Source: an uncultured Alphaproteobacteria bacterium
GTDB lineage: Bacteria; Pseudomonadota; Alphaproteobacteria; HIMB59
Assembly: GCA_902610415.1 (NCBI GenBank)
Contig: CACLVL010000008.1
Span: forward strand, 1 to 36,927
Length of the DNA stretch: 36,927 bases
Direction of reading: 5' to 3'
The notes under the pieces are model-generated. The model was not told the origin of the DNA and searched no databases. It saw only the letters and a list, made by a program, of their open reading frames with translations. The first letter of the stretch is position 1. The number at the start of each line of letters is the position of its first letter. This document shows positions 1 through 36,927 of this stretch, in pieces. The translations under genes and the position numbers were made by a program.

Positions 1-371
1 TCAAAGACTTTGATATTAACAAGAACTTTACCCTAATAGAGACTAAATCAGATCAATTTAGTTATAATTCTAAAAATATCAAAATTAATCATAATCTAAA
101 TAGAGAAGATCTATTAAAAAGAATTAAGCTACCTCGTATTTACAACAAATATATCGCTAATAAAAATCTTAAACTGGAATTTAACTCCAATGAGATAGAA
201 TTTTTAGAAAAAATATTAGAATACGAGAGAGATATTCTTAATGAAAAAGACATATTAATCATTGCTCAATTAATGAGAAATATATTAGATGATTTTTCAT
301 ACGAATTTGGTTATATTAATAATGAAGATGTTTATGATAGAGTCTTTAGCAATTTTTGCATAGGAAAGTAG
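1..371 (+). CDS. mnmE: tRNA modification GTPase MnmE, C-terminal end (5' part outside window)
   Basis: Open frame (codons begin at base 3) with no start inside the window, ending in TAG at 369-371. The last residues read Phe-Cys-Ile-Gly-Lys, the conserved C-terminus of MnmE (TrmE), whose cysteine lies by the formyl-folate/tRNA modification site. The preceding helical stretch (ILDDFSYEFGYINNEDVYDRVF) fits the family's C-terminal helical domain. MnmE works with MnmG in the cytoplasm to install the (carboxymethyl)aminomethyl group on uridine 34 of certain tRNAs; mnmG follows after only 10 bp, as in many alphaproteobacteria. The GTPase domain lies mostly upstream of the window and cannot be judged. 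The identity is secure from the C-terminal motif and the neighbour. Confidence 0.9.
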   Translation, partial: KDFDINKNFTLIETKSDQFSYNSKNIKINHNLNREDLLKRIKLPRIYNKYIANKNLKLEFNSNEIEFLEKILEYERDILNEKDILIIAQLMRNILDDFSYEFGYINNEDVYDRVFSNFCIGK

Positions 372-373
372 AT

Positions 374-389
374 CGTTTCACGTGGAACA
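374..389. promoter_or_regulatory. parS: parS-like ParB-binding palindrome
   Basis: CGTTTCACGTGGAACA matches the bacterial parS consensus TGTTTCACGTGAAACA at 14 of 16 positions and is nearly palindromic around the central CACGTG. It straddles the GTG start codon of mnmG and lies about 2.4 kb upstream of parA and 3.2 kb upstream of parB. parS sites clustered near parAB are the rule in alphaproteobacteria. ParB would load here, spread and be moved by ParA. I saw no second equally good site in the window. Confidence 0.75.
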
Positions 390-2229
390 TTATGATGTAA
401 TAGTAATAGGAGCTGGACATGCTGGCTTAGAGGCTGCCAACATATGTGAAAAATATGGTTTAAAAACAGCTTTAATTACGAAAAATAACTCAGATTTGGG
501 CAAACTATCATGTAATCCTAGTATTGGTGGGGTCGGAAAAACTCATATAGCCAGTGAAGTTGATATTTTAGGTGGGGTTATTTGTAAAATAGGAGATAAA
601 TCAGCAATTCATTATAGAGTATTAAATTTATCAAAAGGACCTGCTGTATGGGGCGTCAGAGCACAGATCGATAGAGATCTATATTCTAAAAACATGCAAA
701 AATACATCAAATCATCTAAAATTGAACTTATTGAAGATGAAGCAATAAATATTTTACAAAAAAACAACAAGATTATTGGGGTTGATTGCATTAACGCAGG
801 TAAAATCAAATCAAAAGTTGTTATTCTTACAACTGGAACCTTTCTAAATGGTAAGATTTATTTTGGAAATGAGGTAAAAGAGGCAGGAAGAATAGGGAAT
901 AGCTCTTCCAAAGAGCTTGCAAAGTTTATCAATAAAAATTTTAAGACAATGAGACTTAAAACTGGCACTCCTCCTAGAATTTATACTCAATCTATCGATT
1001 ATGATATTCTTGATCCCCAGCCATCTGAAAATAATGGAATTTTTTTATCTTATTTTACAAAACAAAATACGAACAAAAATATTAATTGTTATATCACTAA
1101 GACAAATAATAAGACACATAAAATAATCAGAGATAATCTTGATAAATCTGCGATGTACTCTGGTATTATCAAATCCCAAGGAGTTCGCTATTGTCCATCG
1201 ATAGAAGATAAAGTAACAAAATTTGGTGATAGAAACGGCCACAATATCTTTTTGGAACCAGAGGGACTTAACTCTGATCTTGTTTACCCAAACGGTATAT
1301 CAAATTCGCTAGATAAGAAAATTCAATTAAAATTTCTAAGATCTATTAAAGGTTTGGAAAAATGTGAAGTAGATCAATTTGGATATGCTGTTGAATATGA
1401 CTCAGTAGATCCTAGAGAATTAAAAAATAATTTTGAGACAAAAAAAATAGAAAATTTTTTTTTAGCAGGCCAAATTAATGGAACTACTGGGTATGAAGAA
1501 GCAGCAGGTCAGGGTATATATGCCGGAATCCATGCTGTTGTAAAAATAAAAAAACTAAAATTCGATAATAAAGTTTTTGAAAGAGATAACAGCTATATTG
1601 GAGTTTTAGTTGATGATCTCACAAAGCTTGGAGTAACAGAACCATACCGCATGTTTACATCAAGAGCAGAAAATAGATTGAAACTAAGAACAGATAATTC
1701 CTATGAAAGATTTGCTACAAACATTAATACAAAAATATTTAATAAAACTGACTACAATCTAATTAATAAAAATATAGATAATGAAAAAAAAATATTAAAA
1801 AAACTAGAGTCCTTAAAATATTCACCCAATGATTTGATGAATAAGAAAATCAAAGTAAAAAAAGATGGTAAAATTAGAAATGGATTTGAAGTATTAAAAT
1901 TTTTAAACCCCACGACAAATAATTTTAAGCAATTTTTTAATATTACTATAAACCAAAAATTACTCACTAAAATGTATTTTGATTCAAAGTACGAAGTCTT
2001 TTATGAGCGTGAAAGGAAATCTTATGTTCAGCTAAATAAAAATAAAAATATGAATTTAACTAATATTGACTTTAATAAAATACCTTCTTTATCTCGAGAG
2101 ATACTAGAAAAATTAAATAAATATAAGCCAGTAAATCTACATGACGCGGGAAAAATATCTGGTATTACACCAAGCGCCCTTTTCCAAATAATAAAACATA
2201 AGAAAATTAAAGGTACTAAAGTTGCTTAA
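382..2229 (+). CDS. mnmG: tRNA uridine-5-carboxymethylaminomethyl modification enzyme MnmG (GidA)
   Basis: FAD/NADH-dependent partner of MnmE in wobble-uridine modification of tRNA; cytoplasmic. The 615-residue length is normal. The N-terminal dinucleotide-binding motif GAGHAG is at residues 10-15, the family signature CNPSIGG at 44-50 and the second FAD-contact motif GTTGYEEAAGQG at about 367-378. Many alphaproteobacterial homologues begin Met-Phe-His-Val-Glu-His. Here the codon where that ATG would be is TCG (373-375), so the first available start is GTG at 382, inside the parS-like palindrome. The purine-rich AGGAAAG at 362-367 is rather far upstream (14 nt). It overlaps rsmG by 8 bp and heads the rsmG-parA-parB run, so the four are probably co-transcribed with mnmE. 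Confidence 0.95.
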   Translation: MEHYDVIVIGAGHAGLEAANICEKYGLKTALITKNNSDLGKLSCNPSIGGVGKTHIASEVDILGGVICKIGDKSAIHYRVLNLSKGPAVWGVRAQIDRDLYSKNMQKYIKSSKIELIEDEAINILQKNNKIIGVDCINAGKIKSKVVILTTGTFLNGKIYFGNEVKEAGRIGNSSSKELAKFINKNFKTMRLKTGTPPRIYTQSIDYDILDPQPSENNGIFLSYFTKQNTNKNINCYITKTNNKTHKIIRDNLDKSAMYSGIIKSQGVRYCPSIEDKVTKFGDRNGHNIFLEPEGLNSDLVYPNGISNSLDKKIQLKFLRSIKGLEKCEVDQFGYAVEYDSVDPRELKNNFETKKIENFFLAGQINGTTGYEEAAGQGIYAGIHAVVKIKKLKFDNKVFERDNSYIGVLVDDLTKLGVTEPYRMFTSRAENRLKLRTDNSYERFATNINTKIFNKTDYNLINKNIDNEKKILKKLESLKYSPNDLMNKKIKVKKDGKIRNGFEVLKFLNPTTNNFKQFFNITINQKLLTKMYFDSKYEVFYERERKSYVQLNKNKNMNLTNIDFNKIPSLSREILEKLNKYKPVNLHDAGKISGITPSALFQIIKHKKIKGTKVA

Positions 2230-2827
2230 TGCCAACTTAGAAAAGTTTTGTAATGAAAATTTTAAAAATAGTAAATTAATTTTACAAAAATTATATGAAT
2301 ATAAGAAGATGGTCATTGACGAAAACGAAAAAATGAATTTAATTGGCAAAAGTACAATTGATGATTTTGATCAAAGACACTTACTTGATTGTATACAAAT
2401 AATTAAATATTTGCCACACAACGAAAAAACCCACATGGATATTGGTTCAGGTGCTGGACTTCCAGGGATTGTTCTTTCAATTATAGGATACAAAAACCTT
2501 CATTTAGTTGAAAAATCATCAAAAAAATCGATTTTCTTAGAAAACTGCAAATCGCGACTTGGACTTGAATACATTATTCACAACAAATCCATTACTGATC
2601 TAAAAGACCTTAACATTGATTATATTACAGCACGTGCGTTTGCACCAATTGAGAAAATAATCTCGTTAACAAAAAAAATTATTTATAAACATACAAAGTT
2701 TATCTTACTAAAAGGTAAGTCCTATTTATCTGAATTACAACTTATCAATCGAAATAAATACTTTTGGGAAGCACACCCTAGTATTACATCTGATGAATCT
2801 AAAATTATAGTAGTAGGTGCTAAATGA
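2222..2827 (+). CDS. rsmG: 16S rRNA (guanine527-N7)-methyltransferase RsmG
   Basis: SAM-dependent methyltransferase that makes m7G527 in 16S rRNA. At 201 residues it is close to the family's usual 200-215. The SAM-binding glycine-rich loop DIGSGAGLPG starts at residue 73, preceded by the family's RHLLDC motif at about 51-56. ARAFAP near 140 matches the usual conserved ARA(V/F) stretch. The start is TTG, overlapping the last 8 bp of mnmG, which suggests translational coupling. Its end overlaps the parA start by 4 bp (ATGA). mnmG-rsmG-parA-parB is a widely conserved origin-proximal order. Confidence 0.95.
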   Translation: MLNANLEKFCNENFKNSKLILQKLYEYKKMVIDENEKMNLIGKSTIDDFDQRHLLDCIQIIKYLPHNEKTHMDIGSGAGLPGIVLSIIGYKNLHLVEKSSKKSIFLENCKSRLGLEYIIHNKSITDLKDLNIDYITARAFAPIEKIISLTKKIIYKHTKFILLKGKSYLSELQLINRNKYFWEAHPSITSDESKIIVVGAK

Positions 2828-3591
2828 TAATTACAATAGCTAATCAAAAAGGAGGTGTTGGAAAAACAACAACAGTTGTTAACCTTGCAACAGCATTAGC
2901 CTCAATAGACAAGAAAGTTTTAATTATTGATATGGACCCACAATACAATTCTTCAATGTCTTTTAATGTTTATGACTCTAAATTATCTATCTATAGAGTT
3001 TTTAGCAATGAGGTAAATATTAGGGATGCAATACAAAAATCCCAAATTCCTCATTTAGACGTTATCTCCGCATGTGAGGATCTTGCTGCTGCAGAGTATG
3101 AGTTGGCTGACGATGACAACAGAAACCTTCTTTTAAAAAACTACATTTCAGAAATAAAAGATAATTACGAATTTATTTTCATTGATACTCCTCCAACGCT
3201 TGGATTATTAACAGTAAGTTCTTTAACAGCAAGTGATGAGGTTCTAATTCCAGTGCAATGTGAATTTTTTGCTTTAGAGGGATTATCCAAATTAATCAAA
3301 ACCATTGAATTAATAAAATCTAATCTAAATATTAATCTTAAACTTAATGGTATAATTTTAACAATGTATGATAAGAGAAATTCTTTATCATCTTTAATTG
3401 AGAGAGAAGCTAGAGAATATTTTGAAACTAATGTTTATAAATTTAATGTACCCAGAAATGTAACTTTATCAGAAGCACCAAGTCACGGTCTCCCTGCAAT
3501 TATTTATGATTTAAAATGTAGTGGCTCGCAAGCTTACATAGCTTTAGCCAAAGAATTTTTAGAAAGGAGTAATTTAAATGGTAGTAAATAA
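2824..3591 (+). CDS. parA: chromosome partitioning ATPase ParA
   Basis: Deviant Walker-type ATPase that moves ParB-parS complexes to segregate the origin region. The deviant Walker A box KGGVGKTT is at residues 9-16, with DMDPQ near 37-41 and DTPPTLGLLT near 121-130 as the other nucleotide-site elements. The length (255 residues) is that of chromosomal Soj/ParA proteins without an N-terminal DNA-binding domain. ATG overlaps the rsmG stop (ATGA) and its own end overlaps parB by 14 bp. The parS-like site at 374-389 is the expected target of its partner. Confidence 0.97.
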   Translation: MIITIANQKGGVGKTTTVVNLATALASIDKKVLIIDMDPQYNSSMSFNVYDSKLSIYRVFSNEVNIRDAIQKSQIPHLDVISACEDLAAAEYELADDDNRNLLLKNYISEIKDNYEFIFIDTPPTLGLLTVSSLTASDEVLIPVQCEFFALEGLSKLIKTIELIKSNLNINLKLNGIILTMYDKRNSLSSLIEREAREYFETNVYKFNVPRNVTLSEAPSHGLPAIIYDLKCSGSQAYIALAKEFLERSNLNGSK

Positions 3592-4408
3592 AAAATTAGG
3601 AAAAGGTTTATCTTCTTTACTAGGAAATAAAGATCTAGTTCAGAATAGTTCCTCTGACAATAAGGGTTTATTACTGATCCCAATCGAGAAAATATTCAGA
3701 GACGAGACACAACCAAGAAAAGAATTTAATAAAGAAAAAATAGACGAATTAGCTCAATCAATAAAAAAAAATGGCCTAATTCAACCACTTATTGTTACCA
3801 AAAGAAATACTGATACTTTTTTACTGGTAGCGGGTGAGAGAAGATGGAGGGCGGCTCAAAATACTGATCTGAAAGTTCTTCCAGCCCTACTACTTCCTGA
3901 TGACCTTGATAAAGATGAAATTTCTCTAATTGAGAATATTCAAAGAGAGGATTTGAAAGTATCTGAGGAAGCAAAAGCATACCAACAATTAATAAAAAAA
4001 AATAATTATACACATGAGGCATTATCCAATATTGTTGGCAAAAGTAGATCTCATATAACTAATTTATTAAGAATATTAGACTTGGACGATTTCTTTTTTG
4101 ATTTATTAAATAAAGGTAAAATTTCTATGGGTCATGCTAGGGCATTGATTGGCAAAATACCTAACGACTTCGATGAATATACCTTAAATAAGATTGTATC
4201 AGGTAAAACTTCCGTAAGAGACCTAGAAAGAAATAAAAGGAAAATAAGCGTACAAGAACCAAACTTAATTTATGAAGAAAAAACTTTAAGTGATACTATA
4301 GGATTTAAAACAAAGATTACTTATAATAAAAAAGGGAAAGGGAATATTAAAATTTTTTATGAAAATTTAGAACAATATAATTTTTTAGTTAAAAAGTTAA
4401 AAAACTAA
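3578..4408 (+). CDS. parB: chromosome partitioning protein ParB
   Basis: CTP-dependent DNA clamp that loads at parS. The N-terminal ParA-activating segment LGKGLSSLL is at residues 7-15. The CTP-binding box GERRWRA is at 86-92, followed by ENIQRED near 114-120. A helix-turn-helix region (about 128-168) carries the motif SRSHITNLLRIL. The C-terminal 35 residues would be the dimerisation domain. A good Shine-Dalgarno (GAAAGGAG) sits inside the end of parA just before ATG 3578. The 276-residue length is typical. The 3' end overlaps the convergent holA candidate by 20 bp, so there is no room for a separate terminator. Confidence 0.97.
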   Translation: MVVNKKLGKGLSSLLGNKDLVQNSSSDNKGLLLIPIEKIFRDETQPRKEFNKEKIDELAQSIKKNGLIQPLIVTKRNTDTFLLVAGERRWRAAQNTDLKVLPALLLPDDLDKDEISLIENIQREDLKVSEEAKAYQQLIKKNNYTHEALSNIVGKSRSHITNLLRILDLDDFFFDLLNKGKISMGHARALIGKIPNDFDEYTLNKIVSGKTSVRDLERNKRKISVQEPNLIYEEKTLSDTIGFKTKITYNKKGKGNIKIFYENLEQYNFLVKKLKN

Positions 4409-5012
4409 ATTTTTTGATTTGCGCCTCTTGTTTTATAAGCGTATAGATATTTATCAATTCTTTTTGATTTTTTTTTAGATTATAAATTCTCTTTCTAATT
4501 TCTAATATAGAATTACTAATTTCTTTTATCTTTTTATCTCTAACATATCTTGACTCATCTATAAAATATTTTGACAATTCAGAAAAAGTTAAATGAGGCA
4601 TATATAAACAAAATTCTAAAATTTCTGAGTTGTTTATTTTCAAAATTCTTTTTAAATAAATATTTATATCTTTTTGATAATTATAGCCATTTATACAAAG
4701 GTATATATCAGAAAATAGTTTATAATTTTTATAGTCTGTAAAAATTATGCATTTATCATTAGAATTGATAAAACTTTCAATTGCTTTTTTATTATTTGAA
4801 AAATATATGTTTATAACTTCTTCAGCAAAGAGATCAGTAACTGTATTTTCACTAAATGTTTCCTTGCGAACTAATTTAATATCTTTTTCTCGTGTATAAT
4901 TTTCAATTAGATTTACGTAAAAAAGGCCAATCTCATCATTAACTTGATTTATTAAAAGTTTTTTTTTTGCTCTATTAGTAATAAAACTATCTATAAGGCT
5001 AATATTGTCCAT
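4389..5012 (-). CDS. holA: putative DNA polymerase III delta subunit (HolA), short and diverged
   Basis: A 207-residue lysine/asparagine-rich protein with no motif I can recognise outright. The call rests on position: leuS-lptE-holA next to parAB is a standard alphaproteobacterial order. The helical C-terminal part and the mixed alpha/beta N-terminal half (a hydrophobic strand CIIFTDY near residue 90) are compatible with the clamp-loader delta subunit. HolA is usually about 330-350 residues, so this would be a strongly shortened version, missing about a third. ATG follows the lptE stop directly (TAAATG, same frame), so it cannot be extended upstream. It could instead be an unrelated small protein. 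Confidence 0.45.
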   Translation of the reverse strand: MDNISLIDSFITNRAKKKLLINQVNDEIGLFYVNLIENYTREKDIKLVRKETFSENTVTDLFAEEVINIYFSNNKKAIESFINSNDKCIIFTDYKNYKLFSDIYLCINGYNYQKDINIYLKRILKINNSEILEFCLYMPHLTFSELSKYFIDESRYVRDKKIKEISNSILEIRKRIYNLKKNQKELINIYTLIKQEAQIKKFSFLTF

Positions 5013-5501
5013 TTATTCTTTGCACACTATTTCAGATCTAGTTATTTTATTAATAAATTCTTTAACTAATTGTTCTGTATTTTGCTCTTTGATTTTTTTT
5101 TCTGCTACAACATTACTTATGTATTGATTACTATCTGCGAATATATAAAACTGTGATATTTCATTATCAAAATTATATATTTCGCATTCATTTAATTGAT
5201 TTATTATTTTTACAGACAGTTTGCTGTTCATATTCATTCTATCAGATGTGTTATCAATATTTGTAATAAATAAAGATGAGGTGTGTGATATTTCGGCGTC
5301 TATAATTAAATTTGATTCTTTGTCATATCTTCCAATATTAAATAGATTATTTTTAAGTAATGTTTTTAAAACGAGACCATCAAATTCACCATCAATGTAG
5401 CCAACAGAGAATTTTGAATTATTTTGGTTTGAGGTACTTTTTGCACACGATAAAAAAATTAAGCTAATTAGTGATAATGTTAATAATTTTGTCTTGTACA
5501 T
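5013..5501 (-). CDS. lptE: LPS-assembly lipoprotein LptE-like
   Basis: A 162-residue lipoprotein: a short positive start, a hydrophobic stretch (residues 6-17) and a lipobox LSC with cysteine 19, followed by an Asn/Ser-rich linker. LptE is the outer-membrane lipoprotein that plugs LptD in LPS export. The sequence is diverged and I rely on the lipobox, size and position between leuS and the holA candidate, where lptE lies in most alphaproteobacteria. The ATG at 5501 is the only start that gives the signal peptide, which forces a 38 bp overlap with the end of leuS. Confidence 0.65.
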
Positions 5502-7827
5502 TAATTACCTTAACTACCTTCCTATTATTTATCTTACTTTTGATTTTATCAATTTTATATATTAATTCTAAAATATCATCTTTTTCATAACCCTTGTTAG
5601 TTTGTATAGTAGTTACCAACTTACCGTGTACCTGTATAGGCAAAATAATATCAGTCTCTAACAATAGATCAGTATTCACAGAGGGCCAGCATTTTATATT
5701 TTCTTTGTCGAATAAGTTTTTCATTATATTTGAAGACATTCTTGGCAAAATGGGGTACATGCATACGAGAATTCTCTGACTGATCCTACTATCGTTTAAA
5801 AATATTTTTTGTTTTTCCAAATAATTAAAAAGTGTATAGATGTCTGCAACACATTTATTTAATGAAAAATCCAAAATATTCTTCTCAATATTATATATAA
5901 ATTTTTCTACAACTTTTTCTGTATCGCTGGGAATTTTTGTTTTTTTTACAAGAAAATATTTCTCAATTCTTTTGATTAGGTTCTTAGAACTTTGTATACC
6001 ATTATCTGTCCATTCAAGTTCTCTGTCAGGAGGGGAGTCAGATACCATAAATATTCTCGTAGCGTCTATCCCATAATTTTCCAAGATCTCATCTGGCTCA
6101 ATAACATTTTTTTTTGATTTTGACATTTTTTCACTTGGGCCCTCTTTAATGGTTTTCCTTGTTTCCTTTGCTAAAAGTTTTCCATCAATTTCTACAACAT
6201 CCTTGGGCATTATCCATTTATCATCAAGTGTTCTGTATGTTTTGTGAGTTATCATTCCCTGTGTAAAAAGTTGTTTAAAGGGTTCGTCGACTTTAAGATT
6301 ATATATATCTCTCAATGCCTTCATAAAAAACCGAGAATACAATAAATGAAGTATTGCATGTTCTATTCCACCAATATATTTGTCCACAGGTAAGTACTTA
6401 TTAACCTCTTCCTCGTCAAATGGCTTATTAAGCTTGTTATTTAAAAAACGTATGTAATACCAAGATGAGTCCACAAATGTATCTAATGTATCTGTTTCCC
6501 TGTAAGCAGCTTTATTTGTTTTAGGACATTTTATTTTTCTCCAACTATCATGATTTAGTAGGGCGTTCCCTTTGCCGTTTAAATTTACATCATATGGGAG
6601 TATTACAGGTAACTCTGCTTTTTCTAAAACTCTGTAAGTGCCATCATCATAGTATATTACTGGTATGGGACATCCCCAATATCTTTGCCTAGATACGCCC
6701 CAGTCTCTAATCTTAAAGTTAACAGCTTGGGTTCCTATTTTATTTTTTTCAAAATAAGCAATTATTTTCTTAATTGCCTCCGTTTTATTTAAACCATCAA
6801 CTATAGGGGAATTAATTAAGTATCCGTCTTGGGTATATGGTAATTCATTGTCATCACATTGAATAACTTTAATTATTGGCAAGCTATATTTTTGAGCAAA
6901 TTCGTAGTCTCTTTCATCATGTGCAGGACAGCCAAATATTGCGCCCTCTCCATAATTATCTAAAACAAAATTTGCAATATATACTGGCAATTCTTTATCT
7001 AGAATAGGGTGTTTACACTTTATATCTAAAAGGTACCCTAATTTTTCTTTCTCATCGTTACTTTTGCCAAATGTATTTTTTATTTCATCAATTTTATTTT
7101 TTTTCAAAAATTTTTTAACAAACTTATGATTTATAGATATTGCAATAAATGTTGCACCATAAATCGTATCTGGTCTCGTAGTAAATATATTTAAACGATC
7201 ATTTGTATTAATGACTTCAAACTTTATCTCTGCGCCAATAGACTTACCAATCCAATTTTTTTGCATAGTCTTCACTTTTTCTGGCCATAAAGTTAGTTTA
7301 TTGAGGTCATTTAAGAGCTCTTCTGCATAATCTGTTATTTTGAAAAACCATTGAGATAAAACTTTTTTTTCAACTATTGCTCCAGTTCTCCAGCCTTTTC
7401 CATCGACTACTTGTTCATTTGCAAGAACAGTCTGATCTTCTGGGTCCCAATTTACTAAAGCATCTTTTTTATATGCTAGCCCAGCATTGTATAAATCTAT
7501 AAAAAGCTCTTGTTGATATCGATAATAATCCTCTTTGCAGGTTGCTAGTTCTTTTTCCCAATCTAAATCTAAGTCAAGCTTTTTTAATTGGTTCTTCATA
7601 TTTTGTATATTTGTCAAAGTCCAATCTTGAGGATGTGTATTAAACTGAATAGCTGCATTTTCAGCAGGTAACCCAAAGGCGTCCCATCCCATAGGATGTA
7701 TTACCTCATCTCCCTTGAGTTTGTGGTAACGTGCACAAATATCACCAATTACATAATTTCTTACGTGTCCCATATGTATGTTCCCCGATGGATAGGGAAA
7801 CATCTCTAGAATATATTTCTTTTGCAT
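5464..7827 (-). CDS. leuS: leucyl-tRNA synthetase (N-terminally short)
   Basis: Class I aminoacyl-tRNA synthetase charging tRNA-Leu. The HIGH-type motif HMGH is at residues 18-21 within [11 protein letters not shown], the CP1 editing domain has the threonine-rich TTRPDT near 216, and the catalytic KMSKS is near 567. The C-terminus ends in the usual small domain ([11 protein letters not shown]). At 787 residues it is shorter than the usual 820-870. Most LeuRS carry about 35-40 residues before the PYPSG motif, and here there are ten. This cannot be a mis-called start, because an in-frame TAA (the stop of the upstream gene, 7837-7839) lies nine bases before ATG 7827. No clear Shine-Dalgarno is visible, so translation probably depends on the upstream gene. 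Confidence 0.95.
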
Positions 7828-7836
7828 AAAAAATTT

Positions 7837-8451
7837 TTATGATAACTGATCTTGAGCTTTTATTTGATTTGCTATTTTAAGTACTTTCAAAGTTAAATCT
7901 TTTTCTTCATTTGCATAGGTACTATTGTCGTTATACCAAGCATCATCTGTTTTTTGTTGGCAAATCAATTTTACTTTCACTCCATTTGAAACTAACTCTT
8001 GGGACTTGATCGTAATTTTTACATTGCATCTTTGATTTGGACTTGTGCTTTCAGTAATCCAATCCGTAGAAATAACACCACCTTGAGAGTCGACAATTCT
8101 AAGTGGGTATTCGTCTAGTAATTCTAATGATGCTTGCCATAGAAAGGGATTTATAGCCATACCTTGGTAGTTTATTACACCGCCCTCTCTGCTAAAATTT
8201 TTAGCTAAGTTTGCAATAGTAAGTGGGGGTTTCTCTTTACCACCAGGCCCAACTGCTCTTTGTTTGTCCTCACAAAGCATTCTTCTATCTTTACCTACAA
8301 TTTTTCTGTGAGGGTTTTTACATTTGCCATATAGTTTATCTAATTTTGCCATATTTGCTGCGTGGTCTCCACCTAAAGGACCTTTGCTACAAGATTGAAA
8401 AATAAATAACGAGACAGATAAAATTAATAAGATCCTAATAAATTTAAACAT
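7837..8451 (-). CDS. DUF3576 family outer-membrane-type lipoprotein
   Basis: A 204-residue lipoprotein with hydrophobic residues 6-18 and lipobox FQSC at 18-21. The body carries INPFLWQASLELLDEYPL and a following STDW, which I recognise from DUF3576, a family of unknown function usually placed just upstream of leuS in alphaproteobacteria. It is probably anchored in the periplasm or outer membrane. Its stop is in frame with leuS and nine bases upstream of it, so the two form an operon. Upstream lies a promoter whose -10 box ends six bases before the ATG, and no Shine-Dalgarno is present, suggesting a leaderless message. Confidence 0.85.
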   Translation of the reverse strand: MFKFIRILLILSVSLFIFQSCSKGPLGGDHAANMAKLDKLYGKCKNPHRKIVGKDRRMLCEDKQRAVGPGGKEKPPLTIANLAKNFSREGGVINYQGMAINPFLWQASLELLDEYPLRIVDSQGGVISTDWITESTSPNQRCNVKITIKSQELVSNGVKVKLICQQKTDDAWYNDNSTYANEEKDLTLKVLKIANQIKAQDQLS

Positions 8452-8457
8452 TTGAAA

Positions 8458-8486
8458 ATATTATGTAATAAATAATCTTATAACAA
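8458..8486 (-). promoter_or_regulatory. sigma70-type promoter for the DUF3576-leuS operon, probably leaderless
   Basis: On the minus strand TTGTTA (8486-8481) is followed after 17 bp by TAATAT (8463-8458). Seven bases past the -10 is 8451, the A of the start codon, and nothing resembling AGGAG precedes that ATG. The hexamers fit sigma70 well, but in a region this AT-rich chance matches are common. Confidence 0.5.
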
Positions 8487-8493
8487 GGTAGAA

Positions 8494-8532
8494 ATAAAAA
8501 AAAACCAGGCAGGATAATCACCCACCTGGTTT
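8494..8532 (-). terminator. rho-independent terminator of the porin gene
   Basis: Inverted repeat AAACCAGG (8502-8509) / CCTGGTTT (8525-8532) with further partial pairing inside, 16 bp after the porin stop. In the direction of porin transcription it is followed by a run of T (poly-A at 8496-8501 on the plus strand). It is among the few G+C-rich hairpins in the window, and it isolates the porin from the DUF3576-leuS operon downstream. Confidence 0.85.
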
Positions 8533-8548
8533 AAAAAATTAGGCTTTA

Positions 8549-9508
8549 TTAGAATGATACTGCTGTACCAAAACCAAGAGCTGTACCATCAGTAGCTGCG
8601 TCACCACTTAGGTTAACCATATCTAGGTATACAGAAGCTCCACCACCAAGTGCTCTTTCAATTGAAAGCTCCATCTTAGAGGCTGAGTCACTGTCAGCAT
8701 CTTTGTTTGAAAGGTAACCAACTGCAACAGTTGTATCTGCATCCAGAGACATAGAGTATGTTGCACCAGCTGATGTTGTATCACCAGTTGTTGATAGACT
8801 TGCGTGGTCACCTGAATCAATTGTTTGGTTTGAGTAACCAACAGTCAATGTACCACCACCAAGAGCAGCAGCAATTGTACCACCAGCAGCACTTGAACCG
8901 TTATCATTATCAGCTACACCAACAGTAACTGTGTATGCACCCATAGGCACAGATATTGAAGCACCCATTGCGCTCTCACCTGAGTCAGGGTTTAATACAC
9001 CGTAGTTGTTCGCAGCAGTATTTGCGATGTAATCGATTGATAATGTTGCAGCACCCATAGCTGTTGAGAATGATACACCAAGACCGTCATCGTCAGCTGC
9101 AGCACCAAAACCAGTAGCTACGTTTGAAGAAACACCACTTGTATCATCAAGAGGGCCGTTTACAACGCCACCAATAGATCCGATAGTGTCGTTTACACCA
9201 ACGTCACCAACTACAATTGATGTACCGCCAGTTGTAAAAGTAACAGCGTTACCGCCGTCAACTGCAGTTGAAGCGTCATTGTCGTAGTCTTTTGATAAAG
9301 CAAGAGAAGCACTAATGCCAAGACCAGTATCAGTAGTAGTTGAAAGCGCAAAGCTTGCAATCGAACCTACTGCTAATTTTTCTGCATCTGTTGAAGCAGC
9401 TGTTGACAAATATGCAACGTTTGCTGAACCAGAAACAGAGATATCTGCATGAGCTGAAGCTGAAAAAGCAGCAGCAATAGCAGATAATGCTAATGTTAGT
9501 TTTTTCAT
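8549..9508 (-). CDS. outer-membrane porin
   Basis: A 319-residue protein with a textbook Sec signal peptide (residues 1-21, cleaved after Ala-His-Ala). The mature protein is rich in Gly, Ala, Ser, Thr and Asp, with alternating hydrophobic residues, and ends in Phe (GTAVSF), the outer-membrane barrel insertion signal. It is probably a general diffusion porin of the type common in marine alphaproteobacteria. I chose ATG 9508, not a possible start at 9607, because a Shine-Dalgarno (AAAGGA) precedes it and it gives the signal peptide at once. Base composition is far more G+C-rich than its neighbours and codons look selected, consistent with very high expression. It has its own promoter and terminator. 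Confidence 0.93.
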   Translation of the reverse strand: MKKLTLALSAIAAAFSASAHADISVSGSANVAYLSTAASTDAEKLAVGSIASFALSTTTDTGLGISASLALSKDYDNDASTAVDGGNAVTFTTGGTSIVVGDVGVNDTIGSIGGVVNGPLDDTSGVSSNVATGFGAAADDDGLGVSFSTAMGAATLSIDYIANTAANNYGVLNPDSGESAMGASISVPMGAYTVTVGVADNDNGSSAAGGTIAAALGGGTLTVGYSNQTIDSGDHASLSTTGDTTSAGATYSMSLDADTTVAVGYLSNKDADSDSASKMELSIERALGGGASVYLDMVNLSGDAATDGTALGFGTAVSF

Positions 9509-9621
9509 AATAATTTTTCCTTTCTTAATTATTATTGTTGTTTTAGTTTTAATTAAAACTGATGAAATATTATTGAAAAAGCATAAAAAAAGAATAATTA
9601 TCAACAAAAAAAGCCAAAAAT

Positions 9622-9650
9622 TCTATAAATGTTGCATTTTTGCAACACAA
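9622..9650 (-). promoter_or_regulatory. porin promoter with an internal inverted repeat
   Basis: On the minus strand TTGTGT (9650-9645), a 17 bp spacer, then TATAGA (9627-9622), giving a leader of roughly 107 nt before the porin ATG. The spacer contains the perfect inverted repeat GTTGCA-N4-TGCAAC (9631-9646), a possible operator. The same repeat lies 22-37 nt past the sulfotransferase stop and could also form an RNA hairpin there. Confidence 0.5.
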
Positions 9651-9667
9651 TTTATATTTTTTCCCAA

Positions 9668-11254
9668 TTACTTATCTATTGTGGACCAATATTCCCTTTG
9701 AGTATCTAAATCTTTGAAAAAATCCTCTCTAAAATCCTCAAATTCCTTTTTATTCACTGATGTATCATAAATTTCTTTAGTTACTTGTTGCTTACTTGCT
9801 GTTTGTGCAAAGTGGCTCTTTCTTTTTTCCTCGCTATATTGCCCAGAGAGCTCACAAAAATCCCAAAGTTTTTGAATTATATCTTGCGAATTCGAGACTA
9901 AATCCTCATAGCGTACGTTAAAAATATCATCTGACCCAATTCTCATCCAAACTTTCATAATGTTCTCGTAATTTGCGTACTCAAGAGCAATACCAAAAAA
10001 ACTAGACGCATAAGATAATTCCCTTGTAAAGTTTTGTTTAAACAATGAAATGGCATTATCCCACGGGTCTCGATAAACGTGAACAAATTTAGCCTTAGGA
10101 AGTCCAGATTTTATAAATTTGTAATAAAGATAATTGTTTGGCATTTTATCAATAAATATTCTTTTCCCTTTTCTTTGAATATCAATTATCTCTAAATATT
10201 GTTTACCAAGATCTGATAGCACATTACTCTCAAGTTCCTTGTTATGATATTGTTTTATAAGGGGAGAACATTGAACATTAAAAAAAACTTTCTCACCACC
10301 TGCAAAAGAGTCTTCGGATGACGCCAATATTGACTCCACAAGAGTTGTTCCAGATCTGGGCATTCCAATTATAAATATGAGCCCATCACCTAAATTTTCT
10401 GAACTATTTTGAGATTGCTCTAATTGTTTTTGTTTAAACATTTTTAAGATAGTTTTATTTATGTTTTGACGATCGTAAACTGACTCTCTTTGAACACTGG
10501 ATATTATTTTATTAGAGGATATATAATGCTTTTCTGAAATATTTTTATCTTCATTATTATAATATTCAGCTAAGCAAGAATGTATACCTGCTTTGGTTAG
10601 TTTATGGTTAAGAGAGTTACCATGTTCATCTATTTGATTTAATATTTTTATCATTGAATCGACATAACTTTTTCTAATATTTTCTCTACTATTTCTTAAA
10701 AGTTTTCTAAAAATATCACCTATATAGACATCTGAGTCCAAAACTTTTTTACATACTTCTATGAACTTTTTAATTTCTCCTTTGGCAAATAAAATGTCCG
10801 TATAAATGTTAACGCTGTCTATAAATCTCAAAATTTCTTTCGACTCTAATCCGCCACGAAGCTCAATCGATTTTAGAATTAACTTTTCTGCTTTATCTAG
10901 GTCTGGGATATATAAATAACTGTTAGCAAGATTGTGATAAACCTCAGGCCTATTTGGATTAATCTTTAATGCGTTTTCGCTAAATATCAGAGAGTTTTTA
11001 TAATCTTGAACTTTATTGAAAATGAGAGATATGTTCACGTTTACATCATAGTCATTCTTGTTTAACTCATAACATTTATTATATGCAATTAGGGATTGGT
11101 TTAATTTTTTTTGAGATAATAGGGCAATTGCTAGAGCCTTATTTAAATCAAATGAATCTGGTAAGCTTTTTAGACCCTTTCTAATTTCTAATTCAGCCTT
11201 TTGAAAGCTTCCTTCCTTAATTAGTTTAATTATTTTTGACATCTCAATGTTCAT
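9668..11254 (-). CDS. TPR-domain sulfotransferase
   Basis: A 528-residue cytoplasmic protein. Residues about 10-150 are tetratricopeptide-like helical repeats (for example NPNRPEVYHNLANSYL). The C-terminal half is a PAPS-dependent sulfotransferase. The 5'-phosphosulfate loop GMPRSGTTLVES is near residue 297, the 3'-phosphate motif VYRDPWDNAISLF follows near 390, and RYEDLVS is near 440. It would transfer sulfate from PAPS to an unknown acceptor, perhaps a surface glycan or lipid. No Shine-Dalgarno is seen before ATG 11254, and TATGAT ends six bases upstream of it. It is divergent from the next gene, which looks like a decayed relative of the same fold. Confidence 0.88.
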   Translation of the reverse strand: MNIEMSKIIKLIKEGSFQKAELEIRKGLKSLPDSFDLNKALAIALLSQKKLNQSLIAYNKCYELNKNDYDVNVNISLIFNKVQDYKNSLIFSENALKINPNRPEVYHNLANSYLYIPDLDKAEKLILKSIELRGGLESKEILRFIDSVNIYTDILFAKGEIKKFIEVCKKVLDSDVYIGDIFRKLLRNSRENIRKSYVDSMIKILNQIDEHGNSLNHKLTKAGIHSCLAEYYNNEDKNISEKHYISSNKIISSVQRESVYDRQNINKTILKMFKQKQLEQSQNSSENLGDGLIFIIGMPRSGTTLVESILASSEDSFAGGEKVFFNVQCSPLIKQYHNKELESNVLSDLGKQYLEIIDIQRKGKRIFIDKMPNNYLYYKFIKSGLPKAKFVHVYRDPWDNAISLFKQNFTRELSYASSFFGIALEYANYENIMKVWMRIGSDDIFNVRYEDLVSNSQDIIQKLWDFCELSGQYSEEKRKSHFAQTASKQQVTKEIYDTSVNKKEFEDFREDFFKDLDTQREYWSTIDK

Positions 11255-11260
11255 GATCTA

Positions 11261-11266
11261 ATCATA
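11261..11266 (-). promoter_or_regulatory. possible -10 element for a leaderless sulfotransferase transcript
   Basis: TATGAT on the minus strand ends six bases before ATG 11254. No convincing -35 is present at 16-18 bp, so this is weak on its own. It is listed because the same spacing recurs at other gene heads in the window. Confidence 0.25.
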
Positions 11267-11274
11267 TATAAAGA

Positions 11275-12231
11275 ATGAAATTTTTAAAGAAAATCAAACT
11301 TAACTATAATTACAAGTTATTTCATAACTATATTTCGAATAAGGATTTTAATTCAGCCTACCAACTTATTTTAGATTTATCTAAAGAGGATCAGAATGAT
11401 TTTTTTATTTTTTTAAGAAATATTCAAAATCAATTATCTAATTTTTCAACCGAACTCGTTAAAAATAAAATTATATGGATTATTTCTTACGATAGTAATG
11501 ACACATTATATTTAAATGAATTCATAAATTACTATTTATCTAGGAATTCTAATATTTCTTTTCAAGTTGATAACTTTGTATCTGCGCTTAATAAAAATTT
11601 ATCTGAATTAAATTTAGATGATAAAACTAATGAAATAAAATTTAATGATTTTAAATTAAATTCAAATTTCTACCAAAATCTTGTCTTATTTTCTCTTAAA
11701 AAAGATTTCTTATTTCTCAATTCAAGAGCAGCATTTTTTGAAACTAGTAATAACAATTATTTCATTTATCCTAATACTACCTTTTGTTATTTTTATATTT
11801 CTAGAAGTCCTGAGTCGTTATTCTCAAAATATAAAGATGTTTACGGTTCTGCTGATGGTGCCTATGATGAATTATTTAATTTTAACCAAAAAGAGATTTT
11901 AACATCTGCTCATGAGGGCCTAAGATATCAAATCTATGAAAATAGAACGAACATAAATACTCATTTTGAATCATGGACAGACCCAAATGTTATAAGCACT
12001 TATAGGGGAAAAATTTTAGATTATAATAAGTTGTTAATTGAAAAAGAGGATATTTTAATTGAGGTTTTGTATCATCTCAAACAGTTTGGTCTAGATATGG
12101 AAATAAATATCAATGATATTAAAAATTTTTTGGAAACTCAGAATTTTAATTTACCCATACAAAATTCTTTGTCTCAAAATGAAAAAAAGTTTTTGAAAAA
12201 GAATATTAATTCTGATTTTCACATCCGATAG
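11275..12231 (+). CDS. putative degenerate sulfotransferase-fold protein
   Basis: A 318-residue protein with no intact signature. Its segments line up in order with the sulfotransferase family. IIWIISYDSNDTLYLNEFI (67-84) sits where IIW-x-SYPKSGNTW-x-RxFL is expected. NSRAAFFE (149-156) stands for the K-T-H acceptor segment, CYFYISRSPESLFSKY (171-186) for the IYIVRDPRDV segment, and KILDYNKLLIE (246-256) for the RYEDLL segment. The residues that bind PAPS (Lys-Ser-Gly in the first loop, Arg-Asp-Pro-Arg in the second) are lost, so it is probably not an active PAPS enzyme. It is divergent from the intact TPR sulfotransferase with a 20 bp gap, and four bases before yggS. The fold assignment is my alignment by eye. 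Confidence 0.45.
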   Translation: MKFLKKIKLNYNYKLFHNYISNKDFNSAYQLILDLSKEDQNDFFIFLRNIQNQLSNFSTELVKNKIIWIISYDSNDTLYLNEFINYYLSRNSNISFQVDNFVSALNKNLSELNLDDKTNEIKFNDFKLNSNFYQNLVLFSLKKDFLFLNSRAAFFETSNNNYFIYPNTTFCYFYISRSPESLFSKYKDVYGSADGAYDELFNFNQKEILTSAHEGLRYQIYENRTNINTHFESWTDPNVISTYRGKILDYNKLLIEKEDILIEVLYHLKQFGLDMEININDIKNFLETQNFNLPIQNSLSQNEKKFLKKNINSDFHIR

Positions 12232-12235
12232 TCCT

Positions 12236-12871
12236 TTGAGTATTAATTCAGAAAACCTAATTGCAATTCATAAAAATCTAAATAAATATCCTGAGACCAA
12301 ATTGTTAATCGTCACAAAAAATCAAGATTTAAATGACATTAATGTTTTAATATCAGAAGGATATAGATTATTTGGAGAAAATAGAGTTCAGGAGGCTTAT
12401 AGAAAATATAGCCAAATAAATATTAATAATGATTTAGAACTCCATCTCATTGGCCCCTTGCAAAGAAATAAAGTTAAGCAAGCTCTAAAAATTTTTGATA
12501 CTATACAAACAATTGATCGTTTCTCATTGATCGATGAAATATCAAAACAAATAAATAATTTATCAGACTTAAGAACAAGAGACTTTTACATTCAAGTAAA
12601 TATTGGACAAGAAGAGCAAAAGTTTGGTGTTTCTAAAAAAGAACTTAAGGAATTGTATAGTTATTCAATCGAAAAAAAAATTAGTGTAAGTGGCTTAATG
12701 TGTATACCTCCAAATACATCAAACCCAAGTGTTTTTTTTAAAGAAATGTTAGATCTGAAAAATAATATAAATGAAAACTTAAAATTAAGTATGGGCATGA
12801 GCGGTGATTACCAGATTGCTTTAAATTTCCAAACTAATTTTATTAGAATAGGCTCATTAATTTTTAGATGA
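12236..12871 (+). CDS. yggS: YggS/PLPBP-type pyridoxal-phosphate homeostasis protein
   Basis: A 211-residue PLP-binding TIM-barrel protein involved in vitamin B6 and amino-acid homeostasis; cytoplasmic. The PLP lysine is K28 in LLIVTKNQ. Family motifs FGENRVQEA (near 47-55), HLIGPLQRNKVKQA (near 75-88), KFGVS, GLMCIPP and the phosphate-binding SMGMSGDY (near 185-192) with IRIGSLIF at the end are all present. The start is TTG at 12236, four bases after the preceding stop, with no strong Shine-Dalgarno. The stop overlaps the next ATG (ATGA). Confidence 0.93.
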   Translation: MSINSENLIAIHKNLNKYPETKLLIVTKNQDLNDINVLISEGYRLFGENRVQEAYRKYSQININNDLELHLIGPLQRNKVKQALKIFDTIQTIDRFSLIDEISKQINNLSDLRTRDFYIQVNIGQEEQKFGVSKKELKELYSYSIEKKISVSGLMCIPPNTSNPSVFFKEMLDLKNNINENLKLSMGMSGDYQIALNFQTNFIRIGSLIFR

Positions 12872-13347
12872 AATATATATTTCTTTTAATTAGTATACTA
12901 AATGCAAACTTAACATTTGCAAATAACAGTGTTAGCTGTGATTTCGAAGAGGTATACGAGGATGGGTCAACACAATTTGGGCATCTTTACTACAATGACG
13001 GATTGTTGCGTTATGAATATATAGATAAACAACTTTTTACAATTATTTATAACAATGATTATTTTGTCATAAGAAATGACAATCAAAATATTGTGAATAA
13101 GTTAGAAAATGATGATGTTCTTAATGAATTGAAGCTAATTATTAAAAACTATCCCAATATTAAAAAAATATATAATAACGGTGATATAAAAATAAAAATC
13201 CAAAATAGTTTAGAGTTTAATTTTCTGAAAAGAATATCAATAAATAGTAATGAAACAAATCTGAGTATTTACTTTATAAATTGTGGTTTTGAAAATATTC
13301 CAAAAAACTTTTTTCAACCTTTTGCTTTAAATAAAATCAAAAAATGA
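12868..13347 (+). CDS. LolA-like secreted protein (putative lipoprotein carrier)
   Basis: A 159-residue protein with a signal peptide (hydrophobic residues 3-16, likely cleaved after FA-N around residue 18). The mature N-terminus has the pattern CDFEEVYEDGSTQFGHLYYNDGLLRYEYIDKQ, resembling the LolA strand order in which a G-x-(L/F)-Y strand is followed by R-(Y/F)-x-Y. LolA chaperones lipoproteins across the periplasm. A LolA gene commonly neighbours ftsK in alphaproteobacteria, and ftsK lies one gene away here. The protein is shorter than typical LolA (about 200) and diverged. It overlaps yggS and the next gene by 4 bp each, which points to one operon. Confidence 0.5.
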   Translation: MKYIFLLISILNANLTFANNSVSCDFEEVYEDGSTQFGHLYYNDGLLRYEYIDKQLFTIIYNNDYFVIRNDNQNIVNKLENDDVLNELKLIIKNYPNIKKIYNNGDIKIKIQNSLEFNFLKRISINSNETNLSIYFINCGFENIPKNFFQPFALNKIKK

Positions 13348-13874
13348 TTTTAATCAAATGCAATGATGAATTTTATACAAAAATAATACTTGCCCTATTT
13401 GCTCAAAAAAAAATACCCACTACATTTGAAAAATCAAAAAAATATTTTTTTGAATTAAATATTTTTTTTGAAAATAGTCAATTAAAGTTAACTTCTTTTA
13501 CTAAATCATCATACCTTAAATTACCCATTCCTTTTGAACTACTTTTTTCAGACATCAAAAATCATTTTGATAATAAATTTATAAAGGTAGGAAATTTTAA
13601 TTATGAACCTATAAATCAATCCATAACTCGCAATAAGCAGAGTATAAATTTGAATTATATACATAATATTATTATTACTAACTTAATTTTAAATGCTGAT
13701 AAAGGTGTAGATAAAATTTTTTTATATAAATTAATTTGGAGTCAAGACAAAGATATTCAAATAAATAAACTAGATACTCATATAACAAACTTAAAAAATA
13801 AAATCAAAAAAGGCATTAACATTGATTTAAAAATTGTTACTAATACAGGTATCTTGAAATTAATTATTGATTAA
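13344..13874 (+). CDS. orphan winged-helix DNA-binding protein (OmpR/PhoB-type C-terminal domain)
   Basis: A 176-residue protein. The C-terminal about 75 residues follow the pattern of the OmpR-type winged helix: a hydrophobic helix after INLNYI, a second helix leading to LYKLIWSQ (the usual L-x-x-x-V-W), then KLDTHITNLKNKIKKG (the usual V-D-x-H-I-x-x-L-R-x-K-L recognition helix), and a final strand pair IVTNTGILKL. The N-terminal 100 residues are not a recognisable receiver domain: I see no DD...D...K phosphoacceptor set. The target and signal are unknown. Its start overlaps the LolA-like gene by 4 bp and its end overlaps the convergent ftsK by 15 bp. Confidence 0.55.
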   Translation: MILIKCNDEFYTKIILALFAQKKIPTTFEKSKKYFFELNIFFENSQLKLTSFTKSSYLKLPIPFELLFSDIKNHFDNKFIKVGNFNYEPINQSITRNKQSINLNYIHNIIITNLILNADKGVDKIFLYKLIWSQDKDIQINKLDTHITNLKNKIKKGINIDLKIVTNTGILKLIID

Positions 13875-15935
13875 AATATCTCTCTTGCCAGCATGATTAG
13901 GTGCTGATACAACACCACGATGCTCTAATGCTTCCATTATCCTTGCTGCTTTATTGTATCCAACTTGGAAATTTCTTTGAAGAAAACTTGTAGATGCTTT
14001 GTTTGTAGATTTGATAAGGTCTATAGATTTTGTAATTAGCGCTTCATCTTCATCACTTAAGCTATCAAAATTCTCATCATTGTTTTTTATTATTTGGTCT
14101 AATTCATCAAGATATTGAACCTTTTGACTTCTTTTTATTTCTTTAATTAATTTATTTACCTCATTATCTGATATAAAGGCTGATTGATAACGGATAATGT
14201 TACCTCCATTTTTTGACATAAGCATATCTCCGTTACCGAGTAATTGCTCTGCACCAATTTCTCCTAAAACTGTCCTACTGTCATATTTGCTTGCAACTTG
14301 AAAACTTATCCTTGATGGAAAATTTGCCTTAATACTTCCTGTGATTATGTCTACACTTGGCCTCTGAGTAGCCATAACCAAGTGTATTCCACAAGCTCTT
14401 GCCATTTGAGCAAGTCTTTGAACATAATGCTCAACCTCTTTACCAGCAGTCATCATTAAATCTGCCATTTCATCAATAAAGACTATAATAAACGGTAGTT
14501 TTTCAATCGACTTCTGATTATAACCCTCTAAATTTCTGGTATTCTCCTCATTCATAAGCGAATAACGTCGCTCCATTTCTTTACATACCCACTTAAGGGC
14601 TATAATTGCTTTTTTTGGTTCAGTGACTACAGGGGTCAATAAGTGAGCAATGTCGTTATAAACACTAAGTTCTAACATCTTTGGGTCAATGAGAATTAAG
14701 CGCAAGTCCTTCGGTGAAAATTTATATAAAATACTTGCTAACAAAGTATTAATAAAAACAGATTTACCTGAACCTGTGGTACCAGCAACTAGAAGGTGCG
14801 GTGTCTTACTTAGATCAATCACTTCGATATTTCCAGATATGTCTTTACCAATACAAATAGGAATTTTCGATGATGTATTTTTAAAATTTTCATTAATTAA
14901 AAGCTCCTTAATTGTAACCGTTTCACGTTGGTCATTCGGTACTTCTACACCTAAGTATTGGGTTCCATATATTTGTGCTATGCGTACAGCGCCAACACCC
15001 ATGCTCCTAGATATATCGTCAGCTAAATTAATTATTGTATTTATCTTTATACCTGCTGCAGGAAGTATTTCAAAAAGAGTTACAACTGGGCCATGTTTTA
15101 CATTTATTACTTGTATCTCAATATTAAAATCTTGAAAAACCCTCTCAAGTAAGTCTGAGTTAGCTTTAATATTCTCTTTATCTAATTTCTTTTTTGCAAG
15201 GGTATTGTTTGAGTCTAATATTTCAAGGGATGGTGATAGATACCCCGATTTTTTTTCTGATTTGATGTTCTTATTTTCTTCATTTAAATCTTTAATTTCT
15301 TGAGAATTATCCATATTGATATTGTTAATAAACGGATCTTTTTTGATCTTTGTATTGAGGCTGTCATTTGGAACATACCTCTTAAATATTTTTCCAAAAC
15401 TAATCCTTGGAAATCTAAATAAAGTTAAAATATTTTGTGAAAGTAAATAAATTGAAAGGCCAAAGAAAGACAGTGCGTAGCTTATATATTCAAAGTTATA
15501 AAAATTATAAAGATAGTTGGCAAAAACCCCCCATGTCTCTATTGATTCTATGAATATAAAATTAAAATTAAAGTATATTAATGATTGAGGTATCAAAACT
15601 AAGCTTATAAAAAATAATGATAATCTAATAAAAATATAATTTGGTGACCTATTTAAGAAAATCAATATTGAATAAATTAAAAAAAATAAAGTTACTAAAT
15701 ACCCTAAGACCCCAAATGTATAAAAAATAAAACTTGCATAATATGAACCTAAATTACCCATAAAATTTTGAGCCTCATTGCTAGTACTAGTTAAAAATGA
15801 GTTATCATTAATGTCAAACGTCAACAATGACAACAGGGAAAGAACAGATAGCAACAGAAGAGAAAATGCATACATATATTTTAAAGACAAATATATTTTT
15901 TCTTTAAAGATCTCAGGAATATAGTTATTCTTCAT
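13860..15935 (-). CDS. ftsK: DNA translocase FtsK
   Basis: Septum-anchored dsDNA pump that clears the chromosome terminus during division and activates dimer resolution. Residues about 15-170 hold four membrane segments. A short linker follows (about 170-240) instead of the long one in E. coli. The motor has Walker A GTTGSGKS near 383-391, Walker B VFIDEMADLM and the family motif MATQRPSVDIITGSIKANFPSRI. The C-terminal gamma winged helix (about 625-691) ends in GVVSAPNHAGKRDIL. It is 691 residues, at the short end for the family. It is 26 bp from the divergent hydroxylase gene. The 3' end overlaps the convergent winged-helix gene. Confidence 0.96.
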   Translation of the reverse strand: MKNNYIPEIFKEKIYLSLKYMYAFSLLLLSVLSLLSLLTFDINDNSFLTSTSNEAQNFMGNLGSYYASFIFYTFGVLGYLVTLFFLIYSILIFLNRSPNYIFIRLSLFFISLVLIPQSLIYFNFNFIFIESIETWGVFANYLYNFYNFEYISYALSFFGLSIYLLSQNILTLFRFPRISFGKIFKRYVPNDSLNTKIKKDPFINNINMDNSQEIKDLNEENKNIKSEKKSGYLSPSLEILDSNNTLAKKKLDKENIKANSDLLERVFQDFNIEIQVINVKHGPVVTLFEILPAAGIKINTIINLADDISRSMGVGAVRIAQIYGTQYLGVEVPNDQRETVTIKELLINENFKNTSSKIPICIGKDISGNIEVIDLSKTPHLLVAGTTGSGKSVFINTLLASILYKFSPKDLRLILIDPKMLELSVYNDIAHLLTPVVTEPKKAIIALKWVCKEMERRYSLMNEENTRNLEGYNQKSIEKLPFIIVFIDEMADLMMTAGKEVEHYVQRLAQMARACGIHLVMATQRPSVDIITGSIKANFPSRISFQVASKYDSRTVLGEIGAEQLLGNGDMLMSKNGGNIIRYQSAFISDNEVNKLIKEIKRSQKVQYLDELDQIIKNNDENFDSLSDEDEALITKSIDLIKSTNKASTSFLQRNFQVGYNKAARIMEALEHRGVVSAPNHAGKRDILINN

Positions 15936-15961
15936 TGTTTGAAATAAATATATGCGTCTAA

Positions 15962-17083
15962 ATGAAAAATAAAATACATAAATATGACTTTTTAATTATA
16001 GGTGCAGGACTTATTGGGGCTATTGCAGCCCTAGCTTTAGTAAAAAAAAAATTCAAAGTTTTAGTGATAGATAAAAAAGTTGAATTACCTAATGATGATA
16101 GAACGTTGGCAGTAAACGCTAATTCTATAGATTTTTTAAAACAATTGGGTATCTGGAATAAGCTGAAATCACAGCCCCAGCCAATAGATAAAATAATTAT
16201 TGAAGATAACATCAATGAAAATCCCCTGATTTTTGAAAATGATGAAGAGTCTATGGGTAATGTGATTTTAAATAAGGAGATGTCAAAAGTAGCTAGACAA
16301 AAATTAGTAAATCTAAAAATATTAAAAATTGAAACTAATATTGATACAAGTGAAATTCTACCAGATAAACTTATACTTATCGATAATAAGAATTATATAT
16401 TTAAAAAAGTAATAATTAGCATTGGAAAGAACATTGTCTCTAACTTAAATCACAAAACTATTTCTTTTGATCAAAAACATAAATCTTATGTTGGTTTTTT
16501 TAAGCATTCCAAAGATCATAATAATACAGCATATGAGTTTTTTACTCATAAAGGTCCTTTAGCTGTCTTGCCAGCACCTTCTGGTAATAAAAAAAAATCA
16601 ACTTTTATTTATTCATCTAAAGAAGACATAGATAAATACCAAATACAAAAACTTATTAATAAGAAAATTATAAAATCCCATGGTAAATTAATTTTTGATC
16701 AATCAATATCGAAATTTCCCATAATCCCTCATCTTATTAAATATAATGATAATTTTATTTATATTGGCGATAGTTTAAAATCAATACATCCAGTTGCTGG
16801 TCAAGGATGGAATCTCGGTATTAAAGATGTTCAAACACTCTGTAAATTATTAGATCAATATTCTCTTGAAGAAAAAAATATTAACTCTTTTTATTACTCA
16901 AGAAGAATTGTTGAAAGCTCAATATTTCTTACTTTTACCTCCTTATTAAACTTCTTTTATGAGGGTAAAAATCAATTAAATAAAAAAATTGTTAAAGCAG
17001 GTTTTACAAGTTTAAGAAAGTTTAAATTCTTAAGAGATGTATTTATCAAGCAAGCAATGGGTAGGATTAATTTAACTGATTAG
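15962..17083 (+). CDS. UbiH/COQ6-family FAD-dependent ubiquinone hydroxylase
   Basis: A 373-residue class A flavin monooxygenase, probably hydroxylating the ring of a ubiquinone precursor at the inner membrane. The FAD-binding GAGLIG is at residues 14-19. DDRTLAVNANSIDFLKQLGIW (44-64) matches the family's R-(T/A)-x-A-(L/V) segment, and the second FAD motif GDSLKSIHPVAGQGWNLGIKDV starts near 269. The usual D-A-A-H is D-S-L-K-S-I-H here, a mild divergence. Which ring position it modifies (UbiH, UbiI or UbiF type) cannot be told. The end overlaps the convergent LON gene by 17 bp. Confidence 0.85.
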   Translation: MKNKIHKYDFLIIGAGLIGAIAALALVKKKFKVLVIDKKVELPNDDRTLAVNANSIDFLKQLGIWNKLKSQPQPIDKIIIEDNINENPLIFENDEESMGNVILNKEMSKVARQKLVNLKILKIETNIDTSEILPDKLILIDNKNYIFKKVIISIGKNIVSNLNHKTISFDQKHKSYVGFFKHSKDHNNTAYEFFTHKGPLAVLPAPSGNKKKSTFIYSSKEDIDKYQIQKLINKKIIKSHGKLIFDQSISKFPIIPHLIKYNDNFIYIGDSLKSIHPVAGQGWNLGIKDVQTLCKLLDQYSLEEKNINSFYYSRRIVESSIFLTFTSLLNFFYEGKNQLNKKIVKAGFTSLRKFKFLRDVFIKQAMGRINLTD

Positions 17084-17726
17084 AGTTTTTGTTACTTACA
17101 ACTTGGAATGTATTTAAATCGAGTATCGAATTTATTGTACTAATCCTTGTAGAGATATTTGGAGATTCGAGAATAGCTTGTTTATCAATTTTGTTAAATG
17201 GTGCTAACATAGCCAAAGTAGATAAGAGTTGTAAATTAGACGTTTCAGCTAGTACATTTTTATCAATATCTAATTTTTTCATCTTAAAAAAGTTAGTGTA
17301 TTTTTGTATTAACTCAGCACGATCGACATTAGGTTCCATATTATTTAAATCTGAAAAATAATCTTGGCTGTCAATTGTTGCTTGATAATATCCATGAGGA
17401 GTAAGGTTTCTTTCATGGAGAACAAATCTACAAACACCCTCAAGATTTAAAACTAATCTATAGTCTGGTGTTTCTATATATGAGGTAATTTTTCCAATAC
17501 ACCCCATTTGAAACAACTCATTATTATTATTTTTAGGTTGAATTATGCCAATCATTCTGTTGTTTTTAAGACTATCAAGAGTCATCTTAATATATCTTTC
17601 TTCAAATATGTTGAGTGGTAGCTTCCCAAATGGAAGCAGTAAAACGTTATCAAGGGGGAATATTGGAATAGAGCTTGGAATTTTTTTAGAGTCAACCTCA
17701 AATAGTTTTTTTATATTATCTTCCAT
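17067..17726 (-). CDS. LON substrate-binding-domain protein
   Basis: A 219-residue stand-alone LON N-terminal domain without the ATPase or protease parts of Lon. PIFPLDNVLLLPFGKLPLNIFEERY (20-44) is the typical opening of the domain, followed by IGIIQP and GCIGKI. In many alphaproteobacteria such a gene follows a thioredoxin-like CnoX gene, as here. The role is unclear, perhaps protein quality control. ATG shares one base with the cnoX stop (TAATG), indicating translational coupling. The end overlaps the hydroxylase gene on the other strand. Confidence 0.88.
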   Translation of the reverse strand: MEDNIKKLFEVDSKKIPSSIPIFPLDNVLLLPFGKLPLNIFEERYIKMTLDSLKNNRMIGIIQPKNNNNELFQMGCIGKITSYIETPDYRLVLNLEGVCRFVLHERNLTPHGYYQATIDSQDYFSDLNNMEPNVDRAELIQKYTNFFKMKKLDIDKNVLAETSNLQLLSTLAMLAPFNKIDKQAILESPNISTRISTINSILDLNTFQVVSNKNSNQLN

Positions 17727-18595
17727 TATTTAAACATCATACTTGATAGCTTTTTTCGAGCCACTACGACATTTGGATCATTAAATCCCAGCAGATCAAA
17801 AAACTCTAAAAGTTTTTTCTTCGCAGCTTCTTCATTCCATTTAGGGTTTTGTTCAAAAATTCTTAAAAGTTCATTAAAACCTTTTTCAGTTTCACTTAAT
17901 GAAAGGTAGCTATTAGCTAGTTTAAAGCGCAAATCCATATTTTTTGGATCATTATTAACCTCTTCAATTAGTCTCTCATCTAATATTTCATCATCTTCCT
18001 TATTAGTTGAATCTAAGAGCTTCTTGATTTTCATAATTTCATTATTCTCTAAAATTTTCTCATCAAATGAGTCAAACATTTGAATTGCATCATCAAATCG
18101 TTTGATTTGGATTAAACATCTTAGCATTCCGGCAATTATTCTTGGATTTCCTGGATCCATCCCAACAAGACTTTCAAAGAGTTTTAAAGACTCTTCAAAC
18201 TTCTGGTCACCAAATAATTGATCTGCTTCTTCAATAAGTTTAGGTATTTCATTTCCAGGTGTCGCCTCAATCATTTTATCTATCATAGCTTCAACCTTAC
18301 TTTCTGGTTGCGCGCCTTGAAAGGCGTCTAAGGGTTTTCCGTCAACAAATCCATAAACAGTTGGAATTGAATGTATATTTAATTGAGAGGCAATACCTTG
18401 ATTTTCATCGACATTAATTTTTGCAAGAATTACTTTTCCATTTTTTCTATTTACTACATTTTCTAAAGTTGGTGTTAATTGCTTGCAAGGGCCACACCAA
18501 GGAGCCCAAAAATCTACAATTACTGGAGTAGTCTTAGACTTTTCAACTACTTCTTCTAAAAATTGATCTTGGTTAATATCAATTACAGAACTCAT
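17726..18595 (-). CDS. cnoX: thioredoxin-TPR co-chaperone CnoX (YbbN)
   Basis: A 289-residue protein: a thioredoxin fold (about 1-110) with active site WCGPC at 33-37, then TPR-like repeats (about 125-289). CnoX holds chlorine- or oxidation-damaged proteins and hands them to GroEL. E. coli CnoX has SQHC in place of CxxC, while this one keeps both cysteines and may be redox active, as in other alphaproteobacteria. It forms a two-gene operon with the LON-domain gene. Upstream is a promoter with the -10 ending six bases before ATG and no Shine-Dalgarno. Confidence 0.93.
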   Translation of the reverse strand: MSSVIDINQDQFLEEVVEKSKTTPVIVDFWAPWCGPCKQLTPTLENVVNRKNGKVILAKINVDENQGIASQLNIHSIPTVYGFVDGKPLDAFQGAQPESKVEAMIDKMIEATPGNEIPKLIEEADQLFGDQKFEESLKLFESLVGMDPGNPRIIAGMLRCLIQIKRFDDAIQMFDSFDEKILENNEIMKIKKLLDSTNKEDDEILDERLIEEVNNDPKNMDLRFKLANSYLSLSETEKGFNELLRIFEQNPKWNEEAAKKKLLEFFDLLGFNDPNVVVARKKLSSMMFK

Positions 18596-18601
18596 AATAT
18601 T

Positions 18602-18629
18602 TAAATAGTAACAAAACGTGCTTTTACAA
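18602..18629 (-). promoter_or_regulatory. candidate cnoX promoter, probably leaderless
   Basis: On the minus strand TTGTAA (18629-18624), a 16 bp spacer, then TATTTA (18607-18602). The A of ATG 18595 is the seventh base after the -10, and no Shine-Dalgarno precedes it. The -10 is a fair match and the -35 good. Confidence 0.4.
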
Positions 18630-18661
18630 TAAACATTATTGTTCTATCTGTTGATTTTATC

Positions 18662-18690
18662 TTGATAGCTACAAAAAGGAGGTTTATAAA
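18662..18690 (+). promoter_or_regulatory. tRNA-Gly promoter
   Basis: TTGATA (18662-18667), a 17 bp spacer and TATAAA (18685-18690). The expected transcription start near 18697 is about 12 bases before the mature tRNA 5' end. Confidence 0.6.
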
Positions 18691-18708
18691 ATACTTTCTT
18701 TTAATACT

Positions 18709-18783
18709 GCGGGCGTAGCTCAGGGGTAGAGCGCAACCTTGCCAAGGTTGAAGTCGAGGGTTCGAATCCCTTCGCCCGCTCCA
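18709..18783 (+). tRNA. trnG: tRNA-Gly (anticodon GCC)
   Basis: Complete cloverleaf. The acceptor stem is GCGGGCG (18709-18715) with CGCCCGC (18773-18779). The D arm is GCTC-AGGGGTA-GAGC, and the anticodon stem CAACC/GGTTG holds the loop TTGCCAA with GCC at 18741-18743. The T arm carries GGTTCGAATCC. The discriminator base is T (18780), as expected for glycine, and CCA is encoded (18781-18783). It is the only tRNA in the window and stands between the divergent cnoX and the convergent RhtB-like gene. Confidence 0.98.
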
Positions 18784-18785
18784 AG

Positions 18786-18801
18786 AAAATTGAACAATTT
18801 T
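18786..18801. terminator. weak AT-only hairpin after tRNA-Gly, possibly bidirectional
   Basis: AAAATTG-AA-CAATTTT (18786-18801) lies just after the tRNA CCA and just past the stop of the convergent RhtB-like gene. It is symmetric and could end both transcripts, but the stem has almost no G+C and no clear T tract. Confidence 0.3.
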
Positions 18802-18802
18802 A

Positions 18803-19414
18803 TTATAATAAATCTGTTAATAAAATTATTGATAATATTATAAATAAACAACCAACAATTTTCTGTATCAAGTAAGATTTATTTTTTACTAATTCCAATA
18901 TATTTTTAGAAGTTACTATATTAACCAATAATATATACCACAAAGCATCTACAGTACTTGCAATTAATACTAATGATAAATTAAAAAAAATATCATTATT
19001 TGACGACATAAATTGAGAGTATATTGCTAAAAACCATATAAGTATTTTTGGATTTAGAATTGAAATGCTTAGTCCTTGAAAAAATGATTGAATTCCATAC
19101 TTGACCCTCCCCTCATGAAATTCAACATGATTTGTTTTTACTAAAGCTTGAATACCAAGGTAAAATAGAAATATTATTGATAAGGTTTTTAAACTAATAA
19201 ATAAATATAAATTTGCTTTGATTATTAAACCAATACCAATTACGGCAAATAAAGCATATATTCCAATACCAACCCCATGACCTAAAGCTGTTAAAATCCC
19301 ATTAAATTTATTTTTGAAAATAGAATTATTTATTACAACCATCATACTAGGTCCAGGAGACATGGCTCCCAATAAACATACAAATGTAATTTGCATAAAT
19401 AATAAAAAAGTCAT
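18803..19414 (-). CDS. LysE/RhtB-family amino-acid exporter
   Basis: A 203-residue inner-membrane protein with about six hydrophobic segments. The family's N-terminal motif GAMSPGPSMMVVINNSI is at residues 16-32, and the second-helix region has GHGVGIGIYA. Members export homoserine, threonine, leucine or lysine; the substrate cannot be told here. It starts three bases after the HAD gene stop and is the last gene of the purH-HAD-exporter run. Confidence 0.88.
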   Translation of the reverse strand: MTFLLFMQITFVCLLGAMSPGPSMMVVINNSIFKNKFNGILTALGHGVGIGIYALFAVIGIGLIIKANLYLFISLKTLSIIFLFYLGIQALVKTNHVEFHEGRVKYGIQSFFQGLSISILNPKILIWFLAIYSQFMSSNNDIFFNLSLVLIASTVDALWYILLVNIVTSKNILELVKNKSYLIQKIVGCLFIILSIILLTDLL

Positions 19415-19417
19415 TAT

Positions 19418-19975
19418 CTATTTTTGAAAATTTTCTTTAATTTCAAATTTATCAAGTTTTGAGGAGTTGATAATTTCCCTTAAATCTTTAGAAACATTTG
19501 TGAATATAATTTTTTTTGTATGTTCCCATATTGGTAAATCTTGCTTACTATTTCCTAAATAATCAAATTCTGAAATTTTCAGTTCATTATTTATAAACTC
19601 AACTTTATTTTTACCAACCATATTAAAATCGATATTCGTACCAAATGACCCAAAAAAAATTCTTAAATGTCTATCAATTTGATCTACAAGCAATTGATGA
19701 CTTCCGGAAATTAGGTAAACGACTCGATGACGATTTTTAACATCTCTTACATAGTCTAAGGTAGCACTATTAAAATTTAATTTTTCAATAGGAACAATAT
19801 AATTTTTAGAAATTTTTTCTTTTAGATACGATTTTCCCTTAAAAAAAAATACAAATACATAAAAAATAAGTTTCAAAGGATTAGTTTTGAGACTATTTGC
19901 AAATGCCAAATCCGATAAATCCTCTTTTATCAAGGTTCCATCTAGATCGACAAATAATATCCTGTTTTCATTCAT
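19418..19975 (-). CDS. HAD-family phosphatase (stand-alone HAD domain as in HAD-UbiA proteins)
   Basis: A 185-residue HAD hydrolase. Motif I DLDGT is at residues 10-14 (nucleophile D10, acid D12), motif II SGS near 95, and the final motif GNSKQDLPIW near 145. The cap-like segment and the YLGNSKQDLP signature resemble the N-terminal HAD half of alphaproteobacterial proteins that continue into a UbiA-type prenyltransferase. No membrane part follows here: the frame stops and an exporter gene begins. Metal-dependent phosphate ester hydrolysis is likely and the substrate unknown. It overlaps the preceding small gene by 8 bp. Confidence 0.8.
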   Translation of the reverse strand: MNENRILFVDLDGTLIKEDLSDLAFANSLKTNPLKLIFYVFVFFFKGKSYLKEKISKNYIVPIEKLNFNSATLDYVRDVKNRHRVVYLISGSHQLLVDQIDRHLRIFFGSFGTNIDFNMVGKNKVEFINNELKISEFDYLGNSKQDLPIWEHTKKIIFTNVSKDLREIINSSKLDKFEIKENFQK

Positions 19976-20276
19976 TTTTTTTGAAGAATGATACTGTTAT
20001 CTTAATTATATCTTTTGATACTTGTTCTCTAATGGAACCAATACAAATAGATTTTATTTTAAGTGCCTTTTGAAAAATTTCCTCATAAATCAATGCTTTT
20101 TGGTTCATTATTTCTTTTTCTTTGAATTTTTTTCTTCCTCTTTTTTCCTCGGGAAACTTCTTAAAAAAGGTTTCAATAATATCAATATTATATTTCTTTG
20201 TAAAAACGACATTCTGATACCTTTTTAAGGGTATATAATTATTTTTTGGTGGCTTATTTTTATATATATCAATCAA
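19968..20276 (-). CDS. small basic protein of unknown function
   Basis: 102 residues, very lysine-rich, with a central EEKRGRKKFKEKE stretch and a more hydrophobic C-terminal third containing CIGSIREQVSKDIIKITVSFF. I recognise no family and see no signal peptide or membrane segment. It starts at TTG overlapping the purH stop by 4 bp (TTGA) and overlaps the HAD gene by 8 bp, which argues for a translated gene within the operon. An internal ATG at residue 57 would give a 46-residue product. The true start is uncertain. Confidence 0.5.
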   Translation of the reverse strand: MIDIYKNKPPKNNYIPLKRYQNVVFTKKYNIDIIETFFKKFPEEKRGRKKFKEKEIMNQKALIYEEIFQKALKIKSICIGSIREQVSKDIIKITVSFFKKNE

Positions 20277-21736
20277 TGTTTAAAGTGACGTTCACTTAAC
20301 TTAAAAAAATTTAACTTATATTTTTTGATATGCCTTTGAATATCTGGGTCGTTTCTAGACCCCATTGGAGCATATGTTTCAATTTTAATTTTTTGCTTCT
20401 TTATAATTGATAATGAGTCTACAAAAGGAAAAAATGCATCTGAAAATAAGTATGCTTTTTTTAATTTTCTAAACTTATGCCTTAAGTTAAATTTGTACAA
20501 ACAGTTTTGAAGGGCATCGACTCGTGATGTCTGTCCTCCAGATTGAGAAATTAAGCTATTTTCATCAAATAATGCTATTGCATTTGATTTAATATTTTTT
20601 AGGATGTTTACAAAAAAATTTATTTTTTCTACACTCAATTTATTCTCACCATTAATATTTTCAACAGATGTTTTTTTATTATTAGTATCTTGAATTAATG
20701 TTCCCCCAAAAAATGATCTCTCCTCAAATTTCTGATTAATTTTTTTTACTTTTATTACTCTTAAATTTTTTTTTGTTTTAAGAATATCTAATGCCTCTTT
20801 TTCATAACCAGGTGCAGATATTACTTCATAAAAGTTTTTTAATAAAAGTCTTGCTGTCCTTTTACTAATCTTTTTGTTAAATGAAACTACACCACCAAAA
20901 GCACTTAATGGATCTCCAGCTAAAGCCTTGTCATAACACTCTGTTTGTATTTTCCCTATTGCTGCACCACAAGGTGTATTATGTTTAATAATTGCGCAAA
21001 TATTATTTTTTGTATCTACTCCATATGCAATTTTTACAGCAGCATCCAAGTCCAATAAATTATTATAACTTAGTTTTTTATCACCACTTAACTGAGCAAA
21101 TTTATCATTGTTTACAAGGGCTCTTGCATTTTGATGAGGGTTTTCACCATACCTTAATTCATACTCATCTTTTATATTTCCATCAAACCAATTAAATATT
21201 GCGTTGTCATAATTAGCTATTTGTTGTATTGCTTTTTTGGCAAACATTTTTTTTTGAGTTTGTTTTAATGGAAATGCTTTCATAAAATTTTTGTAATCAC
21301 TCGGGTTTGTGATTGGTATTGTATGATTATAGTTTTTAACAGATGCTCTTATTAAGCTATGACCACCGATATCTATCATTTCTATAATTTTTGACTCATC
21401 TTTGGTTCTTCTTAAAGTTTCCTCAAAGGGATAAAGATTTATAACTAGTATGTCAAAAATCACTATTCCTAGGTTTTTTTGCTCTTTTTTGTGGTTTTGA
21501 CTATTTGTTCCTAATAGCCCGCCAAATATTTTAGGATGAAGTGTTTTTACTCTGCCGTCTAAAATTTCTTTTTGCTTTGTATACTTTGAAATTTCTATAT
21601 GAGGAATATTGATACATTTTAAGTATTGAGAAGTTCCTCCTGTGGAGTAAATAGTAAATTTTTTCTTGATAAGAAAGTTTGCAATTAAATCCAAATTCGT
21701 TTTATCAAAAACTGATATAATTGCATTTTTCCCCAT
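20273..21736 (-). CDS. purH: bifunctional AICAR formyltransferase / IMP cyclohydrolase PurH
   Basis: Catalyses the last two steps of de novo IMP synthesis. The N-terminal IMP cyclohydrolase has STGGTS near 31 and GRVKTLHPKIFGGLL near 61, then DIGGHSLIRASVKN. The C-terminal AICAR formyltransferase has RYGENPHQ near 197, the catalytic lysine-histidine IIKHNTPCGAA near 245, and SGGQTSRVDA. It is 487 residues, somewhat shorter than the usual 510-530. I start at ATG 21736 (sharing one base with the rpe stop, TGATG); a TTG one codon upstream is the alternative. The C-terminus carries the expected GSRNDPD segment, so it is complete. Confidence 0.96.
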   Translation of the reverse strand: MGKNAIISVFDKTNLDLIANFLIKKKFTIYSTGGTSQYLKCINIPHIEISKYTKQKEILDGRVKTLHPKIFGGLLGTNSQNHKKEQKNLGIVIFDILVINLYPFEETLRRTKDESKIIEMIDIGGHSLIRASVKNYNHTIPITNPSDYKNFMKAFPLKQTQKKMFAKKAIQQIANYDNAIFNWFDGNIKDEYELRYGENPHQNARALVNNDKFAQLSGDKKLSYNNLLDLDAAVKIAYGVDTKNNICAIIKHNTPCGAAIGKIQTECYDKALAGDPLSAFGGVVSFNKKISKRTARLLLKNFYEVISAPGYEKEALDILKTKKNLRVIKVKKINQKFEERSFFGGTLIQDTNNKKTSVENINGENKLSVEKINFFVNILKNIKSNAIALFDENSLISQSGGQTSRVDALQNCLYKFNLRHKFRKLKKAYLFSDAFFPFVDSLSIIKKQKIKIETYAPMGSRNDPDIQRHIKKYKLNFFKLSERHFKH

Positions 21737-22392
21737 CAATTAAAATTATCAGACAATTTGTTTATTGCAGTTATTAAGTCACCTTGATTAAATAAAAATG
21801 ATCCAGCAACAAGGATATTAGCGCCAGCATCAACACATATCTTACCTATATCATAATTTATACCCCCATCTATTTCAATATTAACATTTAAATTATTTGC
21901 TTTTACATAGTCTGAGATATGTTTTATTTTATCAACTTGGTCATTCATGAACTCTTGACCACCAAATCCAGGCTCTACTGTCATTATAATGATTTGATCA
22001 ACAAAATTAAGATAAGGTTTAATTTCTGTCCAAGGTGTTTTTGGTTTAATCGCTAAACCACTTTTTATTCCACTTTTTTTAATTTTTGTAATAATTTTTT
22101 TTAAATCTTCATTAACTTCACAATGAAATGTAATTACATCAGAACCAGCATTGATATATTCATCTAAAAACGTTTCGACTCTATTTATCATTAAATGTAC
22201 ATCGAAAATTTTATCGGAAAATTTCCTTAATTCAGAGATAAACTTAGGACCAAAAGTTAAATTAGGTACAAAGTCACCATCCATAACATCAAAATGAATA
22301 TATTCTGCTTTAGACTTATCAATATCAGAAATAATTTTTTCCATATTTGAAAATGTTCCACCTAAAATTGATGGAGAAATTTTTACACTCAT
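21736..22392 (-). CDS. rpe: ribulose-phosphate 3-epimerase
   Basis: A 218-residue TIM barrel interconverting ribulose-5-phosphate and xylulose-5-phosphate in the pentose phosphate pathway. Family motifs are ISPSILGG (6-13), HFDVMDGDFVPNLTFGP (33-49), the second metal-binding histidine in FDVHLMI, MTVEPGFGGQEF near 137-148 and the phosphate-binding DGGI. The ATG shares one base with the rsmB stop (TAATG) and the end overlaps purH, so rsmB-rpe-purH are coupled. Confidence 0.96.
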   Translation of the reverse strand: MSVKISPSILGGTFSNMEKIISDIDKSKAEYIHFDVMDGDFVPNLTFGPKFISELRKFSDKIFDVHLMINRVETFLDEYINAGSDVITFHCEVNEDLKKIITKIKKSGIKSGLAIKPKTPWTEIKPYLNFVDQIIIMTVEPGFGGQEFMNDQVDKIKHISDYVKANNLNVNIEIDGGINYDIGKICVDAGANILVAGSFLFNQGDLITAINKLSDNFN

Positions 22393-23564
22393 TATATTTT
22401 CTCTATAACTGAAACAAAAAAAATATCAGACCCCCCAATGTCTTTGAAGCTTAGGGGATTAATAAAATATCCATTTTGTCTTTTTATCATCTTATCTGTT
22501 TCAATACTGTGTATTTTAACATTTTTATGTTTTTGAATAATTTTATCAATGACATCGATTGTCTCAAAGGGATGAAAAGAGCAAACAATATACACTAAAA
22601 ATCCACCATAATTGAGAATTTTCAATGATTTCTCTAACATTAGTATCTGTGTTTTTTGATGTTTTTTTATTTGAGACGGATCAATTTTTACAGTGACATC
22701 CGGATTCCTTCTAAAGGTTCCCAATGCGCTGCATGGTGCATCTAACAAAATGGAATTAAATTTATCAGTGAATTTTTTCTTAAGAAAATCTAATTTATGG
22801 ATATTAATTTTTATATTTAAACGATTTAGATTTTCTTTAAATTTATTTATCTGATTTTGAGACTTGTCTATAGCTAATACATTAAATCCTAGTGATTGCA
22901 GTAATACACTCTTACCTCCAGGAGCTGCACACACATCAATCAAATTTTTGTCTTTATAGAATTTATGTATTGAATTAATTACCTCAAAATTACCAATATC
23001 TTGAACAAAACATTTCTTATTAATTTTTTTTTCCAAAATTAATACTCTTTTACTATAAAGAGCATCTCTATTATCTATTAAACTTATTTGATAATTTTTA
23101 GGTTTTATAAACAATGTTTCATAAATATAATCTCTTATAGATTTACTTGAAAATATTTTATCAAGTACCTTTTTAAAATTAGGATAGATATTTTTTTCAT
23201 ATTTTATCTTGTTCGCGTTTCTTAAAATATTTCTTAAAACAGCATTTACTAATTTTTCTTTTTTAAAATCTTTACTAGTCTCTACTGTATCATTAACTAC
23301 TGCGTAATGTGGCTTACTTGAGAAATATAATAATGTCAGACTAATTCTTAAAAGAGTTGCAATATTTTTTGATGTCTTATCATTAATATATCTTACAAGT
23401 ATCTTATTGTGATTTTCATAATTTCTATAATATTCTTGTAATACTAAAAATAAAAAATTTCTTTTTATCTCTGGGTAAGTATTAACAACATGATCAATAC
23501 TACTTCCTTGTTCAATCCTTTTGATTGAGTTATATAAATTTGTTGTATCGGATAAATTAGATAT
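22392..23564 (-). CDS. rsmB: 16S rRNA (cytosine967-C5)-methyltransferase RsmB, with no canonical start codon
   Basis: SAM-dependent rRNA methyltransferase. The catalytic part has VCAAPGGKS for [18 protein letters not shown] and a second cysteine in IVCSFHP. The first ATG/GTG/TTG is TTG 23114, which would leave 240 residues and no N-terminal domain. The frame stays open upstream to a TAG at 23577-23579. It encodes an obvious NusB-like domain with [18 protein letters not shown] and [15 protein letters not shown], as in full-length RsmB. Between that TAG and TTG 23114 there is no ATG, GTG or TTG. Candidates are ATA 23564 (overlapping the acs stop and used as the provisional start here) and ATT 23498, which has AAGGA six bases before it. 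A sequence error cannot be excluded. Confidence 0.8.
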
Positions 23565-25482
23565 CTTTAGACCCGTCTATTAAAGATTGAACAACATTTG
23601 GGTCAGCTAATGTTGAGGTATCACCTAACTGATCTTGCTCATTTGATGCTATCTTTCTTAAAATTCTTCTCATAATTTTACCTGACCTTGTCTTTGGAAG
23701 TCCTGGTGAGAACTGTAATTTATCTGGTGTTGCGATTGGACCTATTTTCTTTCTAATCCACAGGACAAGCTCTTTTTTTAAATCTTCACTTACTTGAACC
23801 CCAGTATTTGTTGTTACATAAGCATAGATGCCTTGGCCCTTAATATCGTGTGGATAGCCTACTACTGCCGCTTCAGAAACTAATTCATGTTCAACAAAAG
23901 CACTCTCAATTTCAGCCGTCCCCAACAAATGCCCAGACACATTGATGCAATCATCTACCCTACCAGTAATCCAATAAAAACCATCTTTATCTCTTCGACA
24001 TCCATCTCCTGTAAAGTATTTTCCTTTAAACTGACTAAAATAAGTATCAATGAAACGCTGATGATCTCCATAAACTGTTCTCATCTGTCCTGGCCAACTA
24101 TCTAAAATACAAAGTTTACCCTCACACTCACCTTCTAAGACATTTCCATCATCATCAACTATTGCGGCATCAATTCCAAAGTATGGTTGAGTTGCACTTC
24201 CAGGTTTAAGCTTTGAAATACCAGGTATTGGTGAAATCAGATGCCCTCCTGTTTCCGTCTGCCACCAAGTATCAATCACAGGGCATTTATCTTTACCAAC
24301 GATTGACGAATACCAATTCCATGCTTCTGGATTAATTGGTTCCCCAACTGTTCCTAAAATTCTCAAAGAACTTAAATCGCATTTTTTAATATAAGAATTA
24401 CCCTCTTTCATCAAAGATCTTAATACAGTAGGGGCGGTATAAAAAATATTGACTTTGTATTTTTCGCAAACTTCCCAAAATCTTGAAAAATCTGGATAGT
24501 TAGGAACACCTTCAAACAGTAATGTTGTGCCACCATTTGCTAGAGGGCCGTAAACAGAATAAGAATGTCCTGTTATCCATCCCGCATCTGCAGTGCACCA
24601 GTAAACATCTCCAGGGTGATAATCAAAAGAGTATTTATGTGTAAACGAGGCATAGACCAAATACCCACCAGTTGTGTGAAGAACTCCTTTAGGTTTACCA
24701 GTTGAGCCAGATGTATATAAAATGAAAAGAGGATCTTCAGCGTTCATAGAAATACATTCACATTGATCATCCACTTCTTGAATTAATTCATCGTAATAAA
24801 AATTATTAACCTGATGTAAGTTGTCTTGAGTATTAGTGTACCGAACAACTAAAGTTTTTATAGAGTCATCACAGTCTTCTAATGCTGTGTTAATATATTT
24901 TTTTAATGGAATTATTTTACCACCACGAATTCCCTCATCAGCAGTAATTACAAACTGAGATTTACAATCTTTAATACGGCCCGCAATTGATTCTGGGGCG
25001 AAGCCCCCAAATATAACAGAATGTATTGCCCCTATTCTTGCACAAGCCAACATAGCAAAAGCAACCTCAGGGATCATAGTTAAATAAATTGTGACAACAT
25101 CGCCTTTTTTGACACCAAGTTTTTTTAAAACATTGGCGAATTTACTTATTTCTGACTTTAACTCTTTATAAGTATAAGTTTTATTTTGACTAGTCTCATC
25201 ACCCTCCCAAATAATTGCTATTTCTTCGGGTTGTGTTTCAGCATATCTGTCTACGCAGTTATAACAAACATTCAATTCTCCATCCTCAAACCACTTGATA
25301 GACACATCCCCGTCGTAATTAGTATTTTTAATTTTAGTGAAATCTTTAAACCATGAGAGTTGTGATTTTGCAATCTTAGACCAGAATTGTTCCTTTTCTT
25401 TAAATGACTCAGCATACATTTCCTCGTACTGATCTTTAGATAAAAGGGGATTAGATAATTTAAATTCTCTCATTTTTTTCAC
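23557..25482 (-). CDS. acs: acetyl-CoA synthetase (AMP-forming)
   Basis: A 641-residue ANL-superfamily enzyme making acetyl-CoA from acetate, ATP and CoA. The phosphate loop [11 protein letters not shown] is near residue 255, with [10 protein letters not shown] near 405 and [21 protein letters not shown] near 490. [11 protein letters not shown] near 600 holds the catalytic lysine that is acetylated in many bacteria. The size is normal. The start may be GTG 25482 or ATG 25473; both overlap the end of the EVE gene. The acs stop overlaps the open frame of rsmB, so acs and the rsmB-rpe-purH run may be one transcript. Confidence 0.97.
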
Positions 25483-25888
25483 TCATCTTCATTAATTTAT
25501 TCCATTGTCTCAACGTAACAGGCATCACACTTAACCGAGCTTGTTTTACGAGAGGAAAGTCTTGAAAAAAAGGATCTGATTTTATTTCAAATAAATAAAC
25601 TTCTTTTAGTTCTCTTACATAGGTTACATCAACCATTCCAAATATTCCTTTTTTATCTGTGTGGTCTGGATAATATTCCTTAGTAACCTTAACAATTCCC
25701 TTAATCGCCTTTTCTGTAACCGAGTGATAAAACAAACATTCATCTCCTTTTTTCATTTTTTTCATATTGTTAGCTGCTTGATAGTTTCTTACGCCATCCC
25801 AGTGTTCTGTTTTTTTCTTTTTTTGTTGCTCCCATGACCAAGAACTAGGTTCTGATTTAAGGAGCCAGTAATTTTTAGAAGTGTTCAT
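25460..25888 (-). CDS. EVE-domain protein
   Basis: A 142-residue EVE (PUA-like) protein. The opening [15 protein letters not shown] (7-21) and [27 protein letters not shown] (30-56) are the family's signature, followed by PVTLRQW near the end. EVE domains bind modified bases in DNA or RNA; the alphaproteobacterial members' role is unsettled. It overlaps tsaD by 14 bp and acs by 23 bp, so tsaD-EVE-acs are probably one operon. Confidence 0.92.
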
Positions 25889-26891
25889 GTATCAATATGT
25901 TGGGTGTCGGTCTGACATTGTAATTATTTAATTTAATTTTTCTAGCCTTCATAATTTCGATAGCATTCCATCCTATCATTGCAGCATTATCAGTGCATAA
26001 GGATAAAGGCACTTGATGGAAATTGAGCTCTTGATTTGCAATAAATTTTCGAAGTTCTGTATTTAAATATTTATTTGCTGCCACCCCACCACAAATAGAA
26101 AAATCATTGATTATAATTTTATCTTTTTTTAATTGTGCAAGGCTATTTAAAATTTTAATTTTGAATAATTTGGATATGGTGTATTGAAACGAAGCTGAGA
26201 AATCTTTCAAAAACATTTTTGTTTTTTTATTTTTTCTTATGAAATCTAACGCTGACGTTTTTAAACCTGAAAAAGAAAAATCGCAATTAGGTTTTTTTGT
26301 TAAAGGCATTGGGAGTTTAATTTTATTATTATTGCCTTTTAAAGCTAACTTCTCTATTTCTGGTCCACCAGGATAACCCAATCCTAAGCCTTTAGCAACT
26401 TTGTCGAAACACTCACCTGCAGAGTCATCGATAGTCGATCCGAGAGTTATAAACTCATTTGAACTTTTAACTAAGACTAATGCTGTGTTCCCTCCTGAGA
26501 CAAGCAAACATAAATATGGAAATTTAATATTAGAAACGAGTCGAGGGGATAATAGATGAGCTTGTAGGTGATTGATCGGGATAAGTTTAATGTTCTTAGA
26601 TATTGACAAACCTTTTGCAAAAGACGTTCCAACAATTAATCCCCCAATCAATCCAGGTCCAAATGTTGCAGCAATTGCTGAAATATTTGAGAAATTAATT
26701 TTTTTGATAGATTTACCTAACAGATCTAGGATTTCTAAATGCTGTCTCGCCGCCATTTCTGGTATGACGCCACCATGGTCTTTATGAAATTTTCTGTGAT
26801 TAATAGTTTCAAGAAACTCAATGTTTTTGTCACCATTTACAATGGATATCGAAGTATCATCACAAGAACTTTCTATTGCCAAAACTTTCAT
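25875..26891 (-). CDS. tsaD: tRNA N6-adenosine threonylcarbamoyltransferase TsaD
   Basis: Transfers the threonylcarbamoyl group from TC-AMP to A37 of ANN-decoding tRNAs, with TsaB and TsaE. ASKHA-fold motifs are ESSCDDTS (7-14), GGVIPEMAARQH near 40, the metal-binding pair in NHLQAH near 107-112, LLVSGGNTALV near 130 and CGGVAANKYL near 265. The length of 338 is normal. It is divergent from the Mic60-like gene with a 29 bp gap. Confidence 0.97.
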   Translation of the reverse strand: MKVLAIESSCDDTSISIVNGDKNIEFLETINHRKFHKDHGGVIPEMAARQHLEILDLLGKSIKKINFSNISAIAATFGPGLIGGLIVGTSFAKGLSISKNIKLIPINHLQAHLLSPRLVSNIKFPYLCLLVSGGNTALVLVKSSNEFITLGSTIDDSAGECFDKVAKGLGLGYPGGPEIEKLALKGNNNKIKLPMPLTKKPNCDFSFSGLKTSALDFIRKNKKTKMFLKDFSASFQYTISKLFKIKILNSLAQLKKDKIIINDFSICGGVAANKYLNTELRKFIANQELNFHQVPLSLCTDNAAMIGWNAIEIMKARKIKLNNYNVRPTPNILIHEHF

Positions 26892-26920
26892 TATTATAAA
26901 AAAATATAGATTCTTATTGA

Positions 26921-27718
26921 ATGTCTGAAAATCAAAAAAATGACAGTAAAAAAAGTTTTCTTCAACGAAACCTTTTTTTAATTATTATCTTTTTAGTCAT
27001 AATTACTGTAGGAGCAGGCTACTTGTATCGAAATAACCTTTTATTATTAGATATACCTCAGTTTAGTAATTCAATGCAAGAAACTCAAATACTTGATACT
27101 GAAAAAAAGACACTTCCAGTTAGTGACTTAAATAATAAAGAGCTCGAAGATAAAGTTGATCGCCTCGAGTCTTTAATACTAGAACTAGCGCAAAATGTTC
27201 AAAATATACCACAGCAGAAAATTATTCAGTCTGAGCCAGAACCACAACAGATCACTCTGTCCAATGATGAAGCATATGAATTAATTTTATCTATCAATCA
27301 AATTATTATTAATATTGATCAACAACAAATTCGAAATAAACATATCCAAAAACTTCAAAATCAATATTTATTTTTTAAAAATGAAAAATTTGAGGAACTA
27401 CTTACAATCCCCGATTATACATATTCAATTCAGCAATTACAAATTAATGAAAATGAATATGTGCAAAAAGAGTTTATGAAAAAAAACAATTTTCAGTGGT
27501 TTAAAAAAATCATTGAAAATATTTTTGAAATTCAAATCACAAAAAATTCCTCAGAACCTTTACCATCGTTTATAAATGCGATGAATAATCGACAATACGC
27601 AAAAGCAATAATAGAATATGAGAAATTAAATTCTAACCAAAAAATATTCTTTAAATCGTCTTACCAACTGGCACAAACATATAATGATAATCAAAATTTT
27701 TTAGAGAATATGATCTGA
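26921..27718 (+). CDS. Mic60/mitofilin-like inner-membrane protein (alphaproteobacterial)
   Basis: A 265-residue protein with a short basic cytoplasmic start, one membrane anchor (about residues 18-36), a helical/coiled-coil region (about 75-100 and beyond) and a C-terminal helical part ending in FINAMNNRQYAKAIIEYEKLNSN. In alphaproteobacteria, Mic60, a relative of the mitochondrial cristae-shaping mitofilin, is encoded between hemD and hemY. Here a HemY-like gene overlaps by one base, which supports the call. It is much shorter than the usual 350-450 residues. I saw no hemC or hemD in the window. Confidence 0.6.
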   Translation: MSENQKNDSKKSFLQRNLFLIIIFLVIITVGAGYLYRNNLLLLDIPQFSNSMQETQILDTEKKTLPVSDLNNKELEDKVDRLESLILELAQNVQNIPQQKIIQSEPEPQQITLSNDEAYELILSINQIIINIDQQQIRNKHIQKLQNQYLFFKNEKFEELLTIPDYTYSIQQLQINENEYVQKEFMKKNNFQWFKKIIENIFEIQITKNSSEPLPSFINAMNNRQYAKAIIEYEKLNSNQKIFFKSSYQLAQTYNDNQNFLENMI

Positions 27719-28149
27719 TGATAAGGCTACTGATAATTTTAATAATTTTTGTTGCTGGTTACGGTTCTCTTTTTTACTTGTTTAACAATGCTGGTAACTT
27801 GTCTCTTGTTTTAGGTATATGGCAATTGAGTATTCCTATTGTTCAATTTCTTTTTGTCTTAATCACATTTGTAATTCTTTTAATTTTATTTTCTTATGCC
27901 TTTACTAAACTTTTTATTTATCCACGTGCTGCATATATGCGTTACAAATCTTCTAATGAACAAAAGGGATTAGAGCATTTAAGAGACGCATTAGTTGCAA
28001 TCACCGAGGGCAATACAGATAAAGCAGCGCAAAGTCAGAAAAAATTTAAAAAATATTTAGGTAGAGATCCCTTGAATAAAATCCTACAAACGCAAATTAA
28101 AAAAACAAAAGAGTTAAAAATTGTTAATGTAGAAAAAGGCTCTGATTAA
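27718..28149 (+). CDS. hemY: HemY N-terminal-domain protein (mini HemY)
   Basis: 143 residues. Two membrane segments (about 2-25 and 40-65) are followed by the typical P-R-A-x-x-x-R turn (YPRAAYMRYKSS) and one helical hairpin (LRDALVAITEGNTDKAAQSQKKFKKYLG). This matches the first third of HemY, a protein of unclear function. Normal HemY continues with TPR repeats to about 400-500 residues; here the frame ends. ATG shares one base with the Mic60-like stop (TGATG). The last 4 bp overlap the convergent transporter gene. Confidence 0.7.
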   Translation: MIRLLIILIIFVAGYGSLFYLFNNAGNLSLVLGIWQLSIPIVQFLFVLITFVILLILFSYAFTKLFIYPRAAYMRYKSSNEQKGLEHLRDALVAITEGNTDKAAQSQKKFKKYLGRDPLNKILQTQIKKTKELKIVNVEKGSD

Positions 28150-29030
28150 CTTAAAAAAATAATACCTGCCCCAAAGCATGTCAAAGTAGCACCTATAACT
28201 GCTAGATGACCTGCATAATTTTTAGTAACAATCCATAATATCGGAATAATCATTATTGGCATGGTGCTTGATAATGTTGATATAACACCAGGGTTTCCAT
28301 ATTTTAAAGCGTATATCAACAATGTCATTCCTACTCCCATCCCCATAAAACCCAAAAATACACTTAAGAGGGTTTTCTTAATGTCCCTCATCCTATCCCA
28401 TAGTTGATTATTTTTAATAAAAAATAAACTGCTGAACATAATTATTGCAGCTACAATTACTCGAAGATAGGAAACCACAATTGGATCTGTTGAGACCAAT
28501 ACAGGTTTCATTAAAATTATCCCAATAGATTGACAAAGAGCAAGCCCTACGCCTGCAAATAAACCTATATATTTATTGCCTTGAATATTTTCTAGGTCAT
28601 CATCAGTAATGGTGCGATTGAACTGAATTGCAATTATAATTCCTAAAAAAATTAAGCCACAACCAATCAGCTCAATTAATGATGGCAAAGTATGAAGAAA
28701 TATTTCTGCTAGAATGATTGTAAATGGAATTTGCATTGAAAAAAGTAATGCCTGTCTTCTTGGCCCTAATCTTTTGAGACACACAAATAAAAAAGTATCA
28801 CCAATAATTATGCCAATAATCGATGACAAAACAATCGCTGTAAATATAGACTCGTTAAAATAAATTGGTTTCCAATTAAAATAAACATAAGGAAAGAAGA
28901 AAACAATAATTCCTAAAAGTCTTAATAAGTTATAATTATAACTTCCAAAGTATCTGACTATTCTGGTAGCAGAGAGAGCTACAGTTGACCATATTGCAGC
29001 TGCCCCAATTGCAAATAGATATCCAATCAC
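28146..29030 (-). CDS. EamA/DMT-superfamily transporter
   Basis: A 294-residue inner-membrane protein with ten hydrophobic segments in two EamA repeats (first about 1-135, second about 152-294). The substrate is unknown; relatives carry metabolites or amino acids. The start is GTG 29030, because the first membrane segment begins at once. TAATAT ends six bases before the GTG and no Shine-Dalgarno lies in between, so it may be leaderless. It is convergent with the HemY gene. Confidence 0.88.
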   Translation of the reverse strand: MIGYLFAIGAAAIWSTVALSATRIVRYFGSYNYNLLRLLGIIVFFFPYVYFNWKPIYFNESIFTAIVLSSIIGIIIGDTFLFVCLKRLGPRRQALLFSMQIPFTIILAEIFLHTLPSLIELIGCGLIFLGIIIAIQFNRTITDDDLENIQGNKYIGLFAGVGLALCQSIGIILMKPVLVSTDPIVVSYLRVIVAAIIMFSSLFFIKNNQLWDRMRDIKKTLLSVFLGFMGMGVGMTLLIYALKYGNPGVISTLSSTMPIMIIPILWIVTKNYAGHLAVIGATLTCFGAGIIFLS

Positions 29031-29036
29031 GGAAGG

Positions 29037-29042
29037 ATATTA
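29037..29042 (-). promoter_or_regulatory. possible -10 element of a leaderless EamA transcript
   Basis: TAATAT on the minus strand ends six bases before GTG 29030. No good -35 is seen at 16-18 bp. It is listed because it repeats the spacing found at four other gene heads. Confidence 0.3.
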
Positions 29043-29093
29043 CAAGTTAAGATAAGAAATAATACTTTTTTATGTTGATTAATTATTGATTTG

Positions 29094-30308
29094 TTAAAAA
29101 TCTAAATCATCAAATGAAATGGATTTAAATACTTCTATTGGTTTATTTGTATTTTGGTCAAGATAAATGTAATCCATAAAGTAGCTCACAAATGAAGAGT
29201 CTGCTTGACCGTCATATGAATATTTATTCGAAAGCATAGAGTCAATAAATTTATCTTTATTTTCAATATTGTTTGTCAATGAGAAATATGGAGCAAACCA
29301 AAAAGTAGACTCATAAGGCATTCTTATCTCATCATTGCCAAAATTTTTTGTATCTGTATCTGAGCTACATGTTTTTCGAGCTGCCTCTGTATACCCAAGT
29401 TTTTTATTTTGTTTAATTGCAATCCTTGGGTCATTAACTGCATCTATGACAATACTGACAATTTCATCAATCGTATGGCTTCCGTTTAGTTTAGTATTTT
29501 TAACATCTATATTTTGTAAATCTAAATTCCACAATGTGCTCATCAAGGGGCTTAATACATGCAAATTGTAATGCAAAGCACACTCCCCCCTTTTACTATC
29601 AAATTTAAATAGGCCAGTGTCAGTTTTATTTTCTCTCATTTGTTTGTAAAAAAAAGAGATTGACTTGTTATACATCTCCAAGTCATTAGTTACTATTGAT
29701 ACCATTAATCTTAAATTATTATTATAGTAAGCATGGTTATTATATCTTGAGACACCTACCTTTTTTGAGAACATGTACTCATTCTTTTTTACAAGTTTCT
29801 TAAACATTTCATCAATTTGCTTAATTTCATTTTTATCAAAAGAGCTTCTCATATGAGAATAAACAAATAAAGTTGGTATAACAGAAATACTAGTGGCATA
29901 GGCATGATCAGAGTCATCTTCATCTTTATGAAAACCAAGTAAGTAATTTGTTTTAACTAATTTTGAGTAGAATTTTTTAATACCTTTTTTTAGGGTATTC
30001 GCCTTTTCATTATTTCCATCTAATTTAGATAACAAGAAATAACAGTATTTCTTGATTATCGGATTTAATTTATGTCTAATTTCATTTCCTATAATATGCC
30101 CTTTTAAATTTTTATCTGGTTTGAGATCTATAAGATCATATTCAATATTTTTTTCATTCTGGCAAGTTTTGTTGAGATTTTTTTCCTTTTCTAAGGTTGA
30201 TAAGAGACTATTTTGATTTATAAAAATTGTTCCAGGATTAGAAATTTCATAATCGTTAGCCCAAATAAAGTTTGGTAAAATTAAAAATATTAAAAATAAA
30301 GTTCTAAT
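29094..30308 (-). CDS. periplasmic alginate-lyase-like (PL5-type) enzyme, apparent ATT start
   Basis: A 404-residue secreted protein. The first ATG/GTG/TTG is TTG 30035, but the frame continues 91 codons upstream without a stop. That stretch encodes a clean signal peptide (RTLFLIFLILPNFIWA, cut before Asn-Asp). It begins at ATT 30308, preceded by TAAGGTAGT as a likely Shine-Dalgarno; an in-frame TAA lies four codons further upstream. The catalytic pattern of family 5 polysaccharide lyases is kept: Asn191-His192 in YNNHAYY, then Arg240 and Tyr247 in KRGECALHY with the R-x6-Y spacing. It probably cleaves an acidic polysaccharide in the periplasm. The substrate is not established. Confidence 0.65.
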   Translation of the reverse strand: MRTLFLIFLILPNFIWANDYEISNPGTIFINQNSLLSTLEKEKNLNKTCQNEKNIEYDLIDLKPDKNLKGHIIGNEIRHKLNPIIKKYCYFLLSKLDGNNEKANTLKKGIKKFYSKLVKTNYLLGFHKDEDDSDHAYATSISVIPTLFVYSHMRSSFDKNEIKQIDEMFKKLVKKNEYMFSKKVGVSRYNNHAYYNNNLRLMVSIVTNDLEMYNKSISFFYKQMRENKTDTGLFKFDSKRGECALHYNLHVLSPLMSTLWNLDLQNIDVKNTKLNGSHTIDEIVSIVIDAVNDPRIAIKQNKKLGYTEAARKTCSSDTDTKNFGNDEIRMPYESTFWFAPYFSLTNNIENKDKFIDSMLSNKYSYDGQADSSFVSYFMDYIYLDQNTNKPIEVFKSISFDDLDF

Positions 30309-30334
30309 AAATCTACTACCTTACTTAAATTTAC

Positions 30335-30355
30335 TTTTAAACCTCAGGTTTAAAA
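30335..30355. repeat. perfect inverted repeat upstream of the alginate-lyase-like gene
   Basis: TTTTAAACC-TCA-GGTTTAAAA: nine paired bases around a 3-base loop, about 27 bp before the ATT start and 7 bp from the BI-1 terminator. It may be an operator, an RNA hairpin in the leader or a second weak terminator. Confidence 0.5.
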
Positions 30356-30361
30356 AGATAT

Positions 30362-30393
30362 AAAAAAAGGGGCTTAAAAAGATAGCCCCCTTT
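30362..30393 (-). terminator. rho-independent terminator of the BI-1 family gene
   Basis: On the minus strand AAAGGGGGCT pairs with AGCCCC plus T's around an AT loop, followed by a run of seven T (poly-A at 30362-30368 on the plus strand). It starts about 24 bp after the stop of the BI-1 gene. Confidence 0.85.
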
Positions 30394-30416
30394 AAAAAAT
30401 TTATTTTCAATATATG

Positions 30417-31124
30417 TTATCTGCGCTGACCAAATAATTGCATTAACATTATGAACAGATTTATAAAGTCTAAGTATAATGTCAGTGCACCCATGATGGC
30501 AGCTTTTCCTGCAAAAGCAGTTCCGGCAACCTGGTAATAAGTAGATTTAATTCTTTGTGTATCGTATGCAGTTAATCCTACAAACACCAATACACCCACA
30601 CATGAAATTACAAATTGCATCGCTGAGCTTTGTAAAAAAATATTCACAATACTTGCTATGATAATTCCTATTAGTCCCATGATTAGAAATGAACCAAACT
30701 TAGTTAAATCACGCTTCGTTGTATACCCGTAGATACTCATTGCAGCAAAAGTACAGCTAGTTATTAAAAATACTCTAACTATGCTCACGCCTGTAAAAAC
30801 TATGAATATATAGGACAGTGATATTCCCATTACTGCAGCAAAAGCCCAGAACGTCATTTGAGCGGCAGACAGGGACATTTTTTGTAATCTTGCACCTAAA
30901 AAGAAAATAAATCCAAGCGGAGCAAGCATTACAACCCATTGAAGCGCAGTGCCATAAATAGCCCCCATTAAAGTAGGAGACTGAGAAAATCCCCATGCCA
31001 CTAAACCACTAATCGCTAAACCAGAAGTCATATAATTATAGACTTTCATCATATAATCTCTAAGACCCTGATCTATTGCTGTAGTTTTTGACTGCGAATA
31101 GGTATTTTGATTTAATTCAACCAT
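30417..31124 (-). CDS. Bax inhibitor-1/YccA family inner-membrane protein
   Basis: 235 residues with seven hydrophobic segments. The family features ATG-proximal DQGLRDYMMKVYNYM, LVFVGLTAYDTQRIK (about residue 180) and a C-terminal LYLDFINLFIMLMQLFG are all seen. Bacterial members act as pH-sensitive calcium leak channels or modulate FtsH proteolysis (YccA). A strong Shine-Dalgarno (AAGGAG) precedes ATG 31124. It is a single-gene unit with its own terminator, divergent from tas. Confidence 0.95.
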   Translation of the reverse strand: MVELNQNTYSQSKTTAIDQGLRDYMMKVYNYMTSGLAISGLVAWGFSQSPTLMGAIYGTALQWVVMLAPLGFIFFLGARLQKMSLSAAQMTFWAFAAVMGISLSYIFIVFTGVSIVRVFLITSCTFAAMSIYGYTTKRDLTKFGSFLIMGLIGIIIASIVNIFLQSSAMQFVISCVGVLVFVGLTAYDTQRIKSTYYQVAGTAFAGKAAIMGALTLYLDFINLFIMLMQLFGQRR

Positions 31125-31159
31125 TGTTTCTCCTTAATTAAATTAATATGGCTATTATC

Positions 31160-31188
31160 TTGATATTTTTCAAGTAAAACCGTATGAA
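31160..31188 (+). promoter_or_regulatory. tas promoter, probably leaderless
   Basis: TTGATA (31160-31165), a 17 bp spacer, TATGAA (31183-31188). The seventh base after the -10 is the A of ATG 31195. No Shine-Dalgarno precedes the start. Confidence 0.5.
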
Positions 31189-31194
31189 TATTTT

Positions 31195-32232
31195 ATGAAA
31201 TTCAAGCCCCTAGGAAACACAGACCTTCAAGTAAGCCTTATTTGTTTAGGTACAATGACGTGGGGTGAACAAAATACCGAAAATGACGCATTTGAACAAA
31301 TGGATTACTCCTTGGAACAAGGGGTAAATTTCTTTGACACAGCAGAATATTACTCAGTCAAAGGCAAAAAAAATACCTACGGTGCTACTGAAAAAATTAT
31401 TGGTAATTGGTTTAAACAAAAAAATAATAGGGAAAAGATAATTTTAGCTTCAAAGGTCGCTGGCCCTGATGTGAGATGGATAAGAGGTGGTGGTCTTCAA
31501 TTTCACGAGAAACACTTTACTGAAGCACTAGAGGGTAGTTTAAAAAGACTTCAAACAGATTACATTGACCTTTATCAACTACACTGGCCTGAAAGGAAAA
31601 CAAATTTCTTTGGAAGATTAGGATATAAAAATTATACACAAGAAAAAGATTGGACACCTTTTGAAGAAATTTTAGAGACAGCAAAAAAATTTGTTGATCA
31701 AGGGAAAATCAGATATTTAGGATTGTCAAACGAAACACCTTATGGTCTATCTAACTATATTAATTTGTCCAATTATAAAAATTTACCGAGGGTAATGTCT
31801 GTGCAAAACCCTTACAGTTTATTAAATCGTACCTATGAAGTGGGAATGTCTGAAATATCCATAAGAGATCAGGTAGGTTTGTTAGCATACTCTCCTTTAG
31901 CTTGCGGAGTGCTGACAGGGAAATATCGAAACTCCAAAAAACCTGAAGGAGCCAGACTTACAATTTGGGATGATTGGACTAGGTACACCAATGAAAGATC
32001 AATTGATGCAACAGATCAATATTGTAAAATTGCAGAAAACCACGGATTAACTCCCACAGAACTATCATTGGCATTTGTTAACCAACAGGACTTCGTGACA
32101 AGCAATATTATTGGTGCAACAAAAATGGACCAGTTAAAAGAGAATATAAAATCAGTAGATATAGAACTCTCCAAACAAATACTAGATGAGATTGATGAGG
32201 TGCATGAAGACAACCCATCTCCTGCACCTTAA
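31195..32232 (+). CDS. tas: Tas-type NADP(H)-dependent aldo/keto reductase
   Basis: 345 residues, a TIM-barrel oxidoreductase. It follows E. coli Tas almost segment by segment: LGTMTWGEQN (19-28), DTAEYYSV with the catalytic tyrosine (near 49-56), ASKVAGP with the catalytic lysine, SLKRLQTDYIDLYQLHWPER, IRYLGLSNETPYG, QNPYSLLNR, and the C-terminal ATKMDQLKENI and PAP. The physiological substrate is unknown. The pterin dehydratase gene starts three bases after its stop, so the two are co-transcribed. Confidence 0.94.
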   Translation: MKFKPLGNTDLQVSLICLGTMTWGEQNTENDAFEQMDYSLEQGVNFFDTAEYYSVKGKKNTYGATEKIIGNWFKQKNNREKIILASKVAGPDVRWIRGGGLQFHEKHFTEALEGSLKRLQTDYIDLYQLHWPERKTNFFGRLGYKNYTQEKDWTPFEEILETAKKFVDQGKIRYLGLSNETPYGLSNYINLSNYKNLPRVMSVQNPYSLLNRTYEVGMSEISIRDQVGLLAYSPLACGVLTGKYRNSKKPEGARLTIWDDWTRYTNERSIDATDQYCKIAENHGLTPTELSLAFVNQQDFVTSNIIGATKMDQLKENIKSVDIELSKQILDEIDEVHEDNPSPAP

Positions 32233-32235
32233 AAA

Positions 32236-32478
32236 ATGACTGAATGGCCAAAAGATAATCAAGGAAGATTAACAAAAACTTTTGCTTTTAAGAATTACCG
32301 AAAAAGCTTTGCATTTACATGTCAAGTAGCAATGCTATCTGAAAAAAAAAATCATCATCCCCAAATAATTTTAGATTACGGCAGTGTCACTATCGCACTT
32401 ATTTCTCATGAGGTGCAGAAAGTCACCCAAAGAGATCTAGATTTGGCAGAACAAATAGATAAAATTTATCAAAAATAA
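32236..32478 (+). CDS. phhB: pterin-4a-carbinolamine dehydratase
   Basis: 80 residues. The active-site motif KKNHHPQ (39-45) is followed by YGSVTIALISHEVQKVTQRDLDLAEQID, the typical pattern with the third conserved histidine. It dehydrates 4a-hydroxy-tetrahydropterins and may also recycle pterins or molybdopterin relatives. It is slightly shorter at the N-terminus than the usual 95-110 residues. No pterin-dependent hydroxylase is seen nearby. Confidence 0.92.
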   Translation: MTEWPKDNQGRLTKTFAFKNYRKSFAFTCQVAMLSEKKNHHPQIILDYGSVTIALISHEVQKVTQRDLDLAEQIDKIYQK

Positions 32479-32517
32479 ATTCATATTACTTGAGATGGTT
32501 TTATTTTTAGGTTTTAT

Positions 32518-33960
32518 ATGAAAAACAATCTAGAGAAAGCAAAAGAGCTTTTTTTTAAAAGTCTCGAGTACCAGTTTAATGGTGACTTAAATAGAGCCAA
32601 AACGATTCTTGAGGAGGCACTAATTTTTGCTCCAGAGAGGTCTAGCATTATAAATAACTTATTGGTAATTAATTTTTCTTTAAAAAATAATCAATCTCTT
32701 ATTAAATTATCAAATCACATTGAAAGAATTGGAATAGAAAAAATATACTACTCAAAAATCGCTCTTGCTTATGTTGATCACATAAATAGAGATTATGAAG
32801 AATCAATATCAAAAACTAAATTAATTTTAGAAAGTCAAGATAGCAACATAGAGGGACACTGCATTGACTTACTTATAAAAAACTATTTTAAAACTTGTAA
32901 CTTAGAAAAATTATTTTTTTATTTAAGATTAAGTCTTAAAAAGAATATAAATCATGAACAAAGCCTCTATAGCGTAGGTAGCATTTTACAATATTTATCA
33001 AAACCAAGAGCTTCGATATATTTTATCAGGAAATCATTACAAATAAGAAAAAATGAGAGTTACAATTCGTGTTTGGCTCAAGCTTACCTAAAACTTAAAA
33101 ATTTTGATAAAGGGTTAAGACTGTGGGAGAGTAGGTTACTAATAAATAATACAAATTCAAAAATAATTGACTCATTGAAATTTTTCAAATCAATTAATGA
33201 TTTAAGTAACAAGAAAGTTTTAATAGTTTGTGAACAAGGATTAGGGGACACGATCAACTTTTCAAGATTTGTAAAACTATTAAAAAAATACACTTCTTCG
33301 ATTACATTCACAGTTCAAGATAAGTTATATGATTTATTTAAAGACTTTGATAATGTGGTAAAAATTGTAAGAAAAAGTGACTTAATCCAATTTGATTATG
33401 ACTTCACAATACCACTAGCAAGTTTAATGAATCTACTAAAATTAAAATATGATGATATTAAATTCGAGTGCCTAAATTTGAGAAAAGAAAAATATCCAAT
33501 CCAATTAAGCACCGATAAGTTTAATGTTGCATTTTCAAATTATGGAAATGAAGATTACATAAATGATCAGTTTAGATCTATTAATATCTCTAAAATGTCA
33601 AAAATATTCGATAATTTATCAATAAATTTTTTTAGTTTATCTCCAAATCTAAAGGGTTCCTTTTTAAAAAGACATAATATTACAGATGTGAGTCATCTGA
33701 AATTTGAAGAAATTGGAAATTTTTTAAAAGATATTGACTTGGTTTTTACAACAGATACCGTATTTGTTCATTTGTGTGGTATTTTAAACATTAATTGTAT
33801 TATGTTACTAAATAAAAACTCTGAGTGGAGATGGTTTGATGATAAAAAAAATACAATTTGGTACCCGTCTATTAGAATTTTAAAACAAAAAAAAATTAAT
33901 AATTGGGAACGAGAAATTAATATTATTGCCAAGTTTCTTGAGATAAAAAAAAATAAATAG
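32518..33960 (+). CDS. TPR protein with GT9-like glycosyltransferase domain
   Basis: 480 residues. TPR-like helices cover about 1-215 (for example NRAKTILEEALIFAPERSSIINNL). The second half resembles glycosyltransferase family 9 (heptosyltransferase-like). The first nucleotide-sugar domain opens with CEQGLGDTINFSRFVKLL near 239, and the second has DLVFTTDTVFVHLCGIL near 407 and EWRWFDDKKNTIWYPSIRILKQ near 437-458. Such fusions are common in marine alphaproteobacteria and may glycosylate a surface component. An AGG is weakly placed before ATG 32518. It abuts the DUF3429 gene with no gap. Confidence 0.82.
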   Translation: MKNNLEKAKELFFKSLEYQFNGDLNRAKTILEEALIFAPERSSIINNLLVINFSLKNNQSLIKLSNHIERIGIEKIYYSKIALAYVDHINRDYEESISKTKLILESQDSNIEGHCIDLLIKNYFKTCNLEKLFFYLRLSLKKNINHEQSLYSVGSILQYLSKPRASIYFIRKSLQIRKNESYNSCLAQAYLKLKNFDKGLRLWESRLLINNTNSKIIDSLKFFKSINDLSNKKVLIVCEQGLGDTINFSRFVKLLKKYTSSITFTVQDKLYDLFKDFDNVVKIVRKSDLIQFDYDFTIPLASLMNLLKLKYDDIKFECLNLRKEKYPIQLSTDKFNVAFSNYGNEDYINDQFRSINISKMSKIFDNLSINFFSLSPNLKGSFLKRHNITDVSHLKFEEIGNFLKDIDLVFTTDTVFVHLCGILNINCIMLLNKNSEWRWFDDKKNTIWYPSIRILKQKKINNWEREINIIAKFLEIKKNK

Positions 33961-34359
33961 ATGATTTATTTAATCGGAATACCTGGATTAATACCATTTT
34001 ATCTTTGCTTTTATAATATTGATTTAATCTTTCTCGATTTTAATAAGGATATGTTTGTTTATTATTCTGCTGTTATATTGTCTTTTTTGGGTGCTGTTTA
34101 TTGGGGTGTCTACCTTCAATCAAAAAATAATATTTCGATTTTATTCAGTGTTTGCCCTGCAGTTTATGCATTTTTAGTTTTAGCCTTTGACTTAAAATTT
34201 GATGAAACAATTGGGTTTTTTATAATCGGCTACTTTATCGTCTTATGTTTTGATTTCTTTTTTTATTTTAAAGAAAAAATAATACGAACTGATTATTTCA
34301 TATTAAGATTAATGCTAACCGCAGGTATCGCCCCAGCTCACATTTTATATATTATCTAG
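33961..34359 (+). CDS. DUF3429 membrane protein
   Basis: 132 residues, four or five hydrophobic segments. The opening IGIPGLIPF (5-13), FLGAVYWGVYL (42-52) and the closing LTAGIAPAH are the marks of DUF3429, a family of small inner-membrane proteins of unknown function. ATG follows directly on the TAG of the glycosyltransferase-like gene, so the pair is coupled. The convergent chrR ends 7 bp away. Confidence 0.82.
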   Translation: MIYLIGIPGLIPFYLCFYNIDLIFLDFNKDMFVYYSAVILSFLGAVYWGVYLQSKNNISILFSVCPAVYAFLVLAFDLKFDETIGFFIIGYFIVLCFDFFFYFKEKIIRTDYFILRLMLTAGIAPAHILYII

Positions 34360-34366
34360 ATTAAAA

Positions 34367-34981
34367 TTAATTTGCTATTAGGTTAAGCAGCTTACCAAAT
34401 TTACCAGAGAATTTGATTTTACCGTGGGTGTAAGCTAAACCAATACATCCGGTTTGTGCATGACCAACGGGTGTGTGGTCGTGATCATCACTTCTAACCT
34501 GAACAGAGCCTTGTTTATAACTTCCGTACTCATCGCTGTAAGATCCATGCAATACTAAAAAGCTTTCATTTCCCTCGTGAGTGTGTTGAGGAATCTTTGC
34601 GCCGGGCATCACATGAATAAGCTCTAACTTCTCATTATTCTCTTTTGGAAGAAGTGATGCAACTTTAACATCTTTAAAAGATTTCCATTTGACATCATTG
34701 TTTTTTAAATGACTTCTAAGAGTAATGGGTAATTGGCTAAGTAGTGGATCGTACTCATCACTGATTTTATAAGGGGACTTAACATTTTTTGTCTGATCTA
34801 AAACCCTGTCCCATAAATTATTAGAAAGGGGGCTTTCTTCTGTTTTATTTAAAAAATAACCTCCTACCTCGTTCATGGCAGAGTTGAGTAATCTATTTTC
34901 AGGATCAATTTCAGCTAAACATTGCTTAAATAAAAGACTCGCTGGAGAATTTACAGGTGTACTGAGAATTTCATATGTCAT
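34367..34981 (-). CDS. chrR: ChrR-type cupin anti-sigma factor lacking the N-terminal zinc ligands
   Basis: 204 residues. The C-terminal cupin keeps the metal set of ChrR: H133, H135 and E139 in PQHTHEGNE, and H169, with spacings 2, 4 and 30 identical to those I recall for R. sphaeroides ChrR. The N-terminal anti-sigma domain, which in ChrR binds zinc through a His-x3-Cys-x2-Cys motif, here reads LLFKQCLAEIDPENRLLNSAMNEVGGYFL, with a single cysteine and no such motif. It would hold the neighbouring ECF sigma factor and release it on singlet-oxygen or peroxide stress. Its ATG shares one base with the sigma gene stop. Confidence 0.85.
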   Translation of the reverse strand: MTYEILSTPVNSPASLLFKQCLAEIDPENRLLNSAMNEVGGYFLNKTEESPLSNNLWDRVLDQTKNVKSPYKISDEYDPLLSQLPITLRSHLKNNDVKWKSFKDVKVASLLPKENNEKLELIHVMPGAKIPQHTHEGNESFLVLHGSYSDEYGSYKQGSVQVRSDDHDHTPVGHAQTGCIGLAYTHGKIKFSGKFGKLLNLIAN

Positions 34982-35577
34982 CAGTTAACCATACTTTCAT
35001 TGTCAGATATTAGATTAGCCATACTACCATCTTGTTCCAATTTGCCGCGGATCTTCTCTAAAGCTAGTCGAATCCTTGATTTTACTGTCCCTAAAGGGAT
35101 TTTCGTAATTTCTGCAATCTCTCCGTGTGATTTTTCTTCAAAAAAATTCATTTTTAATAAATCCAATTGATCCTTTGGAAGGTCATCTAAATATTTTGCA
35201 ACCATTTCAAATTTTTGATCGTGCTCTATATTTTCATCAGCTTTCGACTCTACAGGAGGCAATATGGCGGTATCAATATCCTCTAAAATGGCTTTTCTTG
35301 TTTTTCTTAGAATATCAATTTTTTTATTTCGTGCGATAGTATAAATCCACGTACTGGGGGACGCCACAGATGAGTCATAATAATCAGCTTTAGTCCAGAT
35401 TATAGTCATAGTCTCTTGAATTATCTCTTCTGCGATGGCTTCATCTGCTCCAGATTTCATTAAAAAAGATTTTAGTCTTGGACCAAAATAATCGAAAATT
35501 TTCTTAAAACTTCCAATATCTTGTCTTTCAGCTATCTTTTTTAATGCATCCACAAAGGGATTTTTTACTTTCGCCAT
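34981..35577 (-). CDS. rpoE: ECF sigma factor (RpoE, ChrR-controlled type)
   Basis: 198 residues. Region 2 spans about 25-90 (YFGPRLKSFL, EEIIQETMTIIWTKA, STWIYTIARNKKIDILRK). Region 4 spans about 130-185 (LPKDQLDLLKMNFFEEKSHGEIAEITKIPLGTVKSRIRLALEKIR). I chose ATG 35577, because GGGAG lies five bases before it; upstream starts up to 35622 have no such site. The downstream cupin anti-sigma gene, coupled by TGATG, points to the singlet-oxygen/peroxide response type. I found no convincing autoregulatory promoter with the known TGATC/TAAGA spacing. Confidence 0.93.
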   Translation of the reverse strand: MAKVKNPFVDALKKIAERQDIGSFKKIFDYFGPRLKSFLMKSGADEAIAEEIIQETMTIIWTKADYYDSSVASPSTWIYTIARNKKIDILRKTRKAILEDIDTAILPPVESKADENIEHDQKFEMVAKYLDDLPKDQLDLLKMNFFEEKSHGEIAEITKIPLGTVKSRIRLALEKIRGKLEQDGSMANLISDNESMVN

Positions 35578-35656
35578 AATCTCTCCCATTATCATCATTC
35601 CATTTATTATTTTAAAAAGCAATCTTAATTGGTATATTCTCTGACATTAAATCAGC

Positions 35657-36133
35657 ATGTTTAAACAAAAATTATTATATTTAGTCTTAGGCTTGAGCTT
35701 ATTAATAAGTAATGCTTTGGCTAATCACTCCATAGATTTCGATCATGGCAAATGGTCCTTTAAAAAAATAAACAACAAAACGTGCTCAATTTTTCAAGTT
35801 CCAACATCTGAAAAGGGCGATTATACAAACAGAGGCGCTGTTATCTTTTATGTTTTTAAAGAAGGAGCCGCTGAATACGTCAGAGTAGATGCGGGTTATC
35901 CCTATGACTCCCAAAAATATGTAAAGGTAACAATCGACTCAAACAACTACCAATTTTTTGGAGAAGATGACTCTGCTTGGTCGATGGCAGACGATACTGT
36001 TATAATCAAAGCACTGAAAGCAGGAAAAAAAATGACGGTTGTCGGTTATTCAAAAAGGGGAACAGAAACAACAGATACATATACGCTTATAGGTTTTACT
36101 AGCGCATATAATTCTCTTCAACAAGACTGCTAA
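35657..36133 (+). CDS. invasion-associated locus B (IalB)-like secreted protein
   Basis: 158 residues with a signal peptide (residues 1-22, cleaved after ALA). The mature part follows the IalB pattern: W33 and C43 near the start, [67 protein letters not shown] and a last residue Cys158 that could pair with C43. It is periplasmic, of unknown function; in free-living bacteria it is not tied to invasion. It is divergent from the ECF sigma gene (79 bp) and 4 bp before argG. Confidence 0.85.
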
Positions 36134-36137
36134 GAAA

Positions 36138-36927
36138 ATGAAAAATAAAATTGTTTTAGCCTACTCAGGCGGATTAGATACAAGCGTTATTTTAAAATGG
36201 TTACAAACTGAATATAACGCAGATGTCATTGCTTATGCAGCAAATCTGGGGCAAGGAGCAGAGTTAACAGAAGCCAAAGCTAAAGCAAAAAAACTCGGCG
36301 CAAAAAAAATATACATAGAAAATTTAAAAGAAGAATTTGTTCGAGATTATGTTTTTCCTATGTTTCGTTGTAATACGATTTACGAGGGTGAGTATCTTTT
36401 AGGAACGTCTATTGCTCGACCACTCATTGCGAAAAGACAAATTGAAATTGCAAAAAAAGAAAAAGCCAATGCCGTCTCGCACGGCGCTACAGGAAAAGGA
36501 AACGACCAGGTTCGCTTTGAGTTTTCTTATTACGCTTTGGAGCCAAAAATAAAAGTGATTGCACCTTGGAGAGAATGGGATCTGTCATCTAGAACAAAAC
36601 TCTTAGAATTCGCAGCTCAAAATAAAATTCCTATTATGAAACATAATAAAAAAGAGTCGCCTTATAGTGTGGACGCCAATGTATTACACAGGTCCGCAGA
36701 GGGAAAAATCCTTGAAGATCCTTGGAAAAGACCACCGGAAAACGTTTTTGGTATCTCTAAAAGCCCTCAGTCAGCTCCGAATAAAGAGACAGTAATTACC
36801 ATACAATTTAAAAACGGTGATCCTATAGCTATTAATGGAAAAAAACTCTCACCCTTTAATCTATTAGAAAAGTTGAATAAATTAGGTGCTGCTAATGGAA
36901 TTGGAAGAGTAGATATCGTGGAGAACA
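36138..36927 (+). CDS. argG: argininosuccinate synthase, N-terminal part (runs off window)
   Basis: Starts at ATG 36138, four bases after the IalB-like stop, and stays open to the window end (263 codons seen of about 400). The PP-loop AYSGGLDTS is at residues 8-16, [19 protein letters not shown] near 76-94 and the citrulline/aspartate region [15 protein letters not shown] near 114-128. It condenses citrulline and aspartate in arginine synthesis. GAAAA before the ATG is a weak Shine-Dalgarno; it may be co-transcribed with the preceding gene. Confidence 0.96.

Follow-up and report, generated by a model that had tools for sequence, protein, structure and literature searches.

A ChrR-like anti-sigma factor of HIMB59 Alphaproteobacteria without the zinc site of its anti-sigma domain

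Among systems of known structure, the SigE-ChrR pair of R. sphaeroides (2Q1Z, 2Z2S; ECF11) is the nearest by sequence, for sigma factor and anti-sigma factor alike, to the gene pair described here. ChrR carries two zinc ions, one held by H6, H31, C35 and C38 of the anti-sigma domain (ASD), the other by H141, H143, E147 and H177 of the cupin (PMC6852236). The zinc-binding anti-sigma factors, or ZAS, are defined by the arrangement H/C-x24/25-H-x3-C-x2-C in the ASD (PMC6432622). In class I ASDs, helix IV is the helix that binds sigma region 2 (PMC6852236, PMC7406223), and helix I contacts sigma region 4 (PMC7406223). What exactly the ASD zinc does has been called unknown (PMC6852236). With regard to singlet oxygen, the zinc site has been favoured as the sensor, the cupin is required, and the full mechanism is described as remaining to be elucidated (PMC6432622). 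The question at stake is whether the ASD zinc or the cupin of ChrR is the singlet-oxygen sensor.

Not all ASDs carry zinc. The ASD of RseA has a similar fold without the metal (PMC6852236), and both RseA and RskA, as class I ASDs, lack the zinc motif (PMC7406223). Groups can contain ASDs of both kinds, with and without zinc, and ASDs without the motif make up about 44% of all ASDs and 28% of the soluble ones (PMC7406223); an older estimate placed the motif in 92% of cytoplasmic ASDs (PMC6432622). A soluble ASD without zinc is thus a known kind. The literature found, in its available portions, names no zinc-less ChrR, gives no zinc-less fraction among cupin-type ChrR proteins and describes neither the joint loss of His6, nor N-cap replacement, nor truncation of helix I; the full texts may differ.

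The DNA analysed, hereafter the window, is a stretch of 36,927 nucleotides from a HIMB59 alphaproteobacterium whose source assembly measures 0.99 Mb and is 66% complete; HIMB59 is also known as SAR11 subclade V, or AEGEAN-169 (PMC10308909). At 34367-35577, two minus-strand ORFs that share a single base encode an ECF sigma factor and a ChrR-like protein. The sigma gene (34981..35577; all features of the locus given here lie on the minus strand) encodes 198 aa counted from its ATG, and the nearest solved structure to its product is R. sphaeroides SigE (2q1z_A, 123 bits). The chrR-like anti-sigma gene (34367..34981), recognised from its ORF together with Pfam and TIGR02451 matches, encodes 204 aa. 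Among the neighbouring genes, Pfam recognises DUF3429, an IalB-family gene and argininosuccinate synthase, and an Rfam search gave a tRNA at 18709-18780 as its sole match.

The ChrR-like protein matches Pfam Cupin_7 at 46 bits and TIGR02451 (ChrR) at 111.2 bits, which falls short of the curated cut-off of 124.5 and makes it a below-cut-off relative; the alignment covers profile positions 29-214 and leaves positions 1-28 unmatched. In keeping with ChrR-type architecture and ECF11 pairs, a C-terminal cupin-like domain (residues 98-204; 34370..34690) carries four ligands, H133, H135, E139 and H169, and the gene stands directly after that of an ECF sigma factor nearest to R. sphaeroides SigE. The cupin ligands had earlier been read as having exact ChrR spacing, and a constant offset of 8 from R. 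sphaeroides positions 141/143/147/177 bears this out at all four. They are kept in 45/45 unique same-family proteins, 20/20 sister-family proteins and 144/144 class proteins among the matches listed, or 209/209 aligned. The region of helices II-IV can likewise be aligned with R. sphaeroides ChrR, and on this alignment the domain may be a four-helix class I ASD, the AlphaFold model being too poor to judge by. RseA and RskA sit in the membrane and have no cupin, whereas the window protein carries that of ChrR.

Within the ASD (residues 1-66; 34784..34981), the picture differs from that in R. sphaeroides. Positions are numbered by a close relative of R. sphaeroides ChrR (L112, 247 bits to 2z2s_B), and in the alignment H6, H31, C35 and C38 have no counterpart in the window protein. 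The aligner sets L22, D26 and N29 at positions 31, 35 and 38, and residue 6 falls before the start codon. One extra residue stands before D26, and by eye, if this insertion is moved one step later, C21 takes position 31 instead of L22; the equivalent of H31-x3-C35-x2-C38, without HxxxCxxC, accordingly spans C21, D26 and N29 (34895..34921). The N-terminus is about 10 residues shorter, a loss that takes in His6 and the first half of helix I, so that the window protein begins inside helix I of other ChrR proteins. An AlphaFold model, based on 42 close homologues, places helices at 13-25, 30-41 and 54-65, in agreement with a missing helix I, but with a mean pLDDT of 48.3 (poor) it cannot carry weight.

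The earlier note had described the His-x3-Cys-x2-Cys motif as missing, the ASD as shorter by about a dozen residues, and the upstream DNA as offering no start that would restore the motif. The first statement holds well beyond the window, as HxxxCxxC occurs in 0/45 unique same-family and 0/20 sister-family proteins; none of the 45 shows the ZAS arrangement, and the protein is therefore not a ZAS member. The second is roughly right, given some ten residues fewer at the N-terminus and one inserted later. The third was upheld when upstream frames were checked in the window and in the family loci. In 80 redundant same-family loci with a common start Met, the ChrR frame is open for just 0-11 residues upstream, with no prefix that contains a His; this count leaves out a partial locus (L072), three with other starts (L074-L076), and L069 with its copy L077. 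In L069, from about 3001, and in its copy, the common start Met is absent and the frame begins HLKFLTNP after a stop. The loss of the zinc site in the window is real and not the error of a single genome.

Two other whereabouts for the missing half-helix were considered and rejected. An upstream start or a helix I hidden in another frame was discarded, as the window's three upstream frames hold no helix-I-like segment. Donation of helix I to the C-terminal tail of the sigma factor, which comprises about 17-19 aa past region 4 directly before the chrR start (34984..35040), was discarded by eye only, the tail being variable and without a helix-I-like motif. Such a tail is variable across the family and absent from six sister-family sigmas inspected. 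The window pair thus differs from SigE-ChrR of R. sphaeroides in having no ASD zinc ligands, half of helix I missing and a sigma C-terminal tail.

A homologue is present in 47/52 genomes of the same family and in 80/110 other genomes of the order (127/162 minus 47/52), and the sister-family sample consists of 20 proteins from 20 of those 80 genomes. For the class as a whole, TIGR02451 was searched over 385 genomes, at least 199 of which gave a match, and 144 loci were taken from the matches listed, without G272, where the match is partial, and with a single copy of the tandem pair in L141. The latter locus holds its two ChrR-family frames, side by side in one genome, at 1076-1741 and 1834-2535. 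Because it was gathered with TIGR02451, the sample favours proteins like the seed of that profile. Among the matches listed, HxxxCxxC is present in 109/144 class proteins and absent in 35/144. Among the 35, L140 shows ASD and cupin in different frames at 865-1565, a frameshift or an assembly error, and was dropped from later counts, leaving 34/143 readable. Loss of the zinc site is therefore not peculiar to HIMB59, and concerns about a quarter of class proteins among the matches listed.

These zinc-less class ChrR proteins (L139, L145, L148, L150, L152-L156, L163, L172 and others) resemble the window protein in having lost the motif and kept the cupin ligands. Position 6 is also shared, with His6 lost in 29/30 alignable rows: it is kept in 100/100 motif-bearing and in 1/30 motif-less rows, gapped rows (9 and 4) being left out. 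As His6 is lost together with HxxxCxxC, the zinc site goes as a whole. They differ from the window family in helix I, which is present in those inspected and lacks its first half in the family; cutting the sequences down to the 150 residues that precede the cupin motif removed helix I in a few long-linker rows, such as L142.

A tree was built from linker and cupin only, with 161 rows (10 from the window family and 8 from the sister family) and 151 columns, by a quick method and without a root; 70/157 of its inner branches are unresolved. The zinc state requires 19 changes on it, against 43.9 with shuffled labels, and the well-supported branches alone force 2 changes. The window family and the sister family are each set apart by a branch (99*). 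Several losses of the zinc site are likely, with the proviso that an unrooted tree cannot separate gain from loss.

It had also been suggested that dropping the ASD zinc site saves zinc in a metal-poor ocean. Genome size, rounded to 0.1 Mb, was the only measure used to examine this idea, and it gives a mild lean in its favour, with a median of 3.5 Mb for 34 zinc-less and 4.1 Mb for 109 zinc class members (Mann-Whitney p 0.028, kinship not corrected). In genomes no larger than 2.2 Mb, the motif is nonetheless kept in 7/11 class proteins (and lost in 4/11), and it is missing from 34/143 class relatives among the matches listed, in genomes of up to 5.8 Mb. Moreover, the second metal site, in the cupin, is kept in every aligned protein, and one atom in a low-copy regulator would be a negligible saving. 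Zinc economy is accordingly neither needed nor supported, and we regard it as a very improbable cause of the loss.

A different kind of explanation would be that the ASD no longer binds the sigma factor at all, with the protein acting as a cupin sensor or enzyme that affects the sigma, if at all, in some other way. The truncation falls on helix I, by which class I ASDs touch sigma region 4 (PMC7406223), and the ASD has changed faster than the cupin. Its dN/dS is 0.04-0.19 across eight comparisons with the window; in four pairs where dS is not saturated, it is 0-0.02 for the cupin and 0.06-0.17 for the linker. Constraint is looser on the ASD than on the cupin. The ASD is still under purifying selection, with a dN/dS well below 1, which speaks against a domain that has lost its partner. 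So does the helix IV equivalent (residues 53-66; 34784..34825), where L56 and W57 are among 16 invariant ASD residues in the 42-protein alignment. The sigma gene, finally, adjoins that of the ChrR-like protein in 85/85 family loci (redundant; 45 unique proteins) and 20/20 sister-family loci. Across the class, an adjacent sigma gene was seen at 75/109 zinc and 21/34 zinc-less loci, where a sigma gene may have been missed at some loci because the stretch ends too soon or the gene lies too far off. The region 2.1 stretches of the window sigma and SigE are identical at 8/11 positions (PRLKSFLMKSG versus PKVKGFLMKSG); this stretch contains K38 and M42, which we take to contact ChrR. On balance, loss of sigma binding seems unlikely.

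The reading we favour, and hold to be reasonably probable, is that of a diverged pair of an ECF11-type sigma and a ChrR-type anti-sigma factor in which the ASD would work without zinc, the sigma would be bound and the cupin would sense. The earlier note had proposed that the pair may bind differently, and binding that does not need the ASD zinc is the natural expectation from the results above. Like that of RseA, the ASD could be held together by the packing of hydrophobic residues, and helix N-capping could stand in for the zinc pin where helix III begins; given the poor AlphaFold model, this fold is a proposal only. The retained helix IV would then block sigma region 2, and with helix I shortened, the grip on sigma region 4 would probably be looser or of another kind. 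The signal would enter by way of the cupin domain, in which the four metal ligands do not vary among the aligned proteins, and it is plausible, judging from sequence, that sensing is left to the cupin. Counting against a zinc-free ASD of this kind is the fact that ASD zinc is required for inhibition in R. sphaeroides (PMC6852236). The looser constraint on the ASD and the TIGR02451 score below the cut-off also weigh against the favoured reading.

The proposal of capping comes from the wider class. At the C35 position, 4 of the 34 zinc-less class members keep C, and 22 of the other 30 have N, D, S or T, for which the background over neighbouring ASD columns is 0.163 (binomial p 7e-12 for 22/30, a rough value since the rows are related). 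These residues form the majority in 12/17 family groups of zinc-less class members. N, D, S and T are preferred residues at helix N-caps, and together with their enrichment this preference leads to the idea that capping of helix III has replaced the zinc pin. Of the 45 unique sequences of the window family, 33 carry D at this position, 9 carry V and 3 carry S; V is no N-cap residue, which counts against capping, and the family fits the idea only in part.

Another means by which the ASD might respond is a thiol switch, in which C21, a residue that occupies or adjoins the former H31 position, alone or together with C179 of the cupin, would be oxidised and the sigma released. Both cysteines occur in 45/45 unique family proteins, and 42/45 have no other Cys, an arrangement that would suit such a switch. 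C21, however, may simply be a buried residue, and the position aligned with it is Tyr in 20/20 sister-family proteins. C179 has a counterpart Cys in R. sphaeroides ChrR and is therefore not new, and proximity of the two cysteines is hypothetical. A thiol switch thus appears improbable. The same residue enters the idea that other ligands hold zinc or another metal in the ASD, as the window protein has C21 and the acidic residues E24 and D26 close to the former site. Of these, C21 alone is kept throughout: D26 is exchanged for V or S in the twelve sequences mentioned above, and L075 has A at 24. We consider a replacement metal site very improbable indeed.

The pair may have diverged in its promoter as well. 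Upstream of the sigma gene, a conserved non-coding block of about 40 bases (35599..35639), a probable promoter, has almost the same sequence throughout most of the family, while both flanks diverge; it is loosely kept in L074-L076. Conservation of the block seems to exceed the two elements of a promoter. The sequence TGATC(C) is, we assume, the -35 element of autoregulatory ECF11 promoters, and upstream of the sigma gene TGATC was found in 71/97 class loci (14.6 shuffled) and GTGATCC in 33/97 (1.4 shuffled). Here the window family departs from R. sphaeroides SigE-ChrR, as TGATC is near chance both in the family (17/85 versus 13.8 shuffled) and in the sister family (1/20 versus 3.8 shuffled), and the window itself has TTTAAT at that place. 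A looser pattern, TGAT-N17-19-TAAG, occurs in 28/85 family loci, against 2.7 shuffled, and in 0/97 class loci. With TGATC at chance level and the looser pattern above it, the promoter appears diverged rather than plainly lost, and promoter specificity in the order may have changed too.

Photolyase, amine oxidase, DUF1365 and CMAS are core regulon genes under the sigma promoter of ECF11 pairs. A conserved core regulon that includes furan fatty acid genes has been described (PMC6852236). In 7/8 genomes searched, G089 being the exception, photolyase and CMAS matches lie about 3 kb apart; in both genomes checked (G000 and G130), an amine oxidase and DUF1365 lie between them. A promoter common to the sigma and this cluster was rejected, as G000 and G001 each hold a single copy of the 25-base core of the sigma block (up to 3 mismatches), at the sigma and not at the photolyase cluster, and nothing like the block was seen by eye before the photolyase. 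The photolyase frame itself has no ATG, GTG or TTG between its upstream stop and a conserved YWLRRD in 6/6 genomes of the genus, including the window's (L195-L200); a conserved ATC-GAA shortly before YWLRRD (about 2333-2375 in L195) suggests an ATC start codon.

A broader proposal can be put forward tentatively, with somewhat more doubt than confidence. In ChrR-type anti-sigma factors, the ASD zinc may be a dispensable structural pin that has been lost repeatedly, with a helix N-cap in its stead, and the cupin may be the true sensor of singlet oxygen or peroxide; the HIMB59 family, following the trimming of helix I, would hold its sigma mainly through region 2. Natural ChrR proteins that lack the zinc site and keep the cupin ligands intact, about a quarter of the class among the matches listed, provide ready-made test cases for deciding between zinc site and cupin.
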